From contig NZ_BBYM01000029.1 of the NCBI RefSeq assembly GCF_001570405.1, positions 1 to 64,000 of the forward strand: 64,000 bases of DNA, given 5' to 3'. The notes beneath the pieces are model-generated. The model was not told the DNA's origin. It did not search any database and saw only the letters and a program-made list of their open reading frames with translations. A program made the translations under genes and the position numbers. Every line of letters starts with the position of its first letter. The stretch's first letter is position 1. Origin of the DNA: Microtetraspora niveoalba. GTDB taxonomy: Bacteria; Actinomycetota; Actinomycetes; Streptosporangiales; Streptosporangiaceae. Positions 1 to 64,000 of the stretch are shown here, in pieces.

Positions 1-753
1 CCCGGACCCACCTCGTATCCCCCGGGATACGGCGCCGCGTCCGGACCCACCTCGTATCCTCCGGACTCCGGGCCCGCCGCCGCCCGGCCCGCCGGCCCGC
101 CCGGCGAGACCGGCCCGGCCCCCGGGCGGCGCCGGCGGCTGCCGCTGGGGCCGCTGATCGGCGGCTGCGCGGTGCTGGTCTCCATCGTGGTGGCCGCCGC
201 GCTGATCGTCACCAGAGGCGGCGACACCGCGGCGAGCTGGAACACCTACCCCGGATCCGTCGCGGCGCCCTTCACGATCGCCTACCCCTCCACCTGGGGG
301 ACCGCGCGGACCAACGGCGACCAGTGGATGATCGCCGCTCCCGCGACCGACGAGTTCAACGCCCTGTTCGCGATCCCGGGCAACACCGACTGGTCCAAGG
401 TCAACCCGGTCATCAACGGGCAGCCGGACCGGGCGACCGGGATCTTCGCCCAGGTCAACAACGCGCTGAGCACGTCGGACTCCCCCGTGGAGCTCCAGCA
501 GAGCCTGCAGTCCGCGCTGCCGGGCACCGTCGCGTTCACCGGCGCTCCGATGGCGGTCACCGTGGGCGCCCGCCCCGCCGTCAAGCTGGCCGGCGTCGCG
601 GGCGACCCCCGGCAGGGCGGCCGCCTCGACTTCTCCGCCTACGTCGTACGGCAGGGCTCCGGGGAGTCGTCGGTGCTGATCACGTTCTTCTGCGCGAAGT
701 GCGACCCGGACCTGATCGACCACATGGTCAACACCGTGCGGTTCACCTCCTAG
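1..753 (+). CDS. Membrane-anchored exported protein, 5' end outside window
   Basis: The frame is open from the first base, so the start lies upstream. About 250 residues are visible. They begin with a Pro/Gly/Tyr-rich cytoplasmic tail containing two copies of GPTSYPP, then an Arg cluster, one hydrophobic segment at about residues 48-71 and an extracytoplasmic domain of about 180 residues rich in Ala, Pro and Thr with a C-terminal CAKC motif. This architecture is typical of actinobacterial single-pass proteins with a disordered N-terminus and a small extracellular domain. I do not recognise the extracellular domain. The gene ends ten bases inside the neighbouring transposase scar, which runs on the opposite strand. 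Confidence 0.75.
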   Translation, partial: PGPTSYPPGYGAASGPTSYPPDSGPAAARPAGPPGETGPAPGRRRRLPLGPLIGGCAVLVSIVVAAALIVTRGGDTAASWNTYPGSVAAPFTIAYPSTWGTARTNGDQWMIAAPATDEFNALFAIPGNTDWSKVNPVINGQPDRATGIFAQVNNALSTSDSPVELQQSLQSALPGTVAFTGAPMAVTVGARPAVKLAGVAGDPRQGGRLDFSAYVVRQGSGESSVLITFFCAKCDPDLIDHMVNTVRFTS

Positions 754-1276
754 TACTCCAGCCGTAGTTCTTGATCACGTCGACGAACGCCCAGTCGTAG
801 AAGCGGTGGTCCTTGGCTCCCGCTCCAGCCGAGAGCCGCTGCCAGGCCCGCTGCGGCAGGGCAAAGGTCATCTCATCGGCGCGATAGGTGCCCGCGCGCG
901 TGGTCACGCGGTGGCTGGAGGCGACCGCGAACACGTAACCGACCTGACGTTCCTCCAGCTCCGTGCGCAGATGCGGGCTCTGCCCGTAGACCTCATCCCC
1001 TGTCACCCAGTCCGGGCACAGGCCGGACTCCAACGCCCGGACCACCATCCGCGCCGCCAGCTCACCCTTGGTCGTGAACACTCGCGCCTGGGGTACGCCG
1101 GCGGCGTGGCACCTGACGGGATCGGCCGTCCAGGTCTTCGGCAGGTACAGCTCACGATCGATGAATGCATGCCCGCCGGTGGTCGCGTAGGCCAGGTAGA
1201 CGGCGATCTGGCTGTTCTCGATGCGCCCGGCTGTGCCGGTGTGCTGCCGCTGCACTCCGACATCCCGCCTTCTTGA
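743..1276 (-). pseudogene. IS701-type transposase fragment (DDE domain)
   Basis: The translation carries GVQRQHTGTAGR, HAFIDRELYLPKTWT and the GDEVYG block, all characteristic of the IS701 transposase family. The fragment starts just after the place where the first catalytic aspartate (in a DETG motif) should be, so that residue is missing. It ends in unrelated residues before the family C-terminus. Both ends are therefore truncated and it cannot be an active transposase. The frame stays open and is joined directly to the integrase fragment on its 5' side. Confidence 0.8.
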
Positions 1277-1435
1277 TCTTGCACGGTTCTTCTTGATCAG
1301 CTCGTCGTCAACGGCGGTGTTGAGGATGCCGCGAAGGAGGTGGTACGCCTTCGCAGTCGTCGATGCGCCGAGACCGTGCTTGGTCAGGCCCGTGTGCCAG
1401 ACGCGGATCCGGCGGGACGTGATCCCCGTGAGCAT
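1277..1435 (-). pseudogene. Tyrosine integrase fragment (core-binding domain)
   Basis: About 53 residues read like part of the SAM-like core-binding domain of phage-type tyrosine integrases, with an ITSRRIRVWH segment and a RGILNTAVDDELI helix followed by KKN. No catalytic Arg/His/Tyr region follows, because the frame runs into the transposase fragment near position 1276. It is a short remnant of an integrated element. The exact 5' limit is uncertain, since the recognisable match begins at or near the first Met. Confidence 0.65.
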
Positions 1436-1494
1436 GCAGCCGCCGAAGATCGGGTTGATGTGTCCTTTTGCTGGAATGGCAACAGAACTCAGGC

Positions 1495-1522
1495 CCTGAC
1501 CTCCCTCGACTCTACAGTCAGG
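1495..1522 (+). promoter_or_regulatory. Inverted repeat upstream of epoxide hydrolase
   Basis: The arms CCTGAC and GTCAGG (1495-1500 and 1517-1522) flank 16 bases that include TCTACAGT, a possible -10 region. The repeat sits about 30 bases before the hydrolase start. It could be a regulator site. No regulator is assigned. Confidence 0.35.
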
Positions 1523-1553
1523 ACGACCAACGAGTCCTGGCCGAGGAGGGACG

Positions 1554-2510
1554 ATGACGGCGAAGCACCGGATCTTGGAAGCGGGCGCGGAGCGGATTCA
1601 CGTCGTAGAGCAGGGCAGCGGCCCGCTGGTGCTGCTCGTCCATGGTTTCCCCGAGTCGTGGTATTCCTGGCGGCGGCAGCTTCCCGTGCTGGCGGCAGCC
1701 GGTTACCGGGCCGTCGCGCTCGACGTACGGGGCTACGGGCGTTCGTCCAAGCCGCAGGACCCCGCCGCGTACCGGATGCTCGACTTGATCAGTGACAACG
1801 TGTCGGTGGTCCGGGCACTCGGTGAAAGCTCCGCTGTGATCATCGGCCACGACTGGGGGGCGACGATCGCAGCGCAGTCCGCACTCGTCGAGCCCGAGGT
1901 GTTTCGTGCGGTCGGATTGTTGAGCGTCCCTTACACCCCGCCCGGCGGGCCTCGGCCAAGCGAAGTGTTCGCGGGAATGGGCGGCGGGCAAGAGTTCTAT
2001 GTCTCCTACTTCCAGCGCCCCGGACGAGCCGAGGCCGAGATCGAGCCCAACGTGCGCGGCTGGCTCGCTGGGTTTTACAGCGCCCTGTCGGCGGACACGA
2101 TGGCTGCGGCGGACTCCCCAGACCCGCACTTCATCGCCCAGGGCGGCACACTGCGCGAGCGTTTCCCTACCGGCGCGCTGCCGTCCTGGCTGACGCAAGA
2201 CGACCTCGACTTCTACGCCGCCGAGTTCGAGCGCACGGGCTTCACCGGTGCCCTCAACCGCTACCGCAACATGGACCGCGACTGGGAGGACCTGGCTACG
2301 TACGCGGACTCCCCGATCAAGCAGCCGTCCCTCTTCCTTGGCGGCACCCGTGACGCCTCCACCATGTGGCTCTCCGACGCCATAGCCGCCTATCCGCAAA
2401 CGCTCCCCAACCTCACTGGCAGTCACCTCCTGGACTGCGGCCACTGGATCCAGCAGGAACGCCCCGACGACGTCAACCGCCTGCTCGTGGAGTTCCTCGA
2501 CAGCCTCTGA
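1554..2510 (+). CDS. Epoxide hydrolase-like alpha/beta hydrolase
   Basis: The 318-residue protein has the full alpha/beta-hydrolase set: the oxyanion motif HGFPESW at residue 30, the nucleophile Asp100 in GHDWGA, a candidate acid Asp267 and the catalytic His297 in CGHW. An Asp nucleophile together with HGFPESW is the pattern of soluble epoxide hydrolases, which open epoxides to diols; haloalkane dehalogenases share the Asp but usually not this oxyanion motif. The start is set by GAGGAGGGA a few bases upstream. It is monocistronic and converges on the DMFase-like gene, whose frameshifted tail overlaps its last 88 bases on the other strand. The substrate is unknown. Confidence 0.85.
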   Translation: MTAKHRILEAGAERIHVVEQGSGPLVLLVHGFPESWYSWRRQLPVLAAAGYRAVALDVRGYGRSSKPQDPAAYRMLDLISDNVSVVRALGESSAVIIGHDWGATIAAQSALVEPEVFRAVGLLSVPYTPPGGPRPSEVFAGMGGGQEFYVSYFQRPGRAEAEIEPNVRGWLAGFYSALSADTMAAADSPDPHFIAQGGTLRERFPTGALPSWLTQDDLDFYAAEFERTGFTGALNRYRNMDRDWEDLATYADSPIKQPSLFLGGTRDASTMWLSDAIAAYPQTLPNLTGSHLLDCGHWIQQERPDDVNRLLVEFLDSL

Positions 2511-4261
2511 CCGGGACATCCGAACCGTCGGGCCGAGCCATCCCGAGCCGTCGTATAGCGCGGCCCGCGGGACGTGCGGGAGCGGGCACCGACCCGGCGC
2601 GATCCCGAGGGGAGGCTGTACGCCCCGCCCGACCCGGCGAACCGGGTCGACCGCTCCACCGGTCCTCCTACGACATGCGGCTGAGACGGCGGAGGACGTT
2701 GTGGGTGATCCGCTAACGGGTCGCCCTCGATCAGTCCGCTGACCCACTCGCAGGTCCCCGCGTTGAAGACGGTGCCGCCGCGTTCGAACACGCCGACCAT
2801 CGCGGCGCCGTACCTGGCCTCGCGGCGGAACTCGGGCGGCTGCCCGTCGTACATGGCCGCGACGAGCCCCAGCGCCTCGCCCTCGGGCGCGCCGAGCGGG
2901 ACCCGGCCGCCCCAGCGGTCGATCTCGCCCATGACGGCCGGGGCCATGGCCAGGATCTCCAGGTTCTCCGGCGCGCCGTCCTCGTGCGTCGGATAGGGGA
3001 GACCCTTGCGGAACGTGTAGTCGACCCCGTCCACCTCGAAGGAGACGATGCGCGCCGGGCCGCCGAAGACGTCCCCGTAGTAGAGGTCGGTGCCCTCGAA
3101 CGCCCAGTGGTCGGGCCGGTAGACGGTGTAGCCGCCGCTGGAGCGGGGGGTCGTGGAGCCGTAACGGGCGTACGCCCCGCCGAGGCCGGTGAGTCCCATG
3201 GTCGCGGCGCCCGGACGCCCGGTCTTGGGATGGTCCCAGGCGGTCGTGTCCCGCGCCGGGTCGGTCGCGCCGACCGGGTCCTCGCCGGGCATCTTGTGGC
3301 AGACCTGGGTGGCGCCGTCGTCCTCCAGCCGCACCTGCCAGACGAAGTTGGCGCCGAACCTGGCCAGGTTCCCGCCCCGGTCCACGAACGCGTCGACCGT
3401 GTCGCGCATCTCGGCGGTCCAGTACTCGTCGTGCCCGACGACGACCAGGCAGTCGTAGCCGTCCACCGACTCGGGCCGGAAGTGCAGGTCGTGCTGGGTC
3501 AGGTAGTCCAGGCGGTAGCCGTTCCGCTCCGCCCAGACCACGAACGGCCGCTCGTACGTCGCCCAGAGGGCGTCGGCGTGGTGCCGGGAGTAGCCGTTGG
3601 CGTACGCCCACTCGTACGCCGGGTGCCGCGGCTCCCACCCGATCGGCGGCACGTCGGTGTGCCGGTTGCGCGCCGCGCCCTCGGGCTTGCGCAACATCCC
3701 CCGCGCGATCGGCCGCAGCGCCGACTGCCGTGGGGTCGGGACGTCGGTGTACGGATCGTCGCCGAGCCCCCGGTAGGCGTTGGCGCCGCCCCAGTCGTTG
3801 TACGCGAGCATCGTGCTGGTGGTGAGGACCAGCGCCATGCGTGCCCGCCCGCCGCGGGCGCCGGGCCGTACGACGAAGAAGTGCTCGCGCTCGTGCCGCC
3901 GCCCGTGCTCGTCGGTGATGCCGACGACGACCAGGTAGAAGCCCGACGGCCAGTCCTCCCCCACCGGGACGGTGAACGCGACGGGCCACCCGCAGCCGGT
4001 CGTGTACGCGTCGTCCGGCGTGGGGTGCGCGGCGCCCGGCAGGCCGGCGCGGCGGAACACCGTCTCCGGCTCGGCGCCGTCCCGGACCACCGCGACGTCG
4101 TACGACTCGGCGGTGGTGTGGACGTGGACGGCGACCTCGTCACCGGGGTCGTAGCCGAACCGGTCGGTGTAGCACCAGATCTCCTTGATGTCGGGGTCGT
4201 TCCTGGGCCGTTCCGGCTGCCAGCCGGGGATCGACCAGGCGTATCGCGGCGGGAGGGTCAT
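2423..4261 (-). CDS. N,N-dimethylformamidase large-subunit-like protein, frameshifted C-terminus
   Basis: The 612-codon frame matches the protein at 42927-44549 along most of its length: an N-terminal beta domain with CYTDRF, then [47 protein letters not shown] and [13 protein letters not shown]. In the family, DMFase large subunits hydrolyse N-substituted formamides with a mononuclear iron held by Tyr and Glu residues. After GTCEW and EGDP the frame shifts at about 2710-2716: the spacer is 7 bases where the paralogue has 12. The conserved ending ITHNVLRR survives in another frame and stops at 2668. The last 98 or so codons are therefore out-of-frame tail. The start is preceded by GGAAAGGAC. 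The gene lies 15 bases downstream of the permease and is probably cotranscribed with it. Confidence 0.8.
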   Translation of the reverse strand: MTLPPRYAWSIPGWQPERPRNDPDIKEIWCYTDRFGYDPGDEVAVHVHTTAESYDVAVVRDGAEPETVFRRAGLPGAAHPTPDDAYTTGCGWPVAFTVPVGEDWPSGFYLVVVGITDEHGRRHEREHFFVVRPGARGGRARMALVLTTSTMLAYNDWGGANAYRGLGDDPYTDVPTPRQSALRPIARGMLRKPEGAARNRHTDVPPIGWEPRHPAYEWAYANGYSRHHADALWATYERPFVVWAERNGYRLDYLTQHDLHFRPESVDGYDCLVVVGHDEYWTAEMRDTVDAFVDRGGNLARFGANFVWQVRLEDDGATQVCHKMPGEDPVGATDPARDTTAWDHPKTGRPGAATMGLTGLGGAYARYGSTTPRSSGGYTVYRPDHWAFEGTDLYYGDVFGGPARIVSFEVDGVDYTFRKGLPYPTHEDGAPENLEILAMAPAVMGEIDRWGGRVPLGAPEGEALGLVAAMYDGQPPEFRREARYGAAMVGVFERGGTVFNAGTCEWVSGLIEGDPLADHPQRPPPSQPHVVGGPVERSTRFAGSGGAYSLPSGSRRVGARSRTSRGPRYTTARDGSARRFGCPGQRLSRNSTSRRLTSSGRSCWIQWPQSRR

Positions 4262-4276
4262 GTCGTCCTTTCCAGA

Positions 4277-5728
4277 TCAGGAGGCGAACGGGTCGACGGA
4301 GCCGACGCGGTCGTAAACGTCGGGCCGCGCCGAGCGGAGCCGCAGGGCGCGCAGGCAGCCCGCGGCGAACGCGACCGGCAGCGGCGACAACATGAGGGCG
4401 TTGCCGAGCGGGCCCATGCCGGTGAGCACCGGCAGCTTGACCAGCAGGAGCGCCATCACACCGGTGAGCAGCAGGGCCGAGAGGCCGGGCGCGACGAGCC
4501 GCTGCCACAGCGACTCGCCCGCCCGCAGCCGGCCCAGGTGGCGGACGACCGCGATCGAGGTGAGGATCTGCAGGGCCATGACCCCGGCCAGCGTCGGCGT
4601 GTTCGTCCAGATGACGACCTGCGTGTACGGGTCCAGGCCGGACACGCCGAACACCGTCAGGGCGACCGTGACGATCGCCGTCTGCGCGAGGCAGGCGACG
4701 CTCGGCGTGCCGGTGGAGGCACCGACCCGGCTGAACGCGGCGGGGAGCAGCCCCTCGCGCCCCTGGGCGAACAGGTACCGGGCGCACGCGTTCTGCAGGG
4801 CCAGGACGCCGGCGAGGTAGCTGGTGACCATGAGCACCTCCATCACCGTCGTCATCGCCCCGCCGACGTAGGTGTCGTTGAGGCGGTACACGAGGGTGGA
4901 GAGGTCGCCCGACAGGGCGGCGCCGAGCGCGTTCGGGCCGATCGCCATGTAGAGCGTCCAGCTCGCGAAGGAGTAGAAGAGTGTGAGGAAGCCGACCGCG
5001 ATGTAGGTGGCGCGGGCCACGGTCCGCCTCGGGTCCCGGACCTCCTCGCTGTAGATGGCGGTCTGCTCGAACCCGATGTACACCACCAGCGGGATCACCA
5101 GCATCGCGCCCAGGTGCGGGGTGAGGACGGCGCCCGGCGCGAAGCTGCCGAACGACAACCCCTCGTGGCCGCCCCGGGCCAGGACCGCCACGGCCAGCAC
5201 GACCAGGACGCCGATCTCGCCGGTCAGCAGGACGGCCATCACCTTCGCGCCGATGTCGACCCGGCGGTAGGCCATCGCGCCGACGAGCAGTGACAGCGCC
5301 ACCGCCGTCACTCCCCAGGGGACGCGGACCCCGAAGAGGTCCTCGATCGCCGTGGACGCGAACAGCCCGGCCGCCGCGGCGAAGCCGATCTGGCCCAGCG
5401 CGTAGGAGGCGTAGGCCAGCACGGCCGCTCCCGCGCCGGCCACCCGGCCCAGGCCCCGGCCGATGTACGCGGAGAACGCTCCGCTGCCGGAGACGTGCCT
5501 GCTCATCGCGGCGAACCCGACCGTGAACAGCAGGTAGACGACGCCCGCGATCAGGTAGCCGGAAGGCGTGCCCTCGCCGCCGTACAGGAAGGCCAGCGGC
5601 CCGAACCCGGCCATCACGGTGAGGGGCGCGGCGGCCGCGACGACGAAGAAAACCAGATCCCTGGTGCCGACGGCGCCGGATCTGAGCGTGGAGGACGGGG
5701 TGTCCGAACCAGGGGGTGCCACAGTCAT
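4277..5728 (-). CDS. APC-superfamily amino acid/amine permease
   Basis: The 483-residue protein has about twelve hydrophobic segments. It opens with the APC-family pattern GTRDLVFFVVAAAAPLT and later shows GFEQTAIYSEE in the TM6 region. I chose the ATG at 5728, ten codons inside the open frame, because GAAGGAGA lies directly upstream. It resembles the permease at 46710-48200 in its first 120 residues. It probably imports the substrate, or a precursor, of the DMFase-like enzyme encoded just downstream. The substrate cannot be read from the sequence. Confidence 0.85.
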   Translation of the reverse strand: MTVAPPGSDTPSSTLRSGAVGTRDLVFFVVAAAAPLTVMAGFGPLAFLYGGEGTPSGYLIAGVVYLLFTVGFAAMSRHVSGSGAFSAYIGRGLGRVAGAGAAVLAYASYALGQIGFAAAAGLFASTAIEDLFGVRVPWGVTAVALSLLVGAMAYRRVDIGAKVMAVLLTGEIGVLVVLAVAVLARGGHEGLSFGSFAPGAVLTPHLGAMLVIPLVVYIGFEQTAIYSEEVRDPRRTVARATYIAVGFLTLFYSFASWTLYMAIGPNALGAALSGDLSTLVYRLNDTYVGGAMTTVMEVLMVTSYLAGVLALQNACARYLFAQGREGLLPAAFSRVGASTGTPSVACLAQTAIVTVALTVFGVSGLDPYTQVVIWTNTPTLAGVMALQILTSIAVVRHLGRLRAGESLWQRLVAPGLSALLLTGVMALLLVKLPVLTGMGPLGNALMLSPLPVAFAAGCLRALRLRSARPDVYDRVGSVDPFAS

Positions 5729-5884
5729 GGAGTCTCCTTCGCGAGGTCGGAGACACACTAAATCGGCAGGTCAGCGGCGTACCCCCGACGATCGGGCGGG
5801 TCCGGGCGGCGATATCCGCCCGATCGGCGGGTTGCCCGCTTGAGGTGGCGAGGCCCCGCCCGCTCAGCGAGTGCGACGAGGCGG

Positions 5885-7408
5885 TCAGGCCTGCCCGTCG
5901 ATGCTCTCGGCCGCCTCCCGGGCGGCCAGCGCCATCCACACGTCGCCCAGCTCCCGGGCGGCCAGCCGCTTCCCGGTGAGCTGTTCCGCCCGCTGCAGCC
6001 GCTCGCGCAGCGTGTGCCGGTGGATGCCGAGCTGGGCGGCGGCGCGCTCGTAGGAGCAGTCGACCTCGATCCAGGCCCACAGTGTCCTGATCAGTTCCTC
6101 GCCGCGCCCGGCGGGCAGCCGGTCGATCGGCCCGAGCACCGCGTCGGCGTACGCCCTGAGCACCTCCGGCGGCCCGAGGCCGAGCAACATCTGGAAGTTC
6201 GGCCGGGCGAGCGCGTCATGGACGCCCGGGCCGCTGCGGCGGGCCAGCGTCAGCGCCTGCCGCGCCTGGCGCAGGCTCAGCTCCAGGGACCCCGGCTCCA
6301 CCGGGCCGCCCATCCCCACGGCCAGGCCCGGCAGCTCGGCCGCCAGCCGCGCGGCCAGCCCCTCGTCCTGCGGAACGATCAGGACGATCTCACCGCCGTG
6401 CGCCGCGCCCGCGGCCTCGGGGAACGCCTCGCCGAGCGCCTCCAGCCGGGCCGCGGCGTCCGTCGCGTCCTGCGTCACCACCACCCGGACCCGGGTGCCG
6501 CCGAGGCCGATGGAGTCCAGCAGCGACGCCGCCGTCTCCGGACCGTACCGGCCGGTCACCAGCTCGCGGACGATCCCGGCCCTGCGGCGCCGTTCGGCCC
6601 CGGCCAGCGCCTGCCGGTGCTCCAGCTCGATGGACATCAGCGAGACGGCCGACCCCACGAGCATCCGCTGGAAGGAGCCCAGCTCGCTCCCGGCCCCGCA
6701 GATCAGGAACCCTCGCAGCCGTTCCGCCCCCAGCGGCTGGACGAGCAGGTCGCCGCCCTCGTCCGTGTGGCGCGCCGCCGCGTGCAGGCCCCGGCCCGCG
6801 ACCCGGTCCAGCTCGCCGCCGAGCCCCTCCAGCCGCGCCGCGGCCTCCTCCGGCACCGCCGCGAGCGGCGCGCCGAGGCGGTCGGTCACGATCACCCACA
6901 GCCCCGCCTCGGCGGCCAGCCCGCGCGCGATCGCCTCGACCCCGCCGGGCCGTACGGCGAGGCCGGTCAACACCCGCTGGGCGCGGGCGGCCCGCTCGAC
7001 CTCCGCGTACCGGATCTCGGCCAGCCTGCGGTAGACGGCGTCCGTGATCGCGATGAACGGCGTCTCCTCCGGCACCTCGATCAGCGGCACGCCCCACCGC
7101 TCGGCGGCGCCGGCCCACTCGGCGGGCGTCCGCTGGTGGGCCAGCGTCGAGCCGAGCCCGAGCGCGACGGCCGCCACCCCGGCCCCGGCCAGCAGCCGGA
7201 AGAACTCCTCGTGCCCGCCGTCAGCGGGGACCCTCATGCCCGTGGTCATCAGCAGTTCGCCGCCGCGCAGCCATCGCCGCGGGTCGGGGACCTCGCTGAC
7301 ATGCGCGGAGGTGATCGCCCGGTCGAGCCCCGCCGAACCGGCGACCAGCGTCAGCCGCAGCGCCGCGTCGGAGACCACGTCGCCCACCGTCAGCCCGGAA
7401 ACAGTCAC
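5885..7408 (-). CDS. PucR-family transcriptional regulator
   Basis: The 507-residue protein has an N-terminal PucR ligand/sensor domain (LTVGDVV, HVSEVPDPRRWLRGGELLMTTG) and a C-terminal PucR helix-turn-helix (YERAAAQLGIHRHTLRERLQR). The start GTG at 7408 is chosen because CCAGGAG lies 5 bases upstream and the PucR domain begins there; the frame stays open for another 80 Arg-rich codons of no homology. PucR proteins usually activate purine, amine or amino-acid catabolism genes in response to the substrate. It lies 156 bases upstream of the permease on the same strand and is its likely regulator. Confidence 0.85.
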   Translation of the reverse strand: MTVSGLTVGDVVSDAALRLTLVAGSAGLDRAITSAHVSEVPDPRRWLRGGELLMTTGMRVPADGGHEEFFRLLAGAGVAAVALGLGSTLAHQRTPAEWAGAAERWGVPLIEVPEETPFIAITDAVYRRLAEIRYAEVERAARAQRVLTGLAVRPGGVEAIARGLAAEAGLWVIVTDRLGAPLAAVPEEAAARLEGLGGELDRVAGRGLHAAARHTDEGGDLLVQPLGAERLRGFLICGAGSELGSFQRMLVGSAVSLMSIELEHRQALAGAERRRRAGIVRELVTGRYGPETAASLLDSIGLGGTRVRVVVTQDATDAAARLEALGEAFPEAAGAAHGGEIVLIVPQDEGLAARLAAELPGLAVGMGGPVEPGSLELSLRQARQALTLARRSGPGVHDALARPNFQMLLGLGPPEVLRAYADAVLGPIDRLPAGRGEELIRTLWAWIEVDCSYERAAAQLGIHRHTLRERLQRAEQLTGKRLAARELGDVWMALAAREAAESIDGQA

Positions 7409-7697
7409 CGCTCCTGGGTAGCAGACCCGGCGCCGTGCCCGGTACCGCCCGCGGCGGCGACGGCGTGGCAGGCGCCCCGGCCGTCGGCCCTGGCGACGAT
7501 CCGGCCCGCCGCGACACGTACGGCGGTGACCTCGGCGCCGGGCGGCGCGGCGCGCACGGCCTCCTCCACGGCTTCGAGCCGGTGCAGCCCGAGGCCCGCC
7601 AGTTATTCGCAGACGCTGACGGCGTCGAACGGCTCGACGAAGGCGGGCGCGGCGCATTCAGATAATGAGATCATGTGCTGACATCATCTGAAAGCGC
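7409..7697 (-). other. Upstream region of PucR gene, possible decayed ORF
   Basis: About 290 bases separate the PucR gene from the divergent clpX region. On the minus strand a frame of about 70 codons with strong G/C third positions ends in TGA overlapping the PucR start GTG. It begins after an in-frame stop and has no good start codon. It may be a decayed gene or chance. An AT-richer patch near 7665-7690 is a plausible promoter area for both directions. Confidence 0.25.
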
Positions 7698-7805
7698 GTG
7701 TCCCAGGGGGTGACGCGCCCCGCGGCCCCTTCGCCCCCTTGCCCCGACTCCCGGTCCGGACGCCTTCGGCCGTGGACCCAACGACCGCTGAGGAGACGCT
7801 CCGGA

Positions 7806-9095
7806 ATGGCCCGCACCGGCGACGACGACAGTCTGTTGAAATGCACGTTCTGCGGGAAAGGCCAGCATCAGGTCGGCAGGCTGATCGCAGGACCGAGCCC
7901 GCTGTGCATCTGCGACGAATGCGTCCGGCTCTGCAAGGAGCTCCTCCAGGAGGAGGAGGACGCCGAGTCGTCCGGCCCGGCCCTGGCGGGCCTGCCCAAG
8001 CCGCGGGAGATCCACGCGTTCCTCGACGGGTACGTCATCGGCCAGGAGGACACCAAGAAGGCCCTCTCGGTGGCGGTCTACAACCACTACAAGCGCGTAC
8101 GGGCGATGAGGGGAGGAGCCGGCGCGGGCGAGGAGCCGGTCGAGCTGGGCAAGTCCAACATCCTGCTGATCGGCCCGACCGGATCCGGCAAGACCTACCT
8201 CGTACGGCGCCTCGCCCGGACGATGGGCGTCCCGTTCGCGATCGTCGACGCCACCGCGCTCACCGCGGCGGGCTACGTCGGCGAGGACGTCGAGAACATC
8301 CTGCTCAAGCTGCTCCAGGCGGCCGACCACGACGTGAGGAGGGCCGAGACCGGCATCGTCTACATCGACGAGTTCGACAAGATCGCCCGCAGGGGCGAGA
8401 ACCCGTCGGCCACCCGCGACGTGTCCGGCGAGGACGTCCAGCAGGCCCTGCTGAAGATCCTGGAGGGCACCGTCGCGAGAGTGTCGCCGCAGGGCGGGCG
8501 CAGGCAGCCGCAGCAGGAGTTCGTCCAGATCGACACCACCAACGTGCTGTTCATCGTCGGCGGCGCCTTCGCCGGCCTGGAACAGATCGTCGAACGGCGG
8601 ACCGGCAGCGGGGCCGCCGGGTTCGGCGCCCAGCTCTCCACCCCGTACGCTCCGGACGGGGCGGGCGCCCTGGCCGAGGTCACGCCCGAGGACCTGCTGA
8701 AGTTCGGGCTGATCCCCGAGATCGTCGGCCGGCTCCCGGTCGTGTCGGCCCTGCACCCGCTGGACCGGACGGCGCTGGCCCGCATCCTCACCGAGCCGCG
8801 CGACGCGCTGCTCAAGCAGTACCGCAGGCTCTTCGAGCTGGACGGCGTCGAGCTGGAGTTCACCGACGAGGCGGTCGGCGCGGTCGCCGACCAGGCGCTG
8901 CTGCGCCGCACCGGCGCGCGGGGAGCCCGCGCGGTCCTCGAAGAGGTCCTGCTCAACGTGATGTACGAGGTGCCCGGCCGGGACGACGTCGCCCGTGTCG
9001 TGATCGATCGGGAGACCGTGCTCGGCAACGTCAATCCCACCCTCGTGCCGCGCGAGCACCCCGGCCGCGGGCGGCGGAGCCGCGAGAGCGCCTGA
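7806..9095 (+). CDS. clpX: Divergent ClpX-type AAA+ unfoldase
   Basis: The 429-residue protein has the ClpX layout: N-terminal zinc finger (Cys13, Cys16, Cys36, Cys39), Walker A GPTGSGKT at 123-130, pore loop GYVGEDVEN, Walker B YIDEFDK near 186-192 and the GARGARAV sensor-2 region. The start ATG has a GAGGAG upstream. It differs from housekeeping ClpX at two functional loops. The RKH loop that guides ssrA substrates reads RRQ (232-234), and the ClpP-docking IGF loop reads AGF (271-273). The zinc finger also carries one extra residue, giving an additional Cys34. No tig or clpP gene is adjacent, so this is probably a second ClpX paralogue. Confidence 0.85.
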
Positions 9096-9239
9096 GCGGC
9101 GGCGCCGGCCGCGCTTTCCTCACTTGCAGGACTTCTGCATGCGGTGATCAAGGGAGATGCAACCGCCCGGCCCTTTCCTGTGTGCACGAGCCCGGAAGGC
9201 AGGCGCCAGGCCGGGAGGCACCCCCGTCAGGAGACCACC

Positions 9240-9920
9240 ATGAAGCGCACCGCACTCGGCCTGGCCGCCGCCGCGATCGCCGGCCTCTCCCTCGCCGTCC
9301 CCGCCACGATCGGCGCCGCGCCCGCGTCTGCCGCCACCCCCGACCCCGGCCCCGAGACCTGCCTTCAGGGCTACGTGTGGCGAGTGGCGCGCCCGTCGGA
9401 CCTGGTCTGCGTCACGCCCGAGGTCCGCACCCGGACCGCGGAGGAGAACCGCACCAAGGCCGCCCGCTGGACCGACGGCGCGTACGGCCCGCACACCTGC
9501 GTGACCGGTTTCGTCTGGCGTGAGGCGTTCACCGGTGACGACGTCTGCGTCGCGCCTGAGGTCCGCACCCAGACGCTGGCCGACAACAAGAGCTCGTCCG
9601 ACCGCAAGGTCCTGGCCCGCCTCTGGGTCAGCAAGTACACCCCGAACGGGCCGGGCACCCTCCCGCGCATCCAGGTCAACGGCGACCACTACAACGTCGG
9701 CACGGTCCGGATCGTCTTCCGCTACAACAACGGACAGACCTACAGGACCGGGTACGTCAAGGCCGCCGCCAACGCCGGATTCGCCGGCGGCAGCTTCGGC
9801 AAGAAGCTGGACCTCCTCTACTGCTCCGGGAAGCCCAACGGCTACGTCCAGGCGTACGACCTGAAGTCCGGCCGCTGGTCGCCGCGCCTCGCGGTCACCG
9901 TCGGCTGCGCCACCCTCTGA
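9240..9920 (+). CDS. Secreted protein with two Cys-Trp repeats
   Basis: The 226-residue protein starts with a clear Sec signal peptide (MKRTALGL, hydrophobic core, ASA cleavage region near residue 31). Two tandem repeats follow, each with the pattern C-x2-G-[YF]-V-W-R then VCV-x-PEVR-T, so each repeat has two Cys that could pair. A C-terminal domain of about 110 residues contains another Cys pair (LLYCSG and VGCATL). The start ATG lies after an AGGAGACC ribosome binding site. The repeat occurs in exported actinobacterial proteins of unknown role. The gene is downstream of clpX on the same strand, 144 bases away. Confidence 0.8.
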   Translation: MKRTALGLAAAAIAGLSLAVPATIGAAPASAATPDPGPETCLQGYVWRVARPSDLVCVTPEVRTRTAEENRTKAARWTDGAYGPHTCVTGFVWREAFTGDDVCVAPEVRTQTLADNKSSSDRKVLARLWVSKYTPNGPGTLPRIQVNGDHYNVGTVRIVFRYNNGQTYRTGYVKAAANAGFAGGSFGKKLDLLYCSGKPNGYVQAYDLKSGRWSPRLAVTVGCATL

Positions 9921-10141
9921 AGCGCGGCTGCCCGGTCGCCGGGGCCGCCGGCCGTTCACGTCCGGTCGATCGGGCGCCTCAGGGAGAGCCGCAGGGCGAG
10001 ACCGGCGTCAGCCACAACGCGGTGCCGTCGACAGGACCGCGATCCCGCCGAGGGCGAGCGCGGCACGGCAGGCTGACGGCGGGCGCGACCCCCGCGAAGT
10101 CCACCCCGAACCACCCCGTCCATGGACCCCGGGCCGGGTCG

Positions 10142-10957
10142 CTATCCCAGGTGGACGGCCCTCCATTGCTCGGCTCCGGCGAGGACGGCCTGGTGGACGG
10201 CGCGGGCGATGCGGGCGCCCCAGGTCGATCTCGGGCCGCCGAAGAGCTCGGGCCCGCCGTCAGCCGCCGCCCGCCCCGCGGCGTCCTCCGCCCCGTGCCC
10301 CGCCCCGGCCTCGCGCACGGGCTCCCGCACGGCCTCCGGTACGGCGACGCAGACGGCGTCGGAGGCGGTGCCGGTGCACGGGAACCCGGCCTCGATCAAC
10401 GCCTGGGTCTTGGCCTCGGTCACGGTCATGACCGCGTTGACCAGGGCCGCGTCGGTGAACGGCACCGGCACCGCGACGACGATGTTGATCGTCCCCGGCG
10501 CCGGGAGCCCCGGCGGCACTGGGTCGGGCCTCCCCCGGTCCGTGAGTCGCTCCGGATCATGCGCCGCGCGGCCGGGCGAGGCCGGGGCGAGGAACGCGGG
10601 ACGCAGTTCGGGGTCGGGCCGGCCCTCGGGGGACGCCGCCCAGGTGGGGACGCGCAGGCCCACCGTGGCCACCGCGTCCACTCCCCCGTCCGACGCCTGG
10701 ACGTACCGGTCGACGGAGGCGGCGGTCAGCATGCCGACGCCGGGGCCCGCGCCCTCCGGGCCGAGCTCGGCCAGGTGGTCCAGCGGGTCCATCCGCGCGT
10801 ACGCGGCGATGACCTGGGCGTTCAGCACCCACTCCCGGGGACCGATGCCGCCGCCGAGCATCGCCGAGGAGATCATCCGCCAGCCCGGCCCGAACTCCCA
10901 CAGCAGCGACGCGAGCCGCGCCCCGTCCTCGTCCCGGTATCCCAAGGTCATCCTCAT
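10142..10957 (-). CDS. cbiZ: Adenosylcobinamide amidohydrolase (CbiZ-type)
   Basis: The 271-residue protein carries family blocks RMISSAMLGGGIG, LNAQV, GVGMLTAASV, FTDAALVNAVMTVTEAKTQAL and TGTASDAVCVA. CbiZ enzymes cleave the amide bond that joins the aminopropanol arm to the corrin ring of adenosylcobinamide, giving adenosylcobyric acid, which re-enters B12 synthesis. An Ala/Gly-rich insertion of about 25 residues near the C-terminus is unusual. It is the last gene of the transport operon, 10 bases after the ATPase gene, which fits uptake and remodelling of scavenged corrinoids. Confidence 0.85.
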   Translation of the reverse strand: MRMTLGYRDEDGARLASLLWEFGPGWRMISSAMLGGGIGPREWVLNAQVIAAYARMDPLDHLAELGPEGAGPGVGMLTAASVDRYVQASDGGVDAVATVGLRVPTWAASPEGRPDPELRPAFLAPASPGRAAHDPERLTDRGRPDPVPPGLPAPGTINIVVAVPVPFTDAALVNAVMTVTEAKTQALIEAGFPCTGTASDAVCVAVPEAVREPVREAGAGHGAEDAAGRAAADGGPELFGGPRSTWGARIARAVHQAVLAGAEQWRAVHLG

Positions 10958-10967
10958 GCCCGGAAAC

Positions 10968-11765
10968 CTATCGATCGGCGGGACGGAGCAGCCGCACGAG
11001 CGGGCGTCCGTCCTCTCCGGGCTCCACGCGTACCCGGGCGCCGAAGTGCCGGGCCAGCAGCGGCTCGGTCAGCACCCGCCCGGGAGGCCCCGCCGCGACC
11101 ACCCGGCCGCCCGCCAGCAGCAGCAGCGCGTCCGCGTACTGCCCGGCCAGGCTGAGGTCGTGCAGCGTGGTCACCACGGTGAGGCCGTCGCCCGCGCGCA
11201 GCCGGTCCACGAGTTCGAGCACCTGCTGCTGGTGCCCCAGGTCGAGGGCGGTGGTCGGCTCGTCCAGCAGCAGCACGGGCGCCTGCTGGGCCAGCGCCCG
11301 GGCGAGGACGACACGCTGGCGCTCGCCTCCGGACATGTGCGCCAGCGGGCGGGCGGCGAACCCCGCGAGGTCCAGGCGCTCGAGCACCGCGCCGGCGATC
11401 TCCCGGTCCGCGGCGCTCTCCCGCCCCAGATACGGGATGTACGGCGTGCGCCCGAGCAGGACGTAGTCGAACACCGTCATGTCGGGCGGCAGCGACGGGC
11501 TCTGCGGCGCGTACGCGATGAGCCTGGCCCGGTCGCGGGGTTTCAGGTCCCGCACGCGGACGCCGCCGACGAGGACCTCGCCGGTGTGCGGCAGGAGGCC
11601 CATCATGGCCTTGAGCAGGGTGGACTTGCCCGCGCCGTTCGGTCCGACGACGGCCAGCCACTCCCCGCCGCCGACCGAGACCCGCGCGCCTTCGAGGACC
11701 CGGCGCCCGTCGAGCGCCACGCCGAGGTCGCTGACCTCGACCGGGTGCGTACGGCGGCCGCTCAT
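10968..11765 (-). CDS. Corrinoid ABC transporter ATP-binding protein (BtuD-like)
   Basis: The 265-residue protein has Walker A GPNGAGKST at 41-49, signature MSGGERQR, Walker B VLLLDEPTTALD and a switch His in TLHDLS, as in ATPases of the FecCD/BtuCD class. Its start overlaps the stop of the permease gene by ATGA, so translation is coupled. The position between a FecCD permease and cbiZ, under a cobalamin riboswitch, indicates B12 or cobinamide rather than siderophore uptake. Confidence 0.88.
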   Translation of the reverse strand: MSGRRTHPVEVSDLGVALDGRRVLEGARVSVGGGEWLAVVGPNGAGKSTLLKAMMGLLPHTGEVLVGGVRVRDLKPRDRARLIAYAPQSPSLPPDMTVFDYVLLGRTPYIPYLGRESAADREIAGAVLERLDLAGFAARPLAHMSGGERQRVVLARALAQQAPVLLLDEPTTALDLGHQQQVLELVDRLRAGDGLTVVTTLHDLSLAGQYADALLLLAGGRVVAAGPPGRVLTEPLLARHFGARVRVEPGEDGRPLVRLLRPADR

Positions 11766-13042
11766 GTGCCCACCTTCCTGGTCAGGCGCAGGACAGCGAC
11801 GAAGAACGGCGCGCCCACGAAGGCCGTGACGACGCCGATCGGCAGCTCCGCCGGGGCGAGCACCGTGCGGGCGACCATGTCGGCGAGCACCAGGAAGGCC
11901 CCGCCGCCGAGGAAGGAGATCGGCAGCACGACCCGGTAGGACCAGCCCGCCAGCCGCCGCACCACGTGCGGGACCACGATCCCGACGAAGGCGATCAGAC
12001 CGCCGACCGCCACGGCGGACGCGGTGGCGAGCGAGGCGGCGAGCAGCACGACGAACCGTACCCGGCCCGCGCGCAGTCCCAGGCCGGTGGCCTCGTCGTC
12101 GCCGACGGACAGCACGTCGAGCAGCCGCCCGTGCAGCAGGAGCGCGACCGTCGAGACCACCGCGTACGGGGCGATCATCCGCACCTGCTCCCAGCCGCCG
12201 CCGACGTCGCCGAGGATCCACGAGTAGATCCGCTGGAGCTCCTCCACCTTGAGCTGCTGCGCGAAGGTCTGGATCGCGGTCAGGAACGACGTGACCGCCA
12301 CCCCGGCGAGCACCAGCGTGGCGGTCCCGCCGCCGCGTCCGGCGGTGTTCCCCACGGCGTACGCGAGGACGACGCCGCCGACCGCGCCCGCGAACGCGGC
12401 GACGGGGAGGATCGTCGTTCCGGTGTCGCCGCCGACGAACACGACGACCAGGGTCACGCAGAGCCCGGCTCCCGCCGCCGCGCCGAGCAGGTAGGGGTCG
12501 GCCAGCGGGTTGCGGAACACACCCTGGTATCCCGCGCCGGCGATGGCGAGCAGCCCGCCGACGACGGCCGCGAGCAGCACCCGCGGCAGCCGGAGCTGGA
12601 ACAGCAGCCCCTCCTCGACCGGGGTGAGCCCCGAGTCCAGGTGGACGAACGGCAGCCGGTCGAGGAGGGCGAGCAGGATCCCCTTCGGGGAGATCCCGGC
12701 CGCGCCCGCGAGCAGCCCGAAGGCCATGCTCGCGAGCAGGAGGGCCACCGCGACCAGCAGCGTCGCCGCGCGCAACCGCCCCGCCCTCGGCCGGGCCGCC
12801 TCCGACCGTCCGATGTCGGTACGGCCGGAGCCGGCAGAGTGGGCGCCGGACCCGTCGCCCTCCCGCTCCACGACCTCCGCGCGGCCCGCGTCCGCCCGGT
12901 CGGCCCGTACACGATCGGCCCCGGACGGCTCGGCGGGCGGATCCGCACGGAGCGCGTCGGCATGCTCCTGATCGGAGTGGACCAGGCCTGATCGGGGCGG
13001 TTCCGCACAAAGCGGATCGGCGCGGGGCGGCTCTGCGCTCAT
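11762..13042 (-). CDS. Corrinoid ABC transporter permease (FecCD/BtuC-like)
   Basis: The 426-residue protein is a FecCD-type permease with about ten membrane segments and blocks such as LRLPRVLLAAVVGGLLAIAGAGYQGVFRNPLADPYLLG and FVGIVVPHVVRRL. It is about 80-90 residues longer than the usual 330-350 because of a charged, low-complexity N-terminal extension built from repeats of the type xADRxRAD and EPPRADPL, ahead of the first membrane helix near residue 90. A shorter start inside this extension is possible. It sits 7 bases after the binding-protein gene. Confidence 0.88.
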   Translation of the reverse strand: MSAEPPRADPLCAEPPRSGLVHSDQEHADALRADPPAEPSGADRVRADRADAGRAEVVEREGDGSGAHSAGSGRTDIGRSEAARPRAGRLRAATLLVAVALLLASMAFGLLAGAAGISPKGILLALLDRLPFVHLDSGLTPVEEGLLFQLRLPRVLLAAVVGGLLAIAGAGYQGVFRNPLADPYLLGAAAGAGLCVTLVVVFVGGDTGTTILPVAAFAGAVGGVVLAYAVGNTAGRGGGTATLVLAGVAVTSFLTAIQTFAQQLKVEELQRIYSWILGDVGGGWEQVRMIAPYAVVSTVALLLHGRLLDVLSVGDDEATGLGLRAGRVRFVVLLAASLATASAVAVGGLIAFVGIVVPHVVRRLAGWSYRVVLPISFLGGGAFLVLADMVARTVLAPAELPIGVVTAFVGAPFFVAVLRLTRKVGT

Positions 13043-13049
13043 GCGGTGA

Positions 13050-14003
13050 TCAGCTCGCGGCCTTCTGGACGGCCTCGCCGATGGCCTTGGCGAGGTCCAC
13101 GACGCGCGGCCCCCAGCGGGAGGCGATGTCGTCGTCGAGCTCGATCACGCGGTCGTTCTTGACGGCGGACAGCCCGGACCAGCCGGGGCGCTTGGCGAGC
13201 GCCTCCTTGTTCTGCCCGCAGCACTTGGTGTCACCCAGGAAGATCAGCGCCGGGTCCGCCTTGGCGACGAACTCCGACGAGAGCTTGGGATAGCCGCCCG
13301 CCGCGTCGGGCGCCTCGTCCGCCACGTTGACCAGGCCGAACAGGCCGTAGACCTGTCCCAGGAAGGTCGAGGACGTCGCCGCGTAGGGCGTGGTGTCCAG
13401 CTCGTGGTAGTAGGTCAGCTTCCCGTCCTTGGGCGCGGCGGCGGCGAGCCGGTCGAGCTCCTGCTTCATGCCCGCCACGACCTCGGCGGCCTTGTCGGCG
13501 TTGCCGGTGGCCGCGCCGAGATCGGTGATCTCGTCGTACGCCTCGTCGAGCGTGTTGGCGGCGGGCTCCACGATGACGGGCACGCCCACCTTGGTCAGCC
13601 CGGCCACGACGTTGTCGATGTCGTTGGAGAGCACGACCAGGTCCGGCTTGGCCTCGACGATGGCCTCGACGTTGGGCTTGAACCCGGACAGCGCGGTCTT
13701 CGGCGCGTCGGCCGGATAGTTGGACTGGTCGTCCACGGCCGCGACCTGGCTTCCGGCTCCCAGGGCGTACAGGGTCTCGGTGGCGGTCGGCGAGAGCGAC
13801 ACGATGCGCTCGGGGCGCTTGGCGATGGTCACCGCGCCGTTGCCCGCCTGCACCGTGACCGGGAAGGCGGAAGAACCCGCGGCGGGGGCGGCGGGTGTGG
13901 CGCTCGCTGAGGGGGCGGCCGACGTGCCGTCCGTCTGGCCGCAACCGGCCAGGGCGACGACACCCAGCAACGCGCCCGCGAAGGTCGTGCGTAGGGGCGA
14001 CAC
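13050..14003 (-). CDS. Corrinoid-binding lipoprotein (BtuF-like)
   Basis: The 317-residue protein begins with a lipoprotein signal (LAGC, lipidated Cys21), then a periplasmic-binding fold of the TroA/BtuF class (RIVSLSPTATETLYALGAGSQVAAVDD, KPDLVVLS). The frame is open to a GTG at 14024, but the GTG at 14003 is preferred because GGAGG lies a few bases upstream. It is the first gene of the riboswitch-controlled operon and would deliver B12 or cobinamide to the permease. Some family members bind haem or Fe-siderophores; the riboswitch and cbiZ argue for corrinoids. Confidence 0.88.
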   Translation of the reverse strand: MSPLRTTFAGALLGVVALAGCGQTDGTSAAPSASATPAAPAAGSSAFPVTVQAGNGAVTIAKRPERIVSLSPTATETLYALGAGSQVAAVDDQSNYPADAPKTALSGFKPNVEAIVEAKPDLVVLSNDIDNVVAGLTKVGVPVIVEPAANTLDEAYDEITDLGAATGNADKAAEVVAGMKQELDRLAAAAPKDGKLTYYHELDTTPYAATSSTFLGQVYGLFGLVNVADEAPDAAGGYPKLSSEFVAKADPALIFLGDTKCCGQNKEALAKRPGWSGLSAVKNDRVIELDDDIASRWGPRVVDLAKAIGEAVQKAAS

Positions 14004-14084
14004 GAGGTCCTCCAGGGGGATCACCGGGAATTGGAGAGACCCGTGACAATTGACGGATCACCCTTTTCCACGAGGGTCGATGGC

Positions 14085-14195
14085 GTCGGCGCACGGTGCA
14101 GGCGACCTGGCTCACCCCCGGGGGACGGGGTTTCACAGTTGCGGGACAGCGCCGGGATCCCACCGGACTTCGCTACGCCGTGCGTCGGGATGAAC
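14085..14195 (-). ncRNA. Cobalamin (AdoCbl) riboswitch
   Basis: On the minus strand, upstream of the BtuF-like gene, the leader contains the conserved blocks of the B12 riboswitch in order: AAGTCCGGTGGGA, then CTGTCCCGCAACTGTGAA, then the B12 box GAGCCAGGTCGCCTGC (14113 down to 14098). About 80-100 bases follow before the start codon and its GGAGG, enough for an expression platform. In the known mechanism, adenosylcobalamin binding shuts off downstream expression. The limits given are approximate. Confidence 0.9.
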
Positions 14196-14220
14196 GGTAT
14201 CAACCGGGTCTGTCACCAAA

Positions 14221-14226
14221 TAGTCT
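14221..14226 (+). promoter_or_regulatory. -10 box of a leaderless sensor kinase gene
   Basis: TAGTCT lies 7 bases before the GTG at 14234 and there is no ribosome binding site. This spacing places transcription start at or next to the start codon. The site shares the intergenic region with the divergent B12 riboswitch. Confidence 0.4.
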
Positions 14227-14233
14227 TGCCCCC

Positions 14234-15472
14234 GTGGGAGGCATCGTTCGGCGCGCGAAACGGGCCGCGCGCGCGACCGGCCACCTGGTCCTCGGCCTGC
14301 TGCTCGTCCCCCTCTGCGTGCTCGCCCTCCTGCAGTTCCTCGTGTCGCTGGTGCTCAGCGTGACGTTCGTCGGCCTGCTGCTGGTGCCGTACACGGCGCG
14401 TGTGAACCGCGCCGTCGCCGGGCTCGCCAGACGGCTGGCGTCGCGCTGGCTCGGCCGGCCGGTCACCGCGCGGTACGGCCCGCGGACGGGCATACTCAAT
14501 CGGGCCCGGCTGACCCTGAACGACCCGATGACCTGGCGGGACGCCGGCTGGCTGGCCCTCCACCTCGTCGCCGGCCCGGTGCTGCTCGCTCTGGCGCTCG
14601 GTCTGTGGGCGGGGCTCGGGTTCGACCTGTCCCTGCCGTTCTGGTGGTGGAGGCCGTTTCCCGAGCACTCCGTCGAGCTGACCGGCATCGCCGTCGACAG
14701 CTGGTTCCGCGTGGTCACCGTCGTCCCGGTGCACTTCGCGGCCGTCGCCGCCCTCGCGCTGTGGGCGATCCCGTTGCTGGCCGCCGCCGACGCCCACCTG
14801 ACCCGGCTGATCCTCACCACCCCCGAACGCGTACGGCTGGCCGAACGGGTCGCGGAGCTGACCGAGACGCGGGCGGCGGCCCTCGACGCGCACGGCGCCG
14901 AGCTGCGCCGCATCGAACGCGACCTGCACGACGGCGCTCAGGCCCGGCTGGTGTCGATCGCGATGCGCCTCGGCATCGCCGAGCGGATGATGGCGGCCGA
15001 CCCCGGAAAGGCGGCCGAGCTGGTCGCCGAGGCACGGCGCAGCACCGAGGAGACGATGACCGAGCTGCGCGGCATCATCCGCGGCATGTACCCGCCCATC
15101 CTCTCCGACCGGGGGCTGCCCGGCGCGGTGGCCGCTCTCGCGGCGGCCTGTCCCGTACCGGTGACGACCACGACGGACGGCGTCGGCCGGCTGCCCGCCG
15201 CCGTGGAGGCGGCGGCCTACTTCGTCGTGGCCGAGGCGCTGACCAACGTCGCCAAGCACAGCGGCGCGTCGTCCGCGTCCGTACGGCTGAGCGAGGCGGA
15301 CGGCCGGCTGACCGTCGTCGTCGGCGACAACGGCCGGGGCGCGGCGGACGAGACCGGGGGCACCGGTCTGTCGGGGATCAGGCGCAGGGTGGCGGCCTTC
15401 GACGGACGAACCGACTTGGCCAGCCCTCCGGGCGGGCCGACGACGCTGATCGTGGAGTTGCCGTGCCATTGA
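14234..15472 (+). CDS. Sensor histidine kinase (HisKA_3 type)
   Basis: The 412-residue protein has an N-terminal membrane domain with about four to five hydrophobic segments, then the dimerisation/phosphoacceptor helix ERDLHDGAQARL with His232, and a C-terminal HATPase domain (EALTNVAKHS, VGDNGRG, GTGLSGIRRRV). The GTG at 14234 is preferred because the family sequence starts there; codons further upstream belong to the riboswitch region. The response regulator gene starts inside its last 10 bases. Together they form a NarL/DesK-type pair, probably sensing a membrane or envelope signal. Confidence 0.88.
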   Translation: MGGIVRRAKRAARATGHLVLGLLLVPLCVLALLQFLVSLVLSVTFVGLLLVPYTARVNRAVAGLARRLASRWLGRPVTARYGPRTGILNRARLTLNDPMTWRDAGWLALHLVAGPVLLALALGLWAGLGFDLSLPFWWWRPFPEHSVELTGIAVDSWFRVVTVVPVHFAAVAALALWAIPLLAAADAHLTRLILTTPERVRLAERVAELTETRAAALDAHGAELRRIERDLHDGAQARLVSIAMRLGIAERMMAADPGKAAELVAEARRSTEETMTELRGIIRGMYPPILSDRGLPGAVAALAAACPVPVTTTTDGVGRLPAAVEAAAYFVVAEALTNVAKHSGASSASVRLSEADGRLTVVVGDNGRGAADETGGTGLSGIRRRVAAFDGRTDLASPPGGPTTLIVELPCH

Positions 15473-16110
15473 GGGTGCTGATCGTCGAGGACAACGTGCT
15501 GCTGGCCGAGGGCCTGGCGCTGCTGCTCCGGACCGAGGGGCACGAGGTGACCGGGACGGTCGACACCGCCGAGGCGTTCCTGCGCGCGGTCGGCGAGCAG
15601 CGGCCGGACATCGCCGTCGTCGACGTACGGCTGCCGCCCAGTTTCAGGGACGAGGGGGTGCGCGCGGCCGTCGAGGTGCGGCGCAGGCACCCGGGCCAGC
15701 CGATCCTCGTGCTCTCGCAGTACGTCGAGCGGACGTACGCCGCGGAGCTGCTCGCGAGCGGCGAGGGCGGCATCGGCTACCTGCTGAAGGACCGGGTCGG
15801 CAGGGTCTCGGAGTTCGTGGACGCGCTGGGCCGGGTGGCGGGCGGCGGCACGGCGATGGACCCCGAGGTGATCTCCCAGCTGCTGGTGCGCCAGGTCGGG
15901 CATCCCGTGGACGCGCTGAGCCCGCGCGAGCGCGAGGTGCTCGCCCTGATGGCCGAGGGCAGGTCCAACGGCGACATCGCCGGGCACCTGTCCGTCACGG
16001 AGCGCTCCGTGCACAAGCACGTCGGGAACATCTTCCTCAAGCTCGGGCTGCCGCCGAGCGACGGCGGGCACCGCCGGGTGCTGGCCGTGCTGAGCTACCT
16101 GTCGCACTGA
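15463..16110 (+). CDS. NarL/LuxR-family response regulator
   Basis: The 215-residue protein has a receiver domain (LIVEDN, phosphoacceptor Asp54 in VVDVRLPP, conserved Lys in YLLKD) and a LuxR-type DNA-binding domain (LSPREREVLALMAEGRSNGDIA, SERSVHKHVGNIFLKL-like helix). It overlaps the kinase gene by 10 bases and is translationally coupled to it. The acyltransferase gene follows after 314 bases that contain an inverted repeat, a plausible target. Confidence 0.88.
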   Translation: MPLRVLIVEDNVLLAEGLALLLRTEGHEVTGTVDTAEAFLRAVGEQRPDIAVVDVRLPPSFRDEGVRAAVEVRRRHPGQPILVLSQYVERTYAAELLASGEGGIGYLLKDRVGRVSEFVDALGRVAGGGTAMDPEVISQLLVRQVGHPVDALSPREREVLALMAEGRSNGDIAGHLSVTERSVHKHVGNIFLKLGLPPSDGGHRRVLAVLSYLSH

Positions 16111-16297
16111 CCCCGGCGGGCCGCGCGAGAGAACGCGGGAGCCTGATCCCCACCACCGGACCGGCCGCGCGGAGAACCGGGGAGCCGGGTCCCCCGCCGC
16201 CGGACCGGAGGGCACGCGAAGCCGCCCGGGACGCGGCCGCGGGCACGGCCGGAGACACGGCCGGAGACACGGACAAGCCGGTGAACCGGAGGGTCAT

Positions 16298-16315
16298 GGT
16301 GTAGCTGGCTACACC
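16298..16315. promoter_or_regulatory. 18-bp inverted repeat before the acyltransferase gene
   Basis: GGTGTAG-CTGG-CTACACC is a perfect 7-bp inverted repeat with a 4-base spacer. A further GGTAGTCC follows at about 16321. The rest of the 314-base gap (16111-16424) shows no gene. The site may be bound by the response regulator encoded just upstream; that link is inference. Confidence 0.45.
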
Positions 16316-16424
16316 CTCGGAGGTAGTCCTGGCCGAACGATCGAACGGGGGACTGCACCGCTGCGCTGAACTGGGGTTTCTCGCCATGCTTGTGGAGTTG
16401 ATCCCCAGCGGAGGCGAATCCCCC

Positions 16425-17729
16425 ATGTCACTGACCATGCTCCCCCCGTCCCGTACCGGCGTTCCGCCGAGTCCCGCGCACAGGGACAGGTTCGTCGACA
16501 TCCTGCGCGTCTTCGGGATGGTGCTGGTGGTCGTCCAGCACTGGACCATGCCGGTCCTGGCCTACGCGGACGGTCGGCTGTCCACGGGGAACGCGCTGGC
16601 CGCCGTGCCGCTGGTCACCTGGATCAGCCAGGTCATGCCGCTGGTGTTCTTCGCCGGAGGCGCCGCGAACGCGATCAGCTGGCGGTCCGCCGACCGCAAG
16701 GGGCAGGCTCCCGGGCTCTGGGTGGCGCGGCGGCTGCGGCGGCTCGCCTGGCCGGTGCTGCCGCTGGCGTTCGTCTGGCTGCCCCTCCCCTACGTCCTGG
16801 CCGCCGTGGGCGTGCCCGCCCAGCCGGTCGAGGTGGCGGCGCGGACCGTGGGACAGCTCCTGTGGTTCCTCGCGGTCTACCTGCTCGCGGTGGTGGCCAC
16901 GCCGTACCTGACCCGGATGCGGGCCGGGCTGGTGCTCCCGGTGATGGCGGCCGGCGCGGTGCTGGTGGACGTGGTCAGGTTCTCCGGCCTGGAGCAGGCC
17001 GGCTACCTGAACGTGCTGTTCGTCTGGCTCGCCGTCCACCAGGTCGGCTTCCTGTACGCCGAGGGCCGCCTGGAGTGGCTGTCCGGGCGGCGCGCCCTGG
17101 CGCTGGCCGCCGCCGGGTTCGGCATGGTCGCCGGTCTGGTGGCCGCCGGGCCGTACCCGGCGAGCATGATCGGGATGCCCGGCGCGGTCTCGAACATGGC
17201 GCCGCCGAGCGCCTGCATGCTCGCGCTGTTCGCCGGGCAGCTCGGACTGGCGATGCTGCTGCGGCCGGCGCTCAACCGGCTCTGCCGCACCCCGTTGACG
17301 GACTCCCTGCTCACCGTCCTCGCCCCCAGGATGATGACGCTCTATCTGTGGCACATGACGGCGCTCGTCACCGTGGCGGGGATCGTCCTGGTCGGGTTCG
17401 GGGCGGACATGCCCGACGCGGGCACCTCCTCGTGGTGGGCGCGGCTCCCGCTCTGGCTGGCGGCGCTGACGGTCGTGCTGCTGGCGCTGGTCGGCCTGTT
17501 CGGCCGCCTGGAGGAGCCGCGCGGCGCGGCCTCGGCCCGCCTGGTGGTCGTCGGCACCCTCATGATCGGCGCGGCTCTGACCACCCTGATGATCACCGGC
17601 TTCGCCGTGGGGGTGCTCCCGCCGCTCGCCACCTGCGTGCTCATCGCCGGCCTGCTCGTGCTCAGCCGTTCGGGAACCGCGGCCGTGCCGTCCCGATCCG
17701 GCGTAGCTGCCGTTCCGCCTCGTCGATGA
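16425..17729 (+). CDS. Acyltransferase-3 family integral membrane protein
   Basis: The 434-residue protein has about ten membrane segments. Near its N-terminus it shows the family pattern DRFVDILRVFGMVLVVVQHW, with a conserved His, and later FFAGGAANAISW. Such enzymes O-acylate polysaccharides, lipids or antibiotics in the membrane. I prefer the ATG at 16425 over one at 16386 because GGAGG lies 10 bases upstream and the family domain starts soon after. Its last 68 bases overlap the convergent Gfo/Idh gene. Confidence 0.8.
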   Translation: MSLTMLPPSRTGVPPSPAHRDRFVDILRVFGMVLVVVQHWTMPVLAYADGRLSTGNALAAVPLVTWISQVMPLVFFAGGAANAISWRSADRKGQAPGLWVARRLRRLAWPVLPLAFVWLPLPYVLAAVGVPAQPVEVAARTVGQLLWFLAVYLLAVVATPYLTRMRAGLVLPVMAAGAVLVDVVRFSGLEQAGYLNVLFVWLAVHQVGFLYAEGRLEWLSGRRALALAAAGFGMVAGLVAAGPYPASMIGMPGAVSNMAPPSACMLALFAGQLGLAMLLRPALNRLCRTPLTDSLLTVLAPRMMTLYLWHMTALVTVAGIVLVGFGADMPDAGTSSWWARLPLWLAALTVVLLALVGLFGRLEEPRGAASARLVVVGTLMIGAALTTLMITGFAVGVLPPLATCVLIAGLLVLSRSGTAAVPSRSGVAAVPPRR

Positions 17730-18567
17730 CCGCCTGGAGCCGAAGGCCGTGGCGGGCGTCCAGCGGGTGTCCGCCGCCGCGGCGTACGGTCTCGGCGAAC
17801 TCGGCGGCCATCGCGGCGAAGACGCCCTCGCCGAACTCCGTGACCGGAAGGGACGCGTTGCCCTTCCGGCCGTAGACGTCGATCCGGGGCGGAGGGGCGT
17901 CGCCGATCGCGGCCATGGAGAGCGACGCCTCGCTCACCGCGCCGCTCTCGTGCTCAAGGAGCAACCCGACCCACCTCAGGGGGTCGCCGTGCGCCCGTAC
18001 GGCCGTGACCGGCCCGAGTGCGGCGTCCAACAGGTCGATCATGTGCGGCCCGACGTCCAGCAGCGCGCCCCGCTCCAGCCGCCACGGCGTGGCGAACGGC
18101 CCCCCGTGCAGCACGCCGGAGATGTTGGCGGCGTGGCCGCCGAACGGTTCGATCGAGCGGGCCCGCTCCAGGAACGCCCTGGTGGCCGGTGAATAGCGGA
18201 ACGTGAAGACCATCTGGGACGCCACGCCGGCCTCGCCGACCGCGTCCGCCAGCCGCTTGGCCCCGTCCAGGTCGGCCGCGAGCGGCTTCTCCAGGAGGAG
18301 CGCCTTGCCCGCCCTGGCCGCGCGCACCCCCAGCTCGGCCTGTACGGCGGGCGGCACCGAGAAGGCCACCGCCGCGCACACCTCGAACAGGTCCTCCAGC
18401 CGCTCGAAGGAGGGGACGCCGTGCGCGGCGGCCAGTTGGGCCGCCGCCTCGGGCCGCCGGGCCCAGATCCCGGCGAGCCGGGTGCCCGGCCCTGCGGCGA
18501 GTGCGGGGGCGTGGACCATCCCGGCCCACGGCCCGGCTCCGACGAGTCCGACCGGCACAGCTTCCAC
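17662..18567 (-). CDS. Gfo/Idh/MocA-family oxidoreductase
   Basis: The 301-residue protein starts with a Rossmann fold (VGLVGAGPWAGMVHAPAL), carries EKPLA, the catalytic-lysine motif of the family, near residue 95, and has DVGPHMIDLL in the C-terminal domain. Members oxidise or reduce sugars and inositols with NAD(P). The GTG at 18567 is preceded by AAGGATC. The 3' end overlaps the convergent acyltransferase gene by 68 bases, and both C-termini look intact. The gene is divergent from the phosphatase. The substrate is not predictable. Confidence 0.85.
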   Translation of the reverse strand: MEAVPVGLVGAGPWAGMVHAPALAAGPGTRLAGIWARRPEAAAQLAAAHGVPSFERLEDLFEVCAAVAFSVPPAVQAELGVRAARAGKALLLEKPLAADLDGAKRLADAVGEAGVASQMVFTFRYSPATRAFLERARSIEPFGGHAANISGVLHGGPFATPWRLERGALLDVGPHMIDLLDAALGPVTAVRAHGDPLRWVGLLLEHESGAVSEASLSMAAIGDAPPPRIDVYGRKGNASLPVTEFGEGVFAAMAAEFAETVRRGGGHPLDARHGLRLQAVIDEAERQLRRIGTARPRFPNG

Positions 18568-18693
18568 GGGGGGATCCTTTCGGTCAGCGCCGAGGCGGTC
18601 CGCGTCGGCGTCTCCGAAAGGAGTATCGCGGAGGTCCGGGGATCTCCCCCAGTGGTTCCGCCCCGCGGCCCTCGCCCGCGGTGCCGGGGCGGC

Positions 18694-19287
18694 ATGATGC
18701 CGGATATGGACGTGATTCTGCTGCGGCACGGCGAGACGGAATGGAGCAGGAACGGGCGGCACACGGGTCTGACGGACCTGCCGCTCACCGAGCGGGGCGA
18801 GGAGCAGGCGCGCGCGCTCGGCGGAGTGGTGCGTGGGCGGGCGTTCGCGCTCACCCTGTCCAGCCCCGCCCAGCGCGCGCGGGTGACGGCGCGCCTCGCC
18901 GGGCTGCCGTCCCCCGAGACCGACCCCAACCTGTGGGAGTGGGACTACGGCGGCTACGAGGGGATCACCACCGAGGAGATCCGCAGGACACGCCCCGGCT
19001 GGTACGTCTGGCGCGACGGGATCGTCCCCGGCGACGCCGCCCATCCCGGCGAGAGCATCGAGCACGTGGGCGACCGGGCGGACAAGGTGATCGCGCGGAT
19101 CCGCGCGGCGGGCGGGGACGTGGCGGTGGTGTCGCACGGCCACTTCCTGCGTGTGCTCGCCGCCCGCTGGCTGGGCCTGCCCGCCGACAACGGGCGGTTC
19201 TTCCGTCTGGACACCGGGACGTACTCGGCGCTCGGCTTCGAGCACGGCGAGCCCGTGATCCTGCACTGGAACGCCCCGGTTCGCTGA
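18694..19287 (+). CDS. Histidine phosphatase (phosphoglycerate mutase superfamily)
   Basis: The 197-residue protein has the catalytic LLRHGE motif with His12, a second-half motif VVSHGHFLRV with His148, and the conserved NLWEWDYGGYEG block. This pattern fits broad-specificity acid phosphatases of the family. Three in-frame ATGs (18694, 18697, 18706) precede the domain and none has a strong ribosome binding site, so the first is reported. It is divergent from the Gfo/Idh gene by about 127 bases. Confidence 0.82.
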   Translation: MMPDMDVILLRHGETEWSRNGRHTGLTDLPLTERGEEQARALGGVVRGRAFALTLSSPAQRARVTARLAGLPSPETDPNLWEWDYGGYEGITTEEIRRTRPGWYVWRDGIVPGDAAHPGESIEHVGDRADKVIARIRAAGGDVAVVSHGHFLRVLAARWLGLPADNGRFFRLDTGTYSALGFEHGEPVILHWNAPVR

Positions 19288-19419
19288 GGGAAGGGGCGGG
19301 CGGGTCCCGGCGCGCTCGCCGGGCCGGAGGCGGCGCCGCCTTCGACGCGTCGCCGTTGACGCGTCTCAGGGCGTACCGCGGGGGCGTGCCTCTGGGCGAC
19401 GCCCTGGTCCGGTGCGGTC

Positions 19420-19695
19420 TCAGCCGCCCGTGACCGGCTGGGGCTTCGGGCCTCGTCCGGTCAGCCAGTCGAGGACCCTGCGGTGTCCGGTCCGCGCCTC
19501 CTCGAAGTGGCACCAGTGCCAGTACCTGGGCTGGTCCCGGACCCCGGTGACCCACGTCCGGTAGGTCACCGGCCGGGGCCGGCCGTCGTCGGGCCCGGCC
19601 GCCGAGGCGACGCCGTACGTGCGGATCACGACGCGGCCTCCGGGTGCGAGAAGCACGTCGTCGGCCACGGGATAGAGAGTCATCCGGTCCGGCAT
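19420..19695 (-). CDS. Small hypothetical protein
   Basis: The 91-residue frame has normal G/C third-position bias and a balanced composition, with a Trp/His-rich centre (RYWHWCHFEE). No domain is recognised and the ribosome binding site is weak. It lies downstream of the DUF397 gene on the same strand, about 107 bases away. It may be a genuine small protein, but homologues would be needed to be sure. Confidence 0.45.
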   Translation of the reverse strand: MPDRMTLYPVADDVLLAPGGRVVIRTYGVASAAGPDDGRPRPVTYRTWVTGVRDQPRYWHWCHFEEARTGHRRVLDWLTGRGPKPQPVTGG

Positions 19696-19802
19696 TGCGA
19701 GCCCCCTGATCTCACGATGGTGTGGGACCCAATCTGCCGGACGCGTGTTACACGGCTTCGCACGAACGGGTTAAGGCCGTACGTGGTCCCGTAAAAACGG
19801 CG

Positions 19803-20036
19803 TCACACCAGAAGACCGTCGAACTCCCCGTCTTTGACTCCGAGCACCAGCGCCCGGATCTCGTCCCGCGTGTAGATGAGCGCGGGCCCTTCGGGGAACC
19901 GCGAGTTGCGGACCGCCACACCGCCGTCGGGGAGCTCGGCGAGCTCCACGCAGTTGCCGGTCGAGTTGCTCCGGACGCTCTTCCGCCAGGTGACCCCGGT
20001 CAGGTCGTTTGCCGGCATCCCGTTATATGTCTGCAT
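19803..20036 (-). CDS. DUF397 protein
   Basis: The 77-residue protein has the DUF397 hallmarks: WRKSVRSNSTGNCVELAELPDGGVAVRNSR and a C-terminal IRALVLGVKDGEFD. DUF397 proteins are encoded next to Scr1/WhiJ-type XRE regulators in actinomycetes and act with them in development and antibiotic control. Its ATG abuts the TAA of the XRE gene (TAAATG), so the two are translated together. Confidence 0.9.
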   Translation of the reverse strand: MQTYNGMPANDLTGVTWRKSVRSNSTGNCVELAELPDGGVAVRNSRFPEGPALIYTRDEIRALVLGVKDGEFDGLLV

Positions 20037-20903
20037 TTACATCTCTCTGAGAAGATCGCCGATGATCTCGGCGGTACCCCCGGGCGTGGTGCTCTCCACG
20101 CACAACTGCTCCATGGCCGTGAGGTAGGGATCGATGTCCTCACGCTTGTCGAGGTACAGGGCACCCCACAGCTGCTCGACGTAGACCACGTCCGAAAGAT
20201 CGGACTCGGGAAAACGCAAGATCGTGAACGCCCCTCCCTCGGCCGCATGCATGCCGAACTTGAACGGCATCACCTGCACGGTGATGTTGGGCAGCATCGA
20301 CACCTCCAGCAGGTGCTGGAGCTGCTCCCGCATGATCCCCTCACCACCGATGGGGCGCTTGAGCGCGGCCTCGTCGATGACCGCCCAGAGCCTCGGCCCG
20401 TTCTTCTGCCGCAGTCGCTCCTGGCGCTGCATGCGCAGATGCACGCGGTGCTCGATCGACTCCTCCGGATCGTCCGGGTAGCCGAGCCGGATCACCGCGC
20501 GGGCGTACGCCGCCGTCTGGAGCAGGCCGGGCACGAACTGCACCTCATAGGTGCGGATCACGCTCGCCGCCTCCTCGAGCCCGATGAAGGTGACGAACCA
20601 GCCGGGCAGCACGTCACCGTACTTGTGCCACCAGCCGGGCGTGTTGGCCTCGCGGACCATCTCCAGCAGGCCACGGCGTTCGGCGTCGTCGTGCACGCCG
20701 TACAACGTGAGCAGGTCTTCGACGTCACGTGTCTTGAATCCGACCCGGCCGAGCTCCATTCGGCTGATCTTGGATTCTGAGGCGCGGATATGGAATCCGG
20801 CGACCTCCCGGGTCAGCCCCCGGTCCTCGCGCAGCTTGCGAAGGCTCGCACCAAGCATGATTCGCCGAACGGTGGAGCCGGATCCAGGCGGATCGATCGA
20901 CAC
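20037..20903 (-). CDS. Scr1/WhiJ-type XRE regulator (DUF5753)
   Basis: The 288-residue protein has an N-terminal XRE helix-turn-helix (LGASLRKLREDRGLTREVAGF, SESKISRMELGRVGF) and the C-terminal DUF5753 domain (VRTYEVQ-like, QFVPGLLQTAAYARAV, QRLLR-type RQERL, LPNITVQVMPF, DVVYVE). It is followed directly by DUF397 and is divergent from an anti-sigma-like ATPase gene. This trio is the WhiJ/AbaA-type module that streptomycetes and relatives carry in many copies. It probably represses its own promoter. Confidence 0.9.
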   Translation of the reverse strand: MSIDPPGSGSTVRRIMLGASLRKLREDRGLTREVAGFHIRASESKISRMELGRVGFKTRDVEDLLTLYGVHDDAERRGLLEMVREANTPGWWHKYGDVLPGWFVTFIGLEEAASVIRTYEVQFVPGLLQTAAYARAVIRLGYPDDPEESIEHRVHLRMQRQERLRQKNGPRLWAVIDEAALKRPIGGEGIMREQLQHLLEVSMLPNITVQVMPFKFGMHAAEGGAFTILRFPESDLSDVVYVEQLWGALYLDKREDIDPYLTAMEQLCVESTTPGGTAEIIGDLLREM

Positions 20904-20990
20904 GTGCTATTCCTCCGGTATGTGGACTGGTTCACAGTCTGTCAAAGATCGCCCCCTTCGTCCCAGAGGTGTTTGGGGGTAACCGTAGCG

Positions 20991-21033
20991 CGTGCATCCT
21001 TCAAATGCACGTGCATCCGCTCTTGCACATGCA
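20991..21033. promoter_or_regulatory. TGCA-type palindromes between the XRE and ATPase genes
   Basis: The divergent region holds TGCACGTGCA (21006-21015), the near-palindrome TGCACATGCA (21024-21033) and a CGTGCATCC/GTGCATCC direct repeat (from 20991 and 21011). These overlap the likely start of the ATPase gene. They are good candidates for binding by the XRE protein. Confidence 0.4.
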
Positions 21034-21577
21034 CGGGACCTTCCACCATCATGATCTCGTGCAGTCCGCGAACCTGACTCGTGGCCAAACCCAGTGGTCG
21101 GCGCTCGATTGGTGGCCTCCCCTCGGCTGGTGGCCGGAGCCCGCGCGCGATCTCCTCGCCCCCGGATCCCCCGCCGCCAGCGCCACATTCGTCCTGCTCC
21201 CGCGAGCGGAGTCCATCCACTCGGCCCGCAGTTTCGCCGCGGGCACGCTGGCCGGCTGGAACATGGGCGAGCTGGCCGAGGGCATGGAGCTGATCGTCTC
21301 CGAGCTCGCCACCAACGCCCTGCGGCACGGTCTCATGCTCGGCGCCACGCCGCTCCGCCGCGAACGCGAGGTCGTACGGCTGTCGCTGATCCGCCGCGGC
21401 TCCCTGGTCACCTGCGCGATCACCGACCCCGGCTCGGCCGTACCGGTGCTGCGCGACCCGTCCCCGTTCGAGCCGGGCGGGCTCGGACTGCACATCGTCG
21501 AGTCCATGAGCGTGTGCTGGGGCTGGTCCCCGCTCGCGCCCCAGGGCAAGGCCGTCTGGGCCGTCCTGTCCGCCTGA
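21005..21577 (+). CDS. Anti-sigma-like ATP-binding protein (HATPase_c_2)
   Basis: The 190-residue protein has the GHKL fold of RsbW-like kinases: the N-box SELATNALRHG, an ITDPGSAVPVLR block and GGLGLHIVESM. The first codons are uncertain. GTG 20969, ATG 21005 and ATG 21026 are all possible and none has a clear ribosome binding site. It is the third member of the WhiJ-type module. Such proteins may bind sigma factors or their antagonists; the partner is unknown. Confidence 0.8.
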   Translation: MHVHPLLHMHGTFHHHDLVQSANLTRGQTQWSALDWWPPLGWWPEPARDLLAPGSPAASATFVLLPRAESIHSARSFAAGTLAGWNMGELAEGMELIVSELATNALRHGLMLGATPLRREREVVRLSLIRRGSLVTCAITDPGSAVPVLRDPSPFEPGGLGLHIVESMSVCWGWSPLAPQGKAVWAVLSA

Positions 21578-21975
21578 CGCGCCCCGGCGTGAGTTCACCG
21601 GACGGCCCCCGCTGAGGAGCCGTCACCGGGCCTGCCCCTCCGCCGGCCCGGGCCGTGTCCCCGTCCGGGCGTGCTTCCTCCTCCGGGGAAACCGCGTGGA
21701 CCCGGCTTCCCCGGCGACCGGCCCGGGACCGCCGAGCCCGCGCCCGGCCGTCCGCCCCGCCCGCCGCCGCCTCAGCGTGCCGCGCGCCCGCGGCGACCTC
21801 GACGGGAACCAAACGCGGGCTCATATTTCTGCCGCCCGGCCCCCGGGGCGCGCGATCTGGATTACGGTGGCCCTTCCGAGACTCCCCGAGACATGTCACC
21901 ACACGGCTCGCGTGGCATCGTGCCGCGTTTCCTCTCCCGCTTGGACGCAGGGGTCTCCACGCTCCAGGAGATTTG
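21578..21975 (+). other. Gene-free gap before the helicase-associated gene
   Basis: About 400 bases of GC-rich DNA. I see no convincing gene. The last 150 bases, with a lower-GC patch near 21820, probably hold the promoter of the downstream gene. Confidence 0.4.
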
Positions 21976-24480
21976 ATGAACGATCACCTGACCGGCTGGC
22001 TGGCCACTCTCGACGAAGAACGACTCGCGCGCGTGCTGGCCAACCGGCCGGACGCCCTCGCCCCGCCGTGGCCGCGCAGGCTCGACGCCCTCGCCGAGCG
22101 GCTGGCCGGCGACTTCGCCGTCATGGAGGTCATGCGCACCCTCCCCCTCCCGGCCCTGGAGATCGTGCAGGCCTGCCTCGCGCTCGGCGACCGGCCCACC
22201 GAGGAACGGCTCGCCCGCTTCCTCGGCGTGAGCGTCTCAGAGACGATCCCCTGGCTGGACCGCCTGTACGACCACGCGCTGGCCTGGCCGGAGCCGGACG
22301 GCGGCATCGGGCTGGCCGGCGGGCTCGCCCGCTGGTGGACGGCTCCGTGCGGCCTCGGCGAGCCGCTCGCCGCGTACCTCGAGTCGTGGACGTTGAACAC
22401 CGAGGGCCTGCGGCGGATGTGCCGCAACCTCGGGATCCCGGCGCAGGGGACGAAGCGCCAGATGACGGCCCGGGTGACGGCGGCGCTCGGCGACGCGGAG
22501 CTGCTGTCCTCCCTGGTCGCCGACGCGCCGGAGGGGACGATCGGCATGCTCGACGACTTCGCCTGGGACGGGCCGATCCGCAGCGTGAACGGCGACCTGT
22601 TCATCACACCGGGGACGCCCGAGAAGTGGGCCGTGGAGCGGGGCCTGCTGTTCCGTACCCAGTGGGGGGTGGCGGGAATGCCCCGGGACGTGGCGCTCGC
22701 CCTGCGCGGCCCCGACTACCATCCGCCGTTCACGCCCTGCCCGCCCGACCTCGCTACCGTGCCCGTGGACGTGGAGGCGGTCGAGCACGAGATGTGCCTG
22801 GCCGCGCCGCGCCTGCTCGACCGGGCGACCGCCCTGCTGGAGAACGTCGACAAGACGCCGCTCCCCCTGCTGAAGGGCGGAGGCGTCGGCGTGCGCGAGG
22901 TGAAGCGCGTCGCGAAGGAGACCGGCTGCGCCGAGGAGGAGACCCGCCTCCTGATCGAGGTGTCCGCCGTGGCCCGGCTGATCGGCCTGGACGAGGACGC
23001 GGGCGGCCTCGTCCCCACCGACGGGTTCGACGCCTGGCGGATGTCCGAGGGCCCGGCCCGGCTGCGCGTGCTCCTGGCGGCGTGGTGGCGGATGGAGCGG
23101 TCCTCGCTGCGCCGGGTCCAGGAACGGTACGCGACCGTGCTGGGCGACGACCCCGAGGGGGAGATCGTCGCCCGCATCCGCCGGGCCCTGCTCGCCGCGC
23201 TCGCCGAGATCCCCGAGGGGCGGGGGTTCGCCACGTTCCCGGAACTCGTGCAGGCCGTCCACTGGCGGGCGCCGCTGCTCGACAGGGAGCTGCTCGCCGA
23301 ATGCGCGCCGGCCGTCCTGGAGGAGGCGCGGCTGCTCGGGCTGTTCGCCGGCGGCGCGACGACCTCGCTGGGCCGGGCGCTGGCCGCCCTCGGCTCGGTC
23401 GCCGGCACCGAGAACGACGGCGCCGCCCCCGAGGTCGAGCACGACCCCGCCCTGGCGGAGCGGGCGGCCAAGTCGCTGGCGAGCGCCCAGCGGACGGCGC
23501 TCTTCGGAGCGGACCTGACGGCCGTCGTCACCGGCCCGCCGTCCGCCGAGCTGGCGTCCCTGCTGGACCGCGCCGCCGACCGCGAGTCACAGGGCGCGGC
23601 GTCCGTCTGGCGCTTCGGCCCCGCCAGCGTACGGCGTGCTCTGGACGAGGGAGAGACCGCCGACGGCCTGCTCGACGGGCTCGCCGAGGTGGGAACGCTG
23701 CCCCAGCCCCTCGTGTACCTCGTACGCGACGTGGCGCGCAGGCACGGCGAGGTCGCCGTGGCCACCGTGGGCTGCGTCGTCCTCGGCACTGAACCGGCGT
23801 TGCTGGCCGAGATCCACGCGCACCGCAAGCTCGCCAGGCTCGGCCTTCGCCTGCTGGCGCCGACCGTCCTGGCCGGTGAGGCGACCGCCGACCGCACGCT
23901 CGCCGCGCTGCGGGAGGCCGGGTACGCCCCGGTCCCCGACGGCTCAGGAGGGGTCGCCGTCCGGCGCGGCCCGCGCCCGAGCCACGACACCCCGAGCCAC
24001 GACACCCCGGGCCGGATCGACGACCGGGACGCGAAGCGCGAGCCGGAGCCGGGCGACGGCCGGTTGATCCTGTTCCCCGGCGGGCGTACCGCCGAGGCCG
24101 ACGTCCCCACCCACCCGTACGCGCTGGTGGACGGCCTCGCGGACCTCCCGGTGGACGTGCCGGACCCGCGCGAGCACGCGCGGAGGCTGCTCGCCTCCCG
24201 CGGCCCCGACCGTCCGGGGGACACGCCGGACCGCGCGCCGGGCCGGACCTGGGCGGTCGTCGGACGCCGCGCGACCCGGCTGCCGGCCGCGCAGCAGACG
24301 CTGCTCGGCTTCGTCGTCGACCGGGGCGTACGCGCGCTGATCACCCTGGCGGACGGGGTGACCGCCACGGTGAGCCACGGCGAGCTGCGCGGCGGCGTCC
24401 TCGACGCCTGGTGCGAGGAGGCGGGCGACTACCTCGACTTCCCGCTGTGCGAGATCACCTCGGTCGTCGCCGCCCGCTAG
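21976..24480 (+). CDS. Helicase-associated (Helicase_C_3) protein
   Basis: The 834-residue protein starts MNDHLTGWLATLDEERLARVLANRPD and looks like the actinobacterial helicase-associated proteins with a C-terminal XPB/Ssl2-like helicase_C_3 domain, which lack ATPase motifs. I see no Walker motifs. A region near residue 670 contains a duplicated SHDTP. These proteins are usually encoded near, or act with, a DNA-repair helicase; none is adjacent here. The start is fixed by CCAGGAGAT 5 bases upstream. Confidence 0.7.
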   Translation: MNDHLTGWLATLDEERLARVLANRPDALAPPWPRRLDALAERLAGDFAVMEVMRTLPLPALEIVQACLALGDRPTEERLARFLGVSVSETIPWLDRLYDHALAWPEPDGGIGLAGGLARWWTAPCGLGEPLAAYLESWTLNTEGLRRMCRNLGIPAQGTKRQMTARVTAALGDAELLSSLVADAPEGTIGMLDDFAWDGPIRSVNGDLFITPGTPEKWAVERGLLFRTQWGVAGMPRDVALALRGPDYHPPFTPCPPDLATVPVDVEAVEHEMCLAAPRLLDRATALLENVDKTPLPLLKGGGVGVREVKRVAKETGCAEEETRLLIEVSAVARLIGLDEDAGGLVPTDGFDAWRMSEGPARLRVLLAAWWRMERSSLRRVQERYATVLGDDPEGEIVARIRRALLAALAEIPEGRGFATFPELVQAVHWRAPLLDRELLAECAPAVLEEARLLGLFAGGATTSLGRALAALGSVAGTENDGAAPEVEHDPALAERAAKSLASAQRTALFGADLTAVVTGPPSAELASLLDRAADRESQGAASVWRFGPASVRRALDEGETADGLLDGLAEVGTLPQPLVYLVRDVARRHGEVAVATVGCVVLGTEPALLAEIHAHRKLARLGLRLLAPTVLAGEATADRTLAALREAGYAPVPDGSGGVAVRRGPRPSHDTPSHDTPGRIDDRDAKREPEPGDGRLILFPGGRTAEADVPTHPYALVDGLADLPVDVPDPREHARRLLASRGPDRPGDTPDRAPGRTWAVVGRRATRLPAAQQTLLGFVVDRGVRALITLADGVTATVSHGELRGGVLDAWCEEAGDYLDFPLCEITSVVAAR

Positions 24481-24531
24481 CGGGGCGTCTCCGTCGCCGC
24501 CCGGCGAGGCCCCGGGGGCCGCGGCGCCGGT

Positions 24532-27243
24532 TCAGGGGGTCAGCGTGAGGGTGTCCACCGCCTCCCGGCGTACGCCCTGCTCCGAGAAGGGCCAGGCGGT
24601 CAGGCGGCCGTCGGCCCACAGCTCCGCCTGGTCGTCGTAGTGGGCGTGGAAGGCGTGCCCCGACGCCCCGGTCAGGTTGATCCAGCGCGATCGGTCGAAG
24701 TCGGCGAGGTCGACGACCATCCGCATCGAGGGGACCCAGTCGACCTCGTAGCCCAGGTCGCTGTCCCATCCGGTCGCGTCGACCGCGTCCTTGCCGCCGC
24801 CGAGGTGGAGCGGGCCGCGGTTGAACAGCCACTCGACGGGGGCGATGCCCGAGGTGCCGAACGTCTCGTTGGTCAGGTCGAGCGTGTGCAGGTCGCCCCA
24901 GCGCCACCCGTCGGGGTCGTCGCCGAGCCGCTCCCGCAGGTCGGCCCCCGCGTCCTTGATCGCCGTCGCGAGGATGTCGTCGCGGGTCTCGGTCACGTCG
25001 TCCGTACGGACGTCGTCCCACCAGGGCGAGTCCGGCTGGTCGAGCAGCTTCCCGACGACCTCGAACCATCTGTCGCCGCCGCCCGGCCGCGCGCTTTCCG
25101 GCAGCTCGTCGTCGAACGTCCGCTTGAGCAGGTGCCGCCAGACCGCGTTGTAGTACGCGGCCCCGGACGAGTCCCGGGTCTGTGCGAGGTCCCACCCCTT
25201 CAGGAGCGGGGTGTCGCCTCCCCCGATCCGCAGCAGGTGGGGGACGAGAGTCTCGGCGAAGCCGTTGCGGGAGTCCATCTGGATGTCCCGCATCGTGTCG
25301 GCCGTGATCTTGCCCGCGCCGACGGCCTGGGTGATCCGCTCCACGATGCGCTGCGAGCGGTAGCCGTACGACCAGTCGGACGTGAGGAACGGGCCGTAGT
25401 CGGGCCGGATCGCGGCGTTGTTCGCGGTGACGATGAACCCCTCGGGCGGGTTGTACGCGTGCGGAAGCTGCTCGAACGGGATGTATCCGGTCCACTCCTG
25501 CGCGCCCGTCCAGCCCGCGGCGGGCCACTGGCCGTCGCCGTCCGCGCGGATCGGGATCTTGCCCGGCGCCTGGTAGCCGATGTTGCCCTCCAGGTCGGCG
25601 TAGATCAGGTTCTGGGCGGGGGCTTCGAACTTCGCGGCGGCATCGCGGAACTGCTCCCAGTTCTCCGCCTTGTTCAGCAGGAAGATGGAGTCACCGGTTC
25701 TGCCGGGGTCGAGCGCCGTCCAGCGCAGCGCGACCGCCATCCCCTTGTCGATCTTGCCGAGCTTGGCGGCGGCGCCCGGCAACGCCTCCCCGGCGTTGCC
25801 GAGGACCTCCGAGATGATCGGCCCGTGCGCGGTCGAACGCACGGTCAGCTCGACCGGCTTCCCGCCCGCGACCTTGATCTGCTCGACCCGGGTCTGCAGC
25901 GGGACCCATGACCCCTTGACCTCGTAGGTGTCGCCCTGGACCCGCTCGACGTACAGGTCGGTGACGTCCGGCCCGAGGTTGGTGAACCCCCAGGCGATCT
26001 TGTGGTTGTGTCCGATGATCACGCCCGGCACGCCGGAGAAGGTGTAGCCGGTGACGTCGAAGGGGCAGGCCGACCCGACCGAACGGCAGTGCAGCCCGGC
26101 CTGGTACCAGATCGACGGCATCCGCGGCCCGAGGTGGGGGTCGTTCGCCAGCAGGGGTTTGCCGCTCTCCGTGTGCGCGCCCGCGACCACCCACGAGTTC
26201 GAGCCGATGCCCGCCCGGTCGGCCCCGGACGTGCCGAGCAGGCTGGGGACGGCGTCGAGCACCTTGGCCACCCGGGCGAGCGCGTCGGTCGCGGGCGCAC
26301 CGGAAACGCCGGACGGGGAGGAGCCGGCCTCGGCCCCCTTCGCCCGCCCGGCCGCGTCCGAGGCCGCCGGGCGTACGGCGGGATCGGCGGGCGCGGTGGG
26401 CGCGGAAACGGGGCGGGCGGCGGGCGCGGAAACGGGGCGGGCGACGGGCGCGGCCGGGGACCCGGCCGCCGACGAGGCGGCGCTCTTCTCCTTGGGGTCG
26501 AACTCGCCGTCCCGGACCGCTCCCCTGGTCACGATCGGCTGGTGCCGGTCGAAGGGGTAGCCGGGGAAGAGCTCCTCCACCCGCTCAAGCGGAAGCGCCG
26601 ACGCGTCGATGGCGCGCTCGATCTCCGCGCCCATGTTCGAGCGCAGGTCCCAGGCCAGGGCCTTGAGCCAGGAGAGGGAGTCGGCCGGGGTCCACGGCTC
26701 CGGTTCGTACGCCCCGTTGGTCAGGGCGAGCACGCCGTACTCCAGGCTGCGTGCCGCGAAGCCCTGGTTCTGCTCCATCCACGCGTTCACCCCCGCCGCG
26801 TAGTCCTCCAGCGCCGTGCGCGCCTCGGGGCCGAGGAGGTCGAACTCCTTCTCCGCCGTACGGCGCCAGCCGAGCGTGCGCACGACCTTGTCGATGTCGA
26901 GGGTCGATGTGCCGAACAGCTCGGACAGGCGGCCCGCCGTGGTCTTGCGGCGGAAGTCCATCTCCCAGAAACGGTCCTGGGCGTGGACGTACCCCTGCGC
27001 CCTGAACAGGTCGGCCGAGGTGTCCGCGTAGATTTGCGGGATGCCGTACCGGTCGCGGATCACGGTGACGTCGGCCGCCAGCCCGGGCAGCCTGATCTCA
27101 CCGTCCACCTGCGGGAACGACCTGCGGACGGTCCAGGTGACCACGCCCGCGAGGACGAGCGCGAGCACCAGCAGGACGGTCAAGACGCGGAGCAGCCACC
27201 GGATCGGCCAAGGGAAACGAGCATAGGGGGCGAACCTGACCAT
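24532..27243 (-). CDS. Penicillin acylase family N-terminal nucleophile hydrolase
   Basis: The 903-residue precursor has an N-terminal membrane anchor (residues about 14-40), then an alpha chain (DVTVIRDRYGIPQIYA, QGYVHAQDRFWEMD), a linker of about 100 residues rich in Ala/Pro with a repeated ARPVSAP, and the beta chain beginning at Ser348 in GSNSW. The Ser after Gly is the autocatalytic nucleophile of the family. Members deacylate beta-lactams or acyl-homoserine lactones, so the enzyme probably acts at the outer face of the membrane on an amide. The start is preceded by GAGGAAAGG. It is divergent from the endonuclease/phosphatase gene. Confidence 0.88.
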   Translation of the reverse strand: MVRFAPYARFPWPIRWLLRVLTVLLVLALVLAGVVTWTVRRSFPQVDGEIRLPGLAADVTVIRDRYGIPQIYADTSADLFRAQGYVHAQDRFWEMDFRRKTTAGRLSELFGTSTLDIDKVVRTLGWRRTAEKEFDLLGPEARTALEDYAAGVNAWMEQNQGFAARSLEYGVLALTNGAYEPEPWTPADSLSWLKALAWDLRSNMGAEIERAIDASALPLERVEELFPGYPFDRHQPIVTRGAVRDGEFDPKEKSAASSAAGSPAAPVARPVSAPAARPVSAPTAPADPAVRPAASDAAGRAKGAEAGSSPSGVSGAPATDALARVAKVLDAVPSLLGTSGADRAGIGSNSWVVAGAHTESGKPLLANDPHLGPRMPSIWYQAGLHCRSVGSACPFDVTGYTFSGVPGVIIGHNHKIAWGFTNLGPDVTDLYVERVQGDTYEVKGSWVPLQTRVEQIKVAGGKPVELTVRSTAHGPIISEVLGNAGEALPGAAAKLGKIDKGMAVALRWTALDPGRTGDSIFLLNKAENWEQFRDAAAKFEAPAQNLIYADLEGNIGYQAPGKIPIRADGDGQWPAAGWTGAQEWTGYIPFEQLPHAYNPPEGFIVTANNAAIRPDYGPFLTSDWSYGYRSQRIVERITQAVGAGKITADTMRDIQMDSRNGFAETLVPHLLRIGGGDTPLLKGWDLAQTRDSSGAAYYNAVWRHLLKRTFDDELPESARPGGGDRWFEVVGKLLDQPDSPWWDDVRTDDVTETRDDILATAIKDAGADLRERLGDDPDGWRWGDLHTLDLTNETFGTSGIAPVEWLFNRGPLHLGGGKDAVDATGWDSDLGYEVDWVPSMRMVVDLADFDRSRWINLTGASGHAFHAHYDDQAELWADGRLTAWPFSEQGVRREAVDTLTLTP

Positions 27244-27450
27244 CGACCGACCTTTCCTCTGGAACGCGCATCACAGTATGAAGGTCCGGCACATAAGATC
27301 AATCCCCGCCGTCACCCGAAGCCCCGGACCTCCGATCGGTGGCCCGCCGGGACACCGGACCACAGGCCGCGGATCTCCCCGGCAGGGTGCCGGGTGGCAG
27401 GTCGCGGATTCCCGTGGCGGGAGCCGGGCGCGTACGCGAGAGTGCCTCAC

Positions 27451-28581
27451 ATGATCGATCCGCGTTCGTCCGGTGAGGCCGCCCCCGGAGACCAGGTGAA
27501 CACCGAAGAGCCCCCAAGTGCGCACGCTTCCGGGCCGACGGGGGCGGCCCCCGTTGATGCGGCTGTCGCGGACGCGGCCGCTCCCCGGCGTGAGGCGGCG
27601 GGGGCGCCACGCCGGAAGGCACGGCGGCGGTGGGTCGGCGTCCTGGTGTGGGCGTCGGTCGTGCCCTTCGCGGCGTGGGCCGCGCTCCGGCTGGTCCCCC
27701 GAGACGTGCACTTCGAGTGGATCCGCGCGGTGGCCTTCACTCCCTACGTCGCGCTCACCGCGGCGGCCGTCCCGCTGCTCGCGCTGCTGTCCCGCAGGTG
27801 GACCGCCCTCGCCGTGAGCATGGTCGTCGCCGCGACCCTCGCCGCCTGCGTGCTGCCCCGCGCGGTGGAGGGGGGCAACCCTCCGGCCGGCGGCCCACGG
27901 CTGCGGGTCCTGTCCGCCAACCTCAAGATGGGAGCGGTGCCGCCGGGCGAGCTGGTCGCCCTCGTACGGGAGCTGCGTCCCGACGTGCTGACCCTGCAGG
28001 AGCTCACCCCCTCGGCAGTCAAGGGGCTGCGCGCGGCCGGGCTCGGCACGCTGCTGCCGTACGAGGTGGACCTGGCGGAGCCGGGCGCGCACGGGTCGGG
28101 GATATACAGCCGCCACCCGGTCGCTCCCGAACCGCCCATCCCCTCCGGGATGTTCCGGCAGGGGGCGGCGACGGTCAGCGTGCCGGGCGCGCCGCCGGTC
28201 TCCGTCGTCTCGGTGCATCCGTGCGCGCCGCGGTACGCCGAACGCGCGGGCTGCTGGGCGGAGGGGCTGGCCGCGCTGCCCCTGCCCGGCGGCGGCCCGG
28301 TCCGGATCCTCGCCGGCGACTTCAACGCGACGCTGGATCACGCGCGGATGCGACGGCTGCTCGACGCCGGATATCGGGACGCCGCGGCCACGACCGGGAA
28401 CGGTCTCACCGCCACCTGGCCGTACGAGCCGTGGCACTTCAACGGGTGGGGCATCCCCCCGGTCACGCTGGACCACATCCTGGTCGATCCGGGTGTGGCG
28501 GCCCGGTCCTTCGACGTCCGCGGGCTCGCCCGCACCGATCACCGGGCGGTGTTCGCCGAGCTCACGCTCCCCGGGCTGTGA
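27451..28581 (+). CDS. Membrane endonuclease/exonuclease/phosphatase-family protein
   Basis: The 376-residue protein has a disordered N-terminus, about three hydrophobic segments (residues about 65-145) and a C-terminal EEP domain with LSANLKMG, QELTPS, GDFNAT and TDHRAVFAEL, the metal-binding and catalytic motifs of the fold. The domain would face outside. Substrates in this family include nucleic acids and phospholipids; none can be chosen. The last codons are part of the first copy of the 48-bp tandem repeat. No strong ribosome binding site was seen, so the start is tentative. Confidence 0.8.
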   Translation: MIDPRSSGEAAPGDQVNTEEPPSAHASGPTGAAPVDAAVADAAAPRREAAGAPRRKARRRWVGVLVWASVVPFAAWAALRLVPRDVHFEWIRAVAFTPYVALTAAAVPLLALLSRRWTALAVSMVVAATLAACVLPRAVEGGNPPAGGPRLRVLSANLKMGAVPPGELVALVRELRPDVLTLQELTPSAVKGLRAAGLGTLLPYEVDLAEPGAHGSGIYSRHPVAPEPPIPSGMFRQGAATVSVPGAPPVSVVSVHPCAPRYAERAGCWAEGLAALPLPGGGPVRILAGDFNATLDHARMRRLLDAGYRDAAATTGNGLTATWPYEPWHFNGWGIPPVTLDHILVDPGVAARSFDVRGLARTDHRAVFAELTLPGL

Positions 28582-28834
28582 GCCGGCCGGGCGCAAGATG
28601 TGCCCGCACTCACGCTCCCCGCGCCGTGAGCGGGCCGGGCGCAAGATGTGCCCGCACTCACGCTCCCCGCGCCGTGAGCGGGCCGGGCGCAAGATGTGCC
28701 CGCACTCACGCTCCCCGCGCCGTGAGCCGGCCGGGCGCAAGATGTGCCCGCACTCACGCTCCCCGCGCCGTGAGCCGGCCGGGCGCAAGATGTGCCCGCA
28801 CTCACGCTCCCCGCGCTGTGAGCCGGCCGGGCGC
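28561..28834. repeat. 48-bp tandem repeat, 5 full copies plus a partial
   Basis: Copies begin at 28561, 28609, 28657, 28705, 28753 and 28801; the last is cut after 34 bases. Differences are limited to single bases (GGGCTG/GCGCCG, CCGG/CGGG). Each unit can fold as GTGAG-x-CGGGC-(9-base loop)-GCCCG-x-CTCAC. The array spans the whole gap between two convergent genes and contributes the last codons of each, so it may serve as a series of bidirectional terminators. The unit length is a multiple of three, which keeps false reading frames open through it. Confidence 0.9.
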
Positions 28835-29434
28835 CGTCTCGGAGCGGAAGGTGTGGCCGAGCTCCTCCCCGAGTCCGAAATAGTGCCGGAAGTTGTAGAT
28901 CAGCGGGCTCCAGGCCGAGGGGTCGACGTGCTGCGTGCCCGGTACGACGATGCGCGGGTCCGCGTGCACCCGCAGCACGTGGGCCTCGATCACCTGGAAC
29001 ATGCCCGTCAGGTCCGGCCGGATCCGCGCGGCGCGGGCCTCCAGTTGCAGGGGGCAGCCCGCCGCCCGGGGCGGCCGTACCGTCTCCGACGGCTCGGGGC
29101 GCAGTCCCGCCGCTTCGAACTTGGCCGGCTCGTGCCGGAAGGCGCCCCGCTTGCGCTCCGGGACGGGGTCGCGGCCGGTGAGCGGCGCGAGGCGCTCCAC
29201 CGCCGTCCACTGCCCCGGCTCGGGGAGGTTGATCACCAGGTCGGGCCGGGCGGCGAGGTTGTGCGCGGTCTGGCTCTCCCCGCCCAGCCCGAGCACGACC
29301 ACCTGCCCCAGCGCCCAGGCGGAGGACATCGGGGCGAGGTTGAAGGAGCCGTCCTCGTTCTCGGTGGACAGCAGCGCCACCGGCGTCCCGAAGTACAGGA
29401 TGCTCGGCGTGATCGTCAGGTGGTCGGTCGTCAT
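28802..29434 (-). CDS. Flavin reductase-like FMN-binding protein
   Basis: The 210-residue protein starts MTTDHLTITPSILYFGTPVALLSTENEDGSFNLAPMSS, the typical opening of the flavin reductase / DIM6-NTAB split-barrel family, with a HNLAARPDLVINLP block. These proteins bind FMN and reduce flavins or substrates with NAD(P)H. Its final codons (RLTARGA) lie in the last, partial copy of the tandem repeat. The ATG at 29434 is used because the domain begins there. Confidence 0.82.
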   Translation of the reverse strand: MTTDHLTITPSILYFGTPVALLSTENEDGSFNLAPMSSAWALGQVVVLGLGGESQTAHNLAARPDLVINLPEPGQWTAVERLAPLTGRDPVPERKRGAFRHEPAKFEAAGLRPEPSETVRPPRAAGCPLQLEARAARIRPDLTGMFQVIEAHVLRVHADPRIVVPGTQHVDPSAWSPLIYNFRHYFGLGEELGHTFRSETAPGRLTARGA

Positions 29435-29526
29435 GCGCGCCAACGTAGGGCGCCGACCTTTCGGCGGTCCCCGAACGGTCACGCCGTCCGGAGTTCGGCG
29501 AGGTCAGGCGCCGCCGCCGGGCGCGG

Positions 29527-30072
29527 TCAGGTGAGGGAGACCTGCCCGAACCTGGTCTCGAACCCCTTCCCGACCGGAGCGGCGCACATCACGCCCGCGA
29601 ACGCGGGGACGTCCGGGGGGAAGTAGGCGAGGCGCAACATCCGCTCCGGCGGCGCGCCGTCGAGGCCGTAGCGCACCGTGGCGGTGTCGCCGGTGCGCTC
29701 GCAGTCGACGGTGACCGAGCCGAACGCGTCGCCGGGCACCGTGACGGACCAGTCCGACCAGCCGCGCGTGACGACGACGCTGAGGTGCGGCACGCCGTCC
29801 ACGAGCTCCGCCCCCGCCTTGATCCAGTTCTCCTCGTCGATCCGGAGGACGACGCCCGCCTGGTCGTACTGCTCGGCCCAGCCGATCTCGAAGGTCGCGG
29901 TGATCCGCAGGTCGCCGGGCACGACCCGCCCGAACATGTGGCCGGTGTCGTACGAGTAGCCGTAGTGGGTCTTCTGCCAGAGATCGGTGCCGGGGTCGGC
30001 CACGACGCGCAGGATCTCGCCCGACTCCCACTCGCGGGGCTCGTTGATCCATTCCCAGTCCGTGTACGGCAT
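29527..30072 (-). CDS. DUF1349 protein (YesU-like)
   Basis: The 181-residue protein has the concanavalin-like DUF1349 pattern: DLWQKTHYGYSYDTGHMFGR, YDQAGVVLRIDEENWIKAGAE, DWSVT and a C-terminal RLAYFPPDVPAFAGVMCAAPVG. Family members occur near carbohydrate genes and are thought to bind or act on sugars. The start has AAGGAGA 7 bases upstream. A LacI-type palindrome 41 bases upstream suggests sugar-dependent repression. Confidence 0.85.
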   Translation of the reverse strand: MPYTDWEWINEPREWESGEILRVVADPGTDLWQKTHYGYSYDTGHMFGRVVPGDLRITATFEIGWAEQYDQAGVVLRIDEENWIKAGAELVDGVPHLSVVVTRGWSDWSVTVPGDAFGSVTVDCERTGDTATVRYGLDGAPPERMLRLAYFPPDVPAFAGVMCAAPVGKGFETRFGQVSLT

Positions 30073-30112
30073 GGCGTCTCCTTCGCTCGGATGAGGGACT
30101 CGATCATGCTAT

Positions 30113-30124
30113 GAGAGCGCTCTC
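30113..30124. promoter_or_regulatory. LacI-type operator GAGAGCGCTCTC
   Basis: A perfect 12-bp palindrome centred on CG, with the AGCGCT core typical of LacI/GalR operators in actinomycetes. It lies 41 bases before the DUF1349 gene. No LacI gene is in the window, so the regulator is encoded elsewhere. Confidence 0.6.
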
Positions 30125-30194
30125 CGGGCCAGTCGTCACAAAGAAGATCTACCTCCCATTTGTGCCCATTTGTCCGCTTTACCGGCAGATTGCC

Positions 30195-30224
30195 TATACT
30201 CGTGCCACGCAAAGCGCTCTTGCG
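30195..30224 (+). promoter_or_regulatory. Promoter with CGCAA-AGCGCTC-TTGCG palindrome
   Basis: A -10-like TATACT (30195-30200) is followed by an inverted repeat with CGCAA and TTGCG arms around AGCGCTC (30208-30224), sharing the AGCGCT core of the nearby operator. It lies about 220 bases before the RlpA-like gene. Apart from these sites, the 375-base gap 30073-30447 shows no gene. Confidence 0.4.
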
Positions 30225-30447
30225 AACTAAATCCCCAAATATCGCAATGTCGTCGCAAACCTCCTGAGAGGACGTGTCCCTCCCCCTCCCCGGGAGCCCC
30301 CCAGTTCACACCCCGCCGGGCCGTGCTCCGCCCTGCCCGGAATCAGGTCCGCCGCCGATCCCCCGGCTGCGGCCGTACGCCCCTCTCGCGACGGCGCTCA
30401 CCCCGGTCCCCCTCCGGGGCGATGTGCGAGCCAGCGAAAGGATGCTC

Positions 30448-31218
30448 ATGCAGAAACGAGCCCGCCGGGCGATCATCACCGTGACCGCAGGTCTCACGCT
30501 CATCGGAAGCGCGTCGGCCGCCGCCGCAGTGATGATGTCGCCGGGCCAGGGCGGTGACGTCGCGCGTCTCGCGCAGTCGCCGTCCGCCGCCGAGACCTCG
30601 TCCGCCCCCCAGGCCGCCCCGTCCGCCGAGAGCCAGAGCACCAGCACCAGCACCAGCACCAGCACCAGCACCAGCGAGTCCGGCACCGAGACGAGCACCG
30701 CCACCGACACCGGCAGCGGACCCGGCGCCGCCACAAGCACGGAGACCCGCACCGGGACCGGCGCCGCCACCGCCGCCCAGGCCGCCGCTCCCGAGAAGTT
30801 CAGCCCCACGAAGGCGAACGAGACGAGCGCCGCCACGGCCACCAAGACCACCAAGGCGAAGCCGAAGCTGCCCACCGGCAGGGCGACCGCCACCTCTTTC
30901 TGGGACGCCCAGACCGCCTCGGGCAAGCCGATGCGCTACCAGACCATCGCCAGCCCGTACTGGCCTCTCGGCACGAAGGTCAAGGTCACCTACAAGGGCA
31001 AGAGCGCCATCGGCGTGGTGGAGGACTTCGGCCCCGCCGAGTGGGCCGTCGCGCAGCACGACCTCCCCGCGATCATCGACCTGTCCGAGAAGATGATGGC
31101 CGACCTGACCGGCGTGCGTTCCAACAGCGTCCACGTCGACTTCGAAGTACTGAAGTGGGGCACCGGGCGGGTGTACCGCACCTCCGGCACCGGCTACAAC
31201 CTGGCGATGGGCCGATAG
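30448..31218 (+). CDS. Secreted RlpA-like double-psi beta-barrel protein
   Basis: The 256-residue protein has a Sec signal peptide, then a long Ser/Thr-rich linker encoded partly by a 6-base microsatellite (Ser-Thr repeats at about residues 66-78) and a C-terminal RlpA/DPBB-like domain (GRATATSFWDAQTASGKPM, LGTKVKVTY, VVEDFGP, IDLSEKMM). RlpA proteins bind or cleave peptidoglycan; expansin-like roles are also possible. The second of two close ATGs is used because GAAAGGA lies 7 bases before it. Confidence 0.8.
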   Translation: MQKRARRAIITVTAGLTLIGSASAAAAVMMSPGQGGDVARLAQSPSAAETSSAPQAAPSAESQSTSTSTSTSTSTSESGTETSTATDTGSGPGAATSTETRTGTGAATAAQAAAPEKFSPTKANETSAATATKTTKAKPKLPTGRATATSFWDAQTASGKPMRYQTIASPYWPLGTKVKVTYKGKSAIGVVEDFGPAEWAVAQHDLPAIIDLSEKMMADLTGVRSNSVHVDFEVLKWGTGRVYRTSGTGYNLAMGR

Positions 31219-31249
31219 CCGCACTTCACCCCGGATGCTCGGGCCCGCG

Positions 31250-31255
31250 TAAACT
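31250..31255 (+). promoter_or_regulatory. -10 box of leaderless GroES-like gene
   Basis: TAAACT ends 6 bases before the GTG start at 31262, with no ribosome binding site between, which predicts a leaderless transcript. A weak -35 candidate is TTCACC at about 31225. Confidence 0.4.
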
Positions 31256-31261
31256 GCGAGA

Positions 31262-31582
31262 GTGGCTGACCCCAAATTCGAGATTCAGATGCTCCACGAC
31301 CGCGTCATGGTCAAGGCTGATCCCGATGCCGAGGAGCGGAGGAGCAGCGCGGGCATCGTCATCCCGGCCACCGTCAAGATGGCCAACCGGCTCGTCTGGG
31401 GCGAGGTGTGCGGTGTCGGAGCCAACGCCCGGGCGGTCAAGGTCGGCGACAAGGTGCTGTTCAACCCCGAGGAGCAGTCCGAGGTCGACGTCCAGGGACA
31501 GATCTATCTGGTGATGCGCGAGCGGGACCTGCACGCCGTGGCGACCCCGCAGACCGACCACGGCACCGGTCTCTACCTCTGA
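31262..31582 (+). CDS. GroES-like co-chaperonin family protein
   Basis: The 106-residue protein reads LHDRVMVKADPDAEERRSSAGIVIPAT, GEVCGVG and VKVGDKVLFNPEEQSEVDVQG, the GroES beta-barrel with a mobile loop. It differs from housekeeping GroES (about 95-100 residues) in its loop and in its C-terminal tail, and no groEL is adjacent. In actinomycetes such stand-alone GroES-like proteins are common and their role is not settled. Confidence 0.85.
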   Translation: MADPKFEIQMLHDRVMVKADPDAEERRSSAGIVIPATVKMANRLVWGEVCGVGANARAVKVGDKVLFNPEEQSEVDVQGQIYLVMRERDLHAVATPQTDHGTGLYL

Positions 31583-31964
31583 CCTCGTCCGGGCGTCGCC
31601 CGGCTCCCTCCCCCTCCGGGCATCCCCCGGATCTTTCTCGCACCGGCCCGTCCACCGTCGGCGGACGTGACGTTCACCGGAAGGCGGGGCGCCTGCCGCC
31701 CCGCCTTCCGCGTTCCCGGCGCCGGTGTCCCGATGCGTGCCCCCGGCCCCATCTCCCGGCACCGGCACCCCTACGCCCCCGCGCCATCTCCCGGCCCCCG
31801 CGTTCCCGGGCCCCCTTCGCCCCCGGGCCATCTCCCGGGACCCGAACCCCCGGCTGCCGTGGCGCGCACACCCCGCCCGGCCTCGGGTGCTCGTCCCGCG
31901 CGCCCTTCGCCCGTGCGGCAGGGCCGATCTAAGGTAAAGCCGGGGCAAAAAGGGGAGGGGACCG
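31583..31964 (+). other. Gene-free GC-rich gap before the kinase gene
   Basis: About 380 bases. It starts with a weak hairpin, CCGGGC-GTC-GCCCGG (31589-31603), possibly the terminator of the GroES-like gene. CATCTCCCGG occurs several times between about 31750 and 31850. TAAGGT near 31930 and a GGGGAGGGG ribosome binding site belong to the kinase gene. No gene was seen. Confidence 0.5.
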
Positions 31965-33554
31965 GTGGAGAAGCCGCTACTTCCGGACGATCCGCGCGAG
32001 ATAGGCGGATACGTACTGGAGGCACGACTCGGCGCGGGGGGCCAGGGAGTCGTCTACCTGGGCCGGGCGTCCGACGGCACGGAGGTCGCGGTCAAGGTCC
32101 TGCACCGGGAGTGGGCCGACGGCGAGACCCGCGGACGACTCGTCCGCGAGATCAGCGCCGCGCGACGGGTGGCGCCCTTCTGCGTCGCGCAGGTCCTCGA
32201 CGCCGACGTGGACGCCGACCTTCCCTACATCGTCAGCGAGTACGTCGAGGGGCCCTCGCTCCAGCAGGCCGGGCCCCGGTCGGGGTCGGCGCTGCACAGG
32301 CTGGCGGTCGCGACCGCGACCGCCCTGGCGGCCGTCCACGAGGCCGGGGTCGTGCATCGTGATTTCAAGCCCGCCAACGTCCTGCTCGGGTCGGACGGCC
32401 CCCGGGTCATCGACTTCGGGATCGCCCGGCACATGGACGCGACCACGAAGAGCGGCGGCCTGGTGGGCACCCCCGCGTACATGTCCCCGGAGCAGATCTC
32501 CGGAGCGCGGGCCACGCCGGCGAGCGACGTGTTCGCGTGGGGCTGCGTGATCGTGTTCGCCGCCACCGGGCGGCCGCCGTTCGGCGACGACAGCGTGCCC
32601 GCGGTGATCAACCGCGTCATGAGCCGCGAGCCCGACCTCGGTGACCTCGCCGAGCCGCTCCGGTCGGTCGTCGCGGACGCGCTGTGCAAGGACCCCGCGC
32701 TACGGCCGTCGATCCTCGACGTCCAGATGCGGTTGCTCGGCCGATCGGCCGCCGCCGGCGAACCCGCCCCGGCGCCGCCGTCCCCGCGATCACCGGTGCC
32801 GCCGGCGGGGCCGCCCGCCGCACGGGCCGATGCCCCGCCGGAGCCCGGCGCGGGTCACGGGGAACGCGGTGAGGGCAGTGCCACCGCCCCTCCCCCCGGC
32901 GTCCGCGACACCGCGGCGCGCGTCGGGGCGCCGACCCAGCCCGGCCGGTACGGCTCACGCCACCGGAGCGCCCTGCTCGCCGGAACGGGAGCGGCGACCC
33001 TGGCCGTCGCGGTGGCGGCGGGCGTGCTGCTGTGGCAGGGCTCCGGGAGTGGGGAGTCCGGCGATCCCACGGGCGGCGCGCGGGGAACGGCCGCACTCGG
33101 GACCACCGGGCCGGAGGTACTCGTCGCGACCACCTCGGCGGAGCCGTCCGCGTCCACCGCGGCGTCCCCGTCCCCGGTGGCCTCCCCCACGCCCGGGTCC
33201 GGTTCCGCGACCCGATTCCCGGCGGGGTACGCGGGAGTGTGGCGCGGTCGCGTCGACTACGACCCCGGCGCGCACGACCGGCTGGTGGTCACCATCGAGA
33301 AGGGCGGAAGGACGGTCACCGAGCAGTTCCTGGACTACCGCTGCACGGGGACGTCCCGGCTCGCCGAGATCACCGACGCCTCCGTCCGCCTCAAGCGGGT
33401 GAGCATGCGCGGCAACTGCGTACGCAACGGCGAGATCTATCTCACGCTCAACGAGGACGGCACGCTCGGCTTCGAATACTCAGGGCACGGCGAGAACGAG
33501 TACACGAAGGACCAGCCGTTCTTCATGCACGCGACGCTCACCCGCGACCGCTGA
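31965..33554 (+). CDS. Membrane Ser/Thr protein kinase (PknB type)
   Basis: The 529-residue protein has a complete Hanks-type kinase domain: LGAGGQGVVYLG, VAVK with Lys44, HRDFKPANVLL with Asp133, DFGIA and GTPAYMSPEQ. A Pro/Ala linker, one membrane helix (about 336-357), a Ser/Ala/Pro stalk and an extracellular domain of about 110 residues follow; the last has a CRGTS/CVRNG Cys pair. No PASTA repeats are present. The GTG start is preceded by GGGGAGGGG. It probably senses an external signal through the C-terminal domain, which I do not recognise. Confidence 0.88.
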   Translation: MEKPLLPDDPREIGGYVLEARLGAGGQGVVYLGRASDGTEVAVKVLHREWADGETRGRLVREISAARRVAPFCVAQVLDADVDADLPYIVSEYVEGPSLQQAGPRSGSALHRLAVATATALAAVHEAGVVHRDFKPANVLLGSDGPRVIDFGIARHMDATTKSGGLVGTPAYMSPEQISGARATPASDVFAWGCVIVFAATGRPPFGDDSVPAVINRVMSREPDLGDLAEPLRSVVADALCKDPALRPSILDVQMRLLGRSAAAGEPAPAPPSPRSPVPPAGPPAARADAPPEPGAGHGERGEGSATAPPPGVRDTAARVGAPTQPGRYGSRHRSALLAGTGAATLAVAVAAGVLLWQGSGSGESGDPTGGARGTAALGTTGPEVLVATTSAEPSASTAASPSPVASPTPGSGSATRFPAGYAGVWRGRVDYDPGAHDRLVVTIEKGGRTVTEQFLDYRCTGTSRLAEITDASVRLKRVSMRGNCVRNGEIYLTLNEDGTLGFEYSGHGENEYTKDQPFFMHATLTRDR

Positions 33555-33599
33555 CGCGGTGTCCGGCGACGCTCACCCGTGACCGCGGACGTGGGGTCC

Positions 33600-33795
33600 G
33601 GCGACGCTCTGACGTAGCCCCCGCGCGGTTCGCCCGGGCGACGGCACGCGCGTCCGGGGCGACCGGGAGCAGCTTCTCCGTGACCATCCGGCCGAGGGCG
33701 TAGTTGTCCTTGCCGCCGAGGAGGTAGTCGTACACCCGCGCCGAACTCGGCGCGGAGGTGTCGATCCCATCCGGAACACGCTCCAGCTCCGACAT
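33600..33795 (-). pseudogene. N-terminal remnant of a SAM methyltransferase (PF04672 type)
   Basis: The first 57 residues read DGIDTSAPSSARVYDYLLGGKDNYALGR and VAPDARAVARANRA, the standard opening of the large actinobacterial methyltransferase family formerly DUF574. Homology stops there and the frame runs into Arg-rich out-of-frame sequence. The remaining 200 or so residues, including the SAM-binding motifs, are absent. It is a truncated remnant converging on the kinase gene. Confidence 0.8.
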
Positions 33796-34297
33796 CTCCG
33801 CCTCCGCGAATGCCCCTATATCAGGCCATTCGTGATCTTAGTGACGGCAGTGGGGGTGGTACAGGCATCGCCGTGAAGCCTCCGAAAGCCCGTCCCCTTT
33901 AGAGATCGATCACCGCCTTTACCGGGCGATGACTGACTTTCCGAGTTAACGCGCGTGACAGGCTATTCCACTCGCCATCGAAAGGTCGGCGAACGGTCGC
34001 GGCCACTCCCGCACATCATCCCCTCCCCCCTTTCCCCGCCGTGGATCCCGGGGGCGGGTTCCGCATTCGTCGTGACACGCCGGGCAACAGGGCCGTCAGG
34101 CACGTCAAGCAGCGGCAACGCACCCGTGATCCCAAACCGGCCCGGCAGGACTCTTTGCTCACCCTAAATCGGAAGAATTCGCTTTCGGCCGCCAATTAAA
34201 AGCTGTTCAATTCGAGCGCATTTTAAATGATTTGCGGCGCTAGGGGTGATAGTGTCGCTTTTGAAAGATCACGGAAGCCGTCTGAGGGAGGCACCAA
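33796..34297 (+). other. Gene-free, lower-GC region before the small peptide gene
   Basis: About 500 bases without a convincing gene. The part from 34180 to 34270 is clearly AT-richer than the rest of the window and probably contains the promoter of the Cys-rich peptide. I could not pick a confident -35/-10 pair. Confidence 0.5.
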
Positions 34298-34435
34298 ATG
34301 AGCCTTACCAAAGTCTTTCCGACAGGGCAGTTCAGCTCCTGGGGTTGGGGCGGGGGCTGCGGAGGCGGTGGTTGCCGTCGTCGCCGCCGCTGCTGCTGCC
34401 GCCGCAGGTGCTGCTGGCGCAGATGCTGCTGGTAG
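34298..34435 (+). CDS. 45-residue Cys/Arg/Trp-rich peptide, candidate exported or leader peptide
   Basis: The frame encodes 45 residues: an N-terminal part MSLTKVFPTGQFSSWGWGGG, a Gly linker with Cys21 and Cys26, then a C-terminal part built only from Arg, Cys and Trp (R27-R31, CCC at 32-34, RRR, CC, W, RR, CC, W). In all there are 9 Cys, 10 Arg, 9 Gly and 4 Trp. GAGGGAGG ends 6 bases before the ATG, one of the best ribosome binding sites in the window. A perfect hairpin begins 21 bases after the stop, followed by an ABC exporter gene. It could be a cationic Cys-rich peptide (bacteriocin or modified peptide precursor) exported by that transporter, or a leader peptide that senses cysteine supply. 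No modifying enzyme is adjacent. I do not recognise a family. Confidence 0.7.
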   Translation: MSLTKVFPTGQFSSWGWGGGCGGGGCRRRRRCCCRRRCCWRRCCW

Positions 34436-34456
34436 GCCCTGGCTGATCTGAAGAAA

Positions 34457-34487
34457 GAGAGCCGGCGGGTTTTTCCCGCCGGCTCTC
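34457..34487 (+). terminator. Perfect 13-bp hairpin between peptide and exporter genes
   Basis: GAGAGCCGGCGGG pairs with CCCGCCGGCTCTC around a TTTTT loop. No U-tract follows, as is common in high-GC actinomycetes. It would limit transcription into the exporter gene, giving more peptide than transporter mRNA, or act as a regulated attenuator. Confidence 0.75.
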
Positions 34488-34513
34488 GGCCATCGCAGAG
34501 GCAGGTATCTCAC

Positions 34514-36547
34514 GTGGAACCGAACCCATCCTCCGACGAGGAATACGCGCCGCACGCCGACTCCGAGCCTTCGGCCTCCCCCACACCGGCGCCGGCCTCA
34601 CGATCCCGGGCGGCGACGGGACGGCGTGCGGCGATCACCACACCTGACAGGGACACGACCGGAACGGCCGACGCCACACCGCCGGACGCCGCGTCAACGG
34701 ACGCCGTGGAGGACGCACCCACGATCACCGCGCCGATCGTCTCGATCCGCACCACGCTGCGGGAGTTCTGGCCGCAGACCCGCGGCGTCCGCTGGTTGTT
34801 CGCCGCGGGCGTGGTGGCCGCCGTCCTCGCCTCCGTCTGCGAGGTCGGGGTGATCGGCCTGTTCGGGCTCATCACCGACGAGGTCCTGGCCAGCGGGAAA
34901 CTCGGCTCCTTCTGGGCCCCGGCGGGCGCGTGGATCGGCGTCGCCGCGCTGGCCGGTCTGCTGTCCTTCTCCAGCGCGTACGCGACGGCGCTCGCGGGGG
35001 AACGGTTCCTGCTGCGGCTGCGCGACAGGGTGTTCTCCCACCTCCAGACGCTCACCCCCGACTACTTCGAGAACCGCCGCCTGGGCGACCTGATGGCCCG
35101 CCTCACCGACGACATCGAGGCGATCGAGGAGCTCGTCGGCTCCGGCCTGGTGCGGATCATCACCACCGCCGCGGGGGCGGTGCTCTTCTCCGGAGCGGCG
35201 TTCTTCATCCGCTGGGATCTCGCGCTGGTGACCTTCGCGATGGTCCCGCTGTTCCTGCTGGTCTCCAAGGGGTTCACGGCGAGGCTGCGCAACGCCTCCG
35301 CCCGCGAGCGGTCGAGCAACGGCGCGATGAACAGCGTCATCGAGGAGAGCCTGGCCAACCAGTCCCTGGTCCAGGCGTACAACCGCCAGGAGGCCGAGGC
35401 GGCGCGACTGCACGAGGAGGGCCGCAGGTGGCTCCTCGCCAACGTGGCGCAGGCCCGGCTGTCCGCCCTTTACGGCCCGGCCGCCCAGATCGTGGAGACG
35501 CTCTGCCTGCTTGTGATCATCGGTGTGGGCGCGTGGGAGATCGCCTCCGGCCGGCTCACCATCGGCGGCCTGCTCGCCTTCGCCGCGTACCTGGCCTATC
35601 TGTATCCGACGTTCCAGGGGCTCGGGGAGCTGGCGCTCAACGTGTCCTCGGCGGCGGCGGGGTCGGACCGGGTGATCGAGGTGCTGCGCGCGAGGCCCGC
35701 GGTGACCGACCCGGATCCCGGCACCTCCGGCCCCGCTCCCGGCGAAGAGGCGAACGACGGCCCCGCACCGGCGGGGACGTCCCGGATGACGGCCGGAGCC
35801 GGTACGGCGACCGGTGACGTCGTCGTCCTCGGCCCGCACGGGCGCGCCCGGATCGAGTTCGACGACGTCGCGTTCACCTATCCGGGCCGGACCACGCCGA
35901 CGCTGACCGGTCTCACCTTCACCGCCGCCCCGGGCGAGCTCCTCGTGTGCACGGGACCGAGCGGCGCGGGCAAGACGACCATCGCCAAACTGCTGCTCCG
36001 GTTCTACGACCCCACCGAGGGACGCGTCCTCCTCGACGGCGCGGACATCCGCGACATGCCGCGCAGATCCCTGCGCGAGAACATCACCATCCTCCAGCAG
36101 GAGAACCTGCTGTTCTCGGGGACCGTACGGGACAACATCGCGTACGGGCGTCCGGACGCCACCCTGGACGAGATCGTCCGGGCCGCCGTCACCGCCGAGG
36201 CGGACGACTTCATCCGGACGCTGCCCGAGGGGTACGACACCCCGATCGGCCAGCGGGGGCGGCTTCTCTCGGGAGGGCAGCGCCAGCGGATCGCGATCGC
36301 CCGCGCCGTGCTGCGCGACGCCCCCGTGCTGATCCTCGACGAACCGATGACCGGGCTGGACCCGGAGACGGCGGCGCGGATCATGGAGCTCCTCCGGCGG
36401 CTCATGGACGGGCGGACGACCATCCTGATCACGCATGATCTGCGGCACGTGCCCGCGCCGAGCCGGAACATCGTGCTGGAGCCGGCCCACCGGCCGTTCG
36501 CGGTGGACGGCCCCTCGCTGGACGCCGGCCCGGTCGTCCTGTCCTGA
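34514..36547 (+). CDS. ABC exporter, fused membrane and ATPase domains
   Basis: The 677-residue half-transporter has a disordered N-terminus of about 75 residues, six membrane segments (about 90-390) and an ATPase domain with Walker A GPSGAGKTT near 481-489, LLSGGQRQR near 583 and Walker B VLILDEPMTGLD. A Pro/Gly-rich insertion of about 45 residues precedes the ATPase. There is no C39 peptidase domain. It resembles MsbA/multidrug-type exporters. The GTG start lies 26 bases after the hairpin that follows the Cys-rich peptide, so that peptide is a natural candidate cargo or regulator. Confidence 0.85.
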   Translation: MEPNPSSDEEYAPHADSEPSASPTPAPASRSRAATGRRAAITTPDRDTTGTADATPPDAASTDAVEDAPTITAPIVSIRTTLREFWPQTRGVRWLFAAGVVAAVLASVCEVGVIGLFGLITDEVLASGKLGSFWAPAGAWIGVAALAGLLSFSSAYATALAGERFLLRLRDRVFSHLQTLTPDYFENRRLGDLMARLTDDIEAIEELVGSGLVRIITTAAGAVLFSGAAFFIRWDLALVTFAMVPLFLLVSKGFTARLRNASARERSSNGAMNSVIEESLANQSLVQAYNRQEAEAARLHEEGRRWLLANVAQARLSALYGPAAQIVETLCLLVIIGVGAWEIASGRLTIGGLLAFAAYLAYLYPTFQGLGELALNVSSAAAGSDRVIEVLRARPAVTDPDPGTSGPAPGEEANDGPAPAGTSRMTAGAGTATGDVVVLGPHGRARIEFDDVAFTYPGRTTPTLTGLTFTAAPGELLVCTGPSGAGKTTIAKLLLRFYDPTEGRVLLDGADIRDMPRRSLRENITILQQENLLFSGTVRDNIAYGRPDATLDEIVRAAVTAEADDFIRTLPEGYDTPIGQRGRLLSGGQRQRIAIARAVLRDAPVLILDEPMTGLDPETAARIMELLRRLMDGRTTILITHDLRHVPAPSRNIVLEPAHRPFAVDGPSLDAGPVVLS

Positions 36548-36582
36548 CGCGCCCGGCGCCGTACGGGATGCCCGCCCGCCGT

Positions 36583-36611
36583 CGCCCGCGTGCGGTGTGT
36601 GCACGCGGGCG
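36583..36611. terminator. Bidirectional hairpin terminator
   Basis: CGCCCGCGTGC pairs with GCACGCGGGCG around a 7-base loop. It lies between the exporter gene and the convergent PGPGW gene and could terminate both. Confidence 0.6.
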
Positions 36612-36625
36612 GCGGCCCACGCCGA

Positions 36626-37111
36626 TCAGCCGAGGAAGAGCCTCGCCTGCTCCACCAGGTCGATGCCCAGGGTGAGCTTGAGGGAGAGCCAGACGATCGC
36701 GGCCGCGAGCGCGGCGGTGAGCAGGGCGGCCACGACGCGGACGAACCAGTTCTGACGCCCGAGCCAGTCGGTCGCGACGGTGACCGTGCGCTTGGCGAAG
36801 CCGAGCAGCCGGTGCGCCCACGCGAACTCCGTGGCCAGTACGGCGAGCCCGGCGAAGACGACGAGCCAGCCGGGCCCCGGGAACGGCACCATGATCAGAC
36901 CGGTGACGACGAGCGCCGCGCCGAGCACGCCGACGATGATCTTCAAGGTGAGGCGGCCGCCGGGGCGGGCGCGTACCCGATCGAGCCAGCTCCCCTGCTC
37001 GGCCGCCTGCCGTTCGGACGGCTGCGCGATGGACGCCGGCACATCGCCGCCGCTCTCGTCGCCGCCGCTCAGCGCGTTCTCGGTTATCGCCACCCGGTCA
37101 CCCCCTGACAC
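36626..37111 (-). CDS. PGPGW/TIGR02611-type membrane protein
   Basis: The 161-residue protein has a soluble N-terminus of about 50 residues, two to three membrane segments and the signature MVPFPGPGWLVVFAGLAVLATEF, then a further segment near the C-terminus. The family is widespread in actinobacteria and its function is unknown. The start is either GTG 37111 or GTG 37093; the latter has GGGGGTGA a few bases upstream. Confidence 0.8.
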   Translation of the reverse strand: MSGGDRVAITENALSGGDESGGDVPASIAQPSERQAAEQGSWLDRVRARPGGRLTLKIIVGVLGAALVVTGLIMVPFPGPGWLVVFAGLAVLATEFAWAHRLLGFAKRTVTVATDWLGRQNWFVRVVAALLTAALAAAIVWLSLKLTLGIDLVEQARLFLG

Positions 37112-37383
37112 ACAGGATAGACAGCCACGGAACCGCCAACCTCGCCCTTCCGGGCGAAACGGACTCCTCCGCGGCGAGGCTCCTCATCCGGTCACGAGGC
37201 CGCGCAGGCGACGGCCGCGGGTGCCGCGTTTGCGTGCACGGGAACTGGCGAGAGACTCACACGGCCGCGACGAACCCGTCAATACTCCGGATCTTGGCGT
37301 CCCGGCCCCGCACACCGCGCCATGCCCGGCGGCCCGGGGTGGGGCCGCGCGTGTTCCAGCGCGGCGGCGTACGCGCCGAGGAC
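37112..37383 (+). other. Gap between PGPGW and regulator-fragment genes
   Basis: About 270 bases with no gene I can support. Confidence 0.4.
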
Positions 37384-37905
37384 TCACCCGGGCGGGATCT
37401 CGGTGCCGGTGGGCGCGGCGGGGGTGTAGATCACCACATGCAGGTCGGGGTGGTCGGCGGGGGCCAGGCGGTGGTGTTCGTAGCGCAGGACGCCTTGAGC
37501 GGGGTGATGGAAGACGCGCAGGCGGGACGCGAAGCCCTCGATGCGGTGGTCTTGCCAGGCGTCACGGAACGGCTTGCTCGCCCCGAGGAGGCGCTGGATG
37601 ATCGGGGAGCGGGCCAGGTCGCCGAGGCGGGGTCCGGCCTCGGCGCGGAATTCGGCGAGGAAGCGGCGACTGGTGGTCTCCCAGTCGGGCAGCAGGTCGC
37701 GGACGTAGGGATCGGTGAACACCAGCCACAACAGGTTGCGCTCGGGCGGGGCGACGGTGTCCACGTTCGGGTACAGCGCGGCGTAGGCGGCATTCCAGCC
37801 GGTGATCGTCCAGTCGGGGGCGATGGCGTAGGCGGGGAAGCCGGCGAGCGCGTCCAGCAGTCGCCGCACGTGGCCGGGCGCCACCTGGTCGACCGGTTCG
37901 GCGGC
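37384..37905 (-). pseudogene. MmyB-type regulator fragment (ligand-binding domain only)
   Basis: The frame reads [53 protein letters not shown] and ends LRYEHHRLAPADHPDLHVVIYTP. This is the PAS-like ligand-binding domain (MLTR_LBD) of MmyB-like XRE regulators. The N-terminal helix-turn-helix of about 90 residues is missing. Recognisable sequence begins about 37905, a few bases from where the divergent ilvD sequence also begins. An ATG at 37884 could still give a 166-residue protein, which would lack DNA binding. Confidence 0.7.
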
Positions 37906-37928
37906 GTACGGTCACCCATGGGCGGAAC

Positions 37929-39734
37929 ATGGCCGGCGCCCGCGCCCTGATGCGCGCCTCCGGTATCCCGGCATCCGACATCGGCGCCAAGCCGGTCGTC
38001 GCGGTGGCCAACAGCTTCACCGAGTTCGTCCCGGGCCACACCCACCTGCAACCGGTCGGCCGCATCGTCTGCGAGGCCGTCACGGCGGCGGGCGGGATCG
38101 CGCGGGAGTTCAACACCATCGCCATCGACGACGGCATCGCCATGGGCCACGCCGGGATGCTGTACTCGCTGCCGTCGCGGGACCTGATCGCCGACTCCAT
38201 CGAGTACATGGTCCAGGCGCACTGCGCCGACGCCCTGGTGTGCGTCTCCAACTGCGACAAGATCACACCCGGGATGCTGATGGCCGCGCTGCGGCTCGAC
38301 ATCCCCACGGTGTTCGTCTCCGGCGGCCCCATGGAAGGGGGACGGGCGGTGTTGACCGACGGTACGGTCCGCACCCGCCTGGAACTGATCACCGCGGTCT
38401 CCGAGGCCGTCAACCCCTTCGTGCCGGACGACGACCTGGCCCGGATCGAGGAGGCGGCCTGCCCCACCTGCGGATCCTGCGCGGGCATGTTCACCGCCAA
38501 CTCCATGAACTGCCTGCTGGAAGCGCTCGGCCTGGCCCTGCCGGGCAACGGCTCCACTCTGGCCACCCACACCGCCCGCCGTGGCCTGTACGAGCGGGCC
38601 GGCCGCGCCGTGATGGAACTGGCCGCCCGCTACTACGGCGAGGACGACGTCCGCGTCCTGCCGAGATCCATCGCCTCCCGTGCCGCGTTCGACAACGCCA
38701 TGGCCCTGGACCTGGCCATGGGCGGCTCCACCAACACCGTGCTGCACCTGCTCGCCGCCGCCCGCGAGGCCGACCTCGACTACACCCTGGCCGACATCGA
38801 GGCCCGCTCCCGCCAGGTGCCGTACCTGTGCAAGGTCGCCCCCAACGGCCCGCTCCTGATGGAGGACGTCCACCGCGCCGGCGGCGTCCCCGCCATCCTC
38901 GGCGAACTGGACCGCGCCGGACTTCTCCACAAAGACGTGCACGCCGTCCACGCCGACTCCCTCGATGAGTGGCTGGCCACCTGGGACGTCCGCGGCCCTT
39001 CCCCCTCCCGTGAGGCGATCGACCTGTTCCACGCCGCCCCGGGCGGCACCCGCTCGTCGACCGCGTTCTCCCAGTCGGCCCGCTGGGAGTCCCTCGACCG
39101 GGACGCCGCGGCCGGCTGCATCCGCGACGCCGTCCACGCCTACTCGCGGGATGCGGGCCTGGCCGTCCTGCGCGGCAACCTCGCCCCCGACGGCGCTGTG
39201 GTCAAGTCCGCCGGGGTCCCGGAAGGCATGCGGGTCTTCACCGGCCGGGCGGTGGTGACCGAGTCGCAGGAGGAGGCCGCCGAAGCGATCCTGTCCGGAC
39301 GCGTCACGCCGGGCACTGTCCTGGTCATCCGCTACGAGGGGCCACGCGGAGGCCCCGGCATGCAGGAGTTGCTGTATCCGACCGCCTACCTCAAAGGGCG
39401 GGGCCTGGCCACCTCGTGCGCGGTGGTCACCGACGGCCGTTTCTCCGGCGGCAGTTCCGGCCTGTCGATCGGCCACGTCTCGCCCGAGGCGGCCGCCGGC
39501 GGCCCTCTGGCTCTCGTCCAGGACGGCGACACCATCACCGTCGACATCGCCGCCCGGCTGCTCCGCCTCGAGGTAGGAGAGCAGGCTCTCGCAGCCCGGC
39601 GCGCCGACCTGGAACAGGGCATCGGCTACCGGCCACGCCACCGCGACCGCCCTCTCTCCACTGCGCTGCGCGCCTACGCCGCCTCGGCCCAGTCCGCCGA
39701 CAAGGGCGCCGTACGCGAAGTCGCGGACCGCTGA
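37929..39734 (+). CDS. ilvD: Dihydroxy-acid dehydratase, N-terminus slightly truncated
   Basis: The 601-residue protein is a close match to the E. coli-type Ilv[11 protein letters not shown] with Cys109, [18 protein letters not shown] (Cys178-184), [38 protein letters not shown]. It dehydrates 2,3-dihydroxy acids in branched-chain amino acid synthesis with an Fe-S cluster. Family homology extends upstream of the ATG: the in-frame codons from 37908 read TVTHGRN, as in full-length IlvD, but no start codon precedes them. About 15-20 N-terminal residues are therefore lost. No other ilv genes are near. It may still be active from this ATG. Confidence 0.85.
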
Positions 39735-39927
39735 GCCTCAGCCTCCGGCCACGGCGACGACGGCGGTCGGTGCGCAACGACCGGTCGTGAGGAAGGCTCG
39801 GGAGCCGGATGCCAGTGGGCCCGTGGCGCCTACCTGGATCGCCCCATGCGTGACTCAACGGACCGCCGGAGCCCGCAAGCGCGCGGCCGGCCTTTCGCAC
39901 GGGACGGTCATCCGGCCGGCGGCGCGC
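39735..39927 (+). other. Gap between convergent ilvD and propeller protein genes
   Basis: About 190 bases. No gene or clear hairpin was identified. Confidence 0.35.
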
Positions 39928-41193
39928 TCATCCCTTCCCGGGGATCGCGGCCAGGTTGAGAGCGTCGTACGTGTCGCCCGGCTCGACCGTCTTCGTCGTA
40001 CACGTCGGAGACGGGCCGGGTGTTCCCTTCCCGCCGGCTCCCGCCGCCGGCGTGCAGGTCTCCTCGATCTCGAGGCCACCCGCGTTCCAGAGGTAGACCT
40101 GGGTGGGCGACGACGAGGCGCCCTGCCGGTACGAGCCCAGGCTCCCGTCCGGGCTGACCGCCGTGACCGCGCCCGCCTTACCGGTGACGAGGTCGTACAT
40201 CAGGGTGGTGTTGTCGCGGTTCGCCTCGACGAAGCGGTCGCCGTGGATCTCCAGCTCGGCCACGTTCCACGGCAGGCGCGTGCGGCCCGAACCGTCGACG
40301 CGCATCACGAGGGGCTCCCCGCCCTCGCGGCCGACGCACCACTGCGCCGAGCAGCGCAGCCCGATGGTGCCCGGCGGCGGGGTGATGGTCCGCCGCACGC
40401 CGGTGCGCAGGTCGACCAGAACGTTCTGGTTGGCGTACATCTCCCCGGTCTCGATGTCGCTCTCCGCGGGCACGTTGCGGGCCCAGGGCCAGGACGCCAG
40501 CCACAGCCCGTCCGTTCCCGGGATCTTCTCGGGCTCGCCGCCGCCGATCGGCATGCGGTAGACGCCGCCGTTCCCGGCCGACCAGACGACGTGGTCCCCG
40601 GTCACCCCGAAGCGATCGATCCCGGCGAGGTCGCCGGTCACCTCGCCGACCCGGATCGGGTCCCCGCCCTGCCGGGGCGCCACCCAGAAGTCGGCCCATC
40701 TCTCCGGTCTGCTCGGCCTGCGGCCGTACCAGACGATGTAGTCCTCGCCCACCTCCGCGTTCTGCTCGACGTACCCCTCGCCTCCTGACGGGATCCGGGC
40801 GAGGACGCGGCTGCGGCCCGTCTTCATGTCGTAGACCTCGAACCGCTCGCGCTTCTCGGACGACGACTCCGCGGTGAGCAGGATCTCGGTGGGGCCGAGC
40901 GCGGTGACCGCGCGGTAGAGGAGTCCGTCCGCGGACTTCTTGGGCAGCGACGCGACCGCCTCCGGCCACACCGTGCGCGCGCCCTCGCCGTCCCACTTGG
41001 GCTCCGGGGTCGCGGACGCCGCGCCCGCTCCGGGGTCGTCGGTACGGCGCTCGTCGCGCGTGACGGCGGCGACTCCGGACGCGACGGCCACGGCCGCGGC
41101 TACGGCCAGGGCCGCCCCTACCCACCGGCGCGTCCCGCGTCCCCGGCCGCCCGCCGAGGCCCCCTGGTCGAGACCGACCTGATCGCTGCTCAT
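39928..41193 (-). CDS. Membrane-anchored TolB-like beta-propeller protein
   Basis: The 421-residue protein has a short cytoplasmic tail, one membrane helix (about 24-44) and an extracellular domain made of repeating strands with phrases such as VYDMKTGRSRVLARI, DYIVWYGRR, DHVVWSAGNGGVYRMP and VLVDLRTGVRRTI, typical of WD40/TolB-like propellers. Two Cys pairs are present (RCSAQWC and ETCTP/PTCTT). The ATG at 41193 has GGAAG-type bases upstream. Function unknown; it could be a scaffold or sensor at the cell surface. Confidence 0.75.
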   Translation of the reverse strand: MSSDQVGLDQGASAGGRGRGTRRWVGAALAVAAAVAVASGVAAVTRDERRTDDPGAGAASATPEPKWDGEGARTVWPEAVASLPKKSADGLLYRAVTALGPTEILLTAESSSEKRERFEVYDMKTGRSRVLARIPSGGEGYVEQNAEVGEDYIVWYGRRPSRPERWADFWVAPRQGGDPIRVGEVTGDLAGIDRFGVTGDHVVWSAGNGGVYRMPIGGGEPEKIPGTDGLWLASWPWARNVPAESDIETGEMYANQNVLVDLRTGVRRTITPPPGTIGLRCSAQWCVGREGGEPLVMRVDGSGRTRLPWNVAELEIHGDRFVEANRDNTTLMYDLVTGKAGAVTAVSPDGSLGSYRQGASSSPTQVYLWNAGGLEIEETCTPAAGAGGKGTPGPSPTCTTKTVEPGDTYDALNLAAIPGKG

Positions 41194-41291
41194 GCTTCCG
41201 CGGACTCCTCCCTGAAGATCGTTATCCGCGGGCACCAATCTACCCAGGGTGGCGGGCCCGCCCGCCGTCACGATCGGGAGGACGGCACGGG

Positions 41292-41684
41292 CTAGCAGCC
41301 GGGCACTCCGGAGGCTCTGTCCGGCGGTGCCGTGCAGACCAGGGGTTCCTCGACGCGGATCGTGCGTTTCGCCAGCATGGGCGCGGCGACCTGGGTGTAG
41401 AGAAGGACGCCGATCGCGGCCGTGATCAGGCCGTAGCCCACCAGGCCGATCTTGTTGCGGGCGGCCAGGGAGAGGAGCAGGCCGACGACCGGCGCCCCCA
41501 GGCCGAGGATCAGGGCGGCGACGACCAGGACCGTGGCGGCTTTCTCGTTCGCGGGCTCGTTGTCCCCCAGCGCGAAGCCGAACATGAACGCCAGCACGGC
41601 CAGGAGGGGCGTGCCCACGAACCAGATGATGCCGAGGGCGAGGAGTCTCCCACCGCTCCTCGATCCGGTGCCGTCCGATGTCAT
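41292..41684 (-). CDS. Small integral membrane protein
   Basis: The 130-residue protein has three strong hydrophobic segments (about 13-35, 50-70, 78-98) and a short C-terminal tail with a Cys pair (LVCTAPPDRASGVPGC). No family is recognised. It is upstream of the propeller gene on the same strand with about 98 bases between its stop and the next start. Confidence 0.65.
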   Translation of the reverse strand: MTSDGTGSRSGGRLLALGIIWFVGTPLLAVLAFMFGFALGDNEPANEKAATVLVVAALILGLGAPVVGLLLSLAARNKIGLVGYGLITAAIGVLLYTQVAAPMLAKRTIRVEEPLVCTAPPDRASGVPGC

Positions 41685-41806
41685 GGTCAGCAGTATCCAC
41701 AGTTCTGCGCGACCCGTCGGCGGGGGCGGGCCCTGATCGGACGGACCTCGCCCGGTTCCGTGCGGCGCTCCGCGGGCCCGCGTCACCCGTCGCCGCGGGC
41801 CGGGCC

Positions 41807-42751
41807 CTACTTCTCGGTGAGGGAGAGGAGGCTGACCAGGTCGTACGCGACGTGCGAGGCCGCGACCGACGTGATCTCGGCGTGGTCGTAGGCCGGGGCG
41901 ACCTCCACGACGTCCGCGCCGACCAGGTTCGCCCCGGCCAGGCCGCGCAGGATCTCCAGCAGCTCCCGGCTGGTCAGGCCGCCCGCCTCCGGCGTACCGG
42001 TGCCGGGCGCGTGCGCCGGGTCGAGCACGTCGATGTCGATCGACACGTACAGCGGCCGCTCCCCGATCCGCTGCCGCAGCGCGTCCACGACCTCGTCCAC
42101 GCCGCGCCGCATCACGTCGGCGGAGGTGACGACGCCGAAGCCCATCCGCCGGTCGTCCTCGAGGTCCTTCTTGCCGTACAGCGGGCCGCGGGTGCCGACG
42201 TGGCTGACCGCCTCGGTGTCGAGGATGCCCTCCTCGACCGCGCGGCGGAACGGCGTGCCGTGGGTGTACTCGGCGCCGAAGTAGGTGTCCCAGGTGTCCA
42301 GGTGGGCGTCGAAGTGCAGCAGCGCGACCGGGCCGTGGAGGCGGGCGGCGGCGCGCAGCAGCGGCAGCGCGATGGTGTGGTCGCCGCCGATCGTGACCAG
42401 CCGGGTGCCGTCGGCCGCCAGCGCGGAGGCCGCCTCCTCGATGGTCTCGACGGCCTCGTTGATGTCGAAGGGGTTGCAGGCGATGTCCCCGGCGTCGGCG
42501 ACCTGCTGGGCGGCGAACGGCGAGACGTCCAGACCCGGGTGGTACGGCCGCAGCAGGCGGCTGGCCTCGCGGACCGCCGAGGGACCGAACCGCGCGCCGG
42601 GCCGGTAGGAGACACCGGTGTCGAACGGCACGCCGACGACGGCCACGTCCGCGCGTCCCACCTCGTCCAGGCGGGGCAACCGGGCGAAGGTCGCCGGGCC
42701 GGCGAAGCGCGGGACGCGGGAGGAGTCGACTGGCCCCCGGGGCTCGGTCAT
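41807..42751 (-). CDS. Agmatinase-family ureohydrolase
   Basis: The 314-residue protein has all the dimanganese motifs of the family: [18 protein letters not shown] and [22 protein letters not shown]. These enzymes remove urea from agmatine, guanidinobutyrate, proclavaminate precursors and related guanidino compounds; the exact substrate is not readable here. The ATG at 42751 has AAAGGACC upstream. It is divergent from the DMFase-like gene, with 175 bases between starts, which places it in the same catabolic locus. Confidence 0.88.
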
Positions 42752-42926
42752 GCTGGTCGGTCCTTTCACGGAGAGTCGGCGGACGCGGGCCGACTCTAGC
42801 GGGATCCGGCCGCGCCGCCTCTGGGCGGACCGTCCATGGGGCGAGGCGGGCGTTGTGCGACTCGTCCATTCCTCGGCACCCGCCCGTTCATAAACTCGGT
42901 GGGTCACGTACGAGCCGAGGAGAAAT

Positions 42927-44549
42927 GTGAGCGACGAGATCACAGCGGCCGGGCTCCCGGCCGCTTTCGCCTGGTCACCGAAGGGGTGGCCGTCAGAACG
43001 CGCGTTCAGTACACCGGACGCGGCCGAGGTGTGGTGCTACACCGACCGGTTCTCCTACCTTCCGGGTGAGACCGTGCGGTTCCACCTCAGCGCGAGCGTC
43101 CCGTCGTTCGACCTGGAGGTGGTCCGCGACGGGCTGGAGCCGGAACGCGTGTGGTCCCGGCAGGGCCTGTCGGCGGGCCGCTTCGAGGCGCCGGCCGACG
43201 CGCACGCCACCGGCTGCGACTGGCCGGTTGGGCTGGAGCTGGAGATCCCGGACGACTGGCGGAGCGGCTTCTACATCGTCACGGTCCGCGCCGTCGCTCC
43301 CTCGGGCGAGTTGTGGGAACGCGACCACTTCTTCGTCGTCAAGGCGCCGGCGCACCGGCGGGCGCGCACCGCGCTCGTGCTGACCACCAGCACGATGCTG
43401 GCCTACAACGACTGGGGCGGCGCCAACCACTACCGCGGCCTGGGAGACGACCCGCGCAACGACGCCGGGTCGCCGCTCGCCTCGACGCAGCGTCCCATCG
43501 CGCGCGGCATGATCCGCAAGCCGGCCGGCGCGCCGCGCGAGGCCAACCCGGGTGTGCTGCCGATCGGCGGGGCCCCGCGCTACCCCTCCTACGAGTGGGC
43601 GCGCCTCTTCGGCTACAGCCGCCATCACGCCGACGCCTTCTGGGCGACGTACGAGCGGCACTTCGTGGTGTGGGCCGAGCGGAACGGATACGAGCTGGAC
43701 TACCTGACCCAGCACGACCTCCACTTCGACCCGCGGGCGCTGGACGGATACTCCTGCGTCGTCGTGGTCGGCCACGACGAGTACTGGTCCTGGCGGATGC
43801 GTGACACCGTGGACGCCTACGTGGACGGCGGCGGCCACCTCGCCAGGTTCGGCGGCAACTACCAGTGGCAGGTGCGGCTCAGCGACGACGGGAACACGCA
43901 GTACTGCTACCGGCTGCCGTCCCTGGACCCCGCCGCGGCCGAGACGCCCCACCTCGCCAGCACCGTGTGGGAGGCGAAGTCGGTCAACCGGCCCGGCGCG
44001 ACCACCATCGGCCTCAACGGTCTCGGCGGGATCTACAACCGCTACGGCGTCGCCACGCCCCGCTCGTCGGGAGGCTTCACCGTCTACCGGCCGCACCATT
44101 GGGCGTTCGAGGGGACCGACCTCTACTACGGCGACCTGCTCGGCGGTCCCCCGTCGTTCCTGGCCGCCTTCGAGCTGGACTCGGTCGAGTACACGTTCCG
44201 GCGCGGCCTGCCGTACCCGACGTTCGAGGACGGCGCACCGGAGACCCTGGAGATCCTCGCTCTCGCCCCCGCCGTACGCGGCGAGGAGGACCGTTTCGGC
44301 GGCCGCGTGCCGATCGGCGGGCCCGAGGAGGAGGTCTACAACTACAACGCGGACCTCGGCGACGATCTGCCCGACTACGTGCACGAGGGCGAGATGCGCG
44401 GCGCCGGCATGATCGCCGCCTTCACCCGCGGCGACGGCGAGGTCTTCAACGGCGGCACCACGGAGTGGTCCCACGTGCTCAGCCTCGGCGACCCGTTCGT
44501 CGAACGCATCACCCACAACGTCCTTCGCCGATTCGGAGCCGCCTCGTGA
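42927..44549 (+). CDS. N,N-dimethylformamidase large-subunit-like protein, intact
   Basis: The 540-residue protein has an N-terminal beta domain ([21 protein letters not shown]) and the DMFA2-type catalytic region: [74 protein letters not shown] and [10 protein letters not shown]. The end, [10 protein letters not shown], shows what the frameshifted copy at 2.4 kb has lost. DMFase hydrolyses N,N-dimethylformamide to dimethylamine and formate using an iron centre; the native substrate here is unknown. The GTG start has CGAGGAGAAA upstream. A cupin gene overlaps its stop by GTGA. Confidence 0.85.
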
Positions 44550-44941
44550 CCACCCCGACGAACCCCGTACCGGCCGCCGAGGCCGGCATCGACCAGGTCC
44601 GGAGCATCGACGCCCGGAACGGCGAGCGTTTCGTGCCGCCGCTGAGCGACTACCACCTGCTGTCCCCGGAGTGGAGCGAGGAGGAGTTCCGCGTCTTCGG
44701 CGGCGCGACCACCTCGTACACCGGCGGTTTCTGGCGGGGCGAGCCCGGGGCGGTGCGCTTCGACTCCTGGCCGTACGACGAGATCTGCTTCATCCTCAAG
44801 GGGCGGGTCGCCGTGCAGGACGCCGAGGGGCGGCGCAAGGAGTTCGGCCCCGGCGAGTCGTTCCACATCCCGCAGGGTTTCCGCGGCGACTGGATCACGG
44901 TGGAGCCGAGCGAGAAGATCTTCGTCGCGGTCAGCCGCTGA
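44546..44941 (+). CDS. Cupin-domain protein
   Basis: The 131-residue protein shows a cupin core: TGGFWRGEPG, DEICFILKGRVAVQDAEGR and FGPGESFHIPQGFRGDW. It resembles the DUF861/EutQ-type cupins. Its GTG overlaps the stop of the DMFase-like gene by 4 bases. Classical DMFases have a small alpha subunit of about 15 kDa; this protein is of similar size and sits where that subunit would be encoded, but I see no sequence evidence that it replaces it. Confidence 0.82.
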   Translation: MTTPTNPVPAAEAGIDQVRSIDARNGERFVPPLSDYHLLSPEWSEEEFRVFGGATTSYTGGFWRGEPGAVRFDSWPYDEICFILKGRVAVQDAEGRRKEFGPGESFHIPQGFRGDWITVEPSEKIFVAVSR

Positions 44942-44983
44942 GCGCGGGAGCGGACGGGCGGCGAGGGCATCGCGACGGTGACA

Positions 44984-44989
44984 CTAAAG
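44984..44989 (+). promoter_or_regulatory. -10 box of leaderless PucR gene
   Basis: TAAAGT ends 7 bases before the ATG at 44997, with no ribosome binding site between. This implies a separate, leaderless transcript for the regulator inside the cassette. Confidence 0.4.
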
Positions 44990-44996
44990 TTACCCA

Positions 44997-46481
44997 ATGG
45001 TCCCGCTTCGCGTGTTCGTCGCCCAGTTGGGCTTGACGGTGCTGTCGGGCGCGGACCGGCTCGACGCGCCGATCCGCTGGGTTCACGTCAGCGAGCTGAC
45101 CGACCCCTCGCAGTATCTGCAGGGCAACGAGTTGCTGCTCCTCGCGGGTACCAACCTGCGGCCCGAGCAGAGCGCGGAGTACGTGCGCCTGGTGAAGGAG
45201 GCCGGGATCACGGCGCTGGGTTTCGGCGTCACGCCGGTCTTCGACCGGGTGCCCGGCGAGCTCGTGGCCGCCTGCCGCGAGCAGGATCTCCCGCTGCTGG
45301 AGGTCCCCGCCTCGGTCGCGTTCGAGTCCTGTGCCGAGCTGCTCTACGGGCAGCTCCTCTCGTCGGAGTTGTCGGAGATCCGGCGGCTGACGGAGGCGCA
45401 GCGCGCGCTGATCAGGGCCGCCGCCGGCCCGTCCCCGCTCACCAGGACGCTGGAGCTGCTGGCCGCGCACACCGGCGGGTGGGCGGTGCTGTACGACCGG
45501 GACCGGGATCGGGAGTGGTCCGGCGGGGTGCCGCGCGTCGACGCCGACGTGCGGGCCGCCATCGACCGGGTCTGCGCGAGCACGGGCCCGGCGAGCGCCA
45601 CGATGAGTTCGGTCGACCAGCGTGTCATGGTGCAGTCGGTGACCGGGCCGCTGCCCTCCGGCTACGCGCTGGCGGTGGGCGCCCCGATGGTGGCCGGGGT
45701 GACCGACCGCACCCTCGTGCTGACGGCGGCCGCCCTGCTCGGCCTGATCATCCCGGATACGACGGACAACTGGCCCTCCCACCAGGTGGGCCAGGCGGCG
45801 CTGGCGCTGGCGCTCGACCCGCACTCGCCCCGCTGGATCCAGCACGCCGCCGCCGTCTTCGGGGTGCAGGGCTCGGTGTCCCTCTGGCGGGTCGCCTGCG
45901 TACGCGCGACGGACCGGGCGGGCGACCGGCGGGCCGGCACCCGGCTGGCCGAGCTCGCCTCCCTGCTGGCGTCCCCGTTCGTCGACCAGGACGGCGCGGT
46001 CTGCGTCGCGCTGCTGCCCGAGTCCGCCCCGCTCTCCAAGATCACCGATGATCTCGCCCAGGCCGGCTGGCTGGCCGGCATCAGCTCGGCCCATCCCGTG
46101 ACGGGGCTGCGCGCGGCGCACGAGGAAGCCCTGGGGGCGCTGCGCACGGCGTTGTTCCGGGGTGACTGCGTGGTGAGCGGCACGGAGATCGACGGGCTCG
46201 CCGGGGCGCTGGACATGAACCGGCTGCGCCGGTACGCCGACCGCCGGTTCCGGCCGCTGCACGAGCGCCGCCAGCAGGACGCCGCCGACCTGCTCGCCAC
46301 GCTGCGGGTCTGGCTGCGCCACAACGGCCACTGGGACCGCACCGCCGAGGAGCTCGGGGTCCACCGCAACACCGTGCGCCACCGGATCGGGCAGGTGGAG
46401 GCGAGCCTCGACTGCCGGCTCGGCGACGCGGACACGAGAGTGGAGCTCCATCTCGCCCTCCGGGCGCTCGAGGAGCTCTGA
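44997..46481 (+). CDS. PucR-family transcriptional regulator (second copy)
   Basis: The 494-residue protein has the PucR sensor domain (LTVLSGADRLDAPIRWVHVSELTDPSQYLQGNELLLLAG) and C-terminal HTH (WDRTAEELGVHRNTVRHRIGQVEASL). It lies between the cupin and permease genes on the same strand. By analogy with other PucR proteins it should activate this catabolic cassette in response to its substrate. It is related to, but clearly diverged from, the PucR at 5885-7408. Confidence 0.87.
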   Translation: MVPLRVFVAQLGLTVLSGADRLDAPIRWVHVSELTDPSQYLQGNELLLLAGTNLRPEQSAEYVRLVKEAGITALGFGVTPVFDRVPGELVAACREQDLPLLEVPASVAFESCAELLYGQLLSSELSEIRRLTEAQRALIRAAAGPSPLTRTLELLAAHTGGWAVLYDRDRDREWSGGVPRVDADVRAAIDRVCASTGPASATMSSVDQRVMVQSVTGPLPSGYALAVGAPMVAGVTDRTLVLTAAALLGLIIPDTTDNWPSHQVGQAALALALDPHSPRWIQHAAAVFGVQGSVSLWRVACVRATDRAGDRRAGTRLAELASLLASPFVDQDGAVCVALLPESAPLSKITDDLAQAGWLAGISSAHPVTGLRAAHEEALGALRTALFRGDCVVSGTEIDGLAGALDMNRLRRYADRRFRPLHERRQQDAADLLATLRVWLRHNGHWDRTAEELGVHRNTVRHRIGQVEASLDCRLGDADTRVELHLALRALEEL

Positions 46482-46709
46482 GGCCGCTCCCCCGCCCGGG
46501 TTCTTCGCGGCGTCCCTCGACGGAATGTGCGGAACGTACACCGTCGGCCGCGAGAGCTGGACGGATCGTCGCTCGTCCGCGCCGACGTGCCCGTCCTATG
46601 CTCCTGCGTTACGTCGGCCCCGGCGCGCAGCCGCCCGCAGGCCCTTCCCTTCCCTTCCTTCCTTTCTTCCCGCACACCGGTGTGCCCCCCGCAGTTAAGG
46701 AGCGAGCCA

Positions 46710-48200
46710 ATGCCAGGTCACGTCACCGAGAGCGCGCCGAACGCGCCCAACGCCCTGGCCGGGGACGCGATGGGGACCAAGGACCTCGTCTTCACGGTCC
46801 TGGCCGCGCTCGCCCCGCTGACGCTCATCGTCGCCGTCGCGCCCCTGCACTTCCTCAAGGGCGGTGCGTCCGTTCCGGGCGGTTACCTGGTCGCCGGCGT
46901 GGTCATGGCGCTCTTCGCTGTCGGGTTCATGACGATGAGCCGCTACGTGCGGAACGCGGGCGCCTTCTACGCCACCATCTCCCGGGGCCTCGGCAAGCCG
47001 GTCGGCTCGGGCGCGGCGATGCTCGCGATCGCGGCCTACAACGCGCTGCAGATCAGCACGTACGGCGCGCTCGGCGTCTACGCCACCGAGACCTTCAAGA
47101 ACTACTTCGACCTCGACGTGCCGTGGTACGTGTTCGCGCTGGTCTGCGTGGCGCTCGTCGCCTGGCTCGGGTACCGCGGCATCCACACCAGCTCCCGGAT
47201 CCTCGGTGTGCTGCTCGTGCTGGAGACGGCCGTCCTGGTCGTCCTCGCGGTGTACGTCCTGGCGAAGGGGGGATCCGGTCACTGGTCCGCCGAGTCGTTC
47301 GCGCCGGGCAAGGTCTTCGACCCGCGCAACGGCGCCATGTTCGCCCTCGTCGCCGGAGCCTTCATGGGCTTCGAGGCCACCGCGATCTTCAGCGAGGAGG
47401 CGCGCGGCGGCATCCGGACGGTCCGGAGGGCCACCTACATCGCGGTCGGGTTCATCGCCGTCTTCTACGCCTTCATCACGTGGGTCATCGTCATGGCGTA
47501 CGGCGCGGACAAGATCGCGGGGGCGGCCGAGGCGGACCCGGTCAACCTCGTCGTCGCCGTGTTCGACTCGTACGTGCCCGCCCCGATCACCGAGGTGATG
47601 CACGTCCTGCTGCTGACCAGCGCGTTCGCCGCGCTGCTCGCGCTGCACAACGCCGCCAACCGCTACTTCTTCGCGATGGGCCGCGAGGGTCTCCTGCCGC
47701 GCGCCCTCGGCCGGGTCCACCCCAGGACCAAGGCGCCGTGGGTGGCGGGCCTCCTGCAGAGCGGCCTGGCGGCGGTGGCCGTCGCGGCGTTCGCCTCCTT
47801 CGGGCTCGACCCGTACCTGGGCCTGCTCCTGTGGGGCAGCGCGCTCGGGTTCCTCGGGATCATCGGCCTGTGGGCGCTGTGCTGCCTGGCGATCATCCGC
47901 TTCCTGCGCCGCGAGGCGCCCGAGGCCGGGCTGTTCCGGACCACGATCGCCCCCGGTCTCAGCTTCCTGGGGCTGGCCGTGGTGCTCGTCCTGGTCCTGA
48001 CCAACCTGCCGCTGCTGACCGGCGCGGGCACCGCCACCAACGTCGTCATCATCGGCGTCGGCGTGGCCGCCCTGGTCCTCGGCGTCGCCCGCGCGCTGCG
48101 GCTGCGCGCACGCGCTCCCCAGCTCTACGCCGCGCTGGCCCAGACGTCCGTCGACGAGCCGCCCGCGGGGCGGGAGGAACAGGTGATCCACCATGGCTGA
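46710..48200 (+). CDS. APC-superfamily amino acid/amine permease (second copy)
   Basis: The 496-residue protein has about twelve membrane segments, opens MGTKDLVFTVLAALAPLTLIVAVAP and has GFEATAIFSEEARGG in the TM6 region. It aligns by eye with the permease at 4277-5728, including the GAF-x-A-x-I-x-RGLG segment. AAGGAG lies 8 bases before its ATG. It probably imports the cassette's substrate. The next gene starts inside its last 8 bases. Confidence 0.86.
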   Translation: MPGHVTESAPNAPNALAGDAMGTKDLVFTVLAALAPLTLIVAVAPLHFLKGGASVPGGYLVAGVVMALFAVGFMTMSRYVRNAGAFYATISRGLGKPVGSGAAMLAIAAYNALQISTYGALGVYATETFKNYFDLDVPWYVFALVCVALVAWLGYRGIHTSSRILGVLLVLETAVLVVLAVYVLAKGGSGHWSAESFAPGKVFDPRNGAMFALVAGAFMGFEATAIFSEEARGGIRTVRRATYIAVGFIAVFYAFITWVIVMAYGADKIAGAAEADPVNLVVAVFDSYVPAPITEVMHVLLLTSAFAALLALHNAANRYFFAMGREGLLPRALGRVHPRTKAPWVAGLLQSGLAAVAVAAFASFGLDPYLGLLLWGSALGFLGIIGLWALCCLAIIRFLRREAPEAGLFRTTIAPGLSFLGLAVVLVLVLTNLPLLTGAGTATNVVIIGVGVAALVLGVARALRLRARAPQLYAALAQTSVDEPPAGREEQVIHHG

Positions 48201-50727
48201 GCGGCACTCCCACGCCGAACGCGGCTACCGGCCGGTGGACCTGGCCGGCGTGCTCAACGCGCCCCGTTCGATCCTCGACGACGGCGACTCCTACCCCCTC
48301 GGCGCCCGGACGTTGTACGGCATCCCGTTCCGGTTCGGCGACGAGCGGGCCGCCGACGCGGCGCTGCTGCGGGTCGAGGGAGACGCCGTCACCATCCCGG
48401 TGGAGCGCTCCTTCGAGTGGATGGTGATCGCGCACGCGCTGGAGTCGCCCGACCTGTTCGACGGCCAGACGGTCGGCGACGTCTGCGCGCACTACACCCT
48501 CCTGTACGAGGACGGCGGCTCCGAGCGGCTGCCGGTGCGCCAGCGGTTCGAGATCGGGCCGACCCCCCGGCTGTGGAGCGACCGGGCGATCCCCCTCGAC
48601 TGGGGGCAGACCCCGTTCCTGGCGGTGCCCGACGCGCAGCACCGGCTGATGCCGCGCACCCACGGCCGCTTCGACGCGGCGGGCGCGCGGTTCGTCGACA
48701 TCGACGACCCGCAGGCCAGGTCGCCGTACGTGCTGCCGTACCGGTTCTATCTGTGGCCCTTCAAGAACCCCCGGCCGGGCGTGAAGGTCAGCGGCCTGGA
48801 GATCCGCTCGCTGGGGCCGAGCGTCCTCGTCGGCGCGGTGACCACCAGCGACCTGGACGAGGACCCGTTCGGGCGCACGGTGTGGCGGGACGTCCTGATC
48901 GACCTCGACCCGTCGCTCGGCCCGGTCACGGAGGACCTGTCCGTCACCGTCGACCGCGGCTCCGCCACCTATCTCTACCGCCGCGTCGCGGACGTCCCGG
49001 ACGACGGGTCCGGCACGCCCGCGTGGGGGGCGCCCGTCGAGGAGGAGCACCGCGCGTACGTGCGCGTCGCCGCCACCCCGTCGGCGCGGCTGACCCTCTC
49101 GCGGGGCGGGTCCGTCGTCGGCGCGTGCGGCTGGGACGAGCTGCTCGACGCCGGTCGGCGGAGCGACGGCGGCGTCACCTGGCGGGTGCCCGACGCCGGT
49201 CGCGCGTGGGTGCGCACCGTGGTCAGGGACGCCGCCACCGGCGAGCCGGTCCCCTGCCGGATCCACTTCCGGTCCGCCGACGGCGTCCCGTACCCGCCGC
49301 ACGGTCACCACGGGCACATCAACTCGGACGGCAACACCTGGAACCTCGACATCGGCGGCGACGTGCGCCTCGGGGCGACCACGTACTCCTACATCGACGG
49401 CACCTGCGAGGGCTGGCTGCCGCTGGGCGAGGTCACGGTCGAGGCGGCCCGGGGGTTCGAGTACCGGCCGATCAGCACGACCGTCACCATCCGGCCGGGT
49501 CAGTCCGAGCTCGAACTGACCCTGACCCGGATGACCGACATGACGGCGACCGGCTGGTACAGCGGCGACACCCATGTCCACTTCGTGTCCACCCTCGGCG
49601 CCGAGCTGGAGGCGCGCGGCGAGGACGTGCGCATCACCAACCTCCTGCTCAGCCAGTGGGGCCACCTGTTCACCAACACCGAGGAGTTCACCGGACGGCC
49701 CCACACCTCGGCCGACGGCCACACCCACGTCTTCGCCGGGCAGGAGAACCGCAGCGGCATGCTCGGGCACATCAACCTGCTCGGGCTGCGCCGTCCGATC
49801 ATGCCGTGGTGCACCGGCGGCGCCGAGGAGTCGGAGCTCGGAGGCGGCCTGGAGACGACGTTGTCGCACTGGGCCGACGAGTGCCACGAGCAGGGCGGCA
49901 CGGTCGTGCTCGCCCACTTCCCGGTGCCGAACGGCGAGGCGGCCGCCCTGCTCGCCACCGGCAGGCTCGACGCCGTCGAGATGATCGCCTACGACCCGTA
50001 CAACATCCAGGAGTACTACCGCTATCTCAACGCCGGATATCGGATCCCGCTCGTGGGCGGCACGGACAAGATGAGCAGCGAGGTGCCGATCGGCCTCATC
50101 CGCACCTACGCCCAGGTGCCGCCGGAGGAGGAGCTGGACTACTGGGCCTGGTGCCGGGCCGTACAAGGCGGGGCGACGTTCGTGACCAGCGGGCCGCTCC
50201 TGCACATGGACGTGAACGGCCACCGCCCCGGACAGGACGTCAGCGCGCCCGGCGGCGGCCCGGTACGGGTGGAGGCCCGGGTCGAGTCGATCTTCGACCT
50301 GGAGCGGATCGAGATCGTGATGAACGGCCGCGTCGTCGCCGAGCACCGCTCGGAGCGTCCGGCGCGGGCGCTCGAACTGGTCGCCGATCTGCCGGTCACG
50401 GAGGACTCGTGGATCGCGGCGCGCTGCTACGGGCCCGGCGCGGACGTCGCCCGGCACCACGACGTGTGGGCCCGGCCGATCATGGCGCACACGTCGCCGG
50501 TCTACGTGCGCACGGGAGAGGGCTACGGCAGGTTCGACGAGGGCACGGTCCGGCACATGCTCAACCTCATCGACGGCTCCCTGGCCTACATCGACGAGCG
50601 CAGCCGCAGCGTGTGGCCCGGCCGGGCCTGCCACAGGCACGGGCAGGAGGACCACATGGCCTTCCTGCGCGCGCCGTTCCTCCAGGCCCGCGAGCTGCTG
50701 CGGGCGCGGTCGGCCGAGCGCCGCTGA
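48193..50727 (+). CDS. CehA/McbA-type PHP-family metallohydrolase
   Basis: The 844-residue protein has a long N-terminal region of about 450 residues, probably beta-rich, followed by a PHP-type catalytic domain: GDTHVHF at 458-464, HFPVPNGE near 574 and GGTDKMSSE near 622. CehA/McbA-family members include a carbaryl hydrolase, but most have unknown substrates. The gene overlaps the permease by 8 bases and is the last gene of the cassette, which suggests that it acts on an imported amide, ester or carbamate, before or after the DMFase-like step. Confidence 0.8.
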   Translation: MAERHSHAERGYRPVDLAGVLNAPRSILDDGDSYPLGARTLYGIPFRFGDERAADAALLRVEGDAVTIPVERSFEWMVIAHALESPDLFDGQTVGDVCAHYTLLYEDGGSERLPVRQRFEIGPTPRLWSDRAIPLDWGQTPFLAVPDAQHRLMPRTHGRFDAAGARFVDIDDPQARSPYVLPYRFYLWPFKNPRPGVKVSGLEIRSLGPSVLVGAVTTSDLDEDPFGRTVWRDVLIDLDPSLGPVTEDLSVTVDRGSATYLYRRVADVPDDGSGTPAWGAPVEEEHRAYVRVAATPSARLTLSRGGSVVGACGWDELLDAGRRSDGGVTWRVPDAGRAWVRTVVRDAATGEPVPCRIHFRSADGVPYPPHGHHGHINSDGNTWNLDIGGDVRLGATTYSYIDGTCEGWLPLGEVTVEAARGFEYRPISTTVTIRPGQSELELTLTRMTDMTATGWYSGDTHVHFVSTLGAELEARGEDVRITNLLLSQWGHLFTNTEEFTGRPHTSADGHTHVFAGQENRSGMLGHINLLGLRRPIMPWCTGGAEESELGGGLETTLSHWADECHEQGGTVVLAHFPVPNGEAAALLATGRLDAVEMIAYDPYNIQEYYRYLNAGYRIPLVGGTDKMSSEVPIGLIRTYAQVPPEEELDYWAWCRAVQGGATFVTSGPLLHMDVNGHRPGQDVSAPGGGPVRVEARVESIFDLERIEIVMNGRVVAEHRSERPARALELVADLPVTEDSWIAARCYGPGADVARHHDVWARPIMAHTSPVYVRTGEGYGRFDEGTVRHMLNLIDGSLAYIDERSRSVWPGRACHRHGQEDHMAFLRAPFLQARELLRARSAERR

Positions 50728-50845
50728 CCGCGGCCGCGGCGGGCGGCCCCGGCACTCCGCCGGCGTCGACGGGCGGACCCTCGTCCGGCGGCTCCGGCGG
50801 CGGCGCGTGTGCCGGACACGCCGGTCGACCCGGCGGCCGCGGCCC

Positions 50846-51766
50846 TCATGACGGCAGCCCGCCCTTCCGGAATCGGAAGGGCGAGAGCTGCCCCGCCACG
50901 AGCGCGGCCAGGGCGAGGCCGAACCCGATGAGCTGCGGCACGGTGAACCGTTCCGCGAGGACGAGCGCGCCGAGGATCGCCGCGACGAGCGGGGAGAGCA
51001 GGCCGAGCAGTGCGGTGGCGGTGACGTTCAGGACGCCGATGCCCCGGAACCAGAGCGTGTAGGCGAGCAGCCCGCCGACCAGCCCCAGCCAGAGGTACCC
51101 GCCGGCCGCCGGCGCGTCGATCGTGGCGGGGACACCCTCGAAGAGGGTCACGACGGCGAGCAGCGCGAGACCTCCGGCGGTGAGCTGCCATCCCGCGAGC
51201 GCCATCGGCCCCACGCCCTCCGGTCGTCCCCAGCGTTTGGTGAGCGTGACTCCCAGCGCCATCACGCCCGCTCCGGCGAGGCCGGCGACCACGCCGACGC
51301 CGTCGATCGCGGCGGCCGGGCCGATGACGACGAGCCCGACACCGATCACGCCGACCACACCCCAGGCCAGCCGCCACCGTGAGAGACGTTCGCCCAGGAC
51401 GAGCGCCGCGAGCACGGCCACGATGATCGGCTGCGCCGCCCCGAACGTCGCCGCGACCCCGCCCGGCAGGCGTTCGGCGGCCAGGAACAGCAGCGGGAAG
51501 AAGGCGCCGATGTTCAGCACCCCGAGCACCGCGGCCTTCCACCACCACGCTCCGCGAGGCAGCGTCCTGGTCAGGACGAGCGCGAGCACACCCGCCGGCA
51601 GCGCCCGCATGAGGCCGGCGAACATCGGATGCCCGGCGGGGAGCAGTTCCGTGGTGACGAGATAGGTCGTGCCCCACACCGCGGGGGCGACGGCGGTCGC
51701 GAAGGTCGCGCCCACCCGCGGCGACGTCGTCACCGGGACGGCGGCGGCTGAGAGATTCACGGTCAT
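50846..51766 (-). CDS. EamA-family (DMT) transporter
   Basis: The 306-residue protein has ten membrane segments in two EamA halves (first half PAVWGTTYLVTTELLP, LLFLAAERLPGGVAATFGAAQPIIVAVLAALVLGERLS). Such proteins export amino acids or metabolites. The ATG at 51766 begins the conserved part; an ATG at 51820 is also open. In the genome neighbourhood it is divergent from a LysR-family remnant, its probable former regulator. Confidence 0.85.
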   Translation of the reverse strand: MTVNLSAAAVPVTTSPRVGATFATAVAPAVWGTTYLVTTELLPAGHPMFAGLMRALPAGVLALVLTRTLPRGAWWWKAAVLGVLNIGAFFPLLFLAAERLPGGVAATFGAAQPIIVAVLAALVLGERLSRWRLAWGVVGVIGVGLVVIGPAAAIDGVGVVAGLAGAGVMALGVTLTKRWGRPEGVGPMALAGWQLTAGGLALLAVVTLFEGVPATIDAPAAGGYLWLGLVGGLLAYTLWFRGIGVLNVTATALLGLLSPLVAAILGALVLAERFTVPQLIGFGLALAALVAGQLSPFRFRKGGLPS

Positions 51767-51810
51767 GTCATCACTTTGCACGGAACCCGATCGATGAGTC
51801 CAAGACATGC

Positions 51811-52014
51811 TTGTCATCACATCAATCTGCGAACGCGATAGATGGCGCCACCGTCACCGTGCGGCTGACGATCGGGGTGATTCCGACCGTGACCGCGATC
51901 GGCGTACCCGTCGCGCTCCGGCGCTTCCGGGAGCGGCACCCCAGGTGCGCGTCGCGCTCCGCGACGGCGCAGGACGACGCGCTGCCCGATCAGGCGGGGC
52001 GGGGCCTGGACTAA
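51811..52014 (+). pseudogene. LysR-family regulator remnant
   Basis: A frame of 67 codons reads VRLTIGVIPTVTAIGVPVALRRFRERHP, the start of a LysR substrate-binding domain, and ends with DDALPDQAGRGLD, which resembles a later part of the same domain. Between these, the matching residues VALRDGAG lie in another frame. The N-terminal helix-turn-helix is absent and the C-terminal part is missing. It is a small decayed fragment placed where a divergent LysR gene usually sits next to an EamA gene. Confidence 0.6.
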
Positions 52015-52017
52015 CGT
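52012..52017 (+). promoter_or_regulatory. -10 box of leaderless inositol-phosphatase family gene
   Basis: TAACGT ends 8 bases before the ATG at 52026 and no ribosome binding site is present. Confidence 0.35.
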
Positions 52018-52025
52018 CGTGGTCC

Positions 52026-52820
52026 ATGTGGATCGACGAGGTGACAGGAATCCTTCTCGAGGCAGCGGAGGTCGCGATCCTTCCCCGGTTCCGGGCGCTG
52101 GCCGCGGGAGAGGTCGCGGAGAAGTCGCCCGGCGAGGTGGTCACCGTGGCGGACCGCGAGGCCGAGGAACTGATCGGCCGCCGGCTGCGCGGGGTGGTGG
52201 ATGCCCCGGTCGTCGGCGAGGAGGCCGCCGCAGAGAACCCGGGACTCGTCACGGCGCTGCGGGAGGCGCCGGCGGCCTGGCTGGTCGATCCGTTGGACGG
52301 GACCTCGAACTTCGTCGCGGGCCGCCCCGAGTACGCGGTGATGGTGGCGCTGGTGCGGGGCGGGGAGACCGTCGCGGCGTGGATCGTGCGCCCCGCCGAT
52401 GGCCGCGTATATGTCGCCGAGAAAGGGGCGGGGACCTGGCGCGACGGGATCCGGGTGCGCCGTGGACCGGCTCCCGCCGATCCGGCACGACTGCGCGGGG
52501 CGGCGCTGACCAGGTTCCTCGACGCGAGGGCGAGGGAACGGGTCGAGGCGGCGGCGCCCCGATTCGCCGCCCTGGGGCCGGGCACCACCTGCGCGGGCGT
52601 GGACTATCCACGGCTGCTGGACGGCGACCAGGACTTCATCCTGTTCCAGCGGACCCTGCCCTGGGACCACGCCCCCGGCGTCCTGCTGCTGACCGAGGCG
52701 GGCGGCGTCGCACGCCGCCCGGATGGGAGCCCCTACCGGCCCGCCGACCCGCGCCCCGGCCTGCTGAACGCCGCGGATCAGACCTGCTGGAACACCGTCC
52801 GCCCGCTCCTGTTCGGCTGA
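52026..52820 (+). CDS. Inositol monophosphatase-family phosphatase
   Basis: The 264-residue protein has the Mg-dependent motifs of the family: [24 protein letters not shown] and the C-terminal [17 protein letters not shown]. Possible substrates include inositol phosphate, histidinol phosphate and PAP. The start follows a -10-like box directly. It stands alone between the LysR remnant and the SOD fragment. Confidence 0.87.
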
Positions 52821-52997
52821 TCCGCCCGGCCGCGCCTCCACGCGACGGCACCCCAGGCTCCGTGGCGAGCACACCGGCGACCGAGGCCGGCGTGGAGGCC
52901 GTCGTCGCGGCGGCGCCGGTACGCGTCCTCGGCGCCGACGGCGTGATCGGAAGTGGCGCGGGCGCTTCCCTCGCGGCTTGTCGCATAAGTATCGTTG

Positions 52998-53014
52998 TTG
53001 CGTATTATTTGCAA
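52998..53014 (+). promoter_or_regulatory. Nur-like box before truncated superoxide dismutase
   Basis: TTGCGT-N5-TTGCAA matches the TTGCAA-N5-TTGCAA arrangement of nickel-responsive Nur sites in streptomycetes, where Nur represses sodF. It lies 27 bases before the SOD-like ATG, in a locally AT-rich promoter region. Confidence 0.6.
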
Positions 53015-53040
53015 CTAGTACTCAACTGCGGAAGACAGCG

Positions 53041-53217
53041 ATGGGTCGGTACAGGCTTCCGGACATGCCCTACGACTACGTGGCACTGGAGCCCGCGATC
53101 ACCGGCGAGATCCTCGAACTGCATCACGCCAAGCACCACGCCGCCTACGTCAAGGGCGCGAACGACACCCTGGACCGGCTGGCCGAGGCCAGGAACAAGG
53201 GCGAGTTCGGCGCCGTA
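53041..53217 (+). pseudogene. Truncated Fe/Mn superoxide dismutase
   Basis: About 59 residues read [53 protein letters not shown], the N-terminal helix domain of SodA/SodB proteins with its first metal-ligand His. Homology then stops near 53217 and the frame runs on through antisense of the TetR gene. About 140 residues, including the other metal ligands, are missing. The promoter, including the Nur-like box and a GGAAGA ribosome binding site, looks intact. Confidence 0.8.
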
Positions 53218-53274
53218 GGGTCTCCGGCCCGCGAGGGTCTCTCTCCTCACGCGCGCGGCATCACGCGCGCGGCA

Positions 53275-53910
53275 TCAGGCCTCGGCCGCGCGCAGCCTCC
53301 GGCGCAACGCGCGCCGCGCCACGGGGCCCAGATCGTCCACCACCTCGAGCAGCACGCCGAGCCGGTCCAGCGCCTCCAACGCCGCCGCCGCGCCGGCCGG
53401 ATCCGCTCCCTCGAACAGCTCCAGCCCGACGAACCCGGCGAACACCGCGCGCGCCAGCCCGGAGACGTCGACGAACTCGGCCACGGGAGACCCGGCGAGC
53501 ACCCGTTCCAGGGTCCGCTCGATCGGCCCGATCCACAGGCTCAGCGCCGTCGACGTCACCTCCGCCAGCTCAGGATCCGCCTGCGCGCCCGCCAGCATCT
53601 GCGCCAGCACCGTCACGTTCCCGAGGGAACGCTCCTCCGCGTGCACACCGCGGCCCAGATCCAGCAGCTCGCGAAGCGACGACACCTCGTCGAGCCGCGC
53701 CGCGAACGGCGCGACCCTGGCCTCCGTCGCCGCCAGGGTGGCCGCCCTCAGCAACTCCTGCACGCTGCCGAAGTGATAGAAGATCAGCGCCTGGTTCACC
53801 CCGGCGTTCCCCGCGATGACCCGCGCCGACGCCCCCGCGACGCCCTGCCGGCGGATCGTGTCGATCGCGCCGTCGATCAGTCGTTGTCGGGTGTCGGCCA
53901 TGTCATCCAT
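53275..53910 (-). CDS. TetR-family transcriptional regulator
   Basis: The 211-residue protein has an N-terminal TetR helix-turn-helix ([47 protein letters not shown]). The ATG overlaps the TGA of the upstream membrane-protein gene (TGATG), so it is translated as part of that operon. A 16-bp palindrome of TetR type before the first gene of the operon is its probable operator, giving autoregulation. Confidence 0.87.
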
Positions 53911-55460
53911 CACGGCGGGTCCGGAGGTCGGCGGACCTTCCGAGGACGCGCGCACAAGTAGGGGCGGGACAGGATCAGGGCGGTCACGGTGAGGCCCACA
54001 CCGGCGAACACCGGGGCCAGATGACCGAAGTCAGAGTACTCGATCACCCCGTGCACCACGACGGCGGGCACGAACCCGGCCGCCGCCGCCAGCGCCAGCG
54101 ACCACCACACCCACGACTCGCCCCGCCGCCACCCCCACGCGCTCACCAATGTGATGGCCACGGCGGCCGCCGTCAGCGCTCCTCCGAACCCCGCCCGATC
54201 GTGCGCGACGAACGGCAGCAACCCCGGTCCGGCCGCGTGCAACGCCTCCGGTCCCGTCCCCAGGTACTCCAGATCACTCCGTACGAACACGTCGGTCACA
54301 CCTACCGCCGACACCGCCACACCGCCGACGAGCAGCCCCGCGCCCGTGCCCACCATCAGAAGCTGGCCGAGCAGCGCCGCACGCCACTCGCGCCGCGGCC
54401 CCTCCGGCCGCGCCGTCCACCCCGGCCCGGCCGTACGGCGCCGCACCGCCATGACGAACATCGGGAACAGGACCACGACGACCGCCGCGTGCAACGGCTC
54501 CACGAATCCCCAGCGCAGCGAGGACAGCGACGCCGGAAACAGGATCCACCCGGACACGGTCAACGCCTCGCGCGCCCACGGCCACCCACGCCGCATTCCC
54601 CCCATCGCCAGACCGGCGTACAGCACCCCGACCGCGACCATCGTCCCGGCCATCGTGATCCGGTCGTGCTGCAGGAACCCCACCAGGCGACGGTTGATCG
54701 CCTGCAACCGTTCCGTCCCCATGCCGAGGAAGGCACGGTCGTACCACAGCAGCACCGGTCCCATCGTGATCAGCGCGGCGCCCACACCCGCGACGACCAG
54801 CCCGGCCCCCACCAGGAACGCCCACCACCACGCGGGCCAGCGCCGGAGATCGCCGCCCACCTTCCGTACGGGCGGCGGGGCGGAGGTCGGCGTCACCGCC
54901 TCGGCCACCCGCGCGAACCAGCCCGGCCCCGAGCCGACCAGCACCGGAGGCGCGGCCAGCACCACCGCCGTCGGATCGGCCAGCGCCTCGACCGCGGGCC
55001 CCACGCTGGGAGACGTCAGGCGCACCACGCCCGGATCCGCCCCCGTCGTGAACCCGTCCACGTAAGGTGCCAGCATCCTCGCCACGTCCGGTCCCTCGGC
55101 CCGCGCCACCACCGGCACACGCCGCCCCTCCGCCGCCTTCACGACCAGGGGGACGTCCGCCTCCCCCACAGGAGCCACCTCGACGAGACCCGCGCCCAGC
55201 GGAGGCAGCGCCCGTACCGCGTCCCGCGCCACCCGCGGCGGGACCACCGCACCCAGGCGGCTCCGCACCGGCACGCCGGCCACCGTCCCCGCCAGCAGCG
55301 ACGGCGGATGGCGATGCCCGAACGCCCGCGCGACCACGAACCCGCCGCCGGGCAGCGACCCCACCGTGGCCAGCGCCCGCAGCGCCCATCGCCGCGACCG
55401 GTCCGCCCCGAGCAGCGCCGCCGCGATCCCGCGCAACGGCTGGTACGTCCAGTCGGGCAC
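53910..55460 (-). CDS. Membrane protein with dihydroorotate dehydrogenase-like N-terminus
   Basis: The 516-residue protein begins [29 protein letters not shown] and continues with [19 protein letters not shown]; this looks like a degenerate DHODH-type barrel without visible catalytic residues (residues about 1-180). About eight membrane segments follow, in a region that includes a [17 protein letters not shown] helix. The GTG at 55460 overlaps the stop of the monooxygenase gene and has GGAGG upstream. It sits between a flavin monooxygenase and its TetR regulator. The assignment of the N-terminus is tentative. Confidence 0.55.
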
Positions 55461-56641
55461 TATGCCTCCGCTCTTTCCACCGGCGGACGCCAGTCCAGGA
55501 TCGGCGCCATCGACCGCAACGTCACCGCGGCCGGAATCAGCCGCGCGGCCAGGTCCCGGACCGTCACCGCCCCGGGTGACGTCCACCGGGAGAGCGCGGC
55601 GAGCCGCGCGGAACGACGCGCCACGGCCCGCGCCCTCGGACGCCGCAGCCGGTCGTAGCGCGCCAGTGCCGCCTCGACGCCGGAGCCCCCGCCGAGGCAG
55701 GCGGCGAGCGTCACCGCGTCCTCGAGCGCCTGGCACGCCCCCTGGCCCAGCATCGGATCCATCGCGTGCGCCGCGTCTCCCACCAGAGCCGCGCGGCCCC
55801 GCGCGTACGACGGCGGCGGCGGAAGCTCGTACACGTCATGACGCAGCACCCCGCCGGCGGGCGCCGCCGCCAGCAGCATGGGGATCGGGTCCGGCCAGCC
55901 ACCGAAGCGCCGCCGTACCTCGTCGATCTCCTCGCCGGTCGCGCGGCCCCCTTCGGGCGCCGTCGCCGCCGCGAAACAGTAGAACCGCCCACCGCTCAGC
56001 GCCGTGAACCCGATGCGCTCGCCGCGCCCCCAGAACACGCCGCCCCCGGATCGCAGCGCGTTCGGTGGCTCCGCCGCGGCGAGGGGATCGGTGATCATCC
56101 GCCAGGCCGTGCATCCGGAGTAGCGGGGAGCCCCGGAGCCCGGCCACCGCTGCCTCCTCAGGTCACTGCGCAGGCCGTCCGCGCCGACGACCAGATCCGC
56201 GCGCAGGCTCCCGCCCGGATGCTCGACCACCACGCCCTCGCCGTCCTCGCGTACCGCGCGCATCTCGCGGCCGGGCAGCAATGCGCGCGGAGGCAGCGCC
56301 GCGACCAACGTCCGCACCAGATCCGCCCGCCGCACCACCACCAGGGGGTGGCCGTACCGGCGGGCGATCTCGGCGTTGTCCACCCGGGACAACCAGCGGC
56401 CGGCGCGATCCCGCAGGCCGCCCGCCGTCTCCACCTCGCCGAGCGCGACCACCCGATCGGCCAGGCCGATCGCCGCGAGCGCGCGCATCGCGTTCGGCCA
56501 CAGGGAGAGGCCCGCGCCGACCTCGGTGAACTCCGCCGCCCGCTCCAGTACGGCGACCCGCAGGCCGCTCCGGTGCAGGGCCACCGCCGTGGCCAGGCCG
56601 CCGATCCCGCCGCCCACGACGACCACATCGAGTCCGGACAT
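55460..56641 (-). CDS. FAD-dependent monooxygenase (PHBH-like)
   Basis: The 393-residue protein has the dinucleotide-binding start VVVVGGGIGGLATAVALHRSG, the LVVGADGLRSDLR motif and the second FAD motif ALVGDAAHAMDPMLGQGACQALEDA. It belongs to the flavoprotein hydroxylases that act on aromatic or polyketide substrates. AAGGAGGGG lies 5 bases before the ATG. It is the first gene of a three-gene operon with overlapping stops and starts. Confidence 0.88.
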   Translation of the reverse strand: MSGLDVVVVGGGIGGLATAVALHRSGLRVAVLERAAEFTEVGAGLSLWPNAMRALAAIGLADRVVALGEVETAGGLRDRAGRWLSRVDNAEIARRYGHPLVVVRRADLVRTLVAALPPRALLPGREMRAVREDGEGVVVEHPGGSLRADLVVGADGLRSDLRRQRWPGSGAPRYSGCTAWRMITDPLAAAEPPNALRSGGGVFWGRGERIGFTALSGGRFYCFAAATAPEGGRATGEEIDEVRRRFGGWPDPIPMLLAAAPAGGVLRHDVYELPPPPSYARGRAALVGDAAHAMDPMLGQGACQALEDAVTLAACLGGGSGVEAALARYDRLRRPRARAVARRSARLAALSRWTSPGAVTVRDLAARLIPAAVTLRSMAPILDWRPPVERAEA

Positions 56642-56683
56642 CGATCCCCTCCTTCATGAGGCGATGCCCGACGATAAGCACTT

Positions 56684-56699
56684 TTGAGCGATCGCTCAA
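56684..56699. promoter_or_regulatory. TetR-type operator palindrome
   Basis: TTGAGCGATCGCTCAA is a perfect 16-bp palindrome 43 bases upstream of the monooxygenase ATG. Its form is typical of TetR operators in actinomycetes; the TetR encoded at the end of the operon is the likely ligand-responsive repressor. The remaining gap to 57196 (about 500 bases) shows no gene. Confidence 0.75.
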
Positions 56700-57196
56700 C
56701 TCCGACAAATCCTGTTATTTCCGGCAAAAGACGAAGCAACCCAGGTCCGCGGACGGGCGGGAAGGCAGCCGACGTCCTCGTACGCGGGCGATCGTGATGT
56801 GAGCCGCCGATCCGATCCTCCGATCGCCGCGACCGGCGCCAGGAGCGGAAGGAGCAGGAGGAACAGGGCGAGCGGATCCGGCACGGCCAGGGATGGCATC
56901 CGCGCGGGTCCGCTCCGGACACCTGCCGGGATCGAGCGGGCGGCCGGCCTTTCCCGGATTACCTGGCGCTCCAGCTCCGGGGCTGTGACAATCTTGATCG
57001 GGCCGCCCGGCTCATTCTCCTTCCGGGGGGCGACGACTCAATGGAACGGTACAGAGGCAGCCTGACCGCGCCGCGGGGAGTGGAGCGTGGGGAGCTGCGG
57101 ATCGGCAGGAAGGGCGTACCTGCCGGTGATCATCCGAGGCGTCGCGAACGGCGCGTGCTGATCGCCCCGGGCACTGGGGTTTCTACGGGGTAAGGG

Positions 57197-59398
57197 ATGC
57201 GAAGCGTGAATACAGGCGGGGACGCCGGTGCGAGCCGGGCCTCGGCCGCCGTGACGCGGGCGCCGGATCGGACGGGTGGAACGGCGTCCGCGAGCGGGAG
57301 CGGAAAAGAGGCCGCGACCGCGTCTCCGGAGGGAGGCGGCACGGACGCCCGGCGGGCGGCGCGGGCGCGGAGGATGTCCGCCGCGCTGGCCGTACTGTCG
57401 GTGTCCCTGACCGCGGCCGGCACCGCGATCCAGTTGTCGCTGCCGAAGGAGTGGTCCCCGTGGCCGCCCGCGGCGTCCGATCACAGCGCGGGCCTGATGT
57501 TCCCGCTGATCGGCGCGTTCCTGATCGCGCACCGGCCCCGCCTGAGGCTGGCCTGGCTGATGTGCGTCGGCGGTCTCGGCTGCGCGGTCAACGTGATGGC
57601 GATCGGGCTGCAGTTCATGCAGGCGTCGGCCGGCCACCTGGAGAGTGCCGGTTGGCTGCGCCTTCTGGCCATCGCGGGTTGGGTGGTCGGAGGGTGCACG
57701 CTGGCCACCCTCGTGCCGCTGCTCTCGCCGGACGACCGCCTGCCCTCCCGCCGCTGGCTGCCCGCGGCGATCGGCGGCGTGGTCGCGATCGTCGCCTACG
57801 GCGTGTGCAACATGGTGCGGCCCACGCCACCCGCGAGCACGTACCGCTGGCCGGAGGTCATTCCGAGCCCGCTGGCCATCGAAGCCCTGGCTCCTCATCA
57901 CACGGCCTTGATGGGCTCGCTCACTCTGCTGGTCAACGCCTGCATGGTGCTCTCCGTACTCTCCCAGGCGGTACGGCTGCGGGGCGCGGCCCCGGCGGCG
58001 CGCAGGCAGATCGCCTGGCCGCTGCTCGCCTTCGTCGTCTACGCGATGTTCGTACTGCTCGGCAACGACTACTGGCTGCCGGCGACGATCTGGACCGGGC
58101 TGATTCCGGTGGCGATCGCGTTCGCCGTGCTGCGGTACCGCCTGTACGGAATCGACACCGTCATCAGCCGGACCGTCGTCGCGACCGGCCTGATCGTGGC
58201 GGTCGGCGCGGTCTACTTCGGCACCGGCGCGCTGGCCGGGCTTCTCGTGTCGGGCTACGACCAGGTCGCGGGGCTGGCCGCCGCGCTGGCGGCGGGCGCG
58301 TTCTTCCAGCCGCTGCGCACGCGCCTGCGCCGCATGACCGACGTGATGCTGTACGGCAGGCACGGCCGGCCCGAGGCACTGGCCCGGAGGCTGGCCCGCG
58401 AGGTCGGCGAGACCGATCCGGTCAACGCGCTGGCCGCCGTCACCGCGGTGGTGCTCGACGGCCTGGGCGTCACCGGCGTCCTCGTCGAGGTCGGCTCCGC
58501 GGGCATGCGGGTGGAACTGGGCGTGGCCGGGCCCGAGCCGCGCGCCCTCCCGCTGGTGTGGCACGGCGAGCCGGTCGGCCGCATGCTGATCGGGCCGCCC
58601 GGACCGCGCCGCTTCTCCACCGCCTACACCGAGCGGCTGATCCGGGCGGCGACCCCTTACGTCGCGGACGTCGCGCACGCCGTGCTGACGGCGGCCGACC
58701 TGCAACGTTCCAGGGAGCGCATTCTGACCGCGCGCGAGGAGGAGCGGCGCAGGCTCCGCCGCGACCTGCACGACGGCCTCGGCCAGGCGCTCGCCAACAT
58801 GTCGATGACGCTGAACGTGGCCCGGCTGCGCCTGCGCGAGGCGCCGTCCTCGGCCGACCGGATGTTGCGGGACCTGCGCAGCAGCATGGATTCCGTCAGC
58901 CAGGAGGTCCGCGACCTGGTCTACGGCCTGCGGCCGCCCAGTCTGGACGACCTCGGTCTGCCCGGGGCGGTGCGCGCGCTCGCCGCGGAGCCCGGGCCGG
59001 CCGTACAGGTCGAGGTGGAGGGCGAGACCCGCGACCTGCCGGCGGCGGTGGAGGTCGCGGCGTACCGGATCGCGCAGGAGGCGCTGACCAACGTGCGCAA
59101 GCACGCCGACGCCACCAGCGCCACCGTCACCCTGGCCCGCTCGGAGCACGCGCTGGTCGTACGGGTACGCGACGACGGCAAGGGGCTGCCCACGCACCGG
59201 CGCTCCGGCGTCGGCTTCGCCTCGATGCGGGAGCGCGCCGCCGAACTGGGCGGCACCTGCCTGATCGGCCAGGCTCCCGCGGCACGCGTCGACGCAAGGC
59301 CGGGGACGCAGGTCGAGGCCACGCTCCCGCTTCCCGGACGCTTCGGCGCCGGCTCCGACGGGGCCGGGAACCTGCTGTCCCATGTCCGCTCCGGATGA
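57197..59398 (+). CDS. Large orphan sensor histidine kinase (HisKA_3 type)
   Basis: The 733-residue protein has a disordered N-terminus of about 55 residues, seven or eight membrane segments to about residue 370, a GAF-like region, the phosphoacceptor helix RRDLHDGLGQALANMSM and a HATPase domain (QEALTNVRKHADA, VRDDGKGLP, GVGFASMRERAAEL). No response regulator gene is adjacent. It probably works with a NarL-type regulator encoded elsewhere. The start has only weak ribosome-binding features (GGGGTAAGGG). Confidence 0.85.
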   Translation: MRSVNTGGDAGASRASAAVTRAPDRTGGTASASGSGKEAATASPEGGGTDARRAARARRMSAALAVLSVSLTAAGTAIQLSLPKEWSPWPPAASDHSAGLMFPLIGAFLIAHRPRLRLAWLMCVGGLGCAVNVMAIGLQFMQASAGHLESAGWLRLLAIAGWVVGGCTLATLVPLLSPDDRLPSRRWLPAAIGGVVAIVAYGVCNMVRPTPPASTYRWPEVIPSPLAIEALAPHHTALMGSLTLLVNACMVLSVLSQAVRLRGAAPAARRQIAWPLLAFVVYAMFVLLGNDYWLPATIWTGLIPVAIAFAVLRYRLYGIDTVISRTVVATGLIVAVGAVYFGTGALAGLLVSGYDQVAGLAAALAAGAFFQPLRTRLRRMTDVMLYGRHGRPEALARRLAREVGETDPVNALAAVTAVVLDGLGVTGVLVEVGSAGMRVELGVAGPEPRALPLVWHGEPVGRMLIGPPGPRRFSTAYTERLIRAATPYVADVAHAVLTAADLQRSRERILTAREEERRRLRRDLHDGLGQALANMSMTLNVARLRLREAPSSADRMLRDLRSSMDSVSQEVRDLVYGLRPPSLDDLGLPGAVRALAAEPGPAVQVEVEGETRDLPAAVEVAAYRIAQEALTNVRKHADATSATVTLARSEHALVVRVRDDGKGLPTHRRSGVGFASMRERAAELGGTCLIGQAPAARVDARPGTQVEATLPLPGRFGAGSDGAGNLLSHVRSG

Positions 59399-59446
59399 CC
59401 CTGGGGATCCGCCGCACAATCCTGACCTTTACGGTAGGAAGGCACC

Positions 59447-60133
59447 GTGACTGACGATCAGCGGCATGGCGGCCGACGGCGGGACCGCTCGCGTGTTTTC
59501 CGTCCCGTCGAGATCCTGGTGACCGCCCTGGCGGTCGGAGCCGGATTCGGCGCGGCGACCTCCCTCATGAACGCCCTCTCCAACAGCAATGCCGACCTTG
59601 GAAGCCGTGCGTATACCACCAGCGGGTGGTCGGTCCCGGAAATCGTGAGCGTGCTGCTCGACTCCGGCTGGGCTTGGGCGGGTTTGGCGGTCGCGGTGGG
59701 GTGGCTGGTCTCACGCGCCGGGGAGAGCCGTCCCACGGCACCGGCGCGGCTCGGTGCTGCCGCCGGCGCACTGGCCCTGCTTGCGGCCACGGCCGCGTAC
59801 AGCATCGTGGACGCAATCCGTAGCGGCGGGCAGATCTCCTGGTACGAGTCCGAGCCGCTCCTGTGGTGGGTCGCCAGTGTCGTCTTCGGAGCGCCCCTGG
59901 GTGCAATCGGTACATGCGTCAGGCGATCAGGGGCGATCGGTCTGCTCGCGAGATCGACCGTGCCGGTCGGCGCCGCCGTACAGATGTTCGTGCTCCCGCC
60001 CGGCAGGAACGAGGTGGTCCAGGCTATAGGGAAGACGATCGTCTGGACGGCGGCTGCCGCGAGTGTCGGCTTCATCGTCGTCCGCTTCCTCCTCGTGGAG
60101 CGGCGTCGGCGCTCTCCGGCGGAGTCGCCGTAA
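59447..60133 (+). CDS. Hypothetical integral membrane protein
   Basis: The 228-residue protein has an Arg-rich N-terminus, then about five hydrophobic segments, and ends in a short Arg/Ser tail. No family was recognised. It starts with a GTG preceded by TAGGAAGG and lies 48 bases after the sensor kinase gene, so cotranscription is likely. Confidence 0.65.
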   Translation: MTDDQRHGGRRRDRSRVFRPVEILVTALAVGAGFGAATSLMNALSNSNADLGSRAYTTSGWSVPEIVSVLLDSGWAWAGLAVAVGWLVSRAGESRPTAPARLGAAAGALALLAATAAYSIVDAIRSGGQISWYESEPLLWWVASVVFGAPLGAIGTCVRRSGAIGLLARSTVPVGAAVQMFVLPPGRNEVVQAIGKTIVWTAAAASVGFIVVRFLLVERRRRSPAESP

Positions 60134-60209
60134 GAGGAGTGGAGACTCGTCGACCACCAGCGTTCGGTGGCACTCAGGTCGTCGACGGGCATCCTTTGAT
60201 CATCAAGAG

Positions 60210-60282
60210 GTGAGTGCTTTCGACCGCTTCGCCGGGTTATCAGGAGGAAAACCTTCCTCACGGAGCGAAATAATGCACTCAC
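60210..60282. repeat. Nested inverted repeats before the first DUF6221 gene
   Basis: Outer arms GTGAGTGC (60210-60217) and GCACTCAC (60275-60282) enclose an inner hairpin GAGGAA-AACC-TTCCTC (60244-60259). The structure could be a terminator of the preceding gene or a regulatory leader. The gap 60134-60381 contains no gene. Confidence 0.4.
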
Positions 60283-60381
60283 TGTAGGTGTCGGGCGGAT
60301 CGTGGCCGTCACACGCCGAGGCGGTCCCGGTCATGATGGGAGGCCACCTGCTGTCACCCGAGTGATGAGGGTTGAGTCCCC

Positions 60382-60786
60382 ATGGATGACCTGATCGCGT
60401 TCCTGCGTGCTCGTATCGCCGAGGCCGAGGAGATCGCCGACCGGTGCGAACCGCGTCACTGGTTCTCCTCCCGTACGGCGGATGATCCGGTTTCCTTCAC
60501 CCGCCCGGGCGTGTACGGCCGGGAGCACATGGAGGTGTCCGACTGCGAGCAGCCGCAGATCGCGGCGACCATGAACGTGCGGTGTGAGCGGCACATGGTT
60601 CACCACGACCCCGCCCGGGTCCTGACGGATCTGACCGCCAAGAAGCACCGTCTCAAATATCTCGCTCACGTCGTCGGCGGGAGCTGGGTGGATGTCGGGG
60701 AGCACGCACAGGCGGAGCATCTCCTGCGTCTTGAGGCCGCCGCCTATGACTGGCATTCGGACTACCGCCCGGAGTGGCGTGACTGA
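60382..60786 (+). CDS. DUF6221-type protein, copy 1
   Basis: The 134-residue protein reads MDDLIAFLRARIAEAEEIA, VLTDLTAKKHRLKYL and ends AAAYDWHSDYRPEWRD. It matches the protein at 63460-63864 in length and in nearly all of these blocks, including GEHAQAEHLLRLEAAAYDWH. Both share a GAGTCCCC sequence directly before the ATG. The family is abundant and often repeated in actinomycete accessory regions; function unknown. Confidence 0.85.
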   Translation: MDDLIAFLRARIAEAEEIADRCEPRHWFSSRTADDPVSFTRPGVYGREHMEVSDCEQPQIAATMNVRCERHMVHHDPARVLTDLTAKKHRLKYLAHVVGGSWVDVGEHAQAEHLLRLEAAAYDWHSDYRPEWRD

Positions 60787-61166
60787 ACGCTCCGCGTTGC
60801 CCGCCGGAGGCGCATCCGCCGCGGTGCTGTTCACGCTTGGGGGCCGTCGGGCTAGCCGCGCCCTCGGCGCACGAGGAAGACGACGAAGACGAAAAGGCCC
60901 GTCGAGATCAGGCCATGGACGGCGGCGCGAACCGTGCGTGGGCGCTTGACTCACGGGGCTCGGCCTCCGGGCCGAGAACGTCCTGAAAGAGATGCCGATT
61001 CCCGGTGACGCGGCGTTCGCGCGGAAAACGTTCCGGGGGGTGCGGCCGACGTTCGGAGAACACCTTCGTCACGCTTGTCGAGGCGGCGGACGGCACGCGC
61101 CCGTTTCGCGCGTGCCGTCCCCCGCCGTGCGCCCGCCTGGGCGAGCGATCGGACGACCAGGGATCG
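60787..61166 (+). other. Gene-free region with hairpin
   Basis: About 380 bases. It holds the strong hairpin at 61088-61120 listed separately. A hydrophobic reading frame on the minus strand (about 60855-60950) lacks a start codon. Nothing else was seen. Confidence 0.4.
61088..61120. terminator. Perfect 13-bp hairpin terminator
   Basis: GGACGGCACGCGC pairs with GCGCGTGCCGTCC around a 7-base loop. It lies 46 bases after the stop of the DUF2795 gene and downstream of the DUF6221 gene on the other strand, so it may terminate both. Confidence 0.7.
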
Positions 61167-61364
61167 TCAGTCGAGATCGGCGACCGCCTTGCTCACCGCG
61201 TTCGGGCCGTCGTACTCCCGGTCCGGGATCTTCTCCAAGGCGCTGACGACTTCCTTCTTGGCGCCGTGGTCCCGGGCGGCCTTCACCAGGTCGGACTGCT
61301 TCGCCGGGTAGTCCACGCCCTTCAGGTCCTTCTGAAGCTGGATCGGGTTCGGCTTGTTCGCCAT
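61167..61364 (-). CDS. DUF2795 protein
   Basis: The 65-residue protein reads LQKDLKGVDYPAKQSDLVKAARDHGAKKEVVSALEKIPDREYDGPNAVSKAV, the DUF2795 pattern in which the G-x-x-YPA block is conserved. GGAGGAGG lies 4-5 bases before the ATG. These small proteins are common in actinobacteria, are often stress-associated, and their role is unknown. It follows the sugar-binding lipoprotein gene on the same strand. Confidence 0.88.
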   Translation of the reverse strand: MANKPNPIQLQKDLKGVDYPAKQSDLVKAARDHGAKKEVVSALEKIPDREYDGPNAVSKAVADLD

Positions 61365-61425
61365 GCCGTCCTCCTCCGTTCCGGTCGTCGGATGGCTCCG
61401 GACCGCCTACCCGAGCAGGTCCTCC

Positions 61426-62556
61426 TCAACCTCCGGCCCGCTGGGTCAGCCCGGCGGCGAGGCAGGCCGTACGGAGATGCGGCGGCGCGCAGATCTCGGT
61501 CGCGGTCCAGTAACCGTCCTTGACCACCGTGTCCTTGATGGTGCCCCTGTCGACCACGACGGGCGCGATCATCGTGGCCGGGATCGAGGCGACCGTGCCG
61601 TTGGAGAGCGTCGTCGTCCCGGACACCGTCCTGCCCACGCCGAGATCCACGGCGATCCGGGCCGCGCTCCGCGCCACCGACCTGATCGGAAGGTAGACGG
61701 TCATCGTCTGCGCGCCCAGCAGGATCCTTCGCAGCGCCTCGAGCTCGGCGCCGCGCCCGGTGAGCGGTGTGCCGGGCGTGGCGCCGGCGTTCCGCAGGAT
61801 GGTGGCGATGCCTCCCGCCATGGCGTCGCTGGCGGCGTACACGCCGATCACCCTGTCGGGGCCGAGCGCGGTGAACGCGCCGTGCACCGCCTCCCCGGCC
61901 CGAGCCGGGCTCCAGCCCGGAGCGTCGTACTCCCTGCCGATCGTCACCTGCCCGTCCAGGACCTGGTGCGCCCCCTTCTTGAGGTCGCCCGCGTGCTGGT
62001 CGGCCGGTGAGCCGTTGACCATCACGATCTCGCCGCGCCGGAGATCGCCCCCGATCCTGATCGCGTCCAGCAGGGAACGGCCCTGCATCCTGCCCGCCTG
62101 GATGTTGTCGAACGAGGTGTAGGCGTCCACCGGGCCGCCGGCGAGCCGGTCGTACGCGACGACCCGCGCCCCCTGGTTCTTGGCCAGGGCCACCCAGTCC
62201 GACACGCCCTTGGGGTCCACCGCGTCGAGGATCAGCACTTTCACGCCCGCCGAGAGCATCGAGGCGAGTTGCCGCGACTGCCGCTGCGGGTCTCCGCCGG
62301 CGTTGCCGTACACCACCTCGCATTTCGGGCACAGGGCGGCGACCTGCCGGACGATGTACGGCCGGTCGAACTTCTCGTAGCGGGGCGTCCGTGTGTCCGG
62401 CAGCAGCAGGCCGATCGGGAAACCCTCACTCAGCGAGCCGACGGCGACGTTGGAGGGATCCCCTCCCGGCCGCCAGGCCGTACCGCACGATTCCAGACCC
62501 ATGAGAACGACGACCACGACCCCCGGCATGAGCCGGCGAACCAGATTTCTGCCCAC
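61426..62556 (-). CDS. Sugar-binding lipoprotein (XylF/RbsB type), orphan
   Basis: The 376-residue protein has a lipoprotein signal (GLESC lipobox near residue 24) and a type-1 periplasmic-binding fold: GLLLPDTRTPRYEKFDRPYI, VVYGNAGGDPQRQSRQLASML, GVKVLILDAVDP, YDRLAGGPVDAYTSFDN and YAASDAMAGGIATIL. This is the xylose-binding-like pattern. No ABC permease or ATPase gene is next to it, so it would have to share a transporter or act as a sensor. The GTG start has AAGGGG upstream. Confidence 0.8.
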   Translation of the reverse strand: MGRNLVRRLMPGVVVVVLMGLESCGTAWRPGGDPSNVAVGSLSEGFPIGLLLPDTRTPRYEKFDRPYIVRQVAALCPKCEVVYGNAGGDPQRQSRQLASMLSAGVKVLILDAVDPKGVSDWVALAKNQGARVVAYDRLAGGPVDAYTSFDNIQAGRMQGRSLLDAIRIGGDLRRGEIVMVNGSPADQHAGDLKKGAHQVLDGQVTIGREYDAPGWSPARAGEAVHGAFTALGPDRVIGVYAASDAMAGGIATILRNAGATPGTPLTGRGAELEALRRILLGAQTMTVYLPIRSVARSAARIAVDLGVGRTVSGTTTLSNGTVASIPATMIAPVVVDRGTIKDTVVKDGYWTATEICAPPHLRTACLAAGLTQRAGG

Positions 62557-62809
62557 GGCGAAACCCCTTCAGCCTGTTCGGCCCTGCCGTACCCGGACAT
62601 CATGGACATAACGCCTGATCGTGGACGGCGTGGAGCCGTTCTTTGCGACCGCCGTACCGGGCACCGGACAGGCCATGAACAGGAACGGGGGCCTTCCCGC
62701 CCCGTGGACCGTTCCCGAAGAGGGCGTCCCGGGCTCCGCTTCCGGCCCGATTTTCGGTGTGATCCGCTGATCCGCTGAGGCACTAAGTTGTGAGAGACTC
62801 CACCATTGC
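62557..62809 (+). other. Gap between lipoprotein gene and tRNA
   Basis: About 250 bases. No gene was identified. The last part is the probable promoter of the tRNA. Confidence 0.35.
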
Positions 62810-62883
62810 GGGGCGGTAGCTCAGCCGGTCAGAGCATCGGACTCATAATCCGTGGGTCGTGGGTTCAAGTCCCACCCGCCCTA
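62810..62883 (+). tRNA. tRNA-Met (anticodon CAT)
   Basis: The 74-base gene folds as a tRNA: acceptor GGGGCGG/CCGCCCT with a G-U first pair, TAGCTC D-arm, anticodon loop CTCATAA, T-arm GTGGG-TTCAAGT-CCCAC. The loop has CAT as anticodon; the sequence resembles elongator tRNA-Met more than tRNA-Ile2. The lowest anticodon-stem pair is a T-T mismatch. CCA is not encoded. Confidence 0.9.
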
Positions 62884-63459
62884 CTCAGTTTGATCAGTGA
62901 ATATGGCTTCTGACCTGCGATTTCTCGATGCGCGCCGATCTCGGCCCGAGAAGCAGGCTCCTGTTGGTTGCTCGTTGTTTGCTCGCGTGTACGTCGCCGG
63001 GAAGCTCAACCAGCGGACTTTCACGGGCACCGGGCGTGCTCCGGGCACACGGTAGATCACCCAGAGATCGATCTTCAGGTCAGACCAATGTGACGATCAA
63101 GACAAGGCCACAACCGAACGCCCCACAGGGCTCCTCTGCCCGGTTATGGCATTCCGGCGGTCACGGACGTTCCAAATGCGCCGACTCCGACAAATAGGCG
63201 AAATCCCGGCAGTTGAGGCTCGTAATTCGGCAACCAGCGGACGAATAATCTGCTGGTTGCTGCGGCTCCTCCATCCGGAGGCTCCGCTGGTCCAGGGACG
63301 TGGCGGCGCGCAACAGACGCGCACGCCGAGGCCGATGAGGTTCACCTCTGCAGTACCTGCGTGCCGGGCCTGGACCTGCCCGCCGCCGCTTCAATGTCAG
63401 GATTCCGGGCGGTGGCCGAGCACCGCATGGACGACGTCGTTCCTGTCTCGGAGAGTGCT
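62884..63459 (+). other. Gene-free region downstream of tRNA
   Basis: About 575 bases with no gene I can support. It contains a 9-bp inverted repeat, GCAACCAGC (63230-63238) and GCTGGTTGC (63252-63260). GGTTGCTCG-like words occur also near 62960. The region 63140-63270 is AT-richer than its surroundings. It may be a decayed accessory segment downstream of a tRNA gene. Confidence 0.45.
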
Positions 63460-63864
63460 TCAGGGGCGCCATTCCGGGCGGTAGTCCTCGTGCCAGTCGT
63501 AGGCGGCGGCCTCCAGACGTAGCAGGTGCTCGGCCTGGGCGTGCTCCCCCGCATCGACCCAGCTCCCGCCGGCCACATGCGCCAGATACTTCAAACGGTC
63601 CTGCTTGGCGGCCAGATCGGTCAGGACGTGGGCCGGGTCGTTGTGCACGATGTGCCGCTCATACGCAGCGTCCAGGGTGACCGTGATCCGCGGCTGGGCA
63701 CAATCGGGCACCTCCACGCGCTGGTGGCCATACACGCCCTGACGCGAGAAGGACCTCGGATCGTCGCTCACACGGGACGGGAACCAGCGGCCCGGCTCGC
63801 ACATTCCGGCGATCCGCCAGGACTCGTCGATGCGAGCCTGAACGAACGCGATCAGGTCATCCAT
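63460..63864 (-). CDS. DUF6221-type protein, copy 2
   Basis: The 134-residue protein reads MDDLIAFVQARIDESWRIAGMC and ends GEHAQAEHLLRLEAAAYDWHEDYRPEWRP, nearly the same as copy 1 in the C-terminal third. GAGTCCCCG lies before the ATG, as in copy 1. The two copies are in inverted orientation about 3 kb apart, with DUF2795, the lipoprotein and the tRNA between them. Confidence 0.85.
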   Translation of the reverse strand: MDDLIAFVQARIDESWRIAGMCEPGRWFPSRVSDDPRSFSRQGVYGHQRVEVPDCAQPRITVTLDAAYERHIVHNDPAHVLTDLAAKQDRLKYLAHVAGGSWVDAGEHAQAEHLLRLEAAAYDWHEDYRPEWRP

Positions 63865-64000
63865 CGGGGACTCGGACCTCATCACTCATGGGGAGAGTTA
63901 CGCCATCCATCATGAGCCCGAACTCTCCGACCTGTACTGGCATTCGGCGAACCGCCTCATGGTCGGGTACAACAGACAGCCGCACCGTCGTCCCCCTCCG
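63865..64000 (+). other. Window end, unresolved
   Basis: The last 136 bases hold the upstream region of DUF6221 copy 2. A plus-strand frame reading LYWHSANRLMVGYN is open to the window end, but its start and function cannot be judged. Confidence 0.25.

Follow-up and report, generated by a model that had tools for sequence, protein, structure and literature searches.

The question raised by this locus is what a 45-codon gene does directly ahead of an ABC exporter gene in the actinomycete Microtetraspora niveoalba. Both genes lie in the window, that is, the whole stretch of 64,000 nucleotides analyzed here (contig NZ_BBYM01000029.1, positions 1 to 64,000, assembly GCF_001570405.1), and all features given below are on its forward strand. 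The peptide gene (34298–34435) encodes MSLTKVFPTGQFSSWGWGGGCGGGGCRRRRRCCCRRRCCWRRCCW, which consists of the N-terminal segment MSLTKVFPTG, the linker QFSSWGWGGGCGGGGC, and a tail whose final 19 residues are exclusively Arg, Cys, and Trp. A gap of six bases separates its ATG from the ribosome binding site (RBS) GAGGGAGG at 34284–34291, and a promoter-like block, GGTGATAGTGTCGCTTTT, which would provide an extended -10 element of the form TGnTAnnGT, is located at 34245–34262. Short imperfect repeats are visible within the peptide gene at 34382–34431. A GC-rich, terminator-like hairpin without a U-tract follows at 34457–34487; it begins 21 nt past the peptide stop codon and folds into a perfect 13-bp stem with the loop TTTTT (-29.7 kcal/mol). 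The exporter gene (34514–36547) starts with GTG and codes for 677 amino acids. The GC content is 0.58–0.63 in the 300-base windows covering 33650–34549 and 0.68–0.84 in the remaining windows of the profile.

The exporter belongs to the MsbA/TAP type (ABCB-like), with the membrane and the ATP-binding domain in one chain. The sole transporter models over the Pfam cut-off were PF00664 (ABC_membrane, 166.6 bits), which spans 34805–35602, and PF00005 (ABC_tran, 114.8 bits), which spans 35903–36349; the C39 peptidase domain, the hallmark of PCATs, was absent among these matches. A structure model of moderate quality (mean pLDDT 74.3, pTM 0.58), used for helix positions and fold only, matched the folds of TM287/288, TmrAB, and MsbA best, with BmrCD at rank 34. 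An earlier note on this DNA had described a 45-codon gene with a strong RBS and a 19-residue C-terminus made only of Arg, Cys, and Trp, a 13-bp hairpin between this gene and the exporter, an exporter lacking a peptidase domain, and a pocket of lower GC content, and our reading of the sequence confirms all of these.

The peptide is present in all four genomes of the genus Microtetraspora that were searched, and the exporter of the window and that of M. malaysiensis are 94% identical over 310 compared columns. The six neighborhoods that were compared first showed the peptide gene followed by an exporter that is 67–85% identical to the window exporter. In genome G012, the sole predicted gene matching the window beyond the peptide–exporter pair encodes a methyltransferase (50% over 44 residues). 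Since the frame, a similar RBS, and the exporter recur in four out of four genomes of the genus and far beyond it, the window ORF is not a product of chance. A peptide profile search in 341 family genomes gave 15 matches at E ≤ 0.01, of which 11 were taken as real and those in G050, G055, G174, and G317 were judged to be chance composition matches, and a search for relatives at E ≤ 1 (97 of 120 genomes) returned mostly composition noise. Plasmid-borne copies of the window peptide were not found. As the peptide is too variable for profile searches, we used the exporter as bait.

At E ≤ 1e-120, 91 of the 338 genomes of the family contained the exporter; with the cut-off at E ≤ 1e-60, the counts were 24 of 394 for the class and 15 of 296 for the phylum, so that the exporter is a minority gene in the wider genome samples. 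The best 80 of 94 relatives, selected via two conserved exporter patterns, form a set of named loci that spans 12 genera: Microtetraspora, Nonomuraea, Streptosporangium, Planotetraspora, Spongiactinospora, Sinosporangium, Thermocatellispora, Thermoactinospora, Actinomadura, Actinoallomurus, Actinoplanes, and Blastococcus. Using an objective filter (ATG start, RBS, 25–80 amino acids, the four commonest residues making up at least 68% of the last 25, and R+K+H of at least 20%), which counts any passing ORF, curated or otherwise, we detected a match upstream of the exporter in 73 of the 80 named loci but upstream of only 16 of 249 control genes taken from these loci. Among the class loci, where the exporter identity is 36–48%, 20 of 25 passed. 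The curated peptides of the seven named loci missed by the filter (L142, L164, L167, L170, L177, L183, and L196) are outside its limits. A curated choice, which combined a looser filter with eleven hand-set starts and, in the named set, relied on hand-picked peptides in L192 and L194, reset starts in L120 and L185, and a weak candidate in L196, yielded a candidate peptide in all 80 named loci and in 21 of the 25 class loci, or 22 including L209 with its GTG start. The phylum search added ten loci, all outside the class of the window, and in nine of them an Arg-run peptide, e.g., MAKFSKMSPAQVSSRDGSNSGGGSRRRRRRRRRRRRRRNT, lies upstream of the exporter. No candidate was seen at the class loci L207, L216, and L219, nor at the phylum locus L266.

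A further count covered 70 family loci (68 distinct genes), 30 plus 40 taken among the matches listed, with two genes included twice and many overlapping with the named set. Here, 66 loci have an upstream ORF whose tail is rich in R, W, C, G, or H, and the other four a K/R/P-rich ORF in the same position. The 17 other ABC exporter genes of the M. niveoalba genome gave one filter match, an ordinary Ser/Arg/Pro ORF that looks like chance. Two peptide genes precede one exporter in at least six loci; the copies in L188 are near-identical, and both have a separate promoter-like stretch and terminator, while those in L200, L220, L224, L259, and L263 have diverged. The proposal of the earlier note that the peptide is paired with the exporter is thus supported. 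It had also named an exporter that regularly occurs without the peptide as an argument against itself; with the curated choice, a candidate is rarely missing.

Is anything else regularly encoded beside the pair? Across the 80 named loci, the exporter family was called by our script in 78. The next widest neighbor family occurs in 12 loci of five genera, the next by number in 19 loci that are all from Nonomuraea, and no widely shared gene other than the exporter was found. This makes it unlikely that the pair has a modifying enzyme, a protease, or an immunity protein of its own next to it, in agreement with the earlier claim that no modifying enzyme is present. By the same counts, a RiPP is not supported, although an enzyme encoded elsewhere in the genome may exist. 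The likeness to bacteriocin and modified-peptide loci stated in the note therefore stands for the order of peptide and exporter, and its modified-peptide part finds no support, since widely shared maturation genes are missing beside the pair. The window peptide and the 10 further members tried all stayed below the cut-offs of the Pfam and NCBIfam models, which bears out the statement that the peptide matches no known family. The only match at E ≤ 1 among these 11 members was that of a member with a Sec-type signal to PF07172 (glycine-rich proteins; 19.3 bits, cut-off 30). In the open-access literature searched, we found no description of such peptides. The exporter pairing of this family, which none of the Pfam and NCBIfam models tried covers, extends over 12 or more named genera and also to loci beyond the class.

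The 101 unique peptides have a median length of 40 amino acids and a median net charge of +10 (R+K-D-E). The share of R+K is 12% in the first 10 residues and 33% in the remainder. The N-terminal segment is mostly uncharged, and in most members it contains, as judged by eye, a hydrophobic-x-Pro motif near residue 6–9; Pro is found at residue 6–9 in 63 of the 101 peptides compared to 22.4 in shuffled peptides. Over the N-terminal codons, pN/pS ranges from 0.08 to 0.71 in eight groups, where the values are uncorrected pairwise sums, the choice of groups by N-terminus lowers pN somewhat, and the smallest groups hold three sequences. A frame that is not conserved, which the earlier note had listed as a counterargument, is not what these ratios indicate.

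The tails differ in make-up by lineage, being of the R/W/C/G, K/P/R, R/Y/F, or poly-Arg type. Members from Actinomadura are mostly K/P/R-rich and those from loci outside the class poly-Arg, so that "Cys/Arg/Trp-rich", as the peptide had been called, does not hold as a definition of the family; Cys and Trp are local features of one part of it. On the exporter tree, the tail types cluster, with 11 changes versus 32.0 after shuffling and none of 200 shuffles as low, a result to which near-copies contribute. Between relatives, composition is kept and residue order is scrambled. Of 63 unique R/W/C/G-type peptides, 51 end in Trp, and the number of Cys is odd in 43, which argues against full intramolecular pairing. 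By these patterns, the peptide is bipartite, with an N-terminus under purifying selection and a basic tail that varies by lineage. Non-basic peptides exist as well (net charge -9 in L224, -1 in L160, and 0 in L221) and are left unexplained by a purely cationic mode of action.

The surrounding signals also recur. Of 66 unique upstream regions, 46 contain the motif TGnTAnnGT at a distance of 44–68 nt from the ATG, compared to 1.5 in shuffles, and in none of the 66 loci does it occur between peptide and exporter. A strict version of the promoter pattern has a single match in the M. niveoalba genome, at this locus, and none in five other genomes; the backwards-read control pattern matches the same genome twice, and the uniqueness of the promoter pattern therefore says little. 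Behind the stop codon, the strongest hairpin within 130 nt starts at a median distance of 12 nt and has a median energy of -30 kcal/mol (104 loci); it reaches -20 kcal/mol in 103 of the 104 loci, as opposed to 27 of 208 shuffled stretches. The T-run is weak, with at least four T in eight bases in 19 of the 104 loci.

We consider it fairly probable that the two genes form a module in which an unmodified peptide is exported by its own transporter and acts on membranes or envelope polymers. One promoter would drive the small peptide gene, with which the exporter gene may be co-transcribed, and the GC-rich hairpin behind the stop codon would terminate part of the transcripts, giving much peptide mRNA and less exporter mRNA. 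The short, mostly uncharged N-terminal segment is probably recognized by the MsbA/TAP-type exporter, which would pump the peptide out. Outside the cell, the polycationic tail (here Arg/Trp/Cys) could bind to anionic membranes or envelope polymers. Most likely, the product would be an antimicrobial-like peptide and the exporter would also protect the producer; sequence cannot tell killing of competitors from coating of the producer. In favor of the module, the sequences show the pairing, a conserved frame, tails selected as amino acids, the hairpin, and a promoter motif ahead of the peptide gene only; the bipartite build, the tandem copies, the clustering of tail types, and proteins that carry a similar tail behind a Sec-type signal (see below) speak for it as well. 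Counting against it are the four loci without a candidate, the non-basic peptides, and the mostly odd Cys numbers, and also that neither an immunity gene nor a protease was found beside the pair and that ORF, hairpin, and exporter are the layout of a leader-peptide attenuator too.

It is quite conceivable, at somewhat less than even odds in our judgment, that the cargo is defined by its composition and not by its sequence. A conserved short N-terminal tag would carry an interchangeable polycationic, low-complexity tail through a dedicated ABC exporter in more than one class of the phylum, and lineages could exchange the tail or scramble it without loss of export or function. The combination of a small peptide with an ABC exporter is known; a composition-defined cargo that follows a short conserved tag is new to the extent of our searches.

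The exporter has features that would fit such a cargo. An acidic residue in the first long helix (predicted helix 8–42; codon 34841–34843) is found in 96% of 102 family members and in 13% of 15 paralogs from the M. niveoalba genome, and one in the fifth long helix (predicted helix 203–259; codon 35495–35497) in 91 and 0%, respectively. Since the same comparison also gave six further acidic positions (eight in total) and six basic ones that are family-specific, the acidic helix residues would suit a basic cargo and prove nothing. Moreover, exporters of cargo other than peptides can also have acidic residues in their first helix. Provided that export takes place, the family would newly supply naturally secreted peptides of the Arg/Trp/Cys, Pro-rich, and poly-Arg types, with no modifying enzyme beside their genes and simple to make and test, and it would serve as a model of highly charged, scrambled cargo in ABC export.

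Several known systems resemble this arrangement in part. Leaderless and double-glycine (class II) bacteriocins also combine a small basic peptide with an adjacent ABC exporter. Unlike these, the family described here has no double-glycine leader, no C39 domain, no widely shared immunity gene, and no fixed tail sequence. By eye, the leader is absent from the N-termini MSLTKVFP, MANTQ, MSFKKIAP, MPLKKILP, and MAKFSKMSP, and the Gly runs that R/W/C/G members have in mid-peptide lack conservation in other lineages. Proline-rich, Arg/Trp-rich, and poly-Arg cationic antimicrobial peptides are similar in composition to the K/P/R, R/W, and poly-Arg tails. The exporter shares fold and domain order with TmrAB/TAP, TM287/288, and MsbA but differs from them in its family-specific charged positions and its dedicated upstream peptide gene. 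A defensin fold requires a fixed cysteine pattern, and we rejected a defensin-like bacteriocin as the number of Cys varies, is mostly odd in the R/W/C/G-type peptides, and is zero in K/P/R members. The actifensins, defensin-like bacteriocins of Actinomyces, are likewise an actinobacterial family, with an ABC transporter mentioned in the text (PMC6989792); in the family described here, the Cys count varies from 0 up and the order is scrambled. A metallothionein-like or Cys-sensing peptide was rejected too, given that K/P/R or poly-Arg peptides without Cys hold the same position elsewhere.

Rather doubtful, in our view, is that the peptide is exported as a structural component, a sticky, coacervating, or cross-linking coat of hyphae or spores held together by Arg–aromatic contacts and disulfides, and is not antimicrobial. 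The export step is common to this explanation and to the export module, and the end use alone differs. A coat would agree with a composition that is kept while the order is scrambled and with the Arg+aromatic+Gly, RGG-like, and Cys-rich forms and the often odd number of Cys; the K/P/R and poly-Arg members, which mostly lack aromatic stickers, do not fit. Proteins that combine a Sec-type signal (by eye) with an R/W/C/G- or H/W/N-rich tail, present in 11 of 338 family genomes, would fit a coat as well, including the one with the below-cut-off match to glycine-rich proteins. They lie tail-to-tail with the exporter in six of 13 loci read and also occur in G008, G366, G372, and G135, which have no exporter match at E ≤ 1e-120.

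The main rival of the export module is a regulatory leader, now weakened and in our judgment unlikely. Ribosomes would slow down on an ORF that is hard to translate, with its runs of Arg, Trp, Cys, or Pro, and transcription would pass the hairpin into a drug exporter gene; the trigger would be an antibiotic or a shortage of charged tRNA. In Bacillus subtilis, bmrB is reported to be an ORF with an internal terminator and antiterminator through which antibiotics switch on the exporter bmrCD (PMC4191407). The order of small ORF, putative terminator, and ABC exporter, probably in one transcription unit, is the same here, and the fold of the exporter matches BmrCD among others. Almost every locus has the hairpin, at a short distance from the stop codon, and translation is plausibly slow for tails of any type. 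In bmrB, terminator and antiterminator are inside the coding region, whereas here the hairpin follows the stop codon and no antiterminator signal was found: the ORF and the 5' arm of the hairpin, the pairing covered by our test, did not pair better than synonymous shuffles did (mean z +0.10; six of 104 loci below -1.65). The attenuating hairpin proposed in the earlier note thus holds as a terminator-like structure, for which our test gave no antiterminator pairing. The search for known RNA elements gave a single match, antisense on the opposite strand and below threshold (E 0.068).

Tandem copies and a composition-constrained tail also set the family apart from bmrB–bmrCD, and the two L188 copies with their own promoter-like stretches and terminators are not expected of a leader. 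Nor are the occurrence of a similar tail behind a Sec-type signal and the change of the amino acids used by lineage while the N-terminus is conserved. Codon usage could be read either way. Compared to the exporter genes, the tails are enriched in the codons CGT (20 versus 5% of Arg) and TGT (17 versus 6% of Cys), which a leader would explain if these are taken as rarer codons. The preference of the tails for CGT and GGT over CGG and GGG would equally fit high expression, of which enrichment in these two codons can be a sign. If the peptides are leaders after all, they would represent a widespread regulatory device for exporters without a known drug.

It is improbable that the product is an intracellular basic peptide, binding nucleic acids or acting as a small modulator of the exporter, and is merely co-transcribed with the exporter gene. 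K/A/P-rich members resemble histone-tail-like peptides, and no Sec-type signal was seen by eye in the exporter-linked peptides. On the other hand, the steady pairing with one exporter, the tandem copies, and the Sec-type versions of the tail would all remain unexplained.

Finally, we give practically no credence to the view that there is no gene product and that a DNA repeat with G at the second codon position happens to be open: C, R, W, and G are all encoded by NGN codons and the peptide gene contains the short imperfect repeats, but other lineages use K, P, H, Y, and F, and RBS, N-terminus, and promoter motif are conserved. Within the last 20 codons of the 63 unique R/W/C/G-type peptides, AGY (Ser) is used four times and AGR (Arg) 83 times, which contradicts an origin of the composition in such a repeat and shows that the tails are selected as amino acids.

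The promoter-like block that precedes the peptide gene (34244-34262), which carries an extended -10-type motif (TGnTAnnGT), is conserved across genera over about 20 nt, far longer than a -10 hexamer. At one of the compared loci, L188, the exporter is preceded by a tandem of two complete and near-identical units, each consisting of a promoter-like stretch, an RBS, an ORF and a terminator with a T-run. Two peptides are likewise encoded upstream at locus L224. These are D/W/Y/H- or C-rich and share the start MRF and a CDDW-containing end, and the one nearer the exporter is strongly acidic.

Loci L225-L237, which represent 10 genomes of group g6 and one of group g49, encode proteins that carry a Sec-type signal, as judged by visual inspection, and whose mature portion is C/R/W/G-rich, in some cases with N, D or H as well. 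In 6 of these 13 loci, the exporter and the Sec-type protein gene lie tail-to-tail. In the genomes G008 and G366, the Sec-type proteins fall into two distinct subtypes.

Upstream of the peptide-exporter pair, on the minus strand, a Pfam match identifies a truncated S-adenosyl methyltransferase of 85 aa (PF04672; 33538-33795). According to ORF calls, the methyltransferase ORF beside the same kinase comprises about 266 aa in three relatives (L033, L034, and L035) and 154 aa in a fourth (L032). Elsewhere in the window, a tandem repeat (28561-28834; 48-bp unit, 5.7 copies, 97% matches) sits inside long, mutually overlapping open frames.
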